DNA from: Bacteroidales bacterium
Lineage (GTDB): Bacteria > Bacteroidota > Bacteroidia > Bacteroidales > Muribaculaceae
DNA length: 64,000 nucleotides
NCBI GenBank assembly: GCA_014800795.1
Contig: JAAVFL010000009.1
Location: 84,277-148,276 of the forward strand
Direction: 5' to 3'
Position numbers and translations under genes: made by a program. A model generated the notes under the pieces. That model did not search any database. It was not told the DNA's origin and worked only from the letters and a program-made list of their open reading frames with translations. Positions 1 through 64,000 of this stretch are shown piece after piece. Positions within the stretch are counted from its first letter, which is position 1. Every line of letters starts with the position of its first letter.

Positions 1-864
1 AGCCTTGAAGAAAAGTTTCTCGTTGTAGTAGTTGCAGAAGTGAGCGATAGCAGCACCGTTGGTAGAACCGGGGGTAGCGCTTTCGTTTGAATTAACCTCG
101 AGGTTGATATCCTTTACCATGTGAGTGCCTTCTGTGGTACCGTCGGTCACCCAAAGCTCATCACCGTAGGTAACTTGCGATTTGTCAGCTGTATCACCGA
201 TGAAGAACACCTTGCGGCCTACGCGTACAACTGTTCCGAAACGGTTGTCACCGGGTTCGCGGCCGAGCCACATACCGTCAACCTCAGCAACGAGATGCGT
301 TCCGTCTTCTGTACCGTCAGATACATAAAGCCACTTCTCACCGGCATCGGTCATAGTTTCTGAATCCATATCCTTTGCGAAGAATATGAACTGGTTTTCA
401 TTGAGCTGGCAGAAACCTACGGGATCGGAATCAGCGAGCATATGAACGTCAGCCACCATATGGGTACCCGCCTCGGTACCGTCGGAGATCCATACCTCCT
501 TGCCATTCTCACCGTCGTCAGCCGCGAAAACAACGCGGTCGTTGAAACGTGTGATCCAGTTGATGTTGGAGGTAGCAAGACCGGGATTGATATCCTTCAC
601 CAGCTTGGTTCCCTCGGGGGTGCCGTCAGATACCCAGAGTTCTTCGCCGTGGGTTCCGTCGTCTGCACAGAAATAAGCCTTGTAGCCTTTTTCGGCAGAT
701 CCGGCGATTGTAATTGTCTTGGGACCGTACTCTTTTTCTTCGTGGTCTACGTTAGCCGAAACACCTGCGGGAAGGAGTTCGGTCAGCTTACCGTCGTCTG
801 CGCTGGAATACATTCCTGCGGAGCACACAAGTGCGGCCGAGAGGAGTAAAAAATTCTTTTTCAT
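1..864 (-). CDS. Secreted ELWVSDGT-repeat (beta-propeller/hyalin-like) protein, C-terminus cut by window edge
   Basis: Manual minus-strand translation from ATG at 864: MKKNFLLLSAALVCSAGMYSSADDGKLTELLPAGVSANVDHEEKEYGPKTITIAGSAEKGYKAYFCADDGTHGEELWVSDGTPEGTKLVKDINPG..., with further KEVWISDGTEAGTHMV, KWLYVSDGTEDGTHLV and DELWVTDGTTEGTHMV repeats. Open to position 1; not in ORF track because no stop lies inside the window. Confidence 0.85.
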   Translation of the reverse strand, partial: MKKNFLLLSAALVCSAGMYSSADDGKLTELLPAGVSANVDHEEKEYGPKTITIAGSAEKGYKAYFCADDGTHGEELWVSDGTPEGTKLVKDINPGLATSNINWITRFNDRVVFAADDGENGKEVWISDGTEAGTHMVADVHMLADSDPVGFCQLNENQFIFFAKDMDSETMTDAGEKWLYVSDGTEDGTHLVAEVDGMWLGREPGDNRFGTVVRVGRKVFFIGDTADKSQVTYGDELWVTDGTTEGTHMVKDINLEVNSNESATPGSTNGAAIAHFCNYYNEKLFFKA

Positions 865-1061
865 GTTGAAAAGTTAAAGATGAATAAATAGGAAGGTTAA
901 CTTAAACTTGTTTACTAATGGCATTACGTATAGCGTCCGTCGGACGCTATACAGCCCCATGGGGCTTGGTTTCAGATTTTAATTTATTCTTATTAAATTT
1001 AAGGTAGAACTGCCAGAGGGAAGACACGGTGTCTGTCGCCACTCTGTCAGCTTTCCGACGG

Positions 1062-1069
1062 CAAATATA
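1062..1069 (-). promoter_or_regulatory. Bacteroidetes -7 box (TATATTTG) for the ELWVSDGT gene
   Basis: CAAATATA on + strand matches TAnnTTTG on the minus strand. Confidence 0.5.
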
Positions 1070-1218
1070 CAGCTATATTTTCTCAAAAGATAGGGAAAAT
1101 TGTGTTTTTTACCAGTACAGACGTCCAAAAACAGGGGTGTAGGGCGTTTTTAACATTTCGGTAGACAAAATTACCCGGTTCTGCAACATTTAACCCTATC
1201 CCTTTCGGCACTACCGCG

Positions 1219-1226
1219 TAACTTTG
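1219..1226 (+). promoter_or_regulatory. Bacteroidetes -7 box (TAACTTTG) for the GH43 gene
   Basis: TAACTTTGC upstream of the GH43 CDS. Confidence 0.55.
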
Positions 1227-1343
1227 CACATATAATAAAAACAACATTTTTTTTAACAACATGGCAACCGCTGTCACTGATATTCCACATAGGAAAATCC
1301 GTTCTCAGCCGCCTCGGTTTAACCTTATTTTTTCCATCAAATC

Positions 1344-2336
1344 ATGAGAAAATTTATTACTCCCGCCGCATGCGTCGCCGCACTGCTCTCACTGCTGGCA
1401 TGCAACAATTCCACCAGCAAGACTGCGGAAGCAGCCAATGAGGGCGAGCAGATTTTTTTCGCCGATCCGACCATCTTCGCAGAAAACGGCAAGTACTACC
1501 TCACCGGCACACGCAACGCCGATCCGCTGGGATTCGTGATGCTCGAAAGCACCGACCTGCAGAACTGGACCCTAGCGCGCCCCGACTCCATGATACTCCG
1601 CAAAGGAGAGTCGACATACGGTAATAAAGGATTCTGGGCACCCCAGATCTACAAAGACGGCGACAAATACCTATATTTATATACAGCCAACGAACAGGTG
1701 GCTCTTGCCAAGGGCGACAGTGTTGCCGCTCTCTACACACAAGAGAACGTTGAACCGGTCGACGCATCGGAGAAAAACATCGACCCGTTCCTCTTCCGCG
1801 ACGACGACGGCAAATATTACCTCTACCACGTTCGCTTCGACCACGGAAATTTCCTTTGGGTAGGCGAATTTGATCCTGCAACGGGCAAAATCGTTGAAGG
1901 CACGCTCAAACCGGTGTTCCGCAACGATCAGGCCTGGGAGAAAACCGATGCATACCCCTCGGATCCCATCATGGAAGGCCCGACTCTCATAAAGATCGAC
2001 GACCTCTACTACCTCTTCTACTCAGCAAACCACTTCATGAGCACCGACTACGCTGTAGGCTACGCCACCGCTCCCACCCCCGTAGGACCCTGGACTAAAA
2101 ACGAAGCCAACCCCATCATCAACCGCACTATCGTAGGAGAAAAAGGCTCGGGACATGGCGACGTGTTCACCGACAACGACGGAAACCTCCGCTACGTTTA
2201 CCACGTTCACCACAACGACTCTGTCGTTTCACCCCGTCGCACCCGCATCGTTTCGCTCAAAGTCGACAAGTCGAACGGACAGCCCTACGCCATCACCGTG
2301 GACCCCGAGACAATCATAATACCCACACGCAGTTGA
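1344..2336 (+). CDS. Glycoside hydrolase family 43-like lipoprotein
   Basis: ORF; lipoprotein-type signal (SLLACNN), FFADPTIFAENGKYYLTGT and five-blade propeller-like motifs. Confidence 0.8.
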   Translation: MRKFITPAACVAALLSLLACNNSTSKTAEAANEGEQIFFADPTIFAENGKYYLTGTRNADPLGFVMLESTDLQNWTLARPDSMILRKGESTYGNKGFWAPQIYKDGDKYLYLYTANEQVALAKGDSVAALYTQENVEPVDASEKNIDPFLFRDDDGKYYLYHVRFDHGNFLWVGEFDPATGKIVEGTLKPVFRNDQAWEKTDAYPSDPIMEGPTLIKIDDLYYLFYSANHFMSTDYAVGYATAPTPVGPWTKNEANPIINRTIVGEKGSGHGDVFTDNDGNLRYVYHVHHNDSVVSPRRTRIVSLKVDKSNGQPYAITVDPETIIIPTRS

Positions 2337-2388
2337 TTTTCAAAAAAAAGTTGCTATCTTTGTCCGGAAAAACTAACCAAATACTCAC

Positions 2389-3558
2389 ATGAAAACCAAT
2401 CTGCTTATTGCCGCAGGAGCCTTGGTGGCTCTGTCGGCCTGCTCAGGCGCAAAAACCGAGAGCAATCTTACCGCATCCGGTCTTGACCCACAGAAATTCG
2501 TCGATGAATACCGCGGCGACTCCACTGCCCTGTTCGTGCTTACGAACGCCAACGGCATGGAAGCATGCATCACCAACTTCGGCGGACGCGTAGTCACCCT
2601 CATGGTGCCCGACCGCCACGGCAAACTGACCGATGTCGTTCTCGGATTCGACAGCATCCAGGCATACTATCCCGAAAACAACAGCACCGACTTCGGCGCC
2701 ACTATCGGACGCTATGCCAACCGAATCAACGAAGGTAAATTCGAACTCGACGGAGAAACATATCAGCTCCCCCTCAACAACGGCAAGCACTCCCTCCACG
2801 GCGGCGGCGACATGGGCACCCGCGGATGGCAGTACCGTGTGTTCCAGGCCGATCAGCTCAACGACACCACCCTCGTGCTCACCCTCACCGATGCCGACGG
2901 CAACAACGGCTATCCCGGTACCGTAGAGGCTAAGGTGACCTACGTTCTCGGCGCCGACAACGATCTAAAGATCGCTTACGAGGCTACCACCGACAAGCCC
3001 ACCATCATCAACATGACCAACCACTCGTACTTCAACCTCTCAGGCGACGGAAGCAAACCCGTGACCGACGATGTGCTATGGCTCAACGCATCCAACTTCA
3101 CTCCCGTCGACGACACATTCATGACTTCCGGAGAGATCGTGACCGTGGAAGGTACACCGATGGACTTCCGCACACCTAAAACTATCGGCCGCGACATCAA
3201 CGCCGACTACGTACAGCTTCACAACGGCAACGGATACGACCACAACTGGGTTCTTGATACCAAAGGCGACATGACAGCATGCGCCGCTACACTCGAGAAC
3301 ACCACCAACGGCATCCGCATGGAGGTTTACACAGACGAACCCGGAGTTCAGGTTTACACCGGCAACTTCCTCGACGGCACTGTGACAGGCAAGGGTGGCA
3401 TCGCACATCCCCAGCGTTCGGCCGTATGCCTTGAGACACAGCACTATCCCGACAGCCCCAACAAACCCGAATGGCCTTCTGTAGTTCTCCGCCCGGGTGA
3501 AAAATACACCGGCCACTGCACCTACCGCTTCACACAGGTTCCCGAAGCTGCGGAATAA
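2389..3558 (+). CDS. Aldose 1-epimerase (galactose mutarotase) family lipoprotein
   Basis: ORF; GATIGRYANRINEGKFELDG, NMTNHSYFNLSG, YDHNWVLD, PGVQVYTGNFLDG. Confidence 0.9.
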   Translation: MKTNLLIAAGALVALSACSGAKTESNLTASGLDPQKFVDEYRGDSTALFVLTNANGMEACITNFGGRVVTLMVPDRHGKLTDVVLGFDSIQAYYPENNSTDFGATIGRYANRINEGKFELDGETYQLPLNNGKHSLHGGGDMGTRGWQYRVFQADQLNDTTLVLTLTDADGNNGYPGTVEAKVTYVLGADNDLKIAYEATTDKPTIINMTNHSYFNLSGDGSKPVTDDVLWLNASNFTPVDDTFMTSGEIVTVEGTPMDFRTPKTIGRDINADYVQLHNGNGYDHNWVLDTKGDMTACAATLENTTNGIRMEVYTDEPGVQVYTGNFLDGTVTGKGGIAHPQRSAVCLETQHYPDSPNKPEWPSVVLRPGEKYTGHCTYRFTQVPEAAE

Positions 3559-3592
3559 TAGCTCAGATTTCTGCTAAGTCTGAGCAGAAGTA

Positions 3593-3658
3593 AAGAATTA
3601 AAGAAGTAGAGAAGTCAAGCAATACTACATGCTTGACTTCTCTACTTCTTTAATTCTT
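3593..3658. terminator. 29-bp perfect inverted repeat, 8-nt loop, between convergent genes
   Basis: AAGAATTAAAGAAGTAGAGAAGTCAAGCA-atactaca-TGCTTGACTTCTCTACTTCTTTAATTCTT. Confidence 0.7.
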
Positions 3659-3701
3659 ATAATAAGTCAGTCAATTGCATTCCTCCCTGACTTCTCCACT
3701 T

Positions 3702-4358
3702 CTATTTTCTCCCGAAATCGGCTGGAATCTCGCCCCACCGGTCAGTGTCCCAGGTGAGAACCGGATTCTCCACCGTGTGCGTGCGCACCCACGTGTCCGC
3801 CCGTTCGAGAAGTTCGAATATACGGGCGTTGCGCGATGTGCGCTCCAGCTTGGAACGATGCCCCTTGTTGCGCAGCCACGCACGCGCCGTACGCGAATCG
3901 GAATAAACGGGAGTAGTGCGGTCGCCATGCTGGTAAAGATAAGCCAATGCATGCACAAGCGCCAGATATTCAGCAACGTTATTGGTTCCGTCTTCAAGGG
4001 GGCCGAGGTGAAACAGCCTCTCTCCCGTAGCCACTTTCACTCCCTGATACTCCATAACTCCGGGATTGCCGGCACAAGCACCGTCAACAGCTATGGCATT
4101 GCGGTTGATTTCAGGAATATCCACCAGTGAAGCGCACCTTTCGCGTGCCGCGGCCGCATTGTATCGTGCTATTTCCTCAATTATGGCAGCTTCGTCGGCC
4201 GGATCGCCACGGAAGGCGATCGTAGCCGCAGTCTGATCTGAGAACGCCTTGTATTTAGCACCGGGGAAACCATCTATCTGTGCCCGACAATCGTCCCAAT
4301 CCTCATATATCCCGGGCTCGCGCCCCACCCACACCACATAGAATTTCCTTTTTGCCAT
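3702..4358 (-). CDS. rnhA: Ribonuclease H with N-terminal viroplasmin-like hybrid-binding domain
   Basis: ORF; MAKRKFYVVWVGREPGIYEDWDDCRAQIDGFPGAKYKAF and RNase H AVDGACAGNPG...NVAEYLALVHAL. Confidence 0.85.
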   Translation of the reverse strand: MAKRKFYVVWVGREPGIYEDWDDCRAQIDGFPGAKYKAFSDQTAATIAFRGDPADEAAIIEEIARYNAAAARERCASLVDIPEINRNAIAVDGACAGNPGVMEYQGVKVATGERLFHLGPLEDGTNNVAEYLALVHALAYLYQHGDRTTPVYSDSRTARAWLRNKGHRSKLERTSRNARIFELLERADTWVRTHTVENPVLTWDTDRWGEIPADFGRK

Positions 4359-4380
4359 TGTATCTGATTTCAACTGCCTG

Positions 4381-5619
4381 TCAGCTGAGCGACAGCAGAA
4401 TATGTATATCCGTAAAGCGAACTCCGGCAAGCCGGGCCACCTCCTCGTTCACTGCTTTGCCCATAAAAGTAAGAGTCGCAGCCTGAAGACCGGGGGTAAG
4501 CGGCAGCATCACCCCGTTTCCCTCACAGTCTGAAATATGATTGAGCAGAGTTATGAATGTATCGCTCAGTGCCATAGCGGTAGTTCGCGGCACAGCGCTC
4601 CCTGAATTGGTGAAGCATACCCGTGTCCGTGTCTGCGCTCCGCTATATGCCACATCGTTCACAAGCGCATACGATGTGGTACGACGTGCCTCATCACCTC
4701 CGAATTCACCGAGGTCGACCGCACGCATACCCGGAAACGCTGTCGCCGGATTGCATGAGAGGTCGAACATAAGCACCCTGCGCTTAAGAATCTCATCTAT
4801 ATTGCCATCAATCGGGAGCGCCTCACCTTTACCGGTGATCACCACCACATCGGCACTCCGCAATGCATTCTCGAGAGCGTGGGGATGAACCGACGAGCCT
4901 ATCACTCCCCCGCCGAGCTGGCGCAATGCGGTGCGCAGACGATACACATCGTCGTCGAACATCCGCACCACAGCACCCAGACCGAGCGCTGACCGCGCTG
5001 CCGAACAAGCCGCCAGACACGATCCTATTATAGTGACCTCACAGGGAATGACACCCGCGATACCTCCGAGCAGAATCCCCTTTCCGTTCACCGGATCAGC
5101 CAGCATGGCAGCCGCAAGCGTCATGGCGCTGCGGCCGTCGATCTCAGAAATAATATCGCCGAACGGACGGTTGCCACTGTCGTCGCGTATCAGATCTATC
5201 GCTATATTGATTATGCGCCTGCGGAGCAGTTCGGCAATCACCTCGCTTGCATTGCCACGGCTGAAATTTGCGAGACTCAGCAGAAGTGCGCCTCTTCTGA
5301 GCTGCCTTATATCGCATACCGGAAGCGGAGCCAGATGTATCACGATATCAGCCTGAAGGGTTTCATGGCGCGAGGCCTGACGGGCACCGGCTTTCACATA
5401 CGCATTGTCACTATAATGGATTGATGCTGCCGCGCCCTCCTCGATAAGCACCCTAAAACCATGGCGCGTCAAGGCTGCCACCGCCTCAGGAGTGAGCGGA
5501 AAGCGCTTCTCCGCGCGGTTTACGCACTTGGGAAGCCCGATCGTTGCACGCCGGCGCGCTACAGTGGTTTCTGCCGGCGCCTCCAGAGGCACCCTGCCGT
5601 AATCTGAATCTATTATCAT
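4381..5619 (-). CDS. Alanine dehydrogenase / NAD(P) transhydrogenase alpha-like protein
   Basis: ORF (start taken at MIIDSDYG); IGLPKCVNRAEKRFPLTPEAVAALTRHGFRVLIEEGAA. Confidence 0.7.
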   Translation of the reverse strand: MIIDSDYGRVPLEAPAETTVARRRATIGLPKCVNRAEKRFPLTPEAVAALTRHGFRVLIEEGAAASIHYSDNAYVKAGARQASRHETLQADIVIHLAPLPVCDIRQLRRGALLLSLANFSRGNASEVIAELLRRRIINIAIDLIRDDSGNRPFGDIISEIDGRSAMTLAAAMLADPVNGKGILLGGIAGVIPCEVTIIGSCLAACSAARSALGLGAVVRMFDDDVYRLRTALRQLGGGVIGSSVHPHALENALRSADVVVITGKGEALPIDGNIDEILKRRVLMFDLSCNPATAFPGMRAVDLGEFGGDEARRTTSYALVNDVAYSGAQTRTRVCFTNSGSAVPRTTAMALSDTFITLLNHISDCEGNGVMLPLTPGLQAATLTFMGKAVNEEVARLAGVRFTDIHILLSLS

Positions 5620-5638
5620 TGTATCCCGATTATCATTA

Positions 5639-6205
5639 TCATATATGCTCTTGCCTTTCAAGCATTTCGCCGAAGGCCTTTACTGATTCGGCAATTTCTT
5701 CCTCAGACTCAAGAAGATCGGAGGGGAAAATCACCTTTGCCCGCCTATACCAACGCGATCGTTCGCGCTGTTTGGCATCGACGAACGCTTCAAGCTCACG
5801 CGCGTTCATGCCGGCAAGCAACGGGCGCTGATCCTGCGCGGCAAGCAGCCGCCGAAGCAACACCGGCTGCGACGCCTCGAGAAGCACCGTCAGCCCCCGC
5901 GCGTTCATCCATTCCATATTATCTCCCTGACAGGGAGTTCCTCCCCCGCACGCTATTATGATATTCTCCCGCGCACCGAGTTCCCGAAGCATATCAGCCT
6001 CGATATTCCGGAAAGCCCTCTCACCCTTTAATTCGAATATGCGTCGGACCGACATCCCCTCGCGCTGCTCTATGGCATGATCGAGATCAGCAAACACACA
6101 TCCTTCCGGAAGAAAAGACATACGACCCCCGGCGGAGCGGCGGAGCGCCTCGCCGAGGGTCGTTTTTCCGGTTCCCATGAAACCAATCAGAAATATCGGT
6201 TTCAA
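5639..6205 (-). CDS. aroK: Shikimate kinase
   Basis: ORF; FLIGFMGTGKTTLGEALRR Walker A, FADLDHAIEQREGMSVRRIFELKGERAFR, IIACGGGTP. Confidence 0.9.
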   Translation of the reverse strand: MKPIFLIGFMGTGKTTLGEALRRSAGGRMSFLPEGCVFADLDHAIEQREGMSVRRIFELKGERAFRNIEADMLRELGARENIIIACGGGTPCQGDNMEWMNARGLTVLLEASQPVLLRRLLAAQDQRPLLAGMNARELEAFVDAKQRERSRWYRRAKVIFPSDLLESEEEIAESVKAFGEMLERQEHI

Positions 6206-6212
6206 CCTGGTC

Positions 6213-6665
6213 TTACTGTTTTTTCGCGTTATCTTTCAGAAGGTCGCGTATTTCGGTAAGCAACTGCTCCTCCTTTGTAGGTTCGGCCGGAGCAGGTTCG
6301 GGAGCTGGCTCCTCAGCTTTTTTACGCATAAATTTATTCATCACCTTTATAGCCAGGAATATGCAGAATGCGATGATGAGGAAATCAACGATAGTCTGCA
6401 CAAAAGCGCCCCATGTAATCGCTACTTCAGGAGTAATCACCTCCTGTGTGGCACCGTCAAGCACCTGCTTCTGAAGCACGAATTTAAACTCCGAGAAGTT
6501 GGCGCCACCTGTAAGCACGCCGATACCAGGCATAATGATATCGTTGACAAGCGATGTGACGATTTTTCCGAACGCACCTCCGATGATAACACCGACTGCC
6601 ATATCTACCACATTGCCTCGCATGGCAAATTCCTTGAACTCGTTGAAGAATTTTTTCATACTCAT
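6213..6665 (-). CDS. mscL: Large-conductance mechanosensitive channel
   Basis: [47 protein letters not shown]. Confidence 0.95.
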
Positions 6666-6718
6666 TAAATATAAATAGTCTGTTGCGTGATATAAGTATT
6701 CTTTTTTTACTTGATTTT

Positions 6719-7192
6719 TCAGATAAATTCAGCTGCGATTTCATGAAGATCATAGCCTGCTGCCAACACTCCGAAGAAGAGAACCGCCAGAACTGCAAAG
6801 ACAAAACCGACCAGAGAAATCACAAGCCCTGCAATCGCCAGCCCCCTTGGAGGACGGTTGACACCTATTATCGAAAATATCAGCCCCAGCAACCATGTGA
6901 GACCCCCTACATACGGTAGCCAGAATCCGAAGAAACTAACAAGGGCAAGCACAAATCCGGCCGTGCCTATCCCGTTGCTCTCCTGCCTCCGCTGAGGATA
7001 CTGCGAGCCATAATACCCCTGGGGAGAATAGGGCACCTGCTGCTGTTGCAGCGGCTGCCACTCACCCGGGAACGGAGGGGGAACAGCCCCCGGCGACTTA
7101 TGACGGAAACTATTGGCAGGCTCTTCCGAACCTGCTCCGCCGGTATTGTTTCTGTAACCGGGGTATTGGTTATAATTATCCTGATATCCCAT
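6719..7192 (-). CDS. DUF4190-like membrane protein
   Basis: ORF; Pro/Gln/Tyr-rich N-terminus then two hydrophobic segments ([36 protein letters not shown]). Confidence 0.65.
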
Positions 7193-7443
7193 TTCGGTAA
7201 TTTACATATGTCTACTTGCAAAGATACAAATAAACTATATAAATTGTTGAGCGCTTACGAAAAAAATAAGACATCCGCACAAAAATCTCTATACGATGCT
7301 CCCGGGGTCAGGTTCGAATAGCCGTCGCTGTTTTCAGGAACAGGACGCAGACAATGCCGTAATTAATCAAGGCCGGAAAGAGAATCGGGAAAGATCAAGT
7401 GTCTGATGCATGCGGGAAAAAAATTAAAAACTTCTTTTTCCTC

Positions 7444-7482
7444 CAATAATTTGGCAGTTTCAAATTATTGTTCTTATATTTG
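7444..7482 (+). promoter_or_regulatory. Promoter with embedded operator-like inverted repeat upstream of DUF349 gene
   Basis: CAATAATTTG-gcagttt-CAAATTATTG; TTTG (7450-7453), 21-nt spacer, TATATTTG (7475-7482). Confidence 0.55.
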
Positions 7483-7577
7483 GCGACAAATTACGTTCGG
7501 CCTGTGATCGGCGGCGCTCCGCTTGCGTCTGTCGCCATAGTTCCGCACCCACCAATTCCAAACCATTCAACTATTTT

Positions 7578-9473
7578 ATGGAAACGCGTGAACAAGCTAC
7601 CGGTGCTGAAACAATGCCCGAAAGCCAATCATTAAACCCTGTTACCGCGACTGAGACCCCGGAAGAAGTTTCAGAAGCGAAGAAAGAAACTACCGCAATC
7701 TCCGGCGAAGAATCTGCCGCAGATGCAAAAACCGCCGTCAAAAATACTGAGGGCACAAACCGGCGTATCCCCGACGTTGCATCGAAAGAGGAGGTAATCG
7801 AAACTCTCGCACGTCTCCTCGAAGATGAAACCACAGAAATTACCCGCGAGGAAATTGTGCGCCTCAAACAGCAGTTCTACGCTTTCCGCAAAGTAGAACT
7901 TGAAGCAGAACTGGCCGACTTTGTGGCTAAAGGCAACGAAGAGACTGCCTTCATCCCGGCAGTAGACACGGCCGAAGAACGCTTCAAGGAACTTATGGTG
8001 ACAGTAAAAGACCGTAAGGCTGCCATCGCGGCAGCCCTTGAAGAAGAGCGCAAACGTAATTTCGAGCGCAAACAGGCCCTGATCGACGAACTTCTCGCAC
8101 TTGCCACCGACACCGACAATGTGAACCGCACATATCCCCGCGTAAAGGAAATTCAGAATGAATTCAAACTTATCGGAGAAGTTCCCGCTACGGAAGCTAC
8201 TGACCAGTGGAAATCATATCAGGGAGCTGTAGAACAGTTCTATGATCAGCTGAAAGTCAACAAAGACTTGCGCGACTACGATTTCCGCAAGAACCTCGAG
8301 ATAAAGACCATGCTGTGCGAAGAGGCGGAAAAGCTCAATGAAGAGAACGATATAATCCTCGCATTCAAACGCTTGCAGAACCTTCACGACGAATGGCGTC
8401 AGGCTGGCCCCGTAGCCAAGGATATGCGTGAGACCATCTGGACCCGATTCAAGGAGGCCTCCGTTGTCATCAACAAGAAATATCAGACCTTCTTCGAGCA
8501 GCGCAAAGCCACCGAAACAGCTAATGAAGCGGCTAAGACCGCTTTGTGTGAACGTGTGGAAGCACTTGACTTCTCCGCTCTCAAAACCGGCAACGACTGG
8601 GAAGACATGACAAAAACCATTCTCGAGGCACAGGAAGAATGGAAAACCATCGGATTCGCGGCCCGCAGACAGAACAACGCCCTGTTCGCACGCTTCCGCA
8701 CAGTTTGCGACAAATTCTTTGCCGCGAAATCCGACTTCTATACCTCCCGACGTAACGAACTGACCGAAAATCTCGCAAAAAAGACAGCTCTGTGCGAACG
8801 CGCCGAGGCTTTGCGCGAATCCACCGACTGGCACAAGACAGCCGAAGAGCTGACCCGTCTGCAGAACGAATGGAAGACCATCGGTCAGGTACCTAAAAAG
8901 TATGCCGAAACCCTGTGGCACCGCTTCCAGCAGGCATGCCATGAGTTCTTCACACGCAGAAGAAAGGTTCTGAACCAAAGCCATGCAATAGAGCAGGCCA
9001 ACCTTACTGCAAAACTCGCCATTATCAACGAACTCAGGGCCATCCCGGAAAATACCCCACGCAACGAAACATTGGCTAAAGTAAAGGAACTGCAGGCCAG
9101 ATGGCAGGAAATCGGTCATGTACCCTTCCACGAGAAAGATCGGGTATATGATGAATACCGCACATTATGCGATGGCTTCTATGCCCGCAACCGTCAGGGA
9201 CGAGGCTCAATGAGCCGCTTCGAGGATGTGATAAAAGAGATCAGTTCCGACGAGAACAAGCTCTACCGCGAACGCGAGCGCATACTCCGCGCCTTCGAGA
9301 TCAAACGGAACGAGCTCAAAACCTATGAGAACAATCTCGGATTCCTGACCTCCAAGAGCAAGTCGGGCGACTCAATGATGCGTGAGATGCAGCGCCGCAT
9401 CCAGCACATAAAGGACGACCTCGCCTCTATCGAAGAGAAAATAAAGCTGATCGACAGCAAGCTAAAAGGCTGA
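7578..9473 (+). CDS. DUF349 domain-containing protein
   Basis: ORF 631 aa; multiple repeats of type W...IGxVPxxxxxxxWxxFxxxxxxFF. Confidence 0.85.
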   Translation: METREQATGAETMPESQSLNPVTATETPEEVSEAKKETTAISGEESAADAKTAVKNTEGTNRRIPDVASKEEVIETLARLLEDETTEITREEIVRLKQQFYAFRKVELEAELADFVAKGNEETAFIPAVDTAEERFKELMVTVKDRKAAIAAALEEERKRNFERKQALIDELLALATDTDNVNRTYPRVKEIQNEFKLIGEVPATEATDQWKSYQGAVEQFYDQLKVNKDLRDYDFRKNLEIKTMLCEEAEKLNEENDIILAFKRLQNLHDEWRQAGPVAKDMRETIWTRFKEASVVINKKYQTFFEQRKATETANEAAKTALCERVEALDFSALKTGNDWEDMTKTILEAQEEWKTIGFAARRQNNALFARFRTVCDKFFAAKSDFYTSRRNELTENLAKKTALCERAEALRESTDWHKTAEELTRLQNEWKTIGQVPKKYAETLWHRFQQACHEFFTRRRKVLNQSHAIEQANLTAKLAIINELRAIPENTPRNETLAKVKELQARWQEIGHVPFHEKDRVYDEYRTLCDGFYARNRQGRGSMSRFEDVIKEISSDENKLYRERERILRAFEIKRNELKTYENNLGFLTSKSKSGDSMMREMQRRIQHIKDDLASIEEKIKLIDSKLKG

Positions 9474-9477
9474 ACGC

Positions 9478-9547
9478 CCATCCGGATAAGGCAGAGGAGG
9501 CTGTGTCAAAATGAACTGACACAGCCTCCTCTGCCTTATCCGGATGG
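9478..9547. terminator. 31-bp perfect stem-loop between convergent genes
   Basis: CCATCCGGATAAGGCAGAGGAGGCTGTGTCA-aaatgaac-TGACACAGCCTCCTCTGCCTTATCCGGATGG. Confidence 0.85.
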
Positions 9548-9560
9548 AAAGTTTATTCTG

Positions 9561-10772
9561 TCACACATTCCCGTCCGACAGTGGCATGGTAATAGTAAAA
9601 CGCGTGCCCTCCCCCGGCTCGCTCCAGCTCACGAAGATTTTGCCGAGATGATACTGTTCGATTATACGTTTGGCAAGGGTAAGTCCGAGCCCCCATCCAC
9701 GCTTTTTGGTGGTATATCCGGGATTGAAAACAGTCTTCTGATGCTTGCGCGCGATACCTTTACCCGTATCGGTCACATTCACCACAGCACGCTTGCCATC
9801 GCTCAGTGTCACAATGTCAATCTTTCCGCTCCCCTCCATCGCGTCTACGGCATTTTTAATAAGGTTCTCCATCACCCATTCAAGCAACGGGGCGCTCAGG
9901 CGCACCGGAAGCGCCTTGTCGCTTAGACTCACCGTAAGGTCTATACGTGAGGAGATACGTGTCGACATATATGAGGCTGCATGAGCCACGATATCGTTGA
10001 GATTCTCAACCTCCATCTGCGGGCGCGACCCGATTTTCGAGAAGCGGCTTGCGATTGTACTCAGACGGTTCACATCCTTGTCCATCTCCGCCACCGTATC
10101 CTCGTCGACACCCATCGTACGCAACAGTTCCATCCAGGCCATAAGCGAACTGATCGGTGTTCCAAGCTGATGCGCCGTCTCCTTCGACAGACCCACCCAC
10201 ACCTTGTTCTGCTCGGCTCTACGCGTCGAGTTAACAGCGAAATACACCACAAAGATGAACACCAGCATCACACCCAACTGAATATAAGGGTAATAGCTCA
10301 GTCTTTTCAGCAGTTTGGAGTCATCGTAATACAGATGTTGAAGATTATCGGGAGTAATGATAATGTGAATCACATTCTGACTGTTGCGAAGCGTTGCCAA
10401 CCGCCGGTGAAGAAACTGATCGTTGGCCACCGACAGAAAATAAGGCGCCGATGGGTCTACCTCCTCAGGCAGGTCGAAATTTCGGTGAAGGAGTATATTT
10501 CCGTCATCATCGGTAAGAAGCACCGGAATGGTATGATTGCGCTCTATAATTGAAAAAAGAAATTCGATATTCTCGGCCGACGATGCATCGTCGTACTGCC
10601 CGAGGTCTGCTATCTGTTTGGTAGCATCGGCCCATATCTGCATACGCTCGCGCTCCTGCTCCGCCAGATCGCGAACCAGATTATTGGATACATATATAAA
10701 AAACGCCACAAGCCCGAGCGACACCAGAAGAAATGTCACCACACCGAACCTCCTTACCTCATATATATTCAT
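9561..10772 (-). CDS. Membrane sensor histidine kinase
   Basis: ORF (start at MNIYEVRRFG); SKETAHQLGTPISSLMAWMELL H-box, ENLIKNAVDAM N-box, DTGKGI, GWGLGLTLAKRII. Confidence 0.9.
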   Translation of the reverse strand: MNIYEVRRFGVVTFLLVSLGLVAFFIYVSNNLVRDLAEQERERMQIWADATKQIADLGQYDDASSAENIEFLFSIIERNHTIPVLLTDDDGNILLHRNFDLPEEVDPSAPYFLSVANDQFLHRRLATLRNSQNVIHIIITPDNLQHLYYDDSKLLKRLSYYPYIQLGVMLVFIFVVYFAVNSTRRAEQNKVWVGLSKETAHQLGTPISSLMAWMELLRTMGVDEDTVAEMDKDVNRLSTIASRFSKIGSRPQMEVENLNDIVAHAASYMSTRISSRIDLTVSLSDKALPVRLSAPLLEWVMENLIKNAVDAMEGSGKIDIVTLSDGKRAVVNVTDTGKGIARKHQKTVFNPGYTTKKRGWGLGLTLAKRIIEQYHLGKIFVSWSEPGEGTRFTITMPLSDGNV

Positions 10773-10791
10773 AAAAACTACAAATACGGGA

Positions 10792-11706
10792 TTAATAAAG
10801 CTCCAGACCACGGTCGGCCTCACGCGCCTCGATCCATCGCGCCACAGCATCGTCGGTATTCCGCCCTATCACTACATCTGCCCTATCCTTCACCTCAGGC
10901 AGCGCATTTTCAGTTGCCACCGCGACATCGGCCACCGCCATCATAGGCAGGTCATTGAGATTATCGCCGAACACTACAATCTCGTCCGCGCCGGTCTCTG
11001 CGGCGAGAGCCTTTACCGCCGAAGCTTTCGACACTCCGGGAGCATATATGTCGATCAATCCGGTATCGCGCAGGAACACATCCGGATACCAGGCCGCCGC
11101 ACAAGCCGTTGCACCGTTTAATTCCACAGTTAGCTTCTCAACCATATCAACCGGCCCGATTCCGAAAAAAAGAGCCACGCTATCCCATCTTGCAGGTTCC
11201 TGATCGAGATGGAACCGCTTGAGAGCCAGATATCGTCGGTCCTGATAAAACGCATTCTCGCGGGAGGACATAGCCGAGGGATGATAAACGTTGAGAAAAC
11301 TGTTGCCGCTCAGACAATACACGAACGGATGAAGCCCATGCTGCGAGAATATCTCATGTATTTTCACAGCATCGCCCTCCGGAATCGTACGGCAGCTTAC
11401 GAACGAGGATGTATCACGGTTCCAGAATCCCGCTCCCGTCATGACTATAGCTGGAAGAGGTCTCACATCGCCATCACGTGTCGTATAGACTGGTTGACGG
11501 ACCGATTTCAGCAGAGGCTGCACCGTTGCAGGAGTTCGCGCCGTAGCAGGGGTGAACATAACTCCACGATCTATCAGGCGGTTCAGAATCTCCCCCGACC
11601 GCTCGCTTACCCGGCTTTCGCCATTGAGAAGCGTACCGTCGAGATCCGTCACATAAAGTGTCCGCTGATCCTTACGAGTAGTGAAGGGTACATTGCCGTT
11701 TCTCAT
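10792..11706 (-). CDS. Cof-type HAD-IIB family hydrolase
   Basis: ORF; YVTDLDGTLLNGESRVS, VVFGDNLNDLPMMAVADVAVATENA. Confidence 0.9.
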   Translation of the reverse strand: MRNGNVPFTTRKDQRTLYVTDLDGTLLNGESRVSERSGEILNRLIDRGVMFTPATARTPATVQPLLKSVRQPVYTTRDGDVRPLPAIVMTGAGFWNRDTSSFVSCRTIPEGDAVKIHEIFSQHGLHPFVYCLSGNSFLNVYHPSAMSSRENAFYQDRRYLALKRFHLDQEPARWDSVALFFGIGPVDMVEKLTVELNGATACAAAWYPDVFLRDTGLIDIYAPGVSKASAVKALAAETGADEIVVFGDNLNDLPMMAVADVAVATENALPEVKDRADVVIGRNTDDAVARWIEAREADRGLELY

Positions 11707-11886
11707 ATACTGAAAATTTTAGTTTACAAATGTAGCTATTTTCCCCGACAAACCAATCGCTACGGAGGCCGCGTGAATACTTAAATTAACTAAATCCGTT
11801 AAAATTAACCGAACCAAAGAGCCGGGAATAGAATTATTATTATTAGCTTTGTTGATTAAAACTGAGAATAAAACGAAATACGACAT

Positions 11887-13653
11887 ATGACATTTGAAGA
11901 ATTAGGGGTAAACGAGCCCCTGCGGCGTGCGATCGCAGAACTTGGATTCGAAAACCCGATGCCCGTACAGGAAAAGGTAATCCCCCACCTGCTCAGTGAG
12001 GAGGGAGATGTTGTGGCCCTCGCCCAGACTGGCACCGGCAAGACTGCCGCTTTCGGTCTGCCGGTGATTCAACGCATCGACGAAAGCAGATCTGTGCCTC
12101 AGGCTCTTATCCTCTCCCCCACCCGTGAGTTATGCCTTCAGATAGCATCAGACCTTGCGGATTTTTCAAAATACATACCCGAACTGCGCGTAATACCCGT
12201 CTACGGGGGCTCGAGCATCGAAAGTCAGATCCGCTCCCTACGTCAGGGCGCCCAGATTATCGTAGCCACACCCGGGCGTCTGATCGACCTCATAAACCGC
12301 GGGGTAGTGAAGCTCGGCGACGTACACACCGTGATACTCGACGAGGCCGACGAAATGCTCAACATGGGATTCCTCGACTCTATCAACGATATCCTCAGCC
12401 ACGTTCCCGAGAACCGCAAAATGCTGCTGTTCTCCGCCACAATGCCACCGGAAATCGCCAGAATAGCAAAGAAATACATGCACGATCCCGTGGAATTTGT
12501 GATCGGCACACGCAACGAGGGAGCCGCCAACGTGCGCCATATCTACTATATGGTCAACGCCCGCGACAAGTATCTTGCCCTCAAACGTGTGGCCGACGAC
12601 AATCCGAACATCTACGCCATTATATTCTGCCGCACCCGCCGCGACACCCAGGAGGTGGCCGACAATCTCATTCACGACGGTTACAACGCCGATGCCCTCC
12701 ACGGCGACCTCTCCCAGCAACAGCGCGACATAGTGATGAAAAAATTCCGCGACCGCGTCATTACTATGCTGGTAGCCACCGATGTAGCCGCCCGCGGCCT
12801 TGATGTCAACGACCTAACCCATGTGATCAACTACGGTCTTCCCGACGACACCGCCGTTTATACACATCGCTCCGGACGAACCGGACGCGCCGGGAAAACC
12901 GGTGTATCCGTAGCCATAATCCATTCACGCGAGAAAGGCAAGCTGCGCGAGATCGAACGCATCATCGGAAAAACTTTCGAACGCAAGGAGGTGCCCACTC
13001 CCGAACATATAATCGAAAAACAACTGTTCTCCATGGCCGACCGCATAGAGCGTGTCGAGGTCAACGATACCGAGATTGCGAAATATATGCCCGCCGTAAT
13101 GAAAAAACTGGGCTGGCTCTCGGAGGAGGATCTGATGAAGCGCGTGCTTTCTCTCGAATTCAACCGTCTGCTCGATTATTATAAGGATGCGCCCACCATC
13201 GATTTCATTGATGAGAAGCCACGCAAGGAGAAAAAATCAAAACGCGGGGATGAAGGAGAAAATACCGACAAAGACCGCCGCACCGCCGCCAGAGGCATGG
13301 AACGCATTTACATAAGCACCGGCAAACGCGACGGATTCTACGCCGGGAATCTTATCGAGATGCTCAATAAGTTCGTAAGCGGTCCGCGTGTGGATGTAGG
13401 GCGCATCGACCTCATGCCGGCTTACTCGCTCTTCGATGTCAAGAAATCTGACGCCCGCCGCGTCGTGGCGGCCCTGAAAGGAGCTGAATTCATGGGCAAA
13501 CGGATCTATTCCGAGGTTGCCAAGGCCGACAAAGACTATGCCAGAACATCGAACCGCCGGAGTAAGGAAGCTCCCCATGCCGACGAGGTGACAGATCCAT
13601 ACGATGCTTTCGAACGCTTCAAGCGAAAAGCACGTAAGAAAAGCAGACGTTAA
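11887..13653 (+). CDS. DEAD/DEAH-box RNA helicase with C-terminal DbpA-type RNA-binding domain
   Basis: ORF; LAQTGTGKTAAF, DEADEML, SAT, HRSGRTGRAG, C-terminal ISTGKRDGFYAGNLIEMLN. Confidence 0.95.
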   Translation: MTFEELGVNEPLRRAIAELGFENPMPVQEKVIPHLLSEEGDVVALAQTGTGKTAAFGLPVIQRIDESRSVPQALILSPTRELCLQIASDLADFSKYIPELRVIPVYGGSSIESQIRSLRQGAQIIVATPGRLIDLINRGVVKLGDVHTVILDEADEMLNMGFLDSINDILSHVPENRKMLLFSATMPPEIARIAKKYMHDPVEFVIGTRNEGAANVRHIYYMVNARDKYLALKRVADDNPNIYAIIFCRTRRDTQEVADNLIHDGYNADALHGDLSQQQRDIVMKKFRDRVITMLVATDVAARGLDVNDLTHVINYGLPDDTAVYTHRSGRTGRAGKTGVSVAIIHSREKGKLREIERIIGKTFERKEVPTPEHIIEKQLFSMADRIERVEVNDTEIAKYMPAVMKKLGWLSEEDLMKRVLSLEFNRLLDYYKDAPTIDFIDEKPRKEKKSKRGDEGENTDKDRRTAARGMERIYISTGKRDGFYAGNLIEMLNKFVSGPRVDVGRIDLMPAYSLFDVKKSDARRVVAALKGAEFMGKRIYSEVAKADKDYARTSNRRSKEAPHADEVTDPYDAFERFKRKARKKSRR

Positions 13654-13673
13654 CCGAGGCAAAACACAAAGTC

Positions 13674-14405
13674 ATGATTAAGAAACTGATATTCACACTC
13701 GTAGCTGGAGCGGCGGCGATTTCTGCGCAGGCTCAGAACGCTCTCCCTACCGAGACAGTAACTTTTGGCCAGCATACGGAGACTCCCCTGCCAAAGGACT
13801 CTGGCGACACATACCGGCGATATACCGGAAAACCGGCTGTGGATGCGTTCATCAATGCGCCCATACAGGTTTTCCCGGCCATCGATCCTATGACACGCAT
13901 GGATATGGCCGACTACTTCAATTCCGGTTCCCCCAAACCTTCGAAAAACAATTTCAAAGGGGACTGCCGCATCATAAGTGCTGACAACGAGCAGCTTTCC
14001 TTCAGCGTCAGCGATGTCTCCGAAGTGGAACTCTCGTTGCTTCCGATGAAGTCAGACACCATCATAATGGTCGTCACCACTCTGAAAACACCGGTTCAGG
14101 ACAGTTCGGTGAAGTTCTACAGCTATCCTGAATGGGAACCTGTGACTAAGGGAATATTCATGGTGCCGGGACTTGACGAATGGACCGCCAAGGATGCCTC
14201 GCTGCCTCGTGAGGATCTCGAAAATGCCGTTCCTTTCATTCTGGCAAGCATCACATATCAGCCGGCCACCCGAACCCTCACACTCGAGAACCATCTCGGC
14301 GACTACCTCCCGCGCGAAAACGCCGATAAGGTAAAAGCGTCTCTCCGCGACCGCCTTGTGTACCGATGGACCGGATCCAGGCTACAGCCTGTCAACAGCA
14401 AGTAG
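13674..14405 (+). CDS. DUF3256-like secreted protein
   Basis: ORF with signal peptide, directly after the helicase; family assignment tentative. Confidence 0.6.
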   Translation: MIKKLIFTLVAGAAAISAQAQNALPTETVTFGQHTETPLPKDSGDTYRRYTGKPAVDAFINAPIQVFPAIDPMTRMDMADYFNSGSPKPSKNNFKGDCRIISADNEQLSFSVSDVSEVELSLLPMKSDTIIMVVTTLKTPVQDSSVKFYSYPEWEPVTKGIFMVPGLDEWTAKDASLPREDLENAVPFILASITYQPATRTLTLENHLGDYLPRENADKVKASLRDRLVYRWTGSRLQPVNSK

Positions 14406-14487
14406 CTCCCACCCGGCTGCTGTCTTGCCTGCTGCCTATGCTCAGCGCCGCAGGCGTACGTTTCCCACTACAACCCCTTTACTCCGG

Positions 14488-15786
14488 ATGAATAATTCAT
14501 TATCACTCCTCGAACTTACCCGCCTTGTCGCATCGCTTGTGCAACGCCCGGAAACCCAGAACGTATGGGTCACCGCCGAGCTGTCTGATGTCGCCGTCCG
14601 CGGCGGCCACTGCTATATGGAGCTGCTTCAGAAAGACGACCGGGGCCTGCAGGTGGCGAAAGCCCGCGGAGTGATATGGGCAAACACATATCCCCGGATC
14701 GACGCCCAGTTTTTCGCCGCCACGGGTCAGCGCTTTGCAAGCGGACTGAAAGTAATGCTCCGTGTGTCGGCCGCCATGCATCCCGTCTACGGATTCTCAC
14801 TGGTAGTCACGGCCGTCAACCCTGAATACACCATGGGTGACCTCCTGCGGCGCCGCCGCGAGATTCTCGAACGTCTCAAAGCCGAGGGTATTCTCAATCT
14901 GAACCGCGAGCTGAAATGGGATTGTGCCGTACCCAACCGTATAGCTATAGTGTCAGCACCCGGAGCCGCCGGTTACGGAGACTTCATGAATCAGCTCCAC
15001 AACAACCCCGCGCGTCTGCGCTTCACCACACGCCTATACCCCGCCATAATGCAGGGAGCATCGGCTCCCCATTCGATTATAGCCGCTCTCGAACAGGTTG
15101 CGGCCGAGAGCCATATGTGGGATTGTGTGGTGATTATCCGCGGCGGTGGCGCCACTTCCGATCTACAGGCATTCGAAGATTACGCTTTGGCCGCAAATGT
15201 CGCGCAGTTTCCGCTCCCTGTTGTGATCGGAATCGGTCACGAACGCGATGTGACAGTACTCGATTATATAGCGAACACACGACTCAAGACCCCTACAGCC
15301 GTTGCGGAATGGCTGATCGCCCAGGGAGAAAATGCCCTGGCGTGGCTCCAGACCACCGGCAACCGCATACTTCAAATAGCTTCGCAACGCATCTCCGGCA
15401 ACAAAGAGCAACTCGCACATGCCGAAGGGTTGCTTCCGGTTGTGGCCCGCGGAGCCATAGATCGTGGACTCACACGCATGCGCAATGCCACCTCCGCAAT
15501 CGAAAACGTAAGCGCCCGCAGACTCCAGCCACAGCATACCCGCATGCAAATGCTCTTCCAGCAGCTCATACAAGCCGCAGGCCGACGCATAGAGCGTGAA
15601 CGCACACGGCTCGACAGCTCCGATACCCTTCTATCCGCACTCTCGCCAGCCGCCACTCTCGCCCGAGGCTACTCCATAACGATGCTCGACGGCAAAGCCG
15701 TGACCGATCCCTCGCAGGTAAAACCCGGCGACGAGCTGACAACCCTTCTCGCCCACGGACAGATAACAGTTACACCAACCCGATAA
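14488..15786 (+). CDS. xseA: Exodeoxyribonuclease VII large subunit
   Basis: ORF (start at MNNSLSLLELTRLV); NVWVTAELSD, VIIRGGGATSDLQAFEDYALA, IGHERDVTVLDYIANTRLKTPTAVAEWL. Confidence 0.93.
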   Translation: MNNSLSLLELTRLVASLVQRPETQNVWVTAELSDVAVRGGHCYMELLQKDDRGLQVAKARGVIWANTYPRIDAQFFAATGQRFASGLKVMLRVSAAMHPVYGFSLVVTAVNPEYTMGDLLRRRREILERLKAEGILNLNRELKWDCAVPNRIAIVSAPGAAGYGDFMNQLHNNPARLRFTTRLYPAIMQGASAPHSIIAALEQVAAESHMWDCVVIIRGGGATSDLQAFEDYALAANVAQFPLPVVIGIGHERDVTVLDYIANTRLKTPTAVAEWLIAQGENALAWLQTTGNRILQIASQRISGNKEQLAHAEGLLPVVARGAIDRGLTRMRNATSAIENVSARRLQPQHTRMQMLFQQLIQAAGRRIERERTRLDSSDTLLSALSPAATLARGYSITMLDGKAVTDPSQVKPGDELTTLLAHGQITVTPTR

Positions 15787-15798
15787 ACCTATCGCCTT

Positions 15799-15996
15799 AT
15801 GCAACCCGTAAAAGAACTTAAATACAATCAGGCTGTTGCCGAGCTCGAACAGATTCTTCGCCTGATGCAGAGCGACGAATGCGACATTGACCGCCTCGCG
15901 GCTCTCACCCGAAGAGCCACGGAACTCATAGCCGAATGCCGCAGCCGCCTGACCGCCACCGAAGAGGAACTGCGCACCATACTCGAACAAAATTAA
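15799..15996 (+). CDS. xseB: Exodeoxyribonuclease VII small subunit
   Basis: ORF 65 aa directly after xseA; YNQAVAELEQILRLMQSDECDIDRLAALTRRATELI. Confidence 0.9.
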   Translation: MQPVKELKYNQAVAELEQILRLMQSDECDIDRLAALTRRATELIAECRSRLTATEEELRTILEQN

Positions 15997-16032
15997 AACC
16001 GCATGCGGATGCGGAAGTAGAGAAAAAATTGC

Positions 16033-16040
16033 TACTTTTG
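16033..16040 (+). promoter_or_regulatory. Bacteroidetes -7 box TACTTTTG
   Basis: TAnnTTTG 23 nt before the 16063 CDS. Confidence 0.5.
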
Positions 16041-16062
16041 TACAAATCAAAACTGTACAGAC

Positions 16063-16443
16063 ATGATTGACGAAAATTTGAAAAAACAGCTTGATGCCGA
16101 CCCCGACGGGCTCGCCACATACGAATATATAGCCAACCACATTGAGACATGCGGTGAGGATATGGATCTGCTGATCGACAACATGGAGCGTGTCGATCTC
16201 ACCGGTCAGTTCATCATATCGGCCGCGCGTTATCTCCATGCCATAGACGCCGAAGGCTTCGCGCCTTATATTGACCGGCTCGTGGCCATGGGGATCGACA
16301 AAGATCGCGAACGCCGCTACCTCGGAGCCCTCATGGAACAGTTCTACGGAGCCGATTATGCCGGCCGGGCCGCCGAACTGTCGGCTGCCGACAATAATTT
16401 CAGGCGCATCTACAAACGCCTCTTCCCTCAGAGCGCAATCTGA
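16063..16443 (+). CDS. Hypothetical alpha-helical protein
   Basis: ORF 126 aa with a promoter box; no family recognised. Confidence 0.7.
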   Translation: MIDENLKKQLDADPDGLATYEYIANHIETCGEDMDLLIDNMERVDLTGQFIISAARYLHAIDAEGFAPYIDRLVAMGIDKDRERRYLGALMEQFYGADYAGRAAELSAADNNFRRIYKRLFPQSAI

Positions 16444-16475
16444 AATCAACTCCACCGTAATTTCCGGAAAAAACA

Positions 16476-17366
16476 ATGAACAAGAAAAGACTAATACCGG
16501 TTTTCCTGGTTCTGGCAGCCGCCATACTCGTGGCAGGTGCCGTAACCCTCAACAACCGTAAATCATCAGAGACAATGACAGACAACAATACACCAGCTAC
16601 AGAAACTACGAAATCTACCGCCGACGCGACAGTTGAGTTCACCACCACCGAGGGCGACATCACCGTGCGCCTGTTCGGCGACACTCCCCGCCACCGCGAC
16701 AACTTCCTGAAACTCGTGCGCGAAGGCTACTACAACGGTGTGCTCTTCCACCGGGTGATAAAAGACTTCATGGTGCAGACCGGTGATCCCGACTCAAAGG
16801 ATGCACCCGCAGGAAAGATGCTCGGCACCGGAGGACCAGACTATACTGTCGATGCCGAAATCGTATATCCCCGCCACTTCCACAAGCGTGGTGCTCTGGC
16901 TGCCGCCCGTCAGGGCGATCAGGTGAATCCCGAGCGCAAATCGTCGGGATCGCAGTTCTATATCGTCACCGGAAAAGTATACAACGACTCCACCATCGGC
17001 CAGATTGAGCGTCAGATGCAGATGGCACAGAAACAGCAGATTTTCAACGATCTCGCCAAGGAACATAAGGATTCGATAATGGCATTGCGCCGCAACCGCG
17101 ATCAGGCAGGCCTTTCAGCCCTTCAGGACGAACTCATTGCCCTCACAGAGAAGAAAGCTGCCGAGAACCCGGTGGCTCTCACTCCCGAGCAACGCGAAGC
17201 ATACACCACCGTAGGCGGAACGCCCCATCTCGACAACCAATACACCGTATTCGGCGAAGTTATCAGCGGCATGGATGTAGTGGAGAAAATTGAGAAAGCC
17301 GAGACCAACGGCCAGGATCGCCCGCTCACCGACGTGCGCATCATCTCCGCCAAAGTTGTGGAATAG
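16476..17366 (+). CDS. Cyclophilin-type peptidylprolyl isomerase
   Basis: ORF; GYYNGVLFHRVIKDFMVQTGDP, SSGSQFYIVTGK, YTVFGEVISGMDVVEKI. Confidence 0.93.
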   Translation: MNKKRLIPVFLVLAAAILVAGAVTLNNRKSSETMTDNNTPATETTKSTADATVEFTTTEGDITVRLFGDTPRHRDNFLKLVREGYYNGVLFHRVIKDFMVQTGDPDSKDAPAGKMLGTGGPDYTVDAEIVYPRHFHKRGALAAARQGDQVNPERKSSGSQFYIVTGKVYNDSTIGQIERQMQMAQKQQIFNDLAKEHKDSIMALRRNRDQAGLSALQDELIALTEKKAAENPVALTPEQREAYTTVGGTPHLDNQYTVFGEVISGMDVVEKIEKAETNGQDRPLTDVRIISAKVVE

Positions 17367-17406
17367 TCAGCTGCAAGCCCTACAGACAGTGCAGATTCCA
17401 TATCCC

Positions 17407-17444
17407 GTATAAGTTTTATAAGTGGAATCTTATAAAACTTATAC
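17407..17444. repeat. 16-bp perfect inverted repeat abutting a TTG start codon
   Basis: GTATAAGTTTTATAAG-tggaat-CTTATAAAACTTATAC. Confidence 0.85.
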
Positions 17445-18713
17445 TTGCCCAACGACCAACCGCCGAATACTGCTTTGGATATATCCCGCCACATACTGCC
17501 CAACGGACTGCGCCTTGTGCATGTCTACGATCCCTCCACCGCAATGGTGGCGGTCAATACACTGTATAATGTCGGCGCCCGCGATGAGCGACCGGAAATG
17601 ACAGGCATAGCCCATCTGTTCGAACACCTCATGTTCGGAGGATCGGCAAATATAGCAGATTTCGACGGTCAGCTCTCAGCGGCCGGAGGAAACTCCAACG
17701 CATGGACCTCCTCCGACTTCACAAACTTCTATTGCCTTCTACCCGCCGAAAATCTCGCTACCGCCTTGTGGCTCGAAAGCGACCGCATGCTTCAGCTCGC
17801 CTTCTCCGAAAAATCGCTTGAGGTTCAGCGAAGTGTTGTTATCGAAGAGTTCAAACAGGTATGCCTGAACCGTCCGTACGGCGATATGGACCATCAGTTC
17901 CGCGACCTCTGCTATACAGTTCACCCCTACCGGATTCCCGTCATAGGAAAGGACTTCACGCACATAGAGAAAGTGATGATGAACGATGTCCGCGACTGGT
18001 TCTACCGCCACTATGCCCCGAACAACGCCGTGCTGGCCATATGTGGCAACGTCCCGTTCCGGGAAGCCGTGGAACTTGTGGAACACTACTACAGCGACAT
18101 ACCCCGCAGAGACATCGCGCCCCGGTCACATCAGCATGAACCCGATCAGACTGCCCCTAAGTCGAGGATCATAACCCGCGATGTGCCCCAGACCGCCCTA
18201 CGCATCGGATACCCTATGTCGCCCTACGGATCGCAGGCATACTTCGAAGCCGATACTATAAGCGACATCCTCAGCAACGGGCGCTCATCGCGCTTCTACC
18301 GCCGCCTGCTGTTGGGATCCGACATGTTTACAGAACTCGACGCAAGCATTTCCGGCAGCGAGGAAGAGGGACTTTTCATAATCTCCGCCAAACTTACCGG
18401 CAACGGAGAAGAAGCCGAACGGCAGGCCACGGATGCCATCAACCGCGAACTCCGCATCCTTGCCGCCGAGCCGCCGTCGGAACGCGAACTGCGACGCTGC
18501 ATAAACCTGCTTGAAAGCAACCGCACATTCTCGAACCTCAATTGTCTCGCCGTAGCCCAGACCATCGCAACCGCCGAACTCCATGGCGAGAACCCCGACG
18601 ACTTCATGCGCCCGTACCGCGCCCACACCCCGGCAGCAATCACACGCGCCGCATCAGCCCTCTTCTCCCCCGACCGATCGAATACACTGATTGTACGTCC
18701 TTCGGGAAATTGA
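17445..18713 (+). CDS. M16 family zinc peptidase
   Basis: ORF (TTG start); GIAHLFEHLMFGG (HxxEH), SVVIEEFKQ. Confidence 0.9.
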   Translation: MPNDQPPNTALDISRHILPNGLRLVHVYDPSTAMVAVNTLYNVGARDERPEMTGIAHLFEHLMFGGSANIADFDGQLSAAGGNSNAWTSSDFTNFYCLLPAENLATALWLESDRMLQLAFSEKSLEVQRSVVIEEFKQVCLNRPYGDMDHQFRDLCYTVHPYRIPVIGKDFTHIEKVMMNDVRDWFYRHYAPNNAVLAICGNVPFREAVELVEHYYSDIPRRDIAPRSHQHEPDQTAPKSRIITRDVPQTALRIGYPMSPYGSQAYFEADTISDILSNGRSSRFYRRLLLGSDMFTELDASISGSEEEGLFIISAKLTGNGEEAERQATDAINRELRILAAEPPSERELRRCINLLESNRTFSNLNCLAVAQTIATAELHGENPDDFMRPYRAHTPAAITRAASALFSPDRSNTLIVRPSGN

Positions 18714-18809
18714 CAATTTCCGTAGGCGGTTTTGTCTACAACCGTGCCGTGGCCTACCGTTATGCTCTAAAACACATAACTTTCCTATACATCTTTTAAT
18801 CTTTTTTAC

Positions 18810-18817
18810 TATCTTTG
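18810..18817 (+). promoter_or_regulatory. Bacteroidetes -7 box TATCTTTG for TonB receptor gene
   Basis: TAnnTTTG immediately followed by a strong stem-loop (18820-18852). Confidence 0.55.
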
Positions 18818-18900
18818 AAGGCTAAATCCGGCCACGCATGGCGGATTTAGCCTAAATCTTTGCCAGCCAACAACTAAACTTCATATTTACATTTCGATCT

Positions 18901-21690
18901 ATGAGACGAAAACTATTTTTATCTCTAATGACATCGGCAATGCTCCCCGCTATGGCTCAGACAGCTGTAGTAACCGGAAGCGTAATCGACGCCGATACCG
19001 GCAGCCCGATTCCAGGAGCTGTAATCACCATTAAGGATCAAGGAATAACAGTCACGGCAGGCCCTGCCGGCGATTTCCGCATCAGCAATGCCCGCCCCGG
19101 CGAGGTAGTGCTACTCATCGAAGCGCCGGGATATGACGGCTCGGCAGCCCAGACGCGTCTCTTCAACGATCAGAGCGTCAATGCCGGAGTACTCCGTCTA
19201 TATACCGATTTCGCCGATAACGAATTCATCCTCGACAACCAGACTGAACTCCTGATCGACGAATCGATCATGGACGATGAAAACGAATCGGCACAGGCTG
19301 TCGGGGCTCTCACAGGTTCAAACGACGATATATACTACAAGTTCACACGCTACGGCTACTCGCCCCTCTACTCCAACTACCGCGGCTACCAGAGCACATG
19401 GCAGGAGACCTACATCAACTCCCTCCCCATGAACGACCTTATCCGCGGCGGATTCTCATTCCAGCAGCTCGCAGGTATGACTTCGCGCGCATTCCGCAAC
19501 AGCACCGCTACAGTAGGCCTGGCATCGTCGGCCTACGGCTTCGGAGCCATCGGCGGCAGCCAGAACTTCAATACCACCACCGACACCTACGCCCCCGGCT
19601 TCAACGGCTCGCTGAGTTTCACCAACTCCAACTACAAATACCGCGCCATGGCAACCTACTCGACCGGTATGATGGACAACGGATTCGCATTCACGGTAAG
19701 CGCCATAGGCCGATTCGCCGACGAGGGTATAGTGCCCGGTACGTTCTACAACGCGGGAGGTCTCTTCTTCTCGGGCGAGAAAATGTTCAACCGCAACCAC
19801 TCGCTTACACTCACCGCATGGTGCAACCCCCGTCAGTATGCCAACGGTAAGGCTGTCGTGAAAGAGGTGTTCGACCTCACGGGCGACCACCTCTACAACC
19901 CCACGTGGGGTTGGCAGGACGGCAAGAAGCGCTCCGACAACATCCGCGAGAACTTTGACCCCACCGTAATGCTCAACTGGCTTTACAAAACAGAGAAAAC
20001 CGTTCTCAACACCGGTGTGGCAGCCCGCTGGGTTCACTTCGCCCGCACCCGCCTGAGCTACTTCAAGGGCAACGACACCCGCCCCGACTACTACAAGAAT
20101 CTCCCCTCCTACTACAGCAACCCCGCCGACAACTCAAACTACAACCCCGAGAAAGCCGCCTACTACACCGAACTCTGGAAGAACGATGAAAGCTTCCGGC
20201 AGCTCGATTGGGACGGCTTCTATCTCACCAACGAACTCAACAACATCCAGAACGAGACACTCCCCTACGACGAGCAGCTCGGATCGACCTACATGCAGCA
20301 GATGGAACACTCCAACCAGTTCAACTTCATCGTAGGCTCGACCATCAACCAGCGCCTGAACGATTACATGAGCCTTCAGGGAGGTGTTAACCTCAACTAC
20401 ACCCGCACAAGCGACTTCGCTACAGTAAAAGACCTCCTTGGCGGCCAGTTCTGGTACGATGTCGACGGATTCTCGGAGCGCGAAATCTACAACCCCGAGG
20501 CTTCGGCAGACATAATGCAGAACGACCTCAACAACCCCGACCGCCGCGCTGTCAAGGGTGACCGCATCGGATGGGATTACAACATCCACGCCCTCAAGGT
20601 GGAAGGATGGCTCCAGAACCAGATCAACCTCCCGAAATGGGACGTAAACTACGGTCTGAAAATGAACTACGAGCAGTTCTACCGCCACGGCAACATGCGC
20701 AACGGACGCGCTCCGGCCAACTCCTACGGCGACTCAAAGACAATCCATTTCGACGACGCCTCCGTAAAAGCCGGCGTGACATACAAACTCAACGGACGCA
20801 ACTACTTCACCCTCCAGGCCGAATACGGAACCGTTGCCCCTGTCATCAACGACGTTTACATCTCACCGCGCGTTAAAGACACTACGGTCGACAACGTTCA
20901 GAGCACACGCGTGTTCTCCGCCGACCTCCGCTATACCTGGAACTATCGCCGCTTCCGCGGTTCAATCTCGGCTTACTTCACCGACATGAGCAATGCACTC
21001 GAGCGCTACGGATTCTGGGACGAGAGCCTCAACGCTTTCTGTAACTTCGCCCTCAACGGCGTTCACCGCCAGTACAAAGGCATCGAACTCGGCATGGCAT
21101 ACCAGATCACTTCGTCGCTTCGCCTGAGCTTCGCCGGCAACTTCTCGCGCTACCGCTACGCCAACAACCCCATGGGCACACGCTCGGTCGAGAACGGCCT
21201 GCAGCCCGACCAGACCAACCAGTTCTACCTCAAGAACTACTACTGCACCTCTACGCCGCAGACCGCTTTCAACATCGCCGTGGCATACAACGCCCCTAAG
21301 ATGTGGTTCTTCAACGTAGACGCATCGTGGCTGGCCGACTACTACGTTCGTCTGGCATATCCGCGCCACCAGATCATCGACGGTCTGGCAGCTTACGCCG
21401 GATCGCCTGAGGAGCTCGACCGCCTCGTGTCGGAATTCACCGCCCAGGAGAAACTTCCCAACAACTGGGTAGTCAACGCCTCGGTAGGCAAGCTCATTTA
21501 TCTCAACCGCAAGGTGAGCCTCAACCTGAACGTATCGGTAAGCAACCTTATCAACAACCGCAACCTCATCACCCAGGCAACCGAGCAGTTCCGTATCGAC
21601 ACCAAATACTACAACCCGAACGCATTCCCCACAAAATACATGTACGCTCAGGGTATCAAGGTGTTCGTAAACGCAGGTATCCGCTTCTGA
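18901..21690 (+). CDS. TonB-dependent receptor with carboxypeptidase-regulatory-like N-terminal domain
   Basis: ORF 929 aa; signal peptide, TGSVIDADTGSPIPGAVITIKDQG, beta-barrel pattern, C-terminal VFVNAGIRF. Confidence 0.9.
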   Translation: MRRKLFLSLMTSAMLPAMAQTAVVTGSVIDADTGSPIPGAVITIKDQGITVTAGPAGDFRISNARPGEVVLLIEAPGYDGSAAQTRLFNDQSVNAGVLRLYTDFADNEFILDNQTELLIDESIMDDENESAQAVGALTGSNDDIYYKFTRYGYSPLYSNYRGYQSTWQETYINSLPMNDLIRGGFSFQQLAGMTSRAFRNSTATVGLASSAYGFGAIGGSQNFNTTTDTYAPGFNGSLSFTNSNYKYRAMATYSTGMMDNGFAFTVSAIGRFADEGIVPGTFYNAGGLFFSGEKMFNRNHSLTLTAWCNPRQYANGKAVVKEVFDLTGDHLYNPTWGWQDGKKRSDNIRENFDPTVMLNWLYKTEKTVLNTGVAARWVHFARTRLSYFKGNDTRPDYYKNLPSYYSNPADNSNYNPEKAAYYTELWKNDESFRQLDWDGFYLTNELNNIQNETLPYDEQLGSTYMQQMEHSNQFNFIVGSTINQRLNDYMSLQGGVNLNYTRTSDFATVKDLLGGQFWYDVDGFSEREIYNPEASADIMQNDLNNPDRRAVKGDRIGWDYNIHALKVEGWLQNQINLPKWDVNYGLKMNYEQFYRHGNMRNGRAPANSYGDSKTIHFDDASVKAGVTYKLNGRNYFTLQAEYGTVAPVINDVYISPRVKDTTVDNVQSTRVFSADLRYTWNYRRFRGSISAYFTDMSNALERYGFWDESLNAFCNFALNGVHRQYKGIELGMAYQITSSLRLSFAGNFSRYRYANNPMGTRSVENGLQPDQTNQFYLKNYYCTSTPQTAFNIAVAYNAPKMWFFNVDASWLADYYVRLAYPRHQIIDGLAAYAGSPEELDRLVSEFTAQEKLPNNWVVNASVGKLIYLNRKVSLNLNVSVSNLINNRNLITQATEQFRIDTKYYNPNAFPTKYMYAQGIKVFVNAGIRF

Positions 21691-21728
21691 TCCGGTAACC
21701 AAGTTCCAACCACAACAGAAACAGAACG

Positions 21729-23114
21729 ATGAAAAAATCAATAATATATATAGCAGCCCTATTCGCCGCCGCCGTCGGCTTCACTGCCTGCGACAACGAC
21801 TTCGAGATACCGCCCTATCAGGAAGCAGGCACCACCGGCGAGACCATAGCAGAGGCCAACACCACAATTGCCGAGCTTAAAGAAGCGTTCACACAGGATG
21901 TGGACTACTTCAACACCCCCATCGGCACAAAAGACAACGGCGAACACTACATAATCCGTGGCCGTGTCACCTCCAACACCCGCGCCGGCAACGTATTCAA
22001 GAAAGTCTGCGTAGAAGATGCCACCGGAGGCGTGATCTTCTCGGTAAACTCAAGCTACGTTTACCAGACCGCACCGTTCGGCCAGGAAATCATAGTTGAC
22101 TGTACCGGAATGTACTACGGTAACTACGGCGCCGGTGTGCAGATCGGTTCGCAACCTCAGGGCGCATCGGCGACTTCCGCCCCCGAACGTATGCCCGAGG
22201 ATATGTGGAAAGATCACGTGACCGCAATCGGCATCCCCGATCCTTCGAAAGTGACGGTTCACGAGGTTACCGTTCCCGAACTCAAGGACCTGTTCAACAA
22301 CCCCGAGACACGCCTCGAGTGGCAGGGATTGCTCGTGAAGATCAACGACTGCCGTTTCCAGAGCCCCGGCGTTCAGCTCGGCGTTGAAAACGCATCCAAC
22401 AACTCCGTTTACCTCACCGCAGCCGAAGGCGGCAACGCTACCATAGCCATCAACACCTCGGGATACTCGACCCTCTGGAACATCTACGCCCCATCGGGCA
22501 CCGGATCGGTTACCGGAGTACTCTCGCGCTACCGCAACGACTGGCAGCTCGCCCTCAACGATGCCGACGGCATCGGCGACACATTCAAGGCATGGGAACC
22601 CGGACCGGAGCCTATCTACTCCGAATCTTTCCAGACAAATATCGGTAAATTCACTATCGAGAACATCTCGCTGGCAGAAGCACTCACCTACGTATGGAGC
22701 CACGACAGCTACGGATATATGAAAGCATCGGCATACGTCGGTCAGAGCTATGCATCGGACTCATGGCTCATATCTCCGCTGCTCGACCTCTCGGAGGTTG
22801 AAGAGCCGGGTCTGACATTCGACCATTGCACCAACAAATTCCCCAGCCTCGACGTAGCCAAACAGCAGGTTTCTCTTGCCGTAAGAACCGAAGGTGGTGA
22901 ATGGAATACCGTAGCCATCCCTGAATGGTCAACCAACGCCGACTGGACATTCGTAAACTCCGGAAACATCGATCTTGCGGCATACAGCGGCAAGAAGATT
23001 CAGATAGGATTCCATTACACCAGCCAGAATGACGCTTCGGGCACATGGGAAGTGAAGAACTTCGCAATCACCGGTAAAGGAACCATTACCGTAACCGAGG
23101 CCACAGCAAACTAA
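21729..23114 (+). CDS. DUF5689 (OB-fold-like) lipoprotein with C-terminal beta-sandwich domain
   Basis: ORF; lipobox FTACDN; IIRGRVTSNTRAGNVFKKVCVEDATGGVIFSVN. Confidence 0.8.
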   Translation: MKKSIIYIAALFAAAVGFTACDNDFEIPPYQEAGTTGETIAEANTTIAELKEAFTQDVDYFNTPIGTKDNGEHYIIRGRVTSNTRAGNVFKKVCVEDATGGVIFSVNSSYVYQTAPFGQEIIVDCTGMYYGNYGAGVQIGSQPQGASATSAPERMPEDMWKDHVTAIGIPDPSKVTVHEVTVPELKDLFNNPETRLEWQGLLVKINDCRFQSPGVQLGVENASNNSVYLTAAEGGNATIAINTSGYSTLWNIYAPSGTGSVTGVLSRYRNDWQLALNDADGIGDTFKAWEPGPEPIYSESFQTNIGKFTIENISLAEALTYVWSHDSYGYMKASAYVGQSYASDSWLISPLLDLSEVEEPGLTFDHCTNKFPSLDVAKQQVSLAVRTEGGEWNTVAIPEWSTNADWTFVNSGNIDLAAYSGKKIQIGFHYTSQNDASGTWEVKNFAITGKGTITVTEATAN

Positions 23115-23143
23115 TCCCCCTCCCACACTAAGCAACTACAAAT

Positions 23144-26100
23144 ATGAAAATACTGAAATCAATATTTATCGGATTTGCTGCCATGGCAGCCCTGGGAGGG
23201 TTCACCGCCTGTCAGGACGACTTTGACACCCCCGATCTGCTGGAAAACGCTCCCAAAGCCGAGCTTACCCCCAACACCACGATTTACGAGTTCAAGCAGG
23301 CCTTCTGGATCGACGGCGAATCGAACTACGCCACCAAGGTAGGAACCAAGGAGAACGGCGACCACTACATCGTATCAGGCCGCGTGATCACCTCCGACTA
23401 TGCAGGCAACATCTACAAGAGCCTCGTGATCCAGGACGAGACCGCAGCCCTGCAGTTCTCCATCAACGCCTACAGCCTCTACCAGAAATACCGCGTGGGT
23501 CAGGAGATCGTCATCGACCTCACCGACCTTTATGCCGGCATGTATATGGGTCTGTTCCAGATCGGAGCCGAGGGCCACAGTTCGTCGGGTGCCGTACAGA
23601 CCTCCTACATGAGCGACGCACGCTTCTACAACCGCGCCCAGCTCAACGGTCTGCCTGAACCATCGAAAGTGATCGTGCATACCCTCGAGAACATGAGCGC
23701 ACCCGCCGCCGACAACATGCGCTGGCAGAGCGAGCTCGTGCGCTTCAACAACGTTACCGCCGAGCCACAGGAAACCAACCTCAACGACGAAGGTATCTAC
23801 AAACCCCTCTACACCTTCGGCATATATCACGAAAACTTCGACCAGGTTATCAACATCGACGGCACCGGCTACAAACTGCGCACAAGCGGCTACTCGAACT
23901 TCTACTACGAACTCATGCCCACCGAACCGTTCGATATCGAGACCCTTCTGTCGTACTACAACGGCGCATGGCAGCTCTACCTCATCGACTACGCAGGTGT
24001 GATGAACGCCGGAGATCCGACCATCCCCGCAGGGACCGAGAAGAACCCCTGGACCACCGATCAGGCTATCGAGAACATCGCCAACGGAGTGACAGCCTAC
24101 GGATGGACCAGCGGCTACATCGTGGGCACCGTGGCTCCCGAGGTTGAGAAAGTAACCTCCGACGAGGATATCGAATGGGGCGCGGAAGCCACCCTCGCCA
24201 ACACCGTGGTGATCGCTCCCTACGCCGAGTGCAAGAACTATCAGCAGTGCCTCATCGTACCTCTCCCCCAAAGCTCGGTAATGCGCCAGAAAGTAGCTCT
24301 CAAGGATAATCCCGGCAACCTCGGCAAGGTACTCGCCGTTCAGGGTACACCCGACAAATATATGGAAGCTTTCGGCATCACCGGCAACCTCGGAACCTCA
24401 GGCGAATTCAAACTCGAAGGGGTTGACCTCTCCGGCAACGGCGACGGCACCGAAGCCAGCCCCTACAACTGCGCACAGGTTATCGCCATGAACCCCTCGT
24501 CGACTACCGACGCCGTAGAATCGGGCGTATGGGTTCACGGCTACATCGTAGGCTACTATGAGAATTACGAAGCCCACTTCGAAACCTCGACCTCGCAGCG
24601 CGCCAACATCCTTATTTCCGATGTTCCCAACCCGACAGCCAAAGAGCAGTGTGTCTGCATTCAGCTTGTCGCCCAGACCGAAGTCCGCGAGAAACTCAAC
24701 CTTGTCGACAACAAGGGTATGCTCGGAAAAGAGGTTGCCGTACGCGGTGACGTGATGAAATACAACACACTTCCCGGCATCAAGAACACCGACGCTTACC
24801 GCGCCGAAGAAGGCGACACACCCACTCCTCCCGCTACCGACAACGACGGCACCGAAGCCAGCCCCTTCAACTGCGCCGAAGTTATCGCCATGAACCCCTC
24901 GTCGACCACCGACGCCGTAAAATCGAATGTATGGGTGGAAGGCTACATCGTAGGTTACTATGAAAACTACGAAGCCCACTTCGCTGTTTCAACCTCGCAG
25001 CGCGCCAACATCCTCATCTCCGATACTCCCAATCCTACCGACAAGTCGCAGACCGTATGCATTCAGCTTGTCGCCCAGACCAAAGTCCGCGAGAAACTCA
25101 ACCTCGTCGACAACCCCGGCAATCTCGGTAAGACGGTAGCCGTTCTCGGCGATATCATGAAGTACAATACCCTCCCGGGCGTAAAGAACACCACCTTCTA
25201 CAAGCTTGACGGCCAGGGAGGCGGCGACACTCCAACCCTCGGCGACAACCTCTATGAGGCTACCTTCAAGAGTTCTGACGAAGGATTTACCATCCACAAC
25301 ATCGAACTCGCATCGGCTCTCAGCTATGTATGGCAGCACGATGCATCCTACGGCTACATGAAAGCTTCGGCATACGTCGGCCAGAGCTACGCATCGAACT
25401 CATGGCTCGTATCGCCGTTGCTCGACCTTTCGGCCGCCCAGAATCCAGTGCTCACTTTCGACCACGTTACCAACAAGTTCCCCAGCCTCGCAACAGCAAA
25501 AAGTCAGGTTTCACTCGCCGTCAGCGTCGACGGCGCCGACTGGCAGACCGTTGCGATCCCCAACTGGAGCGACAACGCATCGTGGACATTCGTCAATTCA
25601 GGCGACATCGACCTGAGCGCATACGCAGGCAAAAAGATCAAGCTCGGCTTTCACTACACCAGCACCGACGGTGAATCAGGCACATGGGAGATCAAGAATC
25701 TTGCCATCAGCGGAACCGGATCCATAACCGCTACCGCCGACAGCAACTTCCCCGGCGGAGGCGACACCCCCGGAACCGGTGGTGACGAACCCACTCCCCC
25801 TACCCCTGCAGGCGACTACAAGGGCGACTTCAACAGCTTCAACGGCAGCGAACCCAAAAGCTCACCTTACGGCACATACACCAACGCTACCGGATGGACA
25901 GCCGACTGGAGCATCATCCTCGCCGGTCAGACTGCCGGATCGGCCGACAACAACCCCCGCTTCGGATTCATCGGCGACACCTCCACCATCGCAGTGTGCA
26001 TGAACGGTAACACCGAAAAGATCGGCAAGATCACATCGCCGGCTCTTACCGGTGGCATCCAGAACCTGTCGTTCAGCTACGGTTATCCATACAACGGCAC

Positions 26101-26314
26101 CAAGTATGCCTTCACTATCAATATCCTCCAGAACGGCTCAGTGGTGAAGACACAGACCGTAACCGACGATGCTCCCGAGAAAGGTAAAGCCTACAGCTTC
26201 ACAATGGAGGTTGGCGTATCGGGCGACTTCTCGATAGAGATTGTCAACGACTGCCCCTCAGAAGCCAATAAGAACGGCGACCGCGTGGCAATCTGGAATC
26301 TTACCTGGGATTAA
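23144..26314 (+). CDS. DUF5689 lipoprotein with tandem DUF6359-like modules
   Basis: ORF 1056 aa; FTACQDD lipobox; IVSGRVITSDYAGNIYKSLVIQDETAALQFSIN; two near-identical GTEASPxNCAxVIAMNPSSTTDAV modules. Confidence 0.82.
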   Translation: MKILKSIFIGFAAMAALGGFTACQDDFDTPDLLENAPKAELTPNTTIYEFKQAFWIDGESNYATKVGTKENGDHYIVSGRVITSDYAGNIYKSLVIQDETAALQFSINAYSLYQKYRVGQEIVIDLTDLYAGMYMGLFQIGAEGHSSSGAVQTSYMSDARFYNRAQLNGLPEPSKVIVHTLENMSAPAADNMRWQSELVRFNNVTAEPQETNLNDEGIYKPLYTFGIYHENFDQVINIDGTGYKLRTSGYSNFYYELMPTEPFDIETLLSYYNGAWQLYLIDYAGVMNAGDPTIPAGTEKNPWTTDQAIENIANGVTAYGWTSGYIVGTVAPEVEKVTSDEDIEWGAEATLANTVVIAPYAECKNYQQCLIVPLPQSSVMRQKVALKDNPGNLGKVLAVQGTPDKYMEAFGITGNLGTSGEFKLEGVDLSGNGDGTEASPYNCAQVIAMNPSSTTDAVESGVWVHGYIVGYYENYEAHFETSTSQRANILISDVPNPTAKEQCVCIQLVAQTEVREKLNLVDNKGMLGKEVAVRGDVMKYNTLPGIKNTDAYRAEEGDTPTPPATDNDGTEASPFNCAEVIAMNPSSTTDAVKSNVWVEGYIVGYYENYEAHFAVSTSQRANILISDTPNPTDKSQTVCIQLVAQTKVREKLNLVDNPGNLGKTVAVLGDIMKYNTLPGVKNTTFYKLDGQGGGDTPTLGDNLYEATFKSSDEGFTIHNIELASALSYVWQHDASYGYMKASAYVGQSYASNSWLVSPLLDLSAAQNPVLTFDHVTNKFPSLATAKSQVSLAVSVDGADWQTVAIPNWSDNASWTFVNSGDIDLSAYAGKKIKLGFHYTSTDGESGTWEIKNLAISGTGSITATADSNFPGGGDTPGTGGDEPTPPTPAGDYKGDFNSFNGSEPKSSPYGTYTNATGWTADWSIILAGQTAGSADNNPRFGFIGDTSTIAVCMNGNTEKIGKITSPALTGGIQNLSFSYGYPYNGTKYAFTINILQNGSVVKTQTVTDDAPEKGKAYSFTMEVGVSGDFSIEIVNDCPSEANKNGDRVAIWNLTWD
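24443..25220 (+). repeat. Tandem ~402-bp intragenic duplication (DUF6359-like modules); right end approximate
   Basis: GACGGCACCGAAGCC... at 24443 and again at 24845, nearly identical for most of the module. Confidence 0.85.
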
Positions 26315-26321
26315 CACAATT

Positions 26322-26390
26322 CCTCCGCCTGAAAAATATCCGGTGACAGCGCCAAAATGGCACTGTCACCGGATATTTTTCAGGCGGAGG
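26322..26390 (+). terminator. 28-bp perfect stem-loop after the DUF5689 gene
   Basis: CCTCCGCCTGAAAAATATCCGGTGACAG-cgccaaaatggca-CTGTCACCGGATATTTTTCAGGCGGAGG. Confidence 0.8.
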
Positions 26391-26570
26391 GTAAGATGTA
26401 AGGAATAAGTCAACCAATCATGGCATCACTTGATGCTACCGCACTTCTTTGCTTCTCAACTTATCTATCTCCCCTTATCTGCCACCGGACAAATTGCCAC
26501 CGGAAAGCCGCGAATCCTCAAAAAATGCAAAAAAGACAGTAAGAATGTTTGCAGAATGAGAAAAAAGACC

Positions 26571-26578
26571 TACATTTG
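26571..26578 (+). promoter_or_regulatory. Bacteroidetes -7 box TACATTTG with long (~200 nt) leader
   Basis: TAnnTTTG upstream of the 26787 CDS. Confidence 0.45.
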
Positions 26579-26786
26579 CAACGTGTTAAAAAAATATGCT
26601 GTAAAACATCTGCCTACAGGTTGTTACAACCTCAAAATCTTTCATTTTTAAACACTTTGTTCAAAAATGACTTAAAAATCAAAACCATCAATTGAGCCGC
26701 AAGGCATCCTTCAGGCAGACATTCAGCCACATAAGATACTTCCAAGGATATTCTATCTCTTTAAACATATAAATATTAAAATCAGC

Positions 26787-28226
26787 ATGAAGAAATTCTA
26801 CACATTGATTCTTGCCGTAACCGTTGCTTTCGCCGCATCGGCAACATCTGCTCTGGGCAAAGTCGAAAGGACCGCCCTCAAGGCAAACCCCACTTTCTCC
26901 GTGAATAAGGTGGCTGCTGCCAAAGCGCCCGCAACCAATCTTCAGGGCGTGGAGAAAGAAACCGCTAATTCCGCAGCCCGCATCAAACCCACGCAGAGCT
27001 GGGAAGATTATGGCACTGTCACCTATACCGAAGCTCTCATGACTTCATTCGGAGGTGATGCTCAGGATCTTGAAGTAACCATCCAGATCGACGAAAGTAA
27101 TTCCAACCATTTCCGCCTCGTCAATCCCTACAAGAACTATAACAACATCTTTGAGGATGTTAAGATTGACGACACTACCGACTATTATATGGAATTCACC
27201 ATCACCGGCGATTACGTAACCTTCGAAAACACTAAGATAGGCCTTTCCGTACAGGATGAAGACGGCTCTTGGCTTCCCATCGGATTCTCCACACAGGCAG
27301 CCGGTATGATTGACGCATTTGGAATCACCGCCGATGTACTCGCATCTGTTTACCCCGATGCAGTCGGAATCATTGAAAACAATGTTATTACATATCCTGC
27401 TTTCCTCACCGATGAGGATCCCGATACCGGTAAAGTAGAGAAATACTACAACTTCCTCATCTGGGTAGGAAGCGATGATGACATCTGGGCAGGCGGTAAC
27501 ATGGACGGTTCTTTCCAGATTATAATGCCCGGCGGCGTAGCAGATCCCAATGCAGGTTGGAAAAACTGCGGAGAAGGCACACTTACCGATGGTCTCCTCT
27601 GCAACTTCTTCAATAACGTAGATCCCCAGACCATGACTGTAAGCTTCCAGCAATCAACAAGAGTCGACGGAGTTTACCGCATCATCAATCCCTACAGCAC
27701 CTGGCAGTCACCTTACACGGATGTTACCTACAACAATTCCGTTACCCGTTACATGGTTATCCACTGCGAAGAAGCTCCATACGTATGGGTTGAAGACTTC
27801 GCTCTCGGCCTTGTAATTACTGACGAAGGTGAAATCAAAGCGACCTCACAGTTGGGTGAATTATGTCAGAAATACGGAGCCGAAACAGTCGCATCAGTTT
27901 ATCCCGAGGGAGTCGCCACAATGGAAGGAAGAACTATTACATATGGGCCTACCATGGAAGCGGAAATTAGTGCCGGTGAGATCGAGACACTCCCCAACTG
28001 GCTCGGATACATCAACGAAGCTGACGGATATTTCGGAGGCACCACATACCCGATGGTTATCGAACTTCCCGATCCCGCAGGTATCAATGATGCAGTTGCC
28101 GACTTCGACAACAACGCTCCGGTTGAATACTTCAATCTTCAGGGTGTGCGCGTAGCAAACCCCGCTGCCGGTGAACTCGTAATCAAGCGTCAGGGTGCCA
28201 ACGTAAGCAAAACCGTTGTCCGCTAA
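26787..28226 (+). CDS. Secreted protein with two internal repeat domains and a sorting-like C-terminal tail
   Basis: ORF; signal peptide; SWEDYGTVTYTEALMTSFF-type and GWKNCGEGTLTDGLLCNFF repeats; tail EYFNLQGVRVANPAAGELVIKRQGANVSKTVVR. Confidence 0.75.
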   Translation: MKKFYTLILAVTVAFAASATSALGKVERTALKANPTFSVNKVAAAKAPATNLQGVEKETANSAARIKPTQSWEDYGTVTYTEALMTSFGGDAQDLEVTIQIDESNSNHFRLVNPYKNYNNIFEDVKIDDTTDYYMEFTITGDYVTFENTKIGLSVQDEDGSWLPIGFSTQAAGMIDAFGITADVLASVYPDAVGIIENNVITYPAFLTDEDPDTGKVEKYYNFLIWVGSDDDIWAGGNMDGSFQIIMPGGVADPNAGWKNCGEGTLTDGLLCNFFNNVDPQTMTVSFQQSTRVDGVYRIINPYSTWQSPYTDVTYNNSVTRYMVIHCEEAPYVWVEDFALGLVITDEGEIKATSQLGELCQKYGAETVASVYPEGVATMEGRTITYGPTMEAEISAGEIETLPNWLGYINEADGYFGGTTYPMVIELPDPAGINDAVADFDNNAPVEYFNLQGVRVANPAAGELVIKRQGANVSKTVVR

Positions 28227-28279
28227 CATATTCCGCAGACAATATCAGCCCCCATCTATCGGCTGATACCCGATAAAAG

Positions 28280-28315
28280 AAGTAGCTGTGTCAAGATAAA
28301 CTGACACAGCTACTT
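28280..28315 (+). terminator. Stem-loop with GCTGTGTCA/TGACACAGC core
   Basis: AAGTAGCTGTGTCA-agataaac-TGACACAGCTACTT. Confidence 0.75.
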
Positions 28316-28544
28316 TTGTATCCGGATGTATAGAAAACACTCCCGCATATGCCATCTGAACCGCTCTTACACTGCATCATCTTCCTGCATATGACCGGGT
28401 AAAGGTATTCTTTGTTATAAACTTCGGACTTCCGGTGCCAGCAGAAACTCGTTCCATCCCATAATGGAAACAACGGTGAATATTTTTAAGCCGCACTGAG
28501 TAATATTTCACATACGCTGATAATCAGGTTTTACAGAAAATGAG

Positions 28545-28552
28545 TACATTTG
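28545..28552 (+). promoter_or_regulatory. Candidate -7 box TACATTTG reading into the repeat element and HipA-like pair
   Basis: TAnnTTTG 17 nt before repeat copy A; no clear -33 element seen. Confidence 0.4.
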
Positions 28553-28568
28553 CATAGTCTATACACAG

Positions 28569-28789
28569 ATAAGTAAGTCATGAAAATTATTACGTATAAT
28601 ATACTTAACAGGACTTTATATCATCAGCGACATCCTTTCGCCGGATTTTACCCTTATCTTCAGTCTTTTTCGACAAGCTCAAAAGCGCAGGCGATAACGT
28701 GTAGCTCGCTACACTCCTTCATCTTCGGGCAAAATCCGACTGAAACTTTGCTCACGGATAATATAAAATAATTTCCACGACTTACTTAT
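28569..28789. repeat. Structured repeat with terminal inverted repeats (MITE-like), copy A
   Basis: ATAAGTAAGTCATGAAAATTATT ... AATAATTTCCACGACTTACTTAT termini; internal GCCGGATTTTACCC/GGGCAAAATCCGAC arms; core shared in opposite orientation with copy B at 63881. Confidence 0.85.
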
Positions 28790-29797
28790 ATGAAAATACC
28801 CATTCATAAAATAGAGAACTATACATGGATCACCAGCCTTAATGTCCTGAATGTGCCGGTTATCAAACGCTGCAACTATTTTGTGGATGATACAATTTCT
28901 GTTGATGGCGATGCTCCAAAAAAATTCATCGGTATATACGACTATAGCTTACTTGAGCATAAACATAAGTCAAACCGCAAAAACTGGATCCGTTATATCG
29001 CTAAGACCGGTCACAAATGGTATCCGTCAGAATCAATCACCGAATTGCTTATGAACAGGCTCGGGACTATTTTTGGTCTTAATATGGCTGATTCACAGAT
29101 TGCAATGATTGGAGGCCAGTTACGATTCATGAGCCGCTATTTTCTAAAATCAAACAAAGAGGAACTGGTTCACGGCGCAGATATTCTCGCCGGCTACCTG
29201 AACGAATCACCCAGATATGTAGAAGAAGTGGATCAACAAAAGATGACACGTGATTTATTTACTCTGCAGGTGATAGAGGAAGCGATAGATAATTTATTTC
29301 TATATCAGAAAGAAGAGATTCTCCACGAATTGATCCGATTAATTATATTCGATGCATTAGTTGGAAACAACGATCGTCATTTCTTTAACTGGGGAGTCAT
29401 ACGATCGGTAGATAATAGTTTTCAACCATTTTTTGCGCCAATCTATGATACAGCCCGAGGATTATTCTGGAACTACTCTGAAAACAAGTTAAAAGAGATT
29501 GTTGAACTAAACAAAACTACAGATAAGCATATTAAAAAGTATTGTAAAAGTTCACGCCCCAAAATAGGGTGGGAAGGAGAAAAGAATCCTAATCATTTTC
29601 AACTTTTCAGACAGATATATACTAACCAGTTCCATATTTCCGTTGATGAAATCAGATCAATGCTTGAATATTCAGTTCTGAAGGAAATGATTAGCGAAGT
29701 CTCGGAGAATTTCGGAACATTAATGAGTGCAAACAGAATTTTACTCATATGCAAATGTTTGGAATACAGGTTTAATGAATTAAGGAAGATATTATGA
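28790..29797 (+). CDS. HipA-like serine/threonine kinase lacking the N-terminal subdomain
   Basis: ORF 335 aa; LVGNNDRHFFNWGVI catalytic loop, APIYDTARGLFW metal-binding-like segment, SESITELLMNRLGTIFGL. Confidence 0.75.
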   Translation: MKIPIHKIENYTWITSLNVLNVPVIKRCNYFVDDTISVDGDAPKKFIGIYDYSLLEHKHKSNRKNWIRYIAKTGHKWYPSESITELLMNRLGTIFGLNMADSQIAMIGGQLRFMSRYFLKSNKEELVHGADILAGYLNESPRYVEEVDQQKMTRDLFTLQVIEEAIDNLFLYQKEEILHELIRLIIFDALVGNNDRHFFNWGVIRSVDNSFQPFFAPIYDTARGLFWNYSENKLKEIVELNKTTDKHIKKYCKSSRPKIGWEGEKNPNHFQLFRQIYTNQFHISVDEIRSMLEYSVLKEMISEVSENFGTLMSANRILLICKCLEYRFNELRKIL

Positions 29798-30180
29798 CTA
29801 AGTTTAAAAAAGTTTTTGCCCGCCTGTTCTGGTCTGAAAGCCAGAATAAAGTATTATTGAATGCAGATCATGACGCTACATTCAACATCAATCTGGGCAG
29901 ATTACATGTAGGAACTCTTCTATATTCAGATAAAATATGGTATTTCAGCTACAGTAATGACTTTAAACTCCAAAATAAGATATTACCATTGGCTAATTTT
30001 CCATCAACAGAAAAAGAATATTCAGCACGTGAACTGTGGCCTTTTTTCGCTTCACGAATACCTAGTAACGCCCAACTGCAACTTGGGCGCGAAAATCCAC
30101 AAGAAAATATAGTGACATTATTGCAAAAGTTCGGGCGCCGAACTGTTGCCAACCCATATGAATTAGATCCTGTTATATAA
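29794..30180 (+). CDS. HipA N-terminal-subdomain-like small protein (HipS-like)
   Basis: ORF 128 aa overlapping the kinase stop by 4 nt (ATGA); LGRLHVGTLLYSDKIWYFSYSNDF...LPLANFP...LWPFFASRIPS resembles the HipA_N pattern. Confidence 0.6.
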   Translation: MTKFKKVFARLFWSESQNKVLLNADHDATFNINLGRLHVGTLLYSDKIWYFSYSNDFKLQNKILPLANFPSTEKEYSARELWPFFASRIPSNAQLQLGRENPQENIVTLLQKFGRRTVANPYELDPVI

Positions 30181-30222
30181 ACCGGTTCGGATTATACCAA
30201 AAATCAGGTTGTAAATTAAATT

Positions 30223-32460
30223 ATGAAAAAGTTTTTGTTGCCGCTGATTGCACTGATAGCGGCTATGCCTCTTCTGCGTGGAGCGGAGAAAGAACCGGTA
30301 GACTATGTGAATCCTTATATCGGTAATATAAGCCATCTGCTGGTGCCGACATTCGCCACCATACAGTTGCCTCACAGCATGATGCGCATCTATCCGGCGC
30401 GACAGGACTATACCTCAGAGCTTATGAACGGACTGCCGGTGATCGTGACAAACCACCGCGAGCGCTCGGCTTTCAGCATATCGCCATGGCAGAAACCGCC
30501 GCGACGCCCCGTAGCGCAGCTCACCTGGGATCAGGAGCGCATCACTCCCTACTCATGGGATGTGGAACTCGACGACAACACGATGCGCGCACGTCTCGCC
30601 GTAAAACACCAGAGCGCTATCTACGAACTCGACTTCTACGACACTGAAAAGCCGGTATATCTCACTATCAATTCGGAAAACGGAGCTATGTGGGAGGAGA
30701 ACGGGAAAATAATGGGATACCAGTCGCTTGACGACCGGACCAAGGTATATCTGGCGGTGGAATTCGCCGAAAAGCCATCTGCTATAGGAACCCTCGTTCA
30801 TGGCGACATCACCGACGCTACACGCGCCGAAGGCCACAACGCATGTATTGTGGCGCAATACCCCGCAGGGACAGCGGCGGTGAACCTGCGCTACGGCGTA
30901 TCATTCATAAGTGCTGAACAGGCCTGCAGCAACCTGCACCGCGAACAGCCGGGCGACTTCGACCGCGAGGCCGTGGCAAAGGCCGGGCGCGACGAATGGA
31001 ACCGCACACTGTCGAACATAACTGTAAGCGGGGGAACGGAGGATCAGAAAACGGTTCTCTACACATCTTACTACCGCACATTCGAGCGTCCGGTGTGTCT
31101 GAGCGAGGATGGCCGCTACTACAGCGCATTCGACGGCGAGGTTCACCCAGACAACGGTCATCAGTTCTACTCCGACGACTGGATCTGGGACACCTACCGT
31201 GCCGCTCACCCGCTGCGCGCGCTCATCGATCCGGAAAAAGAGGAGGATATCATCGAATCATATCTGCGCATGGCCGAACAGATGGGAACCCAATGGATGC
31301 CCACTTTCCCGGAAATAACAGGCGACACACGGCGCATGAATTCAAACCACGGTGTGGCGATGGTTGCCGACGCACTCTACAAGGGGCTCGATGTCGACGC
31401 GGAGCGTGCCTATCTCTACTGCCGCAAGGGTATAGAAGAGAAGACCCTCGCACCCTGGAGCGGAGCGCCTGCAAGCGAGATCGACCGCTTTTACAGAGAG
31501 AACGGCTACATCCCCGCCTTGCGCGACGGTGAGGAAGAGACCGACCCGGCGGTAACAGGCTTCGAGAAGCGTCAGCCGGTAGCCGTAACACTCGGAACAG
31601 CCTACGACCAGTGGTGTCTGAGCCGCATAGCCTCGTTTCTCGGGAAAAAAGAGGATGCCGACAAATATCTCGGGCTGAGCTACAACTACCGCAATCTCTG
31701 GAATCCCGATACCAGGTTCTTTCACCCCAAAGATAAGGATGGAAATTTCATTGAGCCATTCGATTACCGCTTCAGCGGAGGCATTGGCGCGCGCGAGGCA
31801 TACGACGAAAACAACGGATGGACATACCGTTGGGACGTTCAACACAATTTCGCCGACCTCTGCAACCTGATGGGTGGACGCGAGGAACTGATAAGAAATC
31901 TCGACCGCACGTTCGCCGAACCGATGGGACGGGGCAAACGCGAATTTTACGAACAGCTTCCCGACCAGACCGGCAACATCGGACAGTTCACCATGGCAAA
32001 CGAACCGTCGCTCCATATCCCATACATCTACAACTATGCCGGCGCACCGTGGAAAACCCAGAAGCGCATCCGCCAGTGTCTCGAAACGTGGTTCCGCAAC
32101 GACCTTATGGGTATTCCCGGCGATGAAGACGGCGGAGGACTCACGAGCTTCGTAGTATTCTCCTCGCTCGGATTCTACCCTGTGACACCCGGTTTCCCCG
32201 TCTACAATATCGGTAGCCCACTCTTCAGCGACATCAGCGTGAAAGTTCCAGGCGGGAAAACATTCCGCATCATTGCCGAAAACTGCTCCGACGAAAACAA
32301 ATACATACAGAGCGCCACCCTCAATGGCAAAGCGTGGGACAAACCCTGGATTACACATGAGGATATAACAAACGGAGGCATACTGGAACTGAAGATGGGA
32401 CGCCATCCGAACCGTCAGTGGGGTGCATCGGCGGAAGCCGCTCCCCCATCGGCAGAATAA
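30223..32460 (+). CDS. GH92 family glycosidase (alpha-mannosidase-like)
   Basis: ORF 745 aa; YVNPYIGNISHLLVPTFATIQLPHSMMRIYP, FYSDDWIWDTYRAAHPL, NGWTYRWDVQHNFADL, MGIPGDEDGGGLTSFVVFSSLGFYPVTPG. Confidence 0.92.
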   Translation: MKKFLLPLIALIAAMPLLRGAEKEPVDYVNPYIGNISHLLVPTFATIQLPHSMMRIYPARQDYTSELMNGLPVIVTNHRERSAFSISPWQKPPRRPVAQLTWDQERITPYSWDVELDDNTMRARLAVKHQSAIYELDFYDTEKPVYLTINSENGAMWEENGKIMGYQSLDDRTKVYLAVEFAEKPSAIGTLVHGDITDATRAEGHNACIVAQYPAGTAAVNLRYGVSFISAEQACSNLHREQPGDFDREAVAKAGRDEWNRTLSNITVSGGTEDQKTVLYTSYYRTFERPVCLSEDGRYYSAFDGEVHPDNGHQFYSDDWIWDTYRAAHPLRALIDPEKEEDIIESYLRMAEQMGTQWMPTFPEITGDTRRMNSNHGVAMVADALYKGLDVDAERAYLYCRKGIEEKTLAPWSGAPASEIDRFYRENGYIPALRDGEEETDPAVTGFEKRQPVAVTLGTAYDQWCLSRIASFLGKKEDADKYLGLSYNYRNLWNPDTRFFHPKDKDGNFIEPFDYRFSGGIGAREAYDENNGWTYRWDVQHNFADLCNLMGGREELIRNLDRTFAEPMGRGKREFYEQLPDQTGNIGQFTMANEPSLHIPYIYNYAGAPWKTQKRIRQCLETWFRNDLMGIPGDEDGGGLTSFVVFSSLGFYPVTPGFPVYNIGSPLFSDISVKVPGGKTFRIIAENCSDENKYIQSATLNGKAWDKPWITHEDITNGGILELKMGRHPNRQWGASAEAAPPSAE

Positions 32461-32480
32461 CCGATCATATTCCCACACCT

Positions 32481-32981
32481 ATGCACACAGACAACTGCGA
32501 GGAAATATTTCCGATTGTCGACGAGACGGGACACGTAACCGGATCCGCAACCCGAGGAGAGTGTCACAACGGATCGCGACTGCTTCATCCGGTGGTTCAC
32601 CTGCATGTTTTCGACCGGCAGGGGCGGCTTTATCTGCAAAAACGGCCCGAATGGAAAGATATACAGCCCGGAAAATGGGACACCGCCGTAGGAGGACATG
32701 TAGATTATGGAGAGGCCATTGCCGACGCCCTGCGCCGCGAGGCACGCGAGGAACTCGGACTCGTCGATTTCGAGCCCGAAGAGTTATGTTCATATGTATT
32801 TGAATCGGACAGGGAGCGCGAGCTCGTGAACGTTTTCCGCACCACGACAGACACCCTACCGACACCGAGCGACGAACTCGACGGCGGCAGATTCTGGACA
32901 CGCTCCGAAATACTCGAATCTATTGGAGGAAATATACTTACGCCTAATTTCGAGAGCGAATACCTGCGGATTTTCGGCTGA
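32481..32981 (+). CDS. NUDIX hydrolase (Idi-like)
   Basis: ORF (start MHTDNCEE); GGHVDYGEAIADALRREAREELGL Nudix box. Confidence 0.92.
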   Translation: MHTDNCEEIFPIVDETGHVTGSATRGECHNGSRLLHPVVHLHVFDRQGRLYLQKRPEWKDIQPGKWDTAVGGHVDYGEAIADALRREAREELGLVDFEPEELCSYVFESDRERELVNVFRTTTDTLPTPSDELDGGRFWTRSEILESIGGNILTPNFESEYLRIFG

Positions 32982-33223
32982 GTAAAACTATGCTTACCTT
33001 TACGGAAAGGCATAAAAAAACGAGAAATTGCCGTCACGGTAACCTCTCGCTAAATAATAAACCAATCATTATCACATTTCTTGCAATGGAAAAAGTAATT
33101 TTGCTATTTACTATTAAAACACACGCTGTCGGAAATGGTTCACCGGAATGGTCTCTTTTTTGAAAAAAATCCGCGGTCCGGTAAAATTCACCATCGGAAG
33201 TTGCACATCTGACCGCCTTTGGC

Positions 33224-33231
33224 TATCTTTG
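33224..33231 (+). promoter_or_regulatory. recA distal promoter -7 box TATCTTTG
   Basis: TAnnTTTG with GTTG 20 nt upstream. Confidence 0.45.
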
Positions 33232-33301
33232 TAGATGGGTGAATGGAAATCGGTTAAGCTATTTTAACCGGATAAGGAAACTCTTTTGCCCACCATCATA
33301 T

Positions 33302-33309
33302 TAACTTTG
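33302..33309 (+). promoter_or_regulatory. recA proximal -7 box TAACTTTG
   Basis: TAnnTTTG 27 nt before the recA start. Confidence 0.5.
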
Positions 33310-33335
33310 CATCAGAAAAAATAAAAAGACAGCAT

Positions 33336-34553
33336 ATGGAAAAAACTCCCAAAGGGAAGAAAACCCCGATCAAGAAGATCGACAAAAACATAGATCCCAA
33401 GGAAGCCAAAGCCAACGCACTGGCACAGGCTCTGGGCAACATCGAGAAAAACTTCGGCAAAGGCGCCATAATGAAACTCGGCGACGAAGCCACCGAAAAA
33501 GTCGATGTCATATCCAGCGGTTCGATCGGCCTGAACTACGCTCTGGGCGTAGGCGGCTATCCCAAAGGGCGCATCATCGAGATTTATGGTCCGGAATCGT
33601 CGGGTAAGACAACTCTCGCCATCCATGCAATAGCCGAGGCCCAGAAGAAAGGTGGCGTGGCAGCCATCATCGACGCCGAGCATGCGTTCGACCGATTCTA
33701 TGCCGAGAAACTCGGTGTGGATGTCAACAGCCTCCTGATCGCTCAGCCCGACAACGGCGAGCAGGCTCTCGAAATAGCCGAACAACTTATCCGCTCGGCA
33801 GCCATCGACATTCTGGTAGTCGATTCAGTGGCGGCTCTCACCCCCAAGAGCGAAATCGAAGGCGATATGGGCGACCGCAATGTCGGATTACAGGCGCGCC
33901 TCATGTCACAGGCAATGCGTAAACTTACCGGCACCATAGCCCGCACCAACACTGTATGTATATTCATCAACCAGCTGCGCGAGAAGATCGGTGTGATGTT
34001 CGGCCCGTCAGAAACCACCACCGGTGGCAACGCCCTGAAATTTTATGCCTCCGTACGCGTCGACATACGTCCCGGAACTCCCATCAAGGATGGCGACGAT
34101 GTATTCGGCAAGCGTGCCAAAGTAAAAGTTGTCAAAAACAAGGTGGCTCCCCCTTTCAAACGCTGCGAATTCGACATAATGTTCGGCGAAGGTATTTCCA
34201 AGTCGGGTGAGATAGTGGATCTCGGTGTGGAATACGGCATTATCAGCAAGAGCGGTTCTTGGTTCAGCTACAACGGTTCAAAACTCGCTCAGGGGCGCGA
34301 CGCTGCCAAGGCCGTGATACTCGACAACCCCGAGCTTGCCGACGAACTGGAGGAAAAGATTATGGCCGCCCTCAACGGCGAGTCACCCGATGGTGACGAA
34401 AAGGACAGTGCGGAGGAGAAAACCAAGGCTGCAAAAGCTCCGGCAAAAAAAGCATCGAAGGATAGCGAGAAAGAAACTCCCGAAATGGCTGAACTCGACT
34501 TCGATGCCGACTTCGACGACGATGATGATTTCACACTCGACGAAGACCTCTGA
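33336..34553 (+). CDS. recA: Recombinase RecA
   Basis: [48 protein letters not shown]. Confidence 0.98.
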
Positions 34554-34599
34554 TCAAATCCGTAATCACCAATTGCATCAGGTATCAGCGCCAGAACTT

Positions 34600-34643
34600 A
34601 AGGAATAGGCTGTGTCAAAACGATTTGACACAGCCTATTCCTT
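34600..34643. terminator. 20-bp perfect stem-loop between convergent recA and lpdA
   Basis: AAGGAATAGGCTGTGTCAAA-acga-TTTGACACAGCCTATTCCTT. Confidence 0.88.
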
Positions 34644-34663
34644 TTTCTTATCTTCTATAATTG

Positions 34664-35977
34664 TTAATTGCAAAGGGCTTCCCCTAACGTAGGATGCGAG
34701 TGAATGGTGCGGGATATGGCCGATGCGGGAAGGCGTTGCGACATTGCAAGGGCGGCTTCCGCTATGAGGTCGGCGGCATGCGGACCCACAATCTGGCAGC
34801 CGAGCAGTAGTCCGGTTGTCTGGTCGGATATCAGTTTCACCACACCCTCAGGCTCACCCATAGCAAGCGCTTTTCCGTTGGAGCGGAAAGTGCGTTTCCT
34901 TACCTCATAAGACAATCCGGATGCTTTACACTGTTCTTCGGTAATGCCAGCCATAGCACACTCAGGAACCGTAAACACCGCAGAGGGAACGACGGAAAGG
35001 TCTACTTCCTCCCCCATCACCACCTTTGCCTGTGCGGAGGCAGCGTGGGCAAGCAGACAAAGTCCGTTACAGTCGCCTATCGCATATACGCCCGGAACAG
35101 AAGTCTCAAAGCGGGCATCCACTTCCACACCGCGACGCCCTACCGCTATCCCGGCTTCTTCAAGACCGGCGGGAACCACAGGCCTACGCCCCACAGCCAT
35201 CAGCACATATTCCGCCTCGACTGCGGCCGATTTACCCTTCTTAGTAAATTCCACCCTCTTCATGATACCCTCGCCCGAACTTACAGCACACACTTCAGCC
35301 TCGGTATGAATCTCCACACCACGCCGTTTGAGGGCCGTGCGCAGCTGCTTCGCCACATCCCGGTCGAACATCGGAAGTATCTCCTTGCAGTATTCAATCA
35401 CCGTGACCTCAACCCCGAAAGCGGCAAAAATAGAGGCAAATTCCATACCTATCACCCCGCCACCGATTATGGCGAGCGAACGTGGCAATACGGGAATATC
35501 AAGCAATGCAGTGGAGGTTACCGTAAGTTCAGCTCCATCGATAGGGAGCATAGCCGACCGGGAACCTGTTGCGATTATAATCTTCGGTGCGGTGTAAAGT
35601 GCGTCAGCTGCCTCTACCGTATGCGGTCCGGCGAAGCGCGCCTCGGCATTAAGGATCTCAACACCGGCACACACGTCTTCAACCGCTCCACGCAATTGAG
35701 CCACAACAGCATCCTTGCGCGCCACGACACGCGGCATATCCACATTTACCCTTCCTGCGGGGATATCTACCCCAAAGGCGGCAGCGGAAGCTACATCGCC
35801 GGCAACCTGCGCCGAACGGCAGAAGCATTTTGTTGGGATACATCCGCGGTTCAGACATGTTCCCCCGAGGTATTCTTTTTCAATCAGCAGTGTGTGCATG
35901 CCACGGGCAACTCCGAGAGCAGCAGCCTCATAACCGCCAGGCCCTCCACCGATTACTATCAGATCGTAAGTTTTCAT
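34664..35977 (-). CDS. lpdA: Dihydrolipoyl dehydrogenase
   Basis: ORF; IGGGPGGYEAAALGVARGMHTLLIEKEYLGGTCLNRGCIPTK. Confidence 0.95.
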   Translation of the reverse strand: MKTYDLIVIGGGPGGYEAAALGVARGMHTLLIEKEYLGGTCLNRGCIPTKCFCRSAQVAGDVASAAAFGVDIPAGRVNVDMPRVVARKDAVVAQLRGAVEDVCAGVEILNAEARFAGPHTVEAADALYTAPKIIIATGSRSAMLPIDGAELTVTSTALLDIPVLPRSLAIIGGGVIGMEFASIFAAFGVEVTVIEYCKEILPMFDRDVAKQLRTALKRRGVEIHTEAEVCAVSSGEGIMKRVEFTKKGKSAAVEAEYVLMAVGRRPVVPAGLEEAGIAVGRRGVEVDARFETSVPGVYAIGDCNGLCLLAHAASAQAKVVMGEEVDLSVVPSAVFTVPECAMAGITEEQCKASGLSYEVRKRTFRSNGKALAMGEPEGVVKLISDQTTGLLLGCQIVGPHAADLIAEAALAMSQRLPASAISRTIHSHPTLGEALCN

Positions 35978-36064
35978 AAGAAAGGAAATAAAGAAGTGGA
36001 GAAAGAGAGAAGTTGAGATGAATCAGGCGATGGTATTATTGCTTGACTTCTCAACTTCTTTTTA

Positions 36065-37543
36065 TTACTCAAAAGTTACCACCGGATTGAGTGCGGCGGC
36101 CGTATCGTCGGGATGTGTGACAGGGGTATTGTGGGGAGCGTTGATAACCGTTTCCGGTGTCTCGCGCGCCTCACGCGCAATATCGTGCATCACAGCGATG
36201 AAATCGTCGAGGGTCTCCTTGCTTTCGGTTTCGGTCGGCTCTATCATCAGCGATTCATGGAAGAGCAACGGGAAATATATCGTAGGCGCATGGTAACCAT
36301 GGTCGAGCAGCCGCTTGGCGACATTGAGGGTGGTAACCCCGGTGCTCTTGTCGCGGAGACCGTCGAACACGAACTCATGTTTGCATACACCCTCGATCGG
36401 GAGCAGATAATCGTCCTTAAGCGCCTCCTTCACATAATTTGCGTTGAGTGTGGCAAGCGGACCGGCTTCCATCAGCCCCTCGCTGCCGAGGGAAAGTATA
36501 TAGGCCAGCGCGCGTGCCTGTACGGCAAAGTTACCCAAAGTTCCGGACACGCTTCCGAGTGCATCGTCGGAGAACTGCAACGCCAGCGAACCATCTTCCC
36601 GTTCCACAACCCGGGGAGAGGGAAGGAACTGCTCCAGCCCGGCGCGCACCCCTACCGGGCCTGCACCGGGGCCACCTCCGCCGTGAGGGGTGGAGAATGT
36701 CTTGTGAAGGTTGATGTGCATTACGTCGAAACCCATATCGCCGGGGCGGGCAGCCCCGAGCATCGGATTGAGATTGGCACCGTCGTAATACATCAGTCCT
36801 CCCGCTTCATGCACCATTTTCGCAATCTCCGGTATGTTGCGCTCGAATATACCAAGCGTGTTTGGATTGGTCATCATCATTCCCGCCACCGTATCGTCGA
36901 GAAGCGGACGGAGCGCCTCCACATCCACAGTGCCGTCGGGGAGGCTCTTTACCTCCACCACTTCCAGTCCGGCGACAGCGGCTGAAGCCGGGTTGGTGCC
37001 GTGGGCCGAATCCGGCACAATAACTTTGCGGCGCCCAGTATCGCCACGCGAATCGTGGTAGGCGCGTATCACCATCAGTCCGGTAAGCTCGCCGTGGGCA
37101 CCCGCAAACGGATTGAGAGTGAATTCCGCCATTCCTCCGATCTCCGACAGTGCAAGCTCCAGTTCCCGGTACAGGCGGAGCCGTCCCTGCGACGCATAGT
37201 CGGGGGTTGCGGGATGCGCGCCTGCGAAACCGTGGTGGGCAGCCATCTCCTCGTTGATTTTGGGGTTGTATTTCATCGTGCACGATCCCAGGGGATAGAA
37301 GCCTGTATCGACACCGAAATTGTTGGTCGACATATTGTTGTAGTGGCGCACAACCGTAAGTTCGTCGCACTCGGGCAGTTCCGGAGCCGCTCCGCGGAGC
37401 AGCCTCTGCGGAATCGCCGCAGCCTTTTCACCCTTACCCTCCGTCAGGTCGTTTTCACTGATGTGGCTTGCCGGAAGACGGTAGCCCCTGCGACCGGTAC
37501 GCGAAAGTTCAAACACCAGTTTGCCGTAAATCTCTCTGTTCAT
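36065..37543 (-). CDS. gcvPB: Glycine dehydrogenase (decarboxylating) subunit 2
   Basis: ORF; FYPLGSCTMKYNPKINEE, HINLHKTFSTPHGGGGPGAGPVGV. Confidence 0.96.
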   Translation of the reverse strand: MNREIYGKLVFELSRTGRRGYRLPASHISENDLTEGKGEKAAAIPQRLLRGAAPELPECDELTVVRHYNNMSTNNFGVDTGFYPLGSCTMKYNPKINEEMAAHHGFAGAHPATPDYASQGRLRLYRELELALSEIGGMAEFTLNPFAGAHGELTGLMVIRAYHDSRGDTGRRKVIVPDSAHGTNPASAAVAGLEVVEVKSLPDGTVDVEALRPLLDDTVAGMMMTNPNTLGIFERNIPEIAKMVHEAGGLMYYDGANLNPMLGAARPGDMGFDVMHINLHKTFSTPHGGGGPGAGPVGVRAGLEQFLPSPRVVEREDGSLALQFSDDALGSVSGTLGNFAVQARALAYILSLGSEGLMEAGPLATLNANYVKEALKDDYLLPIEGVCKHEFVFDGLRDKSTGVTTLNVAKRLLDHGYHAPTIYFPLLFHESLMIEPTETESKETLDDFIAVMHDIAREARETPETVINAPHNTPVTHPDDTAAALNPVVTFE

Positions 37544-37564
37544 AACGTTCCAACTACTTATGGG

Positions 37565-38899
37565 TTATAGGTTACGGTATATATTCACCAGCCGATCCAC
37601 ATCCTCTTTTGTCTGCATCTCGGTACAAGCCATCAGCAACCTGTTGTCACCGCTCTTTATGCCGGCCAGAATGCCCTGACCCAGCGCATCGGCAATGAAC
37701 CGGTCGAGATCGACCTCTGCGTCGAACTCAAGCAAAAATTCGTTGAGGAACGGTTTGTCGGGGAATGCGAGGCGACAACGCCCTGCGGCTGTCATCTCCT
37801 GCAGGAGATATAGGGCAGTCTGATGTCCGCGCCAGGCCACCTCACGCAGTCCGGCCGCACCGAGCAGGCTCATATACACCGACACATAGAGCGTCATAAG
37901 CCCCTGATTGGAGCAAATATTGGAGGTAGCCTTGTCGCGCCTGATATGCTGCTCGCGTGCCTGAAGCGTAAGCACGAATGCGCGGCGCCCTTCCGAATCG
38001 GTGGTAGCTCCCACGATTCGGCCAGGCATCTTACGCATCAGAGCTTTGGTAGCACAGAGATATCCGAGATATGGACCTCCGTAGCTCAGAGGTATGCCGA
38101 GGCTCTGGGCATCGCCGCAGGCTATGTCGGCACCCCATTCGCCGGGAGTGCGCAGCGTAGCCAGATCTGCTGCCACACAGTTGAGAATCAGCAGTGCCTT
38201 ACGGGCATGAACCATATCGGCCACTCCTGTAAAATCCTCTATGATACCGTAGCGGTTGGGCTGCGGAAGAATCACTCCGGCAACATCCCCGTAAGCTTCA
38301 AGAAGTTCCGCCATATGCGACAGATCGGTCACCCCCGCGTTCTCGCGGATGATTTCGAGTTGCACATCGTGGTAACGGGCATATGTACGCACAACGCGCA
38401 TCACCCCCTCGCCAAGAGTTGCGGAAACCAACACACGCCTACGTTTGCGCACGGCTGCGACAGCCATCATCATAGCCTCGGCAGTAGCGGTAGTGCCGTC
38501 ATACATCGAGGCATTCGAGATTTCCAGCCCCGTCAGGCGGCTCATCATGGTTTGATACTCAAAGATATACTGGAGCGTACCCTGCGAAATTTCGGGCTGA
38601 TAGGGAGTGTAGGCGGTAAGAAACTCCGAACGCCCCACTATCGACGCCACCGCCGCAGGAGCGTAATGGTCGTAATATCCCCCGCCGGCAAAACAGGCGC
38701 GTACGGGAATATTGAGGTCGGCAAGACGATCGAACTCGGCACGCACCTCCGTGTCGCTCAGCTGCTGCGGCAGGCGGTACGGCTCCTTGAGCATCAGCTC
38801 CGGAGGCACATCGCTGTAAAGGTCGCGAAGCTCCGCGAGCCCGCAAGCAGCAAGCATAGCCTCAATCTCCCGGGGAGTATGTGGAAAATATCTGTGCAT
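37565..38899 (-). CDS. gcvPA: Glycine dehydrogenase (decarboxylating) subunit 1
   Basis: ORF; YFPHTPREIEAML, PYQPEISQGTLQYIFEYQTMMSRLTGLEISNASMYDG. Confidence 0.96.
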   Translation of the reverse strand: MHRYFPHTPREIEAMLAACGLAELRDLYSDVPPELMLKEPYRLPQQLSDTEVRAEFDRLADLNIPVRACFAGGGYYDHYAPAAVASIVGRSEFLTAYTPYQPEISQGTLQYIFEYQTMMSRLTGLEISNASMYDGTTATAEAMMMAVAAVRKRRRVLVSATLGEGVMRVVRTYARYHDVQLEIIRENAGVTDLSHMAELLEAYGDVAGVILPQPNRYGIIEDFTGVADMVHARKALLILNCVAADLATLRTPGEWGADIACGDAQSLGIPLSYGGPYLGYLCATKALMRKMPGRIVGATTDSEGRRAFVLTLQAREQHIRRDKATSNICSNQGLMTLYVSVYMSLLGAAGLREVAWRGHQTALYLLQEMTAAGRCRLAFPDKPFLNEFLLEFDAEVDLDRFIADALGQGILAGIKSGDNRLLMACTEMQTKEDVDRLVNIYRNL

Positions 38900-38924
38900 T
38901 GAAAGAATTACTGTTTACTGATTA

Positions 38925-39284
38925 TTAACTGACAAAGGCATTGTAGGCGGCTTCGTCCATCAGGCCGTCGAGTTGGGCCGGATCAGCGATGCGGACCTTT
39001 ACAATCCAGTTGGCCATCGGATCGCGGTTCACCGCACGGGGATCGCTTTCGAGTGTCCCGTTGATCTCCACTACCTCACCGCTCACGGGAGCGATAAGGT
39101 CGGAAGCCGCTTTCACACTCTCGATAGCACCGAAATCCTCGCCGGCTTCCAGTTCATCGCCAACTTCGGGCATATCTACATAAACTACATTACCGAGCTG
39201 CTTCTGAGCATAGTCAGAGATGCCGATAAAACCGTATTCGCCTTCTACGCGGATATATTCATGAGTTTCCGAGTACTTGATCAT
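38925..39284 (-). CDS. gcvH: Glycine cleavage system H protein
   Basis: ORF; YSETHEYIRVEGEYGFIGISDYAQKQLGNVVYVDMPEVG, ESVKAASDLIAPVSGEV lipoylation site. Confidence 0.97.
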   Translation of the reverse strand: MIKYSETHEYIRVEGEYGFIGISDYAQKQLGNVVYVDMPEVGDELEAGEDFGAIESVKAASDLIAPVSGEVVEINGTLESDPRAVNRDPMANWIVKVRIADPAQLDGLMDEAAYNAFVS

Positions 39285-39370
39285 TGTTGAAAATTTTAAG
39301 TATGGTTAATCTGATTATGGGAAAACAACGGAGAGCGGGAGGGAGAGGGATAGAGAAGATTGCGCGGAGG

Positions 39371-40492
39371 TCACTGTTTGTATGACTTCCTATAGAATTT
39401 CTTTTTCACTACTGTGCATGGGAAAGTTTTCCGGCGTATGCGCACCTGCAGAGGGGTTCCGAGCGCCGAATACCGGGCATCGACAAGCGCCATGGCCACA
39501 CTCTTATCCACCGATATGGCACGGTAGCCTGTGGTGACATGGCCTATCACGCTCCCTTCCTGATCAAGCACCTCATAACCGTGGCGGGGGATCGCCTTAT
39601 CCGTGAGTTCAAGCCCGACAATCTTCCGGTGAGGCCCCTCCGCCTTCTGGGCGGCGACGACATCGCGCCCTGCAAAGAACGGTTTACCGAACTTCACGAA
39701 CATCGACAGCCCCGCTTCCACCGGCGTGATCTCATCGGTAAGCTCATCGCCATAGAGCGGCAGCCCCACCTCGAAACGAAGAGTATCGCGGCAGCCCAGA
39801 CCGCATGGAGCGCAACGCCCCGAAGCCATCAGCGCATCCCATATCTCCACTATCACCTCGTCAGTGGCATAGATCTCGAAACCGTCCTCACCCGTATAAC
39901 CCGTGCGGCTCACAAGCACCGGCGCCCCGCGGAATACGGTTTCCTTGAACGTATAGAAAGCGAGGTCGGAACATGCTATTCCAAGCACCTCTTCCATCAC
40001 CTTTTCGGCCTCAGGCCCCTGCACGGCAAGCTCTGAAGTCACCTCGCTGATGAACTCGACATCTACCTTGAAGAACCCCTCACCGTCGGGACGCAGTGAA
40101 TTCATCCGCTCCTCGATCCACCGCTCATCCTTGTCGATATTCGAGGCGTTCACCACCAGAAGATAGCGGTTGGCGTTAAAACGGTACACCAGCAGGTCGT
40201 CGACCGTGCCCCCCTCTTCGTTGAGCATCATGCCGTAGAGACACTGACCGTCGGCCGCCTCTTCCACGTCGTTGGTGAAGATATAGTTTACAAAATCGGT
40301 GGCATCCTCACCGGTGACAATGATCTCGCCCATATGCGACACATCGAACACACCGCAGCGCTCGCGCACCGCCTTATGTTCATCCTCTATCGAGGAATAC
40401 TGAATCGGCATGTCGAACCCGGCGAAAGGGCTCATGATAGCTCCGAGCGCCACATGGCGGTCATGGAGACAGGTCTTCTGTATTTCTTCCAC
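39371..40492 (-). CDS. gcvT: Glycine cleavage system aminomethyltransferase T (start uncertain; GTG at 40492 proposed)
   Basis: ORF (annotated up to 40561); EEIQKTCLHDRHVALGAIMSPFAGFDMPIQY, CGLGCRDTLRFEVGLPLYGDEL. Confidence 0.92.
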   Translation of the reverse strand: MEEIQKTCLHDRHVALGAIMSPFAGFDMPIQYSSIEDEHKAVRERCGVFDVSHMGEIIVTGEDATDFVNYIFTNDVEEAADGQCLYGMMLNEEGGTVDDLLVYRFNANRYLLVVNASNIDKDERWIEERMNSLRPDGEGFFKVDVEFISEVTSELAVQGPEAEKVMEEVLGIACSDLAFYTFKETVFRGAPVLVSRTGYTGEDGFEIYATDEVIVEIWDALMASGRCAPCGLGCRDTLRFEVGLPLYGDELTDEITPVEAGLSMFVKFGKPFFAGRDVVAAQKAEGPHRKIVGLELTDKAIPRHGYEVLDQEGSVIGHVTTGYRAISVDKSVAMALVDARYSALGTPLQVRIRRKTFPCTVVKKKFYRKSYKQ

Positions 40493-40538
40493 TGTTATTA
40501 TGGTATTAAATTCGTTTTCATTTCCGTTCGTGCCCCGA

Positions 40539-41579
40539 TCACTTATTGCCGATCGCCTCAAGTATCATGTCGGCAAGCTGTCCGGCCTGAAGGTTGGGTA
40601 TCAGATTCCCGATATTTATGTCCTCCAGACGGCTCATAAGCGCGTCGCGGCTGAGTTCACAGCCCGCCAACGGTGTAAGCAGATGGCGGTCGATATCACC
40701 CAGCAGGAAAAAATCGCCCGAAATATCTATGGTATCTATACATTGAGGAACATCGGAAGTAGCCACCAGATCGACTGCAAACTCCCCGGCACCCTCAATC
40801 CTGCGGCGCGGCACCCTCCCCACACCGTGGCGCCGTCCGCCGGCTATCCATTCCTCCTCGTAATAGAGGGCGGCGATCGCCTCGATAGCTTCCACATCGG
40901 CCATATTCAGTTCCAGAACACTGTCGCACAGCCTGCTGCGTGCGAATTCCTTAAATTCATCTATCCCTATGGCCGAATGTTCGCGTATGGTCGTCACCCG
41001 CGAACGCACCGACTCCACCCCCTTCGCCTTCATCTTCACCTCCGACGGAGTAATGGCGGCAGTCATTGCCGGCAGATCCACGTCGTAAAGCATCGTTCCA
41101 TGAACTATGGCACGGCTCTCGGGCGCATGGGTGAACCGGTCGGTAAGATTTATGTGGTAGAACGCATAACCGCTCACCTTACGGTCGCCTATCATTATGT
41201 CGTTGCGTCCGGTGGTGTGTGCCTCCGCAATACCCATTTCGCGGAGCATTCCGGCCACCGTTTCAGTAAAGGCGTTGAAAGTTACAGCCACCGACGAGCA
41301 GGTGGTTATATGGCTGAACATAATGTTGTTGCGATCGGCATACACACATCCTCCCCCACTTTTGCGGCGGTAAACCTCCACCCCCCTGTCGCGGCAATAG
41401 TCGGTGTTGACCTCCGCCTCCATCTGCTGGTTACGCCCGAAAATCACCGTAGGCTCCACCTGCCACATGAAGAAGTATTCACCCTCAAAGTTACGGGCCA
41501 GATACTCCTCCATCGCCAGATAGAACGGCAACCTGCGCAGCCTGCCGTCGGCGCATTCGGGTAACAGGGCATATATCAT
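40539..41579 (-). CDS. lplA: Lipoate-protein ligase
   Basis: ORF; PTVIFGRNQQMEAEVN, GVEVYRRKSGGGCVYAD, GRNDIMIGDRKVSGYAFY. Confidence 0.9.
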   Translation of the reverse strand: MIYALLPECADGRLRRLPFYLAMEEYLARNFEGEYFFMWQVEPTVIFGRNQQMEAEVNTDYCRDRGVEVYRRKSGGGCVYADRNNIMFSHITTCSSVAVTFNAFTETVAGMLREMGIAEAHTTGRNDIMIGDRKVSGYAFYHINLTDRFTHAPESRAIVHGTMLYDVDLPAMTAAITPSEVKMKAKGVESVRSRVTTIREHSAIGIDEFKEFARSRLCDSVLELNMADVEAIEAIAALYYEEEWIAGGRRHGVGRVPRRRIEGAGEFAVDLVATSDVPQCIDTIDISGDFFLLGDIDRHLLTPLAGCELSRDALMSRLEDINIGNLIPNLQAGQLADMILEAIGNK

Positions 41580-41687
41580 GGTCTTTTAGATTTAAATCTG
41601 TCTCCCCAAAGTTAGAAACTCTCTGCCAACTTCCCAAATATTTTCGTCGAAAGATTTGCAGCCGTTGGGTATCTGCGCCGAAATATG

Positions 41688-41695
41688 TACCTTTG
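41688..41695 (+). promoter_or_regulatory. -7 box TACCTTTG immediately upstream of the ruvB ATG
   Basis: TAnnTTTG ends 7 nt before the ruvB start codon. Confidence 0.5.
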
Positions 41696-41702
41696 CACGT
41701 AA

Positions 41703-42728
41703 ATGACTCAGGACGATTTCGACATACACAACAGCGCTGCCGAACGCGACGGCGACTACGAGCGCGCACTGCGCCCGGGGCGCTTCGAAGCGTTCGCCGG
41801 TCAGGATAAGATCGTGGAGAACCTGCGCGTGTTCGTGCAGGCAGCCCGCATGCGCGGCGAGCCGCTCGACCATCTGCTGCTCCACGGCCCTCCGGGACTG
41901 GGGAAAACCACCCTGTCAGCCATCATTGCCAACGAGTTAGGCGTAGGCTTCAAAGTAACATCCGGTCCGGTGCTCGATAAGCCGGGCGACCTCGCCGGCA
42001 TACTCACCTCGCTCGACGAGAACGATGTCCTGTTCATAGACGAGATCCACCGTCTGAGCCACACCGTGGAGGAGTATCTCTATTCCGCCATGGAAGATTA
42101 CCGCATCGACATCATGATCGACAAAGGGCCGGGAGCGCGCTCCGTGCAGCTCACCCTCTCACCCTTCACACTTGTAGGAGCCACTACCCGCAGCGGCCTG
42201 CTCACTCCGCCGTTGCGCGCACGCTTCGGCATAGACTGCCATCTGGAATATTACGATCACGAGGTGCTCGAGCGCATCATACTGCGGTCGGCGCGCCTGC
42301 TCGGAGTGGAATGTACTGGCACGGCGGCTCACGAAATAGCCCTCCGCTCGCGCGGAACCCCCCGAATCGCCAATGCCCTGCTGCGCCGCGTACGCGATTT
42401 CGCCCAGGTGAAGGGTACGGGCAACATCGACGTGGAGATTGCCCGCTACAGCCTCGAGGCGCTCAACATCGACCGCTACGGCCTTAACGATATCGACAAC
42501 AAGCTGCTCCGCACGGTTATCACCAAGTTCAACGGCGGTCCCGTAGGGCTCTCAACTATATCTACAGCCATGGGCGAGGATTCCGGGACGATCGAGGATG
42601 TATACGAGCCGTTCCTCATCAAGGAGGGATTCCTCAAGCGCACCCCCCGCGGCCGCGAAGTCACGGATCTGGCCTGGCGCCATCTCGGCTTCGAAACTCC
42701 CGGCATAGGACTGTTCAACAATCAGTAA
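41703..42728 (+). CDS. ruvB: Holliday junction branch migration helicase RuvB
   Basis: [71 protein letters not shown]. Confidence 0.97.
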
Positions 42729-42821
42729 TCGGCAATCGGCCGGCGAACAGGTCACACTCACACCCGGAGACAAACATTTTATCAAAAAGAGAATTACTAA
42801 TTAATAATTGCCAATTACTAA

Positions 42822-44294
42822 TTGATCAAGTCGCTTTTCAAAGACACGGCAATATATGGCGTGAGCAGCATCATAGGGAGGTTTCTCAATTGGTGTCTCG
42901 TGCCCATGTACACCTACTGCTTCACCGAGGCGCAGTATGGTGTGGTCACCAATATCTACGCCTACGTGGCGGTAGTGCTGATAATACTCACCTACGGAAT
43001 GGAGACCGGCTTCTTCCGCTTCGCTAACCACGACCGCTGGACAAGCCCGGGGCAGGTCTACACCACGGCCCTATGCTCGCTCGGCGTCTCATCAACTCTA
43101 TTCATCGTCGCCGGATGCATGGCATCGCCCGTGCTGGCGCGATGGCTCGACTGCGCCGCCCACCCCTCGTTCGTATGGATGATGGTGATCACCGTCGGGA
43201 TCGACGCCTACACCTCCATCCCCTTCGCCTATCTCCGCTACCGCAACCGCGCCGTGAGGTTCGCCACCCTCAAGCTCATGAATATAGCCCTTAACATAGG
43301 GCTCAACCTCTTTTTCATCCTTCTCTGCCCCATTATATGGCGCAGCAATCCCGAGTGGATAGGGTGGTTCTACAACCCCTCGTTCGGTGTCGGATATATT
43401 TTCGCCGCCAACCTCATCAGCTCGCTGGTGGTGCTCATGCTACTCGTCCCCGAGATTCTCGCCGAGCGCTACGACTTCTCCGGCAAGCTGCTTGGCGAAA
43501 TGCTCCGCTACTCCTACCCCCTGCTGATTCTTGGAATAGCCGGCGTGATGAACCAGACCATCGACAAGATCCTCTTCCCCATTCTCGCATCCGACAAAGC
43601 CGAGGCTATGACGCAGCTCGGCATCTACGGCGCCAACTACAAGGTGGCGATAGTGATGGTGATGTTCATCCAGGCCTTCCGCTTCGCCTACGAGCCCTTT
43701 ATCTTCTCGCAGAACCGCCGGCAGGGCAACGACACCAAAGCCGGCTACGTGGCGGCCATGAAATGGTTCATAATCTTCGGACTGTTCATATTCCTGGGAG
43801 TGATGTATTTCCTCCCATGGCTCAGATACTTCATATCCCCGAAATATTTCGCGGGCCTGCGGGTGGTGCCGATAGTGATGATGGCGGAATTTTTCTTCGG
43901 GATATTCTTCAACCTGTCGCTATGGTATAAACTCACCGACCGCACTATCTGGGGCACATGGTTCTCCCTCACGGGACTGGCGGTGACGGTGGCGCTCAAC
44001 GTAGCCTTCGTACCCCTCTACGGCTACATGGCGTGCGCATGGGCGGCTTTCTGCAGCTACGGCGTGATGATGGTGGCGAGCTACCTCGTCGGCCAGCATT
44101 ATTTCCCCGTCAGCTACGGCATACGCCGCCTGGCGGTATGGTTCGTCTTCGCCATGCTACTGTGGGGAATATCCATACTGCTCACCACCTCCAACCTCTT
44201 CCTTGACTTCCCCGTCCGCATGCTTCTCCTGTTAGTATATGCCGCCGCGGTATGGAAGATGGAAGTGAAGAGCATGAGAGCAGGAGAACAGTAG
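42822..44294 (+). CDS. Oligosaccharide flippase (MOP/MVF family), TTG start
   Basis: ORF; SLFKDTAIYGVSSIIGRFLNWCLVPMYTYCF, multiple TM segments. Confidence 0.85.
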   Translation: MIKSLFKDTAIYGVSSIIGRFLNWCLVPMYTYCFTEAQYGVVTNIYAYVAVVLIILTYGMETGFFRFANHDRWTSPGQVYTTALCSLGVSSTLFIVAGCMASPVLARWLDCAAHPSFVWMMVITVGIDAYTSIPFAYLRYRNRAVRFATLKLMNIALNIGLNLFFILLCPIIWRSNPEWIGWFYNPSFGVGYIFAANLISSLVVLMLLVPEILAERYDFSGKLLGEMLRYSYPLLILGIAGVMNQTIDKILFPILASDKAEAMTQLGIYGANYKVAIVMVMFIQAFRFAYEPFIFSQNRRQGNDTKAGYVAAMKWFIIFGLFIFLGVMYFLPWLRYFISPKYFAGLRVVPIVMMAEFFFGIFFNLSLWYKLTDRTIWGTWFSLTGLAVTVALNVAFVPLYGYMACAWAAFCSYGVMMVASYLVGQHYFPVSYGIRRLAVWFVFAMLLWGISILLTTSNLFLDFPVRMLLLLVYAAAVWKMEVKSMRAGEQ

Positions 44295-44378
44295 AGCAGG
44301 AGCAAGATTACCCCTATTTTCTGTCCTTATGTTCTCAAATTCTATTCCACCAAATAATGTATTTTTGCTCCTGCTCTT

Positions 44379-45653
44379 ATGCTCTCAAGCTCTAATCAAA
44401 AAATCACCTTCCTCTGCACTAACGACCGGCTCGGCGGCGCTGCCATAGTGACATACCGGCTGATGGAGGCTCTCGTCGAGGCGGGGGGCGATGCCTGTAT
44501 GGTGGTAGCCAACAAAAGCACCGCATCCGCAAGGGTTGCGGCGGTGGCGCGCTGGCGCTATCGCCTGGCATTTCTCGCCGAAAGGCTCGAGATACTGATC
44601 CGATCAGGCTTTCGCCGCCGCGATCTGTGGAAAGTGGACACCGCCCGCTTCGGATGCGGCGTCACCCGTCACCCCTGGGTACGCGATGCCGACGTGATAG
44701 TGCTGTCGTGGGTCAACCAGGGATTGGTGTCACTCGCCGACATCCGCCGCCTCCACCGAATGGGCAAGCGCATCGTATGGACTATGCACGACATGTGGTG
44801 CGCCACCGGCATATGCCACCACTCCACCGGTTGCACCCGTTTCCACCACCAATGCGGATGCTGCCCATACCTGGGCGCACACACACCCGCCGACCTCTCC
44901 CGGGCCATCCACCGCCGCAAGCAGGCGCTCTACGCCGATGTGCCTGTCACTTTTGTAGCAGTCAGCAGTTGGCTCGCAGAGGTGTGCCGCCGCAGCTCCC
45001 TGCTCAGGGATGCACGCGTAGAGGTCATACCCAACGCCTTCCCCGTAGACCGTTACCTGCCCGAGCCCACCGTAAACCGCCCTGATCTCGGGCTACCCGA
45101 CCGGGGTGATCTGATAGTATTCGCCGCCGCCCGCCTTGACGACCCCATCAAAAATCTACCCCTCGCCGTCGACGCCCTCAACCGCCTCACCGACCTCTGC
45201 GCCGCCGACGGCCGACCCCTCCCGACAGCCATATTCTGCGGTGCCCTGCGCTACCCCTCGGCACTTGACAGCCTGCGTATCCCCCACCGTCATCTCGGCT
45301 CAATAACCGACCCCACACGCATGGCGCAGATCTTCGCCCACGCCACCGTGGTGCTGTCGACATCTCTCCGCGAAACCCTCCCGGGAACCCTCATCGAAGG
45401 GATGGCGGCAGGCGCCTCACCCGTCACCACAGGTATAGGCGGGCAGGCCGACATTATCGCCGACGGCACAGACGGCTACATCGCCCCTGATTTCTCCCCC
45501 GACACAATCGCCACCCTCCTCCACCGCGCCCTCACCGCCCCCTTCCCCCGCGACGCCCAGCACAGCGCCGCAGCCCGACGCTTCTCCGCCTCTGCCGTCA
45601 CCCGCCGGTTCCTGGAGCTGGTGGAAGGGGAAAGAGACATTATACACTCATAA
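44379..45653 (+). CDS. GT4-like glycosyltransferase
   Basis: ORF; NDRLGGAAIVTYRLMEALVEAGGDACMVV, RETLPGTLIEGMAAGASPVTTGIGGQADII. Confidence 0.87.
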   Translation: MLSSSNQKITFLCTNDRLGGAAIVTYRLMEALVEAGGDACMVVANKSTASARVAAVARWRYRLAFLAERLEILIRSGFRRRDLWKVDTARFGCGVTRHPWVRDADVIVLSWVNQGLVSLADIRRLHRMGKRIVWTMHDMWCATGICHHSTGCTRFHHQCGCCPYLGAHTPADLSRAIHRRKQALYADVPVTFVAVSSWLAEVCRRSSLLRDARVEVIPNAFPVDRYLPEPTVNRPDLGLPDRGDLIVFAAARLDDPIKNLPLAVDALNRLTDLCAADGRPLPTAIFCGALRYPSALDSLRIPHRHLGSITDPTRMAQIFAHATVVLSTSLRETLPGTLIEGMAAGASPVTTGIGGQADIIADGTDGYIAPDFSPDTIATLLHRALTAPFPRDAQHSAAARRFSASAVTRRFLELVEGERDIIHS

Positions 45654-45697
45654 TGTTAAAAGAAGTCAATGCGTGTACCAAATCGGTTACCAATTGT

Positions 45698-45705
45698 TAT
45701 CTTTG
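45698..45705 (+). promoter_or_regulatory. -7 box TATCTTTG for the toxin-antitoxin pair
   Basis: TAnnTTTG upstream of 45730. Confidence 0.5.
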
Positions 45706-45729
45706 TAAGATTTTAAAAAGGTATAAACT

Positions 45730-45963
45730 ATGGAGATTGTAAGCGCAAGAGATTTTAGAGCCAACCAGACAAAAATTCTGAATAAAGCACTTAAAGGAGA
45801 ATCAGTACTTCTCTCCTCCCGGATAGGTATGTTCAAAATAACTCCGCTGACAGAAGAAGATTCCCTGACAACCCGTATATGCAAAGGATTGGAACAGGCG
45901 AAGATGATTGAAGAGGGCAAACTTCCACGTAGGACTATTCAGGATATGCTCGATGAACTTTGA
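45730..45963 (+). CDS. Phd/YefM-like antitoxin
   Basis: ORF 77 aa; MEIVSARDFRANQTKILNKALKGESVLLSSRIGMFKITPL. Confidence 0.75.
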   Translation: MEIVSARDFRANQTKILNKALKGESVLLSSRIGMFKITPLTEEDSLTTRICKGLEQAKMIEEGKLPRRTIQDMLDEL

Positions 45964-46303
45964 TATAATTCCGACACCTAATTTTGAAAAGGCGTTCAAG
46001 GCTCTTGCCAAGAGGCATAGGTCATTGAAACAAGACCTGCTCGATTTCTCAAGAAAATTGCAGGACAATCCCTTTCAGGGCGATGAACTAAGTCCTGGTA
46101 TCCGTAAGATTCGAATGGCAATATCTTCAAAAGGGAGGGGTAAATCAGGCGGTGCAAGAGTGATAACATATACAATACTTACCGCCGAAACAGAGGGAAG
46201 CATATACCTGATTGACATATATGACAAGGCTGATTATTCCACAGTCGATGTAACAGTGGTACAACGGATGATTAATCGTATTAAAGCATCCGATTCCGAT
46301 TGA
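45953..46303 (+). CDS. RelE/ParE-superfamily-like toxin
   Basis: ORF (start MNFDIIPTPNF), overlaps the antitoxin end; FEKAFKALAKRHRSLKQDL...IRMAISSKGRGKSGGARVITY. Confidence 0.8.
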   Translation: MNFDIIPTPNFEKAFKALAKRHRSLKQDLLDFSRKLQDNPFQGDELSPGIRKIRMAISSKGRGKSGGARVITYTILTAETEGSIYLIDIYDKADYSTVDVTVVQRMINRIKASDSD

Positions 46304-46423
46304 ATAAAATCCAGCCCACTCAAGCACCACGTCTGGGTGCTACAACAATAGCGAAATGAAAATCACATCCTTCCATGATTGTGGGAGGATGTGATTGGAT
46401 TATTCGGGGGGATTAGAAATCTG

Positions 46424-49400
46424 TCAGGGGTTATTTGTCACCAGACGGATGGGAAGAGCATCGCCGCTAGGATCAATGTCACGATCACCAATCTGGATCG
46501 AAATCGTATTATTTGTAAGACCGTTAAAATTAAGGTCGAAATAGTTCATATCCCATCCGGTATAATATAGGCCGTCGTTTGCATCAACTCCGGTATATAC
46601 CCAATATATTGAACCGGGCGCATTTACCATGTTCATCGGGATAGGACGCATGGAGTTCGCACTTACGCTCCATTGATCAAAATTCTTATCTACCGACGAG
46701 TAGCGCAGAGTTCCCCGCTGATTTTCAGGTAATGTGGATGGGTTTAACCCTTGAATTGTTCGCCGTCCCATACCGGCGGTACCGATCGGAAAGAAGATCT
46801 GATGAGCATTTTCGGTGTTATAGCAAATGAACCCGCGCATACCTTGCTTGGAGGTATATTCCTGATTCGGAGCCTTATCCCCGATACCACCATGATCCAT
46901 GAAACCGAAGGCATCTGCTGTGGTGTTTGCTGTCACCGTCGCACCATCGCCGTATACGACACCTATACCGAAGTCCCCCTCAAGCAGTGTCTTGAAATCA
47001 TCGATTGTAGGAACGGTATAGTTTTTTCCATTGATATCGAAAGTTGCCCAATGCCATGCTTTATCAGCTCTGCCGCTTATGAAGCTCCACTGACGTTTGG
47101 TTGTCTCGCCGGTGACAGTAAATGCATTATTTCCGGGGTAAGCAAGCGGACCGAAGGCATTGACATTCTCAGAGATATTCGATACGGCTATAGCGCGGCG
47201 ATAATTTCCTCTTTTGAAATAAGCTCCGAACAGAAGCGGATTGCAGGCAAGAGTACCGGTTACTTTATCTTGAACCGCGTATGCCCCATCGGCGCTGTAG
47301 ACGTTGTATGAACTCCAGTAGGGGCCGCTGTCCATCACCTTAATCGGCGCATATCCCTGGCGGACGAAAATGTTATGTACACATGTCTCACCATGATATC
47401 TTACCTCAATGATCGCGCATTTCGCCTCGTTGGCCGCGATATTTTTTTCAAAATTGATAGTAAAATTAACCGGAGACTGGGTGTCACCGTCAATAACATT
47501 ACCTCCCCCCGTTGAATTGGGTCCGGGAGCAAGAGATATAAAGCCTTCGTCGCCGGGTGACCACGTTTTTATTTCCGCTGTCCAGTTTCCTTGCGATACC
47601 ATCGGCTCGAAGCTTCCGCGTGAAGCTGTGTTACGCTGGTAAAGTATCACGTTGAATGGATCAGGTTTGGTTTTTGTCTGATCAGGATTGGCGTGAGCGC
47701 GCCATACGCCTTTTGGATTAGTGATACGTCTCGACTGGAGCACGTCGACATCTCTGGTTATTTTTTCGCCGTCGGCGAAAGTCGCCGTAAACCGGATTAC
47801 AGCCTTGCGGTTGTAATCTTCATACGGGTTGTTTCCGCTGAAGCCTGAAATAGCGCACATCGACTTGGGCTGTGTCCATAGCTTCATGGTCACGGTTGTG
47901 GTTGTTACACCATCGTTGTCTACGGCTTTTTCTACTTTATAGCCGTTGCGGCTGGCCTCCAGGGTATTTTTGTTGTAAGCGAGATCATCTTTCGTGAACT
48001 CGCGCATATGCAGATCCGTGGTATTGACATCGTCGTCGTCACCGGACATAGGTGTGAACCCCTTGCCGTAGTAGTAATTACGGAATCGGGTCAATACCGG
48101 GCGTCCTGCTTCATTCCCTCCATACTGTCCCGCGCCGGTCATACCCAAGTTGCGGATTATGGCTGCGGGGAGATCTTTCCCCTCCAATACCTCCGGTTCC
48201 TGCAGACGTAGAAATCCCGCCCAGATGGGAGATACATAGTAGCGCTTATCAGTATTCTTCCCCTCTTCGTCGAGATGATATAAAGGAGCGCCATCGTAGG
48301 AGTACGCCGGATGACGTCCGTAGAAGTAGTTGCTTGTGGAATTTGTGAATGTCGGACTCGTCCCGTCGAATGTCGCGGTATTCATGTTGACATCTTTAGT
48401 ATATCCGCCCGCATTTACAAACAGATCTCTCCACCATTCGAATTTAAGGGTACGGAGTTCGAAATTTGTCTCACCGTTTTCTTGGGGCGCCACTTCATAC
48501 TCCTTGTCGCTTTCATCGTATGGCCCCCAGTTGTTCTCTATTATCTCGGCCTTAAGACCGACGATATTGCCCCTGAAAGTGACGGGGTATTCGACCGATG
48601 TGTTATAGGTATAGGGGATATATACCGGCGGGGTATAGGCCGCCGGCGGATTCTGTTTGTATTCGATATGCCAGTCGGGCTGGTTGGCATAGCCGTTGAA
48701 GCCGAGCGTAACCTTGTAGTGGTGGTTACGGGTGGCATCGTAGTTATACTCTGTGTCCTGCCCAAGCATGAACCGATAGCGTATGGCTCCATACGACACA
48801 GGGGCGGTTTTGCTCATATAATATGCCTCCACCTCGATGAACGTGCCGTAAGGAACGTTGTCGCGATAGTCCTCCAGACCCTTTTCGTCGTAGCCCGTAC
48901 CGATACCGGTACCGACACTGTCGCGGTCCTGATGTTTGTAGTACCACTTCTTGTTGGGGTCATTTTTAAAATCACCCTGAACGTTCTCATAGAAGTAGAG
49001 AGCCGGAGCATTATAATTATGGTTGCAACCGAGCGTATCTGTCTTTGTACCTTTGGCAACTATAAGCCAGTCTTCGTAATTGTCGGTGTCATATTCCGAC
49101 GGGGCGTCGGCGAAACCATTTCTGGAATAGTACAGCACCTGATTGCGTTCGCTTTCAGGGAGCGACTGTCCGAGGTAGGCTTCGGTAACCTCCCCTTTCC
49201 CCGGTTTGTTCTCCACGCCGAGCCGACAGGTCAGCGGAATCTGACGGATCGATACGTTATGCACATAAACGAAGATGTTCTGATGCAAGCCGGAACCGTC
49301 GAAGGCCACCGTCACTTTCGAGGCGAGACGCTTGATCCAGGCGTGGATCTTCTGATTCTGATTGCGTATTGTCAGAATCGGAGCGTCGAACCCTTCGCTG

Positions 49401-50035
49401 CTGCGGTCGTTGTCGGTATCGTAGGTGAAGTAGCCGAACATCTGGTTGTTATCCTCAGGATTAGGTTTCCAGGTGTATTGAACCGACTTGAATTTCTCGG
49501 GGGTGGATATGTCATATTTCTCGCCTGTCGCCGGATCGGTAAGCTCCGGCAGATTGCCTACGTTTGCCGCCACATAGATGCGGTAGCGGCCGAACGGTAT
49601 GTTCGGAATCTTGAATGAAGCGGTGGGGGTGCTTTCCTGAGCCTGATCAAGTTTTGGAACGCTTGGATCGGGATCTTCTTTTCCCCAGTTTTCCTTACTG
49701 TTATCAATCTCCTGCTGAACGTCGCCGGGCATATCTTTGTTGGTGCCGGGGGTCCACTGCGACGGGGTGAGGTAGATGGGATCGCCTACGGGCACGCCAT
49801 CAAGGTCGTATATAGCCACCAGAATGTTTTCGATCGTTTCGATAGCGGTGCCGCTCGAGCGTGAGCCGCCGAGCTGCGTGGAGAGGATATCGCGCAGGGA
49901 GATGGTGGCGGTGATGTCGCCCTCACCGTCGGGAATGTCGCCGTCGGGGTAATCGAGCTGGTCGATACACGAGGTCAGCGCGACAAACGGAAGAAGCAGT
50001 AGCAGAAAATATGATATGACTGATTTTAATCTCAT
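46424..50035 (-). CDS. Large (1203 aa) pilus-locus lipoprotein, probable accessory/tip adhesin
   Basis: ORF; lipobox FVALTSCIDQ; ENILVAIYDLDG... fimbrillin-type start; last gene of pilus operon. Confidence 0.7.
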   Translation of the reverse strand: MRLKSVISYFLLLLLPFVALTSCIDQLDYPDGDIPDGEGDITATISLRDILSTQLGGSRSSGTAIETIENILVAIYDLDGVPVGDPIYLTPSQWTPGTNKDMPGDVQQEIDNSKENWGKEDPDPSVPKLDQAQESTPTASFKIPNIPFGRYRIYVAANVGNLPELTDPATGEKYDISTPEKFKSVQYTWKPNPEDNNQMFGYFTYDTDNDRSSEGFDAPILTIRNQNQKIHAWIKRLASKVTVAFDGSGLHQNIFVYVHNVSIRQIPLTCRLGVENKPGKGEVTEAYLGQSLPESERNQVLYYSRNGFADAPSEYDTDNYEDWLIVAKGTKTDTLGCNHNYNAPALYFYENVQGDFKNDPNKKWYYKHQDRDSVGTGIGTGYDEKGLEDYRDNVPYGTFIEVEAYYMSKTAPVSYGAIRYRFMLGQDTEYNYDATRNHHYKVTLGFNGYANQPDWHIEYKQNPPAAYTPPVYIPYTYNTSVEYPVTFRGNIVGLKAEIIENNWGPYDESDKEYEVAPQENGETNFELRTLKFEWWRDLFVNAGGYTKDVNMNTATFDGTSPTFTNSTSNYFYGRHPAYSYDGAPLYHLDEEGKNTDKRYYVSPIWAGFLRLQEPEVLEGKDLPAAIIRNLGMTGAGQYGGNEAGRPVLTRFRNYYYGKGFTPMSGDDDDVNTTDLHMREFTKDDLAYNKNTLEASRNGYKVEKAVDNDGVTTTTVTMKLWTQPKSMCAISGFSGNNPYEDYNRKAVIRFTATFADGEKITRDVDVLQSRRITNPKGVWRAHANPDQTKTKPDPFNVILYQRNTASRGSFEPMVSQGNWTAEIKTWSPGDEGFISLAPGPNSTGGGNVIDGDTQSPVNFTINFEKNIAANEAKCAIIEVRYHGETCVHNIFVRQGYAPIKVMDSGPYWSSYNVYSADGAYAVQDKVTGTLACNPLLFGAYFKRGNYRRAIAVSNISENVNAFGPLAYPGNNAFTVTGETTKRQWSFISGRADKAWHWATFDINGKNYTVPTIDDFKTLLEGDFGIGVVYGDGATVTANTTADAFGFMDHGGIGDKAPNQEYTSKQGMRGFICYNTENAHQIFFPIGTAGMGRRTIQGLNPSTLPENQRGTLRYSSVDKNFDQWSVSANSMRPIPMNMVNAPGSIYWVYTGVDANDGLYYTGWDMNYFDLNFNGLTNNTISIQIGDRDIDPSGDALPIRLVTNNP

Positions 50036-50079
50036 AGTCAGCAGTGATTTACTGATTGGAAGTCTAACTATAATTTTTT

Positions 50080-51414
50080 TTAGAAACCGAAGCTCGGTTC
50101 GAGTGTGACACCGATGTAGGGCACGAGCACCACCTTCGCCTCAATCTCGCGGTCGCGGAAACTGATGTTGACTTTCACATGAGTATTGCGCGGGAGGGAC
50201 GGCAGATTGTCAAGGAATTCGATGTCGAAGGGATCCTCCTTCCATTCCTCTTTCCATTCTTCCTCCCCATCCTCATTCACAACCTTGACCCTTTCCTTAT
50301 AGGCAAGGGTAATGCTGACGGAATAGGGGGAGCCGTTTGCCGCGGTCGTACCGCTCTCGCAGAAGTAGAATTCCGGGGTGAGGGTTATTGTTCCGGTTGA
50401 GAGTTCCGGGCCGTTGGGCATATTGGAATCGACCGACAGGGGGAATTCGAAGGGAGCGTGCGTGGCATTCTGCGGGATGGTGTACGATGTTATGATCCGC
50501 TCCATCGGTGGATTCTCGACAGGGTTGAGCATGTCGGGGACCATCTTGTCCGGAGAGTAGAACGTGTTGCGGGGGAGGAGGTATTCCTTATCGGCAAGAG
50601 TGTTGAAGCTTATGCGCTTCAGGAAGATCCCTTCGCAGTGTTCGGCCGTGATGTTGAAGCTGAATTTCACCGCAGCGCGGGTCACGAACAGCCTGCCTGC
50701 CGAAGCGTAGCGGTGTCCGTCGGCCTGAGGCTGATAATTCTTTGCATCGGGCAGGAAGAAGGTGTATTTCTCGCTCATCGGCACATAGCTGAGCCCCTGC
50801 TCCTTGCGGTTGTCGATGAGGCAGAGGTTGGTGTCGTCGTTGCCCGGAACTGTGGTCTGTGTGGCGGTTATTATCATGTTTTCGATAGCTCCGGCTCCGA
50901 GAGGATTGTATTGGTCTCCCTCCTTGAGGGCGTCGAGGGCGTCGGTGTAACCGGTAGCATCCTCGTTGGCTATCAGATATAGGGTCTTGAACTCGCCGCC
51001 GCGCACCGGGAAATCAAGCTTGTTGGCTATGGTGCTGAACCATGTGGTGCCGGGCTCCGGGAGGGCGAAGCGCTTGTTATGTTCGATAATCTGGGTTCCG
51101 CCGGATGGGCGCGTGATTATCACACGCAGTGTGTTCATCATCTCCCACTGGTTTGCGGCGGGTTCGAAGGTGTAGGGCGGTTCCTCCTCTCCGGCGCGCG
51201 AGCGGGCGTTTGTGCCTCCGGTCTCGGCCACGTTGACCGAGAGAGTGAGGTACATGTCGGGCTGGGGGGCTTCGTCGCCATTCCCGAGCGAGGGGTAGTC
51301 CATTTCGGTGACGCAGCCGCACAGAGCCATCGCGAGCCCCACGCAGAGGGCCATCCGCGAGGCTCCCCGCCTCAGCGACCGGATAAAGGCATATGTAGAT
51401 TTGTGATGCAACAT
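50080..51414 (-). CDS. Fimbrillin-like lipoprotein
   Basis: ORF (start MLHHKSTYAF, lipobox MALCGCVTE), MYLTLSVNVAETGG. Confidence 0.72.
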   Translation of the reverse strand: MLHHKSTYAFIRSLRRGASRMALCVGLAMALCGCVTEMDYPSLGNGDEAPQPDMYLTLSVNVAETGGTNARSRAGEEEPPYTFEPAANQWEMMNTLRVIITRPSGGTQIIEHNKRFALPEPGTTWFSTIANKLDFPVRGGEFKTLYLIANEDATGYTDALDALKEGDQYNPLGAGAIENMIITATQTTVPGNDDTNLCLIDNRKEQGLSYVPMSEKYTFFLPDAKNYQPQADGHRYASAGRLFVTRAAVKFSFNITAEHCEGIFLKRISFNTLADKEYLLPRNTFYSPDKMVPDMLNPVENPPMERIITSYTIPQNATHAPFEFPLSVDSNMPNGPELSTGTITLTPEFYFCESGTTAANGSPYSVSITLAYKERVKVVNEDGEEEWKEEWKEDPFDIEFLDNLPSLPRNTHVKVNISFRDREIEAKVVLVPYIGVTLEPSFGF

Positions 51415-51467
51415 CAGTGTCTGAAATCGCTTTACGTTTTTTTTATAAATGTGATGCGTACGCAAAA

Positions 51468-52508
51468 TCACATGGAGATATTGTTGATGCGCACAGTCCA
51501 GTTGTTCACCACGAAGTGGGTGGTGACCCATGTTCCCCCTTTGTCGGAGTCAAGGAAGAAAATCACGTTCCAGCGGCTCTCGCGGTCGAGGAATTCCTGC
51601 GACTTCATGTAGTCGAAATGCTGGCTTTTAAGCATCAGAAGGTACTGAACCAGAGGGATCGACAGAATTGTGCGGTTGTCGGATGCCCTGACTATGGTGA
51701 GGCGTGTTTTCGATGCGGTGGTGAACCGTGAGGTGGAAAATTCGGCAAAAGCCGCCGTCGACACGTGGTCTTCGTCGTCGGTGAAGATATACTCGGCGTT
51801 GCCCTGGGCCCAGGGCATGTATGCGAACTCTTCTACAGGGAGCAGACTGTTGTCCCAGTTGAAGAGGGAGTTTTCATTGTCAGTGAGTTCGAAACGGAAA
51901 TCGGCCTCATCGACCGGTGTTCCCGATATGTTCTGCAGAAGGATGCGCAGGTTGTTGGTATCCTTCATCATATTTACGGTCACCTCGCGGTAGTCGGTGT
52001 CGGATTGCGATACGGTGAGATCGCCGAGGTATCCGTAGAAAAGGGGGTGGAGGTCGGTGCCCACAGGCGATGTGAGCTGCGACTGTTCGAGCTCCACCTT
52101 AAGCGAGGTCATGGCCACCTGCGGCCCCGGCTCGGTAACGAAACGGAACGATGCGTCGGCGCATTCCATGCCTCCGTAGGCTAGCAGCTGATATTTGCCA
52201 GCCGGAAGGTCGAGCGTCATACGCCAGTACTCGTCGGAAAGCTGTTCGCGGTCGGTGGCTGCGACGGTGCGCACATATTTGCCGGCTCCGTCGTAAACCA
52301 GCAGAGTCAGGCAGTGGACCTGCGCCGGAAAAGCGTTGGCGAATTCCATATTGTAGTCGTACACAAAACGGACCTTCAGACCTCTGTCGCAATCGTCGAG
52401 GTCTTCGTAGATCAGATCGTTACAAGAGCTTGCCGCCATCGCCATCATAAGGGCGACAGCTCCGGCAAACACCGATGATACGTAGCTATAGAGCCTGTTC
52501 TTCTTCAT
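51468..52508 (-). CDS. FimB/Mfa2-family fimbrial anchor lipoprotein
   Basis: ORF; CNDLIYEDLDDCDRGLKVRFVYDYNMEFANAFPAQVHCLTLLVYDGAGKYV. Confidence 0.9.
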   Translation of the reverse strand: MKKNRLYSYVSSVFAGAVALMMAMAASSCNDLIYEDLDDCDRGLKVRFVYDYNMEFANAFPAQVHCLTLLVYDGAGKYVRTVAATDREQLSDEYWRMTLDLPAGKYQLLAYGGMECADASFRFVTEPGPQVAMTSLKVELEQSQLTSPVGTDLHPLFYGYLGDLTVSQSDTDYREVTVNMMKDTNNLRILLQNISGTPVDEADFRFELTDNENSLFNWDNSLLPVEEFAYMPWAQGNAEYIFTDDEDHVSTAAFAEFSTSRFTTASKTRLTIVRASDNRTILSIPLVQYLLMLKSQHFDYMKSQEFLDRESRWNVIFFLDSDKGGTWVTTHFVVNNWTVRINNISM

Positions 52509-52668
52509 TCAGCGCGGGTGTATATATGGTGGTGGTTCCTTTTTTTCGGAGCGGAGAGGCCGGTTACCTGTTGTGAGGAGCGGGAGGGGGTGTCATGTGT
52601 GGGAGAGAGACATGCGGGGGAGGCACCATCAGGGCGCGGTGCCTCCCCGCACATCTGTAATAGGTCTG

Positions 52669-54816
52669 TTAGAATTGGATGTTGTTCACGCGTACAACCC
52701 AGGGAAGTACCTCGCAGGTTACTGTGAAGTAGATATCATCCGATTCGTCGGGGGTATCGGGTGTGGGGCTGTCGGGATCGTTCTCCGGTTCGCGCGGATG
52801 ACCGAGCTTGGAGATAGAGGTTACTGCGAGCTTGTAGACATTGTTGCGTACCACGCAGAATTCCATCGGGCCCATCACGCCGGGCTTCATGTTGTCGTTG
52901 TGACGGTTCCAGTAGTAATAGTAGCAGTAGTAGCCGGCACCGAAATCAGCATCCTTGCTTGACTGATAGAGCGTGAAGTGGCTCTTGGTCATGGCATTCG
53001 CCATACGGGACTTGTTGGCTGATGTCTGCGACGCTTTCCATACCTGCCACAGGTAGTTGGGACTATTTACATCCTGACCGAGTTTCTCGGTGGGGTTTTC
53101 CGGATCGATGATGGGTTCGTCGGTGTATTCCTTGCCATCCCATACGAATGTGCCCATCGAGCCGTTGCCGAATACTTCGGTGTAGAAGGGATCGTTGGTT
53201 CTTACATCGAGGTTCTTGCCGACTACCTCACCCGCTGCGTTCACTACATCGACATATTTGGGAGTGGTGTTGTTCTCGTCTTCGAACACAACGCATGCTG
53301 CTATAACAGCGTTACGCACAGCTTCCCAGGTGCAATAAAGATTGTTGTTGTGGAGGTAGAGGATGGGGTCTTTGGCGGGATCGCCGGTAATCGTGCCGTT
53401 CAGTGCATCGTAGAGAGCCTGGTCGTCGGCGTTGCCGTTGCCATTGAGGTAGTCGCCGGCTATCATCTTGCCTTTGAACACGACACCGGTCGATATACCG
53501 TTTACCTGATTTTCAACCGGGCCGGGGATAAGGTTCTCGGTCACGTAGCGCCAGGGGGTGTATGACTTGTCTGCCCAGTTATCCTTCTCCTCTTTTGCCA
53601 AAACTTCAGATATCGTGTAGTTGGCAATCCAGTTCTCGCCCCTGTATGAGAATTCCGTAGCCTGATCCGAATCTGTGAAAGATACATTGAAGAAGGGATA
53701 GTTCATGTAGGTTTGGGGATCTACAGTCTGGTCAGTGAATTTGGCGTATTCTTTCGCATACGGACTTACCAGATAGTTCGAGCGGTTCTCCAGAACGCAG
53801 AGTGAACTACCGGTGGGGTCCAGGGGCATACCGTCGGCGGTAGCGCGCGGCAGGTAGTAGAACTTGTTGCACATGTTGGTGAGAATCATGCGCTGAAGCT
53901 GAATCTTGATGATGGGTTCCTCGGTATCGGATACGGCACGCTTGTAAACGTCGTATGTGTTGTCGCCTTCTGATCCGTCCTTGAAGTCGAAGCGGGCAAC
54001 GACGCGCTCAACCAGTATGCTACCGCCACCGGTAAGACTGGTGCTCGAGTTGTCGACTTCGTGGGATGTTCCCGCGCTGTTGGCGCCCGAGAAGTCGAAA
54101 GCGGTTGATTCAGAAGAGTAAGTGTCCCAATCGTCGAGATGTTTGGGCAGAAGGCGGGTGGCGATCTTCACGTTGCTCATAAGGAACGAGTTGTCTTTCC
54201 ACGCATCAACAGCCTGATCGCGTGAGGCGACTGGTGCAGTGCAAGCCTCGTCAACCCAGGCCGCTTTGCCTCTCAAGCCCGACTTGAGGTTGAATTCATT
54301 GTCGAAGAAATAATTGCTTAATTCCGCTGTCGGATTGCAAAATACGAAAATATTCACGCTTTCCTTGCCGGCGTTGAGCGTACCGTCTTCCGACCCGTTG
54401 GCGCTGTAATAGTTGCTGAGGTTGGTTTTTGTGATCTTGGCTGTCGCTTTGTAAGCGGTAGGATCGGTTGCGGTGAGAGTGCCGCCGTTTGCTACGGTTC
54501 CTGCAGCGATAAGGTTGTTGGTTCCTGTTTCGGCAAGAACGATGATAGCGGTGCTGACATTGTTCTCTTTGTCGGTGCCCACTTCCTCGCCGTCGTTGCT
54601 GCCGGGGTTGGGATTCGGATTTATGGTCTGACTTCTGGAGCTGGCGGGCGATGCCATCTCCAATGTGATAGACATGAACACACTTTCGCCGGAGTCATAC
54701 TCCTTGCCTGTGTTACCTTCTCCGTTGTCGGTGAGGGGCTCGTCGGACTGGCAGGAAGCGAGACCGAACATAGCGCCTGCAGCGCAGAGGCTCATGAGCA
54801 GTTTGCTGATTTTCAT
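52669..54816 (-). CDS. Mfa1-family major fimbrial subunit
   Basis: ORF 715 aa; lipobox GLASCQSDEP; VRNNVYKLAVTSISKLGHP near the C-terminus; C-terminal strand LPWVVRVNNIQF. Confidence 0.9.
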   Translation of the reverse strand: MKISKLLMSLCAAGAMFGLASCQSDEPLTDNGEGNTGKEYDSGESVFMSITLEMASPASSRSQTINPNPNPGSNDGEEVGTDKENNVSTAIIVLAETGTNNLIAAGTVANGGTLTATDPTAYKATAKITKTNLSNYYSANGSEDGTLNAGKESVNIFVFCNPTAELSNYFFDNEFNLKSGLRGKAAWVDEACTAPVASRDQAVDAWKDNSFLMSNVKIATRLLPKHLDDWDTYSSESTAFDFSGANSAGTSHEVDNSSTSLTGGGSILVERVVARFDFKDGSEGDNTYDVYKRAVSDTEEPIIKIQLQRMILTNMCNKFYYLPRATADGMPLDPTGSSLCVLENRSNYLVSPYAKEYAKFTDQTVDPQTYMNYPFFNVSFTDSDQATEFSYRGENWIANYTISEVLAKEEKDNWADKSYTPWRYVTENLIPGPVENQVNGISTGVVFKGKMIAGDYLNGNGNADDQALYDALNGTITGDPAKDPILYLHNNNLYCTWEAVRNAVIAACVVFEDENNTTPKYVDVVNAAGEVVGKNLDVRTNDPFYTEVFGNGSMGTFVWDGKEYTDEPIIDPENPTEKLGQDVNSPNYLWQVWKASQTSANKSRMANAMTKSHFTLYQSSKDADFGAGYYCYYYYWNRHNDNMKPGVMGPMEFCVVRNNVYKLAVTSISKLGHPREPENDPDSPTPDTPDESDDIYFTVTCEVLPWVVRVNNIQF

Positions 54817-54868
54817 TGCTGATGATAATTATGAGATTTATATTGTTTTTTCTTTTCCGGGCTTACCG

Positions 54869-56368
54869 TTATTTGCCGACGGTTCCGATGAGATAGGTCA
54901 CGGGATAGTAGTCGCGGGCGGCGGCGATGCGCTCCAGTATGGGGTCGATGCCTGACATTCCGGCGGCGCGGGCGGCCTCAAAGCGGCGGATGGCCTCGGC
55001 GTAGTCGGAGCGGCGGGCTCCGAGGATGCCGCGGGCGTAGTTGGCCTCGGGGGTATTGCCGGCCTTGAGCAGATAGCTCTGGGCGCGGTCGAGATCGCCG
55101 GCTTCAAGGGCGAGGTTGGCGGCGTTGAGGTTGAGCATCGGGTCGTCGGGATAGATCTCCACAGCGGTGGCGAACACCGAGCAGTATTCGGGACTGCCCA
55201 CCGGATAGCTCTGGGCCAGGGTGTAGAAGTCGACGTTGCGCAGGCGTGTGGGATCGGCGGCGTAGACGCGGGCTATCTCCTCGAGCGATGTATATGTCTT
55301 GATAGCGTAGGTCACCTTGTAGTCGGAGTGGCGCAGCCAGGGGTAGATGTCGCGCAGTATCACGGCGTAGTCCTGCGGGAACTGGCGCTGTATGGCGGCG
55401 TTGCGCTCGTCGTAGTCAAGCGGCCCGTCGATGATGTCGAGAATGGCGGGGCGGTTGGAGATGGGCAGCGACAGCGAATCGGTGATCCATGTGCGGAGTC
55501 CGGCCCAGTCCTCGGGCTGATAGTCGCTGGTGACTATGGAGTCGGCGAAGCTATAGAGGTCGCGCACATAGCGGCGGAGCGTCTCGGTACGTCCCTGAGC
55601 CAGACGCACGTTGTTCTGATAGGGACCTTCGGGCGATGCGAAGCCTTTGATGTGGACGCGTGTGATGGTGGCGTCGGTGTCGCGGCGCACATATTCTATA
55701 GAGTTGATGATCTTCTGCAGCTCGGCGGGGTTGTTCATGTAGTCGGGCTTCAGCTCGGTGCGGTTCACCACGAAGGTGACGAAGGCGCTCCCCTCGATAC
55801 TCTTTATAACCGGACCGGCATCCACCGGGGGTGCGAACACGAAGTCGATGTCGACCTGCGGGCGTTCCAGGTCGATACGCGCCAGAGGCACATTGCCGGA
55901 GGGTGAGGGACCGACGAGGCGGTCGGGGGCGTCGCAGCAGTTGGCGCTTTCGGCCCGCATCTCGAGCGAGGAGTTCGCCATCCAGGGCTGGAAGGGGAAC
56001 TCGGCGTCGATATGCGCCTTCCCTTTCTTGCCGGCGCGGAATATGTTGCTGTCGCCGTCGTCGAGGAAGCCGTCGCGCAGGTAGTGGTACCAGCGGTTGC
56101 GTCCGGCGATGACGATAGGTTCGAGCTGAAGGCTGTCGCTGAGGTTGTCGGCCAGGAGCACGGGGGTGAAGATAATCTCGCGGTCGGAGCCTACGTTGTA
56201 GCTGTCGACGGCCATGTCGATGCGCACGCGCACTTTCTCTGCCCCCTCGTCTACTGTCAGATTGATGTCATAAAGCCTCACGTCGTCGCTACTTACCTCT
56301 TTCTGGAAAGCCAGAAGGGAGGGAGCGGTCAGAACACAGGCTGCAAGTATGTTCGCTATCCGTTTCAT
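54869..56368 (-). CDS. DUF3868/OmpA-like pilus-associated protein
   Basis: ORF; YVRRDTDATITRVHIKGFASPEGPYQNNVRLAQGRTETLRRYV OmpA-like motif. Confidence 0.85.
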   Translation of the reverse strand: MKRIANILAACVLTAPSLLAFQKEVSSDDVRLYDINLTVDEGAEKVRVRIDMAVDSYNVGSDREIIFTPVLLADNLSDSLQLEPIVIAGRNRWYHYLRDGFLDDGDSNIFRAGKKGKAHIDAEFPFQPWMANSSLEMRAESANCCDAPDRLVGPSPSGNVPLARIDLERPQVDIDFVFAPPVDAGPVIKSIEGSAFVTFVVNRTELKPDYMNNPAELQKIINSIEYVRRDTDATITRVHIKGFASPEGPYQNNVRLAQGRTETLRRYVRDLYSFADSIVTSDYQPEDWAGLRTWITDSLSLPISNRPAILDIIDGPLDYDERNAAIQRQFPQDYAVILRDIYPWLRHSDYKVTYAIKTYTSLEEIARVYAADPTRLRNVDFYTLAQSYPVGSPEYCSVFATAVEIYPDDPMLNLNAANLALEAGDLDRAQSYLLKAGNTPEANYARGILGARRSDYAEAIRRFEAARAAGMSGIDPILERIAAARDYYPVTYLIGTVGK

Positions 56369-56396
56369 GTTATCGTATCAGGAAAGATGTGGGGGA

Positions 56397-56984
56397 TTAG
56401 AAATTGAACACAATGTTGAGAGCCGCCTTGGTGGGGCCGACGTAGTGGCGCGGACGGTCCTCGGCGATTTTTGTGCCGCATTTGGCGCAGGGATAAATGT
56501 CGTAGCGGGTGTAGGCATATCCCACGCCTATCTCCGCCTCGAAACTCCAGTGGCGCGACAGAATCCAGGTGTAGCCGTAGGCCACACCCCCTCCGACGAA
56601 CCATCCCTGGTATCGGCGGTTCTTCAGATGGCTCAGCGGAAGCCCGAGAATGTCGCGGGCATGGGTGAGACCACCGACATTGTACTGCCCTCCGAGGGCA
56701 TGCACACCCACGAAGTGACCCGAGAAGCGGCGGCAGAACCAATAGCGCGCCTCGGGCTGCACCAGCCAGTGCTTCCAACGATGTTCCTTGATTTTCCACG
56801 CGTTGAGCTGTCCCGACAGATCGAATGTCCACTTGGGAGCCAGACCCACCTCTATACCAAGATTCGGACTGAGGGTGGCGTCTGACAGCAGATTCGTTTT
56901 GACAGCTACATTCTGGGCTGATGTTGAGTGGCATAAGCCTGCCACAACAATGGCCAGGGTTATCAGAAGGGATCTGAGATTCAT
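56397..56984 (-). CDS. DUF3575 outer-membrane beta-barrel protein
   Basis: ORF (start MNLRSLLIT); NVAVKTNLLSDATLSPNLGIEVGLAPKWTFDLSGQLNAW. Confidence 0.9.
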   Translation of the reverse strand: MNLRSLLITLAIVVAGLCHSTSAQNVAVKTNLLSDATLSPNLGIEVGLAPKWTFDLSGQLNAWKIKEHRWKHWLVQPEARYWFCRRFSGHFVGVHALGGQYNVGGLTHARDILGLPLSHLKNRRYQGWFVGGGVAYGYTWILSRHWSFEAEIGVGYAYTRYDIYPCAKCGTKIAEDRPRHYVGPTKAALNIVFNF

Positions 56985-57127
56985 TTGTGTATAATGTCTT
57001 TGTTTGTGGTCGTTCGGTGTATTGATTGCTGTGTGTCGCGGTTTCTTAGTGTTACACTCTATGACAGCGTGCTTGACTGTGGTACACCCACGCATTCATA
57101 TCTCTCTGAGAGTGTTTTTCGGTTGTG

Positions 57128-57158
57128 CAAAAGTAGTAATAAAACATAAACAACCAAA
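57128..57158 (-). promoter_or_regulatory. Canonical Bacteroidetes promoter of the pilus operon
   Basis: Minus strand TTTG (57155-57158 on +) - 19 nt - TACTTTTG (57128-57135). Confidence 0.7.
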
Positions 57159-57353
57159 ATAAAACACAAAAAAAATTATCACCGCCGGGGGAATTAGCCT
57201 CTGTAGGGCATCCAGGGCACTATTGCAGGTGATTACTCCACCTCAGCGTAACGCATGAGAGAGAGACTCCCGGGGAGCGCCCGGAAAGGTACAGTCCGGC
57301 AACAAGCACACCGGAATTTCAGTTTGTGCAATTCTTGCTTTACTTCTCCCTTT

Positions 57354-57953
57354 TCACTTCTCCCCCATGGCGGCGAGTAGGGCGGCAGCGGTGGGGAGGG
57401 GGTCGTCGGTGTAGGTGTGGGTGATGGTGAGGGATGGAGAGATGATGTAGACGCGGGGTATGATGGTGTTGGCGAAGAGGTCGTAGACAGCGCGGTCGGG
57501 TTGTGGGGATACGGGAATGGTCAGGGCATTTGCTTCCCAGTAATCGAGAACCTCAGCAGCCGCCTGCGAGCGTGAAATGGCGAGTACCAGACCTGAATGA
57601 AGTGGATCGCCGCTTACCTCGGCGTTGATGGGGAGATCGTCCGATTCCGGAGCATCGGTAGAGAGGGAACCGGGCAGGGAGGGTGAGCCGAGCGATTCAT
57701 ACACCTGCTGAACTACGGGCAGCAGAGCGCGGCAGTCGGGGCAAGTGGTGTCGAAGAAGATCAGGAGGGTGGTATAGCCGGCAAGATCGGCTGTCGACAC
57801 TGCGGACCCGTCGGCGAGAGTGACCGTAAACTCCGGGCACGGCACCCCCGATGCGATGGATACCGGATCGGGATCCTCCTCTGTCACACACGCCGACAGA
57901 AGAAAAACAGAAAGGAGCAGAAGATGCAGACAGATGGTATTTTGCGTTTTCAT
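57354..57953 (-). CDS. Thioredoxin/redoxin-like lipoprotein
   Basis: ORF (start MKTQNTICL); LSACVTEE lipobox, TLLIFFDTTCPDCRALLPVVQQVYE. Confidence 0.85.
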   Translation of the reverse strand: MKTQNTICLHLLLLSVFLLSACVTEEDPDPVSIASGVPCPEFTVTLADGSAVSTADLAGYTTLLIFFDTTCPDCRALLPVVQQVYESLGSPSLPGSLSTDAPESDDLPINAEVSGDPLHSGLVLAISRSQAAAEVLDYWEANALTIPVSPQPDRAVYDLFANTIIPRVYIISPSLTITHTYTDDPLPTAAALLAAMGEK

Positions 57954-57979
57954 GGAGGCAAATTTACGTATTTTTTTGC

Positions 57980-57987
57980 TAACTTTG
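57980..57987 (+). promoter_or_regulatory. -7 box TAACTTTG for the rhamnosidase-like gene
   Basis: TAnnTTTG 45 nt before 58033. Confidence 0.5.
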
Positions 57988-58032
57988 CGAAAAGAACTGA
58001 AATTCAAGAAATCCGTAAAAACAAGCAAAACC

Positions 58033-61000
58033 ATGAAATTTCTGAGAAATCTCATAACTGCCGGCGCCGCCGCGGCAGCTTTTGCCGCATGGGGAGCCGA
58101 CAGCAGTCTGGAAAGCCGGTTCGCCACCCCACCCGATGATGTAAAAACGGGGGTTTACTGGTACTGGATCGAGGGAAACATCACCGAAGAGGGTGTGATA
58201 AAAGATCTCGAAGCCATGAAGCGGGCCGGAATAAACCGCGCGTTCATAGCCAATATAGGCGGTCCCGGAACAGGCGACCCCAACGCCCTCCATAAAGTGG
58301 AGTTCATGGGCGAAGAGTGGTGGCGCATCACTCACGCCGCGCTCAAGCGCGCTACCGAACTCGGCATCGAAATTGGTATCTTCAATTCGCCCGGCTGGAG
58401 CCAGTCGGGCGGTCCCTGGATCAAGCCCAACCAGACGATGCGATATCTCGCCTCCACGCGCCGCAAGGTGAAGGGACCGGGCAAGGTGATCGTCGAGCTA
58501 CCCGAACCTGTGGCTGAGTTCGAAGATGTGAAGGTGATCGCTTTCCCCAACCCGGTAAAGGAGACCGCGGTACTTTCGCCACGCAACGCCAGCGTATCGG
58601 TGAGCCCTGCCGCCGAGGGAATGGAGGCGATGTTCGACGGCGACAACCTTACGGGAATGACTTTTGCCGCCGACGGCGCCACTACAGTGGAGTTTAAAGC
58701 CGGAGAACCCTTCACAGCCCGCAGCATAGTGGTGAGAGCACTACCCTCGCCGCTCTCTACCGATGTGGAGGTGCAGGCTCTTGAAAAAAATGGCAGCTAC
58801 ACCACCGTGAGCCGCTTCCCGCTCTACCGCGTGCGCGACTGGAAGAAGGTCGGTTTCGATCCATATGCCGATGTGGCTATGAGCTTCGAACCTGTCACCG
58901 CCGAGGCTTTCAGAGTGATCTTCCACTCCGGGGGCACACAGAACGGAATCGCCGAACTTACGCTATCGGGCGCTCCACGTGTGGAAAGATTCAAGGAGAA
59001 ATCGCTCGCCAAGCTGTTCCAGACCGAGGTTCCCGCCTGGGAGGAATACCTGTGGCGCGAACAGCCCGAGGCATACGACCGCTCGCTGGGGCTGCAACCG
59101 AAAGAGGTGATTGATATCTCCGACTGCCTCCGGCCCGACGGCACCCTGGTATGGGACGCTCCGGCGGGAGAGTGGATCGTAATGCGCTCGGGAATGGCGC
59201 CCACAGGAGTTGTGAACGAGCCGGCATGCCCCGACGCCACAGGCTATGAAGTCGACAAACTGAGCCGGGAGCATGCCGAAAACCATTTCCACGACTACAT
59301 AGGCCAGATTCTGGAACGGATTCCCGAAGAAGACCGCCGCTGCTTCAAAGTGTTGGTTCAGGACAGCTACGAGGTTGGCGGTCAGAACTTCACCGACAAC
59401 ATGATCGAGATATTCCGCGAACGCTACGGCTACGACCCGCTCCCCTATCTTCCTGTATTGGAAGGATATGTAGTAGGTAGTCAGCACGATTCCGACGCTT
59501 TCCTGTGGGACCTGCGGCGCCTTGTGGCCGACCGCATTTCGTATGAATATGTAGGGGGTACACGCGAGGTGGCTCACCGCCACGGGCTCACCACATGGCT
59601 TGAGAATTACGGCCACTGGGGCTTCCCCGGAGAGTTTCTGCAATACGGCGGACAAGCCGACGAGGTAGGAGGCGAATTCTGGGTCGATCCGCCCTACGGC
59701 GAGATAGAGAACCGCCTGGCAACATCATGCTCGCATATCTACGGCAAACCGCTCACCTCGTCGGAATCGAGCACAAGCGCCGGACCTGCTTACCTGCGCA
59801 CACCCGACGATCTGAAGCCCCGCATGGACCGCTATTTCACCTACGGCATCAACAACACCGTTCTCCATCTCTATATCCAGCAACCCGACGAGCTGCGTCT
59901 GCCCGGCTCGAACGCCTGGTTCGGAACGGAATTCGACCGCAACAATACATGGTTCAAGCATATGGACCTGTACACCGACTACATAAAGCGGTGTAACCTG
60001 ATGATGCGTCAGGGGTGGTATCAGTCGGATGTCGCCTACTTCATCGGCGAGGACGCACCCCGCATGGTAGGCAAAATGGAACCGTGGATTCCTGCCGGCT
60101 ACCAGTTCGAGCATATCAACGCCGAGGTTATAATCCGCGATCTCGAAGTAAAAGACGGTATGCTGACCCTTCCCCACGGCATCACATTCAAAGCCCTCGT
60201 GCTTCCTCCGACACTGAAGACAATGCGCCCCGAACTGATGCGTAAGATCGAGCGGCTCGTTAGGGATGGCGCTATAGTAGTGGGCCCCGCTCCCGAGCGC
60301 TCTCCAAGCCTCGAACATGGCTCAAAAGCCGATAAGGAGGTTCGGAAACTCGCCCGCAAGGTGTGGGGCGACGTTGACGGCGACAAGGTGAAACAGCGCC
60401 GCTACGGCAAGGGTATGGTGTTCCACGGTATGGAGTTCGCCGACATCTTCGGCCAGCTCGGCTATCCGCCCGACTGCAAAGTGCCCGACGGACTGAACAT
60501 CTACCAGGGTCACCAGAAAGATGGCGATACAGATATTTACATACTCTCGAATCAGGAGGGACGGCCCGTTACGATGGATGTAGCTTTCCGGCTCACCGGC
60601 AAGCAGCCGGAGCTATGGGAACCGCTCACCGGAAGCCGCCGCACCCTGCCCGCCTACTCTTTCACGGAGCAGACCACCGTGGTACCTGTTAAGCTCGACA
60701 AGGGGGAATGTGTGTTCGTAGTGTTCCGCGAGCCAGGCGAGGGGGGCAACGGCGATATCGCTGCCAACTATCCCGCTCCTGTTGCGGTTCAGGAGATAAC
60801 CACTCCATGGGACGTTACTTTCGACGGAGCGTTCAAAACTCCGGCTCCCATCCGTCTCGAACATCTTGAAAACCTCTCTGAAAACGCCGCCGACAGCGTG
60901 CGCTACTTCTCGGGCAACATCGCCTACACCACTACCGCCCCGCTGCGCAGAGCCGCCGCAGGAGAGCGTCAGATGCTCGCTTTCGATAAGGTTGGCACAA

Positions 61001-61266
61001 TGGGAAAGGTCTACATCAACGGGAAATATGCCGGAGGTGTATGGACAACACCCTATCAGGTTGATATCACTGACTTCGTGACCGATGGCGACAACGAAAT
61101 CCGCGTTGAAGTAGCCAACACCTGGGTGAACCGAATAGTGGGCGACCTGAACCTACCGGAAGAGGAGCGCGACGTCTACCTCTTCGTAAATCCTCACCGC
61201 GCCGACAGCCCTCTTCCCCCCTCGGGCCTTATAGGAAAAGCAAGGATAGAAGTTAAGAGATTATAG
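58033..61266 (+). CDS. Large glycoside hydrolase (GH106/alpha-L-rhamnosidase-like with GH2-type sugar-binding C-terminus)
   Basis: ORF (start MKFLRNLITAG); PPDDVKTGVYWYWIEGNITEEGVIKDLEAMKRAGINRAFIANIG. Confidence 0.78.
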   Translation: MKFLRNLITAGAAAAAFAAWGADSSLESRFATPPDDVKTGVYWYWIEGNITEEGVIKDLEAMKRAGINRAFIANIGGPGTGDPNALHKVEFMGEEWWRITHAALKRATELGIEIGIFNSPGWSQSGGPWIKPNQTMRYLASTRRKVKGPGKVIVELPEPVAEFEDVKVIAFPNPVKETAVLSPRNASVSVSPAAEGMEAMFDGDNLTGMTFAADGATTVEFKAGEPFTARSIVVRALPSPLSTDVEVQALEKNGSYTTVSRFPLYRVRDWKKVGFDPYADVAMSFEPVTAEAFRVIFHSGGTQNGIAELTLSGAPRVERFKEKSLAKLFQTEVPAWEEYLWREQPEAYDRSLGLQPKEVIDISDCLRPDGTLVWDAPAGEWIVMRSGMAPTGVVNEPACPDATGYEVDKLSREHAENHFHDYIGQILERIPEEDRRCFKVLVQDSYEVGGQNFTDNMIEIFRERYGYDPLPYLPVLEGYVVGSQHDSDAFLWDLRRLVADRISYEYVGGTREVAHRHGLTTWLENYGHWGFPGEFLQYGGQADEVGGEFWVDPPYGEIENRLATSCSHIYGKPLTSSESSTSAGPAYLRTPDDLKPRMDRYFTYGINNTVLHLYIQQPDELRLPGSNAWFGTEFDRNNTWFKHMDLYTDYIKRCNLMMRQGWYQSDVAYFIGEDAPRMVGKMEPWIPAGYQFEHINAEVIIRDLEVKDGMLTLPHGITFKALVLPPTLKTMRPELMRKIERLVRDGAIVVGPAPERSPSLEHGSKADKEVRKLARKVWGDVDGDKVKQRRYGKGMVFHGMEFADIFGQLGYPPDCKVPDGLNIYQGHQKDGDTDIYILSNQEGRPVTMDVAFRLTGKQPELWEPLTGSRRTLPAYSFTEQTTVVPVKLDKGECVFVVFREPGEGGNGDIAANYPAPVAVQEITTPWDVTFDGAFKTPAPIRLEHLENLSENAADSVRYFSGNIAYTTTAPLRRAAAGERQMLAFDKVGTMGKVYINGKYAGGVWTTPYQVDITDFVTDGDNEIRVEVANTWVNRIVGDLNLPEEERDVYLFVNPHRADSPLPPSGLIGKARIEVKRL

Positions 61267-61350
61267 AAATCGAGAGACGGGGAAGCCAAGTTGTAAACAA
61301 ATAGAGCAAGGATAGATCCTCTATCTGCAATATTCCCATCAAAAAAAACG

Positions 61351-61376
61351 AGGCTGCCGGAAACGACCGGCAGCCT
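61351..61376. terminator. Stem-loop between convergent genes
   Basis: AGGCTGCCGG-aaacga-CCGGCAGCCT flanked by A- and T-runs. Confidence 0.88.
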
Positions 61377-61431
61377 GTTTTTTATCATGCGTATTCTTAC
61401 TTTAACTTCTAAACTTCTTAACTTCGTAATT

Positions 61432-62805
61432 TCAAAAATCCGTATGCCGGAAGTCGGAGGTCAGGGGGCGGTTCTGGGCACGGCTGGTATTGATCGGTGC
61501 CCATGCAAGTCCCTCGTAGTGACCGTCGTAATCAATTGATGTCCATGCCCGCACGAGGTCTACAATCACCTTGCCGGGGAAACGGGCGGGGAGGTCGGCG
61601 AACTCGGCTTCCTTATTGGTAACTACCAGAACATCGGCATTCTCAGCCACGGCCGCGAGATCGTCGCTAACCAGATGATGGAGATGAGGGATTTTGTCGA
61701 GAATGAACTGACGGTTTGTGCCGGTCAGCTGGCTGACCTTCACATTCTTGTCGTAGATTGATATCTCATAACCCTTTCCGAGAAGTGTCTCCACAACCTC
61801 AACTATAGGGGAACAACGCAGATCGTCGGTTCCCGCCTTGAAGCTGAGACCGAGAATTGCCACGCGGCGCTTGCCGATCTCCATTATAAGGTCGGCGGCA
61901 CGACGCTTCTGCAGCTCATTGCTCTCGGCGATATGGTTTATGACGGGGGTATCGACATAGTGGTCGCGCGCCAATGTGCGGAACGCCTTTGAATCTTTCG
62001 GCAGACACGAGCCTCCGTAGGCGAAACCTGGCTTGAAATAGTAGGGCGAGATGTTCAGCTGACGGTCGCGGCAGAAGATGTCCATCACTTTGTGGGAGTC
62101 AATGCCGAGGGCCTTGCAGATACAGCCCACCTCATTGCCGAATACGATCTTGAGGGCGTGGAATGTATTGTTGACATATTTCATTACCTCGGCTACACGC
62201 ACATCTGTAGCGATAAATTCGCCGGGCAGAGGGCGGTAAAGCTCCTGAAATATGGCGGCAGCCCGCTCGGAATCGGTGCCGATGAGTGTCAGCGGTGGAT
62301 TTAGAAAATCGTGGACAGACGTACCTTCGCGCAGAAACTCCGGATTCGACACCACGGCGAACCCTTCGTTGCGACGCTTTCCGGAAGCCTTCTCGATGAT
62401 GGAACCCACCTCCTCGTTAGTTCCGGGCATCACAGTGGAGCGGATGGCAACAACATGGAAAGTATTTTTATCGCGCAGAGCCTCACCTATCTGACGCGCG
62501 ACGGCATAGATGTAGTCGAGATTCAGGTGACCGTGGGGCGTGGAAGGGGTTCCGACTGCTATGAAAGAAATATCAGTGGCGGCCACAGCCTCGGCAGCGT
62601 CGGTAGTGGCCCGCATGCGTCCGGAGTCGTGTCCCTTCCTGCAGAGCTCCTCGATATCGCGCTCAATGATGGTGGGGCGCCCGTCGTTAATGAGCGCAAC
62701 CTTGTCGGCCGACACGTCGCATCCTACAACGTTATGCCCCATGTGAGCGAAGCAGGCAGCGCCTACGCATCCGACGTAGCCAAGTCCAAAAATACTAATG
62801 TCCAT
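61432..62805 (-). CDS. UDP-glucose/GDP-mannose 6-dehydrogenase family protein
   Basis: ORF; MDISIFGLGYVGCVGAACFAHMGHNVVGCD, FAYGGSCLPKDSKAF, ILGLSFKAGTDDLRCSP. Confidence 0.94.
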   Translation of the reverse strand: MDISIFGLGYVGCVGAACFAHMGHNVVGCDVSADKVALINDGRPTIIERDIEELCRKGHDSGRMRATTDAAEAVAATDISFIAVGTPSTPHGHLNLDYIYAVARQIGEALRDKNTFHVVAIRSTVMPGTNEEVGSIIEKASGKRRNEGFAVVSNPEFLREGTSVHDFLNPPLTLIGTDSERAAAIFQELYRPLPGEFIATDVRVAEVMKYVNNTFHALKIVFGNEVGCICKALGIDSHKVMDIFCRDRQLNISPYYFKPGFAYGGSCLPKDSKAFRTLARDHYVDTPVINHIAESNELQKRRAADLIMEIGKRRVAILGLSFKAGTDDLRCSPIVEVVETLLGKGYEISIYDKNVKVSQLTGTNRQFILDKIPHLHHLVSDDLAAVAENADVLVVTNKEAEFADLPARFPGKVIVDLVRAWTSIDYDGHYEGLAWAPINTSRAQNRPLTSDFRHTDF

Positions 62806-62882
62806 ATCTTATTCTCCGATATCTGAGGTATAAAAAAAAGAAAGACAGCTCCTCCACCGCCGTTTTCTCCGGGCCTGCCGGC

Positions 62883-63464
62883 TCAGAGCTTAAGGGTGAG
62901 CATCTTCCAGATGGTGAGGGTGAAAATCTTGAGGTCAAGCCATAGCGAATACTTGTCGATATACTCGAGATCGGCGCTCACACGGTTCGCCATATCCTGA
63001 ACCGTGGGGGTCGGGCCGCGGAAGCCTTTCACCTGCGCATAGCCTGTAAGGCCGGGACGCATATCGTGACGCCGCATATAATCCTTGATCTGCGGCGCGT
63101 AATATTCCGTATGTGAAATCATATGTGGGCGGGGGCCGATCACCGACATGTCGCCGCAAAGCACATTCCACATCTGGGGAAGTTCATCGAGCGACGAACG
63201 GCGCAGAAAGCGCCCAATGGGGGTGATACGGGGGTCGTTGCCGGAGGCCTGACGGGTGTCGGCCTCGTTGTTGACATACATAGAGCGAAATTTCAGAAGG
63301 TCGAATTCCCGCCCCTTGTAACCCGTTCGACGCTGACGGAAGAACACGCCACCCGGCGATGTAAGTCCAATCAAGAGGGCGAGAATAAGCCATACAGGGG
63401 ACAGCACTACTATTACAAGTAGTGCGAACACTATATCGAATATGCGCTTTATTGCCTTCTGCAT
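62883..63464 (-). CDS. Undecaprenyl-phosphate sugar transferase (short form)
   Basis: ORF 193 aa; KRIFDIVFALLVIVVLSPVWLI, FDLLKFRSMYVN, RRSSLDELPQMWNVLCGDMSVIGPRP. Confidence 0.93.
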   Translation of the reverse strand: MQKAIKRIFDIVFALLVIVVLSPVWLILALLIGLTSPGGVFFRQRRTGYKGREFDLLKFRSMYVNNEADTRQASGNDPRITPIGRFLRRSSLDELPQMWNVLCGDMSVIGPRPHMISHTEYYAPQIKDYMRRHDMRPGLTGYAQVKGFRGPTPTVQDMANRVSADLEYIDKYSLWLDLKIFTLTIWKMLTLKL

Positions 63465-63621
63465 GTTTAGTCAGCAGTCAATGAAAAAGATGTGTTCCGC
63501 TATCCGTTGCAGTCCTCAGAGAGAAATATAACGTGAGGTTGTACACATCAGTAACGTTAAATAACGTTTATTTATTGTGTGACTTCGCGGCTCCCTGATA
63601 AATTAACACATAACAAAAAAA

Positions 63622-63718
63622 GGGTAAGCTAACTACATCGCGCCGCTACAACCCCCTACCGTTGCTTCGATCAAGACCTGGCGGAGTTCAGGGGGAGCAT
63701 GCCGTGTAGGACTTACCC
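63622..63718 (-). ncRNA. ffs: Bacterial small signal recognition particle RNA (4.5S-like)
   Basis: Minus strand GGGTAAGTCCTACACGGCATGCTCCCCCTGAACTCCGCCAGGTCTTGATCGAAGCAACGGTAGGGGGTTGTAGCGGCGCGATGTAGTTAGCTTACCC; 5'/3' ends pair (GGGTAAG/CTTACCC), CCAGGTC...GAAGCAAC domain IV signature, GATGTAGTTAGC near 3' end. Confidence 0.88.
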
Positions 63719-63723
63719 GACTG

Positions 63724-63754
63724 CAAAGTTACACATTTTTTCTGAATATGCAAA
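63724..63754 (-). promoter_or_regulatory. ffs promoter
   Basis: Minus strand TTTG (63751-63754 on +) - 19 nt - TAACTTTG (63724-63731). Confidence 0.75.
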
Positions 63755-63880
63755 GAAAGAAGAAAAGAAGTACAGAAATAAAGAGCCTGGAGCAAGAGCA
63801 ATAAATCCATAGGAACATGCGGACTCTTCTGTTCTATTGTTCTCCAGTTCTCCCGCTCCCCCGCTTTAACTTCCCCTCTG
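63755..63880. repeat. Inverted pair of 8-bp-periodic purine/pyrimidine tracts
   Basis: GARR words starting 63759/63767/63775/63783, then TTC-like words ending 63834/63842/63850/63858/63874. Confidence 0.75.
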
Positions 63881-64000
63881 ATAAGTAAGTCGTGAAAATT
63901 ATTTTATACTTTCAGGGAGTGTATTTTTGAGCGACTTTCGCTCGAAGATGAAGGAGTGTAGATGTCTACACGTTATCGCCTGCGCTTTTGAGCTTGTCGA
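63881..64000. repeat. Structured repeat (MITE-like) copy B, inverted relative to copy A, cut by window edge
   Basis: ATAAGTAAGTCGTGAAAATTATTTTATA terminus plus core GAAGATGAAGGAGTGTAGatgtCTACACGTTATCGCCTGCGCTTTTGAGCTTGTCGA, matching the reverse complement of 28569-28789. Confidence 0.85.

Follow-up and report, generated by a model that had tools for sequence, protein, structure and literature searches.

The window, by which we mean the whole 64,000-nucleotide stretch of Muribaculaceae DNA that was analyzed, encodes a real, conserved, and mobile two-gene Hip kinase module, the gene layout of which has already been published. The pair is probably a toxin-antitoxin or defense module in which the kinase would act as toxin and the HipS-like protein as its inhibitor, and every functional step of that proposal is drawn from homology. 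The product of gene 1 would be a pared-down HipA-like Ser/Thr kinase; in its free state, it would phosphorylate some part of the translation machinery and stop growth. Translational coupling through the shared ATGA would yield the gene 2 product, and this HipS-fold protein, the probable antitoxin, would bind the kinase at the site of HipA's own N-subdomain-1 and keep it inactive. Loss or displacement of HipS would then release the kinase. By inference, such a module may serve mobile-element stability or phage defense.

The preliminary description of the locus had proposed a kinase carrying the motifs NNDRHFFNWG and APIYDTARG, lacking an N-terminal subdomain and overlapping a smaller gene by 4 nt (Table 1). 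Both motifs and the overlap were found as stated, and the subdomain is missing because the kinase sequence starts only at its Gly-rich-loop region. The kinase matched Pfam HipA_C with an E value of 9.2e-12, above the curated cut-off, and when 28 kinases and 35 HipS-like proteins were aligned, NNDRH (residues 193 to 197) and D-x-A-R were invariant in all 28 kinases, as were K72, E85, and D188. Residue 37, a serine in the window copy, was Ser or Thr in 22 of the 28. With its catalytic residues invariant in this way, the kinase should be active. The small protein, described earlier as resembling the HipA N-terminal subdomain, did match that domain (Couple_hipA, E 8.4e-6, likewise above the curated cut-off), which was the only Pfam domain in it.

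Table 1. Features of the kinase-HipS locus, in window coordinates
Feature	Coordinates	Strand	Remark
MITE-like dispersed repeat, ~219 bp, with terminal inverted repeats	28570..28788	.	Ends beside kinase ATG
HipA/HipJ-type Ser/Thr kinase, probable toxin, 335 aa	28790..29797	+	Without N-subdomain-1
Gly-rich loop S-V-D-G-D-A-P-K, residues 37-44	28898..28921	+	G40, A42, P43, K44 invariant
Catalytic loop GNNDRHFFNW, residues 192-201	29363..29392	+	G192, NNDRH, N200, W201 invariant (28/28)
Mg-binding motif PIYDTAR, residues 217-223	29438..29458	+	P217, D220, A222, R223 invariant
ATGA stop/start overlap of kinase and HipS-like genes, 4 nt	29794..29797	+	Putative translational coupling
HipS-like protein, probable antitoxin, 128 aa	29794..30180	+
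HipS fold core, residues 28-126	29875..30171	+	From pLDDT profile
FFASRIPS segment, residues 84-91	30043..30066	+	Position equivalent to EPEC HipS FASLAPEGW

Structure prediction with AlphaFold2, followed by Foldseek searches of the PDB, gave Hip folds for both proteins. The kinase model (pLDDT 89, pTM 0.90) matched CtkA (3.7e-10), HipT of Legionella (HipT(Lp), 3.9e-7), and HipA (1.4e-6), and also HipT of enteropathogenic Escherichia coli (EPEC). The model of the 128-aa protein (pLDDT 80) consists of a core above 90 and a poorly predicted N terminus (residues 1 to 24 below 50), the latter corresponding to an extension of about 25 aa that is present in nearly all members aligned. Five PDB entries matched this protein below an E value of 0.001, and all were HipS or the HipA-N homolog HI_0666 (HipS(Lp), 4.4e-5; EPEC HipS, 2.5e-4; HI_0666, 8.4e-4); no credible match to any other kind of structure was found in the PDB. 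That the small gene is a HipN shorn of its HIRAN domain by a frameshift is ruled out, as the gap up to the gene at 30223 is too small to code for one, and is also opposed by relatives that stop at the same length.

When 84,980 species genomes were searched with the kinase alone as the query, 34 loci were found in Bacteroidota, Verrucomicrobiota, and Planctomycetota. The aligned relatives were 36 to 80% identical to the window kinase, and the intact kinases among the relatives were about 325 to 350 aa long. A HipS-like open reading frame of 119 to 158 aa lay directly downstream of the kinase in every one of the 34 loci, and the same was true of two IMG/VR contigs and three further genomes (39/39 in total), with the ATGA overlap retained in most Bacteroidales relatives. 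Conservation of the pair across three phyla far exceeds chance. Moreover, the order of kinase and then HipS was invariant in the 39 relatives, and thus a local rearrangement is ruled out. The earlier statement that no HipB-like gene accompanies the pair also held. No helix-turn-helix (HTH) gene adjoins the pair among the window open reading frames: the flanking frames (479 and 745 aa, both on the plus strand) lack HTH features, and the gap upstream contains just two frames of more than 50 aa, one of 60 aa on the opposite strand and one of 63 aa (28580 to 28771) that lies within the MITE-like repeat and is not a gene. Near the relatives there was no conserved HTH or HIRAN partner, HTH_3 being found in only 2 of 129 neighboring proteins, and together the window frames and the relatives' neighbors rule out a HipB encoded nearby. 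We note that the kinase frame of one relative (L021, 4752 to 5879) is extended at its N terminus by about 60 aa, a stretch that resembles XRE on visual inspection but in which Pfam gives no HTH. We also note that genes for 23S rRNA intervening-sequence proteins recur near the loci (L016, L033, and others), accounting for 4 of the 129 near neighbors and 3 of the 112 far genes.

The layout had been taken to be unprecedented, and that claim did not survive comparison with the literature: hipJS and hipIN were published in 2021 (PMC8262856), and PADLOC already lists the pair as PDC-M03. The hipJS system consists of a short kinase and a downstream HipS without a DNA-binding partner (Gerdes, Baerentsen and Brodersen 2021, PMC8262856). 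HipJ, which belongs to clade XI beside HipI, is the exception to the rule that the antitoxin binds DNA, and neutralization of HipJ by HipS has only been proposed (PMC8262856). The window pair is similar in that the kinase core motifs occur without N-subdomain-1, a single-domain HipS-like gene lies directly downstream, in the window as in 39/39 relatives, and the adjacent putative antitoxin is not DNA binding. At 335 aa, the window kinase slightly exceeds the length range published for the short families (279 to 321 aa). Most likely, the window pair is of the hipJS type, an assignment made by gene layout. To our knowledge, no hipJS-type pair has been tested experimentally. The main text of the hipJS paper names no Bacteroidetes and makes no mention of restriction (PMC8262856).

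The pair also resembles other known systems. The PDC-M systems belong to the defense candidates in PADLOC that are unpublished and credited to Payne et al. 2021 (PMC11811056), and both PDC-M03 profiles were matched by the adjacent window genes, PDC-M03A by the kinase (2.4e-37) and PDC-M03B by the 128-aa protein (1.6e-9). PDC-M03B is HipS-HIRAN-like, however, and the window protein matched only the HipS part, the first third of the 245-position profile, and has no HIRAN. In hipIN, the HipI kinase is followed by HipN, a HipS-HIRAN protein (PMC8262856); the window pair likewise has the kinase first and a HipS-like domain downstream but differs in lacking HIRAN, and in a kinase tree its family stood apart from HipIN-like kinases (L051 to L053; branch 3.38, support 100/99) and from HipA. 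The HipIN-like loci (L051 / L002, from the host's family, L052, and L053) encode divergent kinases, and the partner genes downstream of them are longer, with a HIRAN domain in the partners of L002 and L052. Both layouts are thus found in Bacteroidota. The hipBST systems of EPEC and Legionella share the split between kinase and HipS and the same two folds, whereas the window order is reversed relative to B-S-T, there is no upstream HTH gene hipB, and the window HipS is extended by about 25 aa at its N terminus and lacks Glu63 and Trp65. Finally, CtkA of Helicobacter pylori is the closest solved kinase by both fold and sequence profile, but CtkA stands alone, and window-type kinases always have a HipS partner.

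How a window-type HipS might inhibit its kinase is complicated by the residues just named. Both the EPEC and Legionella HipS proteins inhibit their cognate kinases (PMC10627512, PMC9325769). In EPEC, Glu63 of HipS is directed into the active site of the kinase, with Trp65 wedged in a cavity of the Gly-rich loop (PMC10627512), and in the Legionella pair, inhibition works through reshaping of the P-loop (PMC9325769). Trp65 of hipBST HipS is inhibitory and conserved in some members. By profile alignment, Glu63 and Trp65 correspond to residues 91 and 93 of the 128-aa protein. Residue 91 was Ser or Gly in 35/35 aligned HipS proteins and never Glu, and residue 93 was Ala, Ser, Gln, Asn, Gly, or Lys in all 35 and never Trp. 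Thus, inhibition is not directly transferable from EPEC. Judged from these residues, inhibition by a window-type HipS, if it occurs, must use some other contact, and by analogy a Legionella-like reshaping of the P-loop is possible.

Both genes have a GC content of 0.37 (GC at third positions, 0.39 for the kinase and 0.31 for HipS) versus 0.535 for the window, and every other long open reading frame in the window falls between 0.46 and 0.64, in agreement with the earlier observation that the pair is more AT-rich than its neighbors. Among 148 other genomes of the host's family, there was a single weak, HipIN-like kinase match. The window kinase was 64 to 80% identical to relatives in Bacteroidaceae and Prevotellaceae and 80% identical to that of L003. 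Rarity in the family and the GC contrast therefore support horizontal gain, as had been suggested from composition, and we conclude that the pair was probably acquired horizontally. Two viral contigs (IMG/VR) with the pair also encode integrase or tape-measure genes, indicating that temperate phages move the pair. The family is widespread, patchily spread, mobile, and phage carried. No close copies were found on plasmids or cultured phages, and in an empty-site comparison, neither flanking gene of the window pair was found in 13 congeners. The host genome encodes one additional, conventional HipA elsewhere.

The absence of the inhibitory Trp65 would also suit a constant regulatory or substrate-recruiting role for HipS, such that the two proteins together reconstitute a complete HipA, N-subdomain-1 being contributed in trans, to make a signaling kinase. 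The N-subdomain-1 of HipA, to which HipS is homologous, belongs to the active enzyme, and strict co-occurrence and likely translational coupling are what such a subunit would predict. The known EPEC and Legionella HipS proteins inhibit their kinases, however (PMC10627512, PMC9325769), and several loci retain HipS beside a broken kinase, so we regard a constant subunit as improbable. The kinase was broken or truncated and HipS intact at six loci (L012, L022, L026, L033, L034, and L035), some of which may reflect assembly errors, and the reverse was never seen. This bias of 6 to 0 fits a toxin held by an antitoxin, although gene length alone gives a p of 0.14. More doubtful still is that the window copy is a decaying, functionless remnant, silenced, for example, by the repeat beside its start codon. 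The MITE-like repeat, which forms the present upstream region of the pair and lies outside the module, abuts the ATG and cuts off the former upstream region, and no promoter signal above chance was found upstream of the pair. Against decay, both frames are intact, all catalytic residues are retained, and the kinase is 80% identical to that of L003. The repeat has the terminal inverted repeats AAGTAAGTCATGAAAATTATT ... AATAATTTCCACGACTTACTT and occurs again at 63881 to 64000, and the genome holds some 50 other matches to it. There are about 20 long copies in the genome, and several copies at contig ends. Farther upstream, a 15-pair stem-loop with a T-tail on the minus strand (28280 to 28315), just past a gene ending at 28226, is a possible terminator.

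Some copies of the pair are tied to restriction-modification (R-M) genes. The pair sat inside an R-M operon in 5 of the 38 loci examined, with the orders HsdM, HsdS, one open reading frame, kinase, HipS, and then AbiEi/AbiEii (L014); HsdM-HsdS-kinase-HipS-AAA ATPase (L024); and HsdM-kinase-HipS-HsdS (L030, the kinase of which had no match among viral contigs). In the remaining two, the stop codon of a Type IIG enzyme (L027, identical to L048) or of an MmeI-type IIG enzyme (L050) overlaps the kinase start at ATGA. R-M Pfam matches were found in 7 of 129 near neighbors versus 1 of 112 far genes (one-sided Fisher p 0.05), and the single far match is best explained as the HsdM of L014 itself. Open-access literature yielded no papers tying HipA kinases to R-M operons, and HipA-HIRAN genes near defense systems were noted in a 2025 paper (PMC11706625). 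The R-M linkage is suggestive of an anti-phage role, and only that. PrrC is encoded within a Type IC locus and becomes active when restriction is inhibited (PMC12707154), and by analogy the kinase-HipS pair might be an abortive-infection backup that senses inhibition or loss of its partner DNA modification system, as PrrC does for EcoprrI. Solitary copies, such as that of the window, would then sense another trigger or have lost their partner. The five operons and the near-far contrast point in that direction, but an R-M neighbor is absent from 33 of the 38 loci and from the window locus, the contrast is borderline, and defense genes cluster anyway; we consider a general backup of this kind unlikely, if somewhat less so than a constant HipS subunit. 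A narrower, portable version, with about the same small chance as that subunit, would have the translation-arresting kinase tied to Type I or IIG modification genes in some lineages, a phage that inhibits or removes the modification system freeing the kinase in PrrC-like fashion, and HipS inhibiting without the Glu63/Trp65 wedge. We note that a DprA-type gene (L050, 10424 to 11491; ShosA defense profile, 1.8e-59) follows the Type IIG-kinase-HipS operon and that a TIR protein is among the neighbors of L006; the window locus has no R-M, Abi, or TIR neighbors.

If the pair is a kinase toxin with a HipS inhibitor, the family could reveal how a HipS inhibits its kinase in the absence of the residues on which EPEC HipS relies. 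The set of about 40 loci includes intact pairs from bacteria of the gut and of the environment and shows carriage by phages. Ultimately, where the pair is linked to an R-M system, inhibition of that system is a concrete candidate for the trigger.
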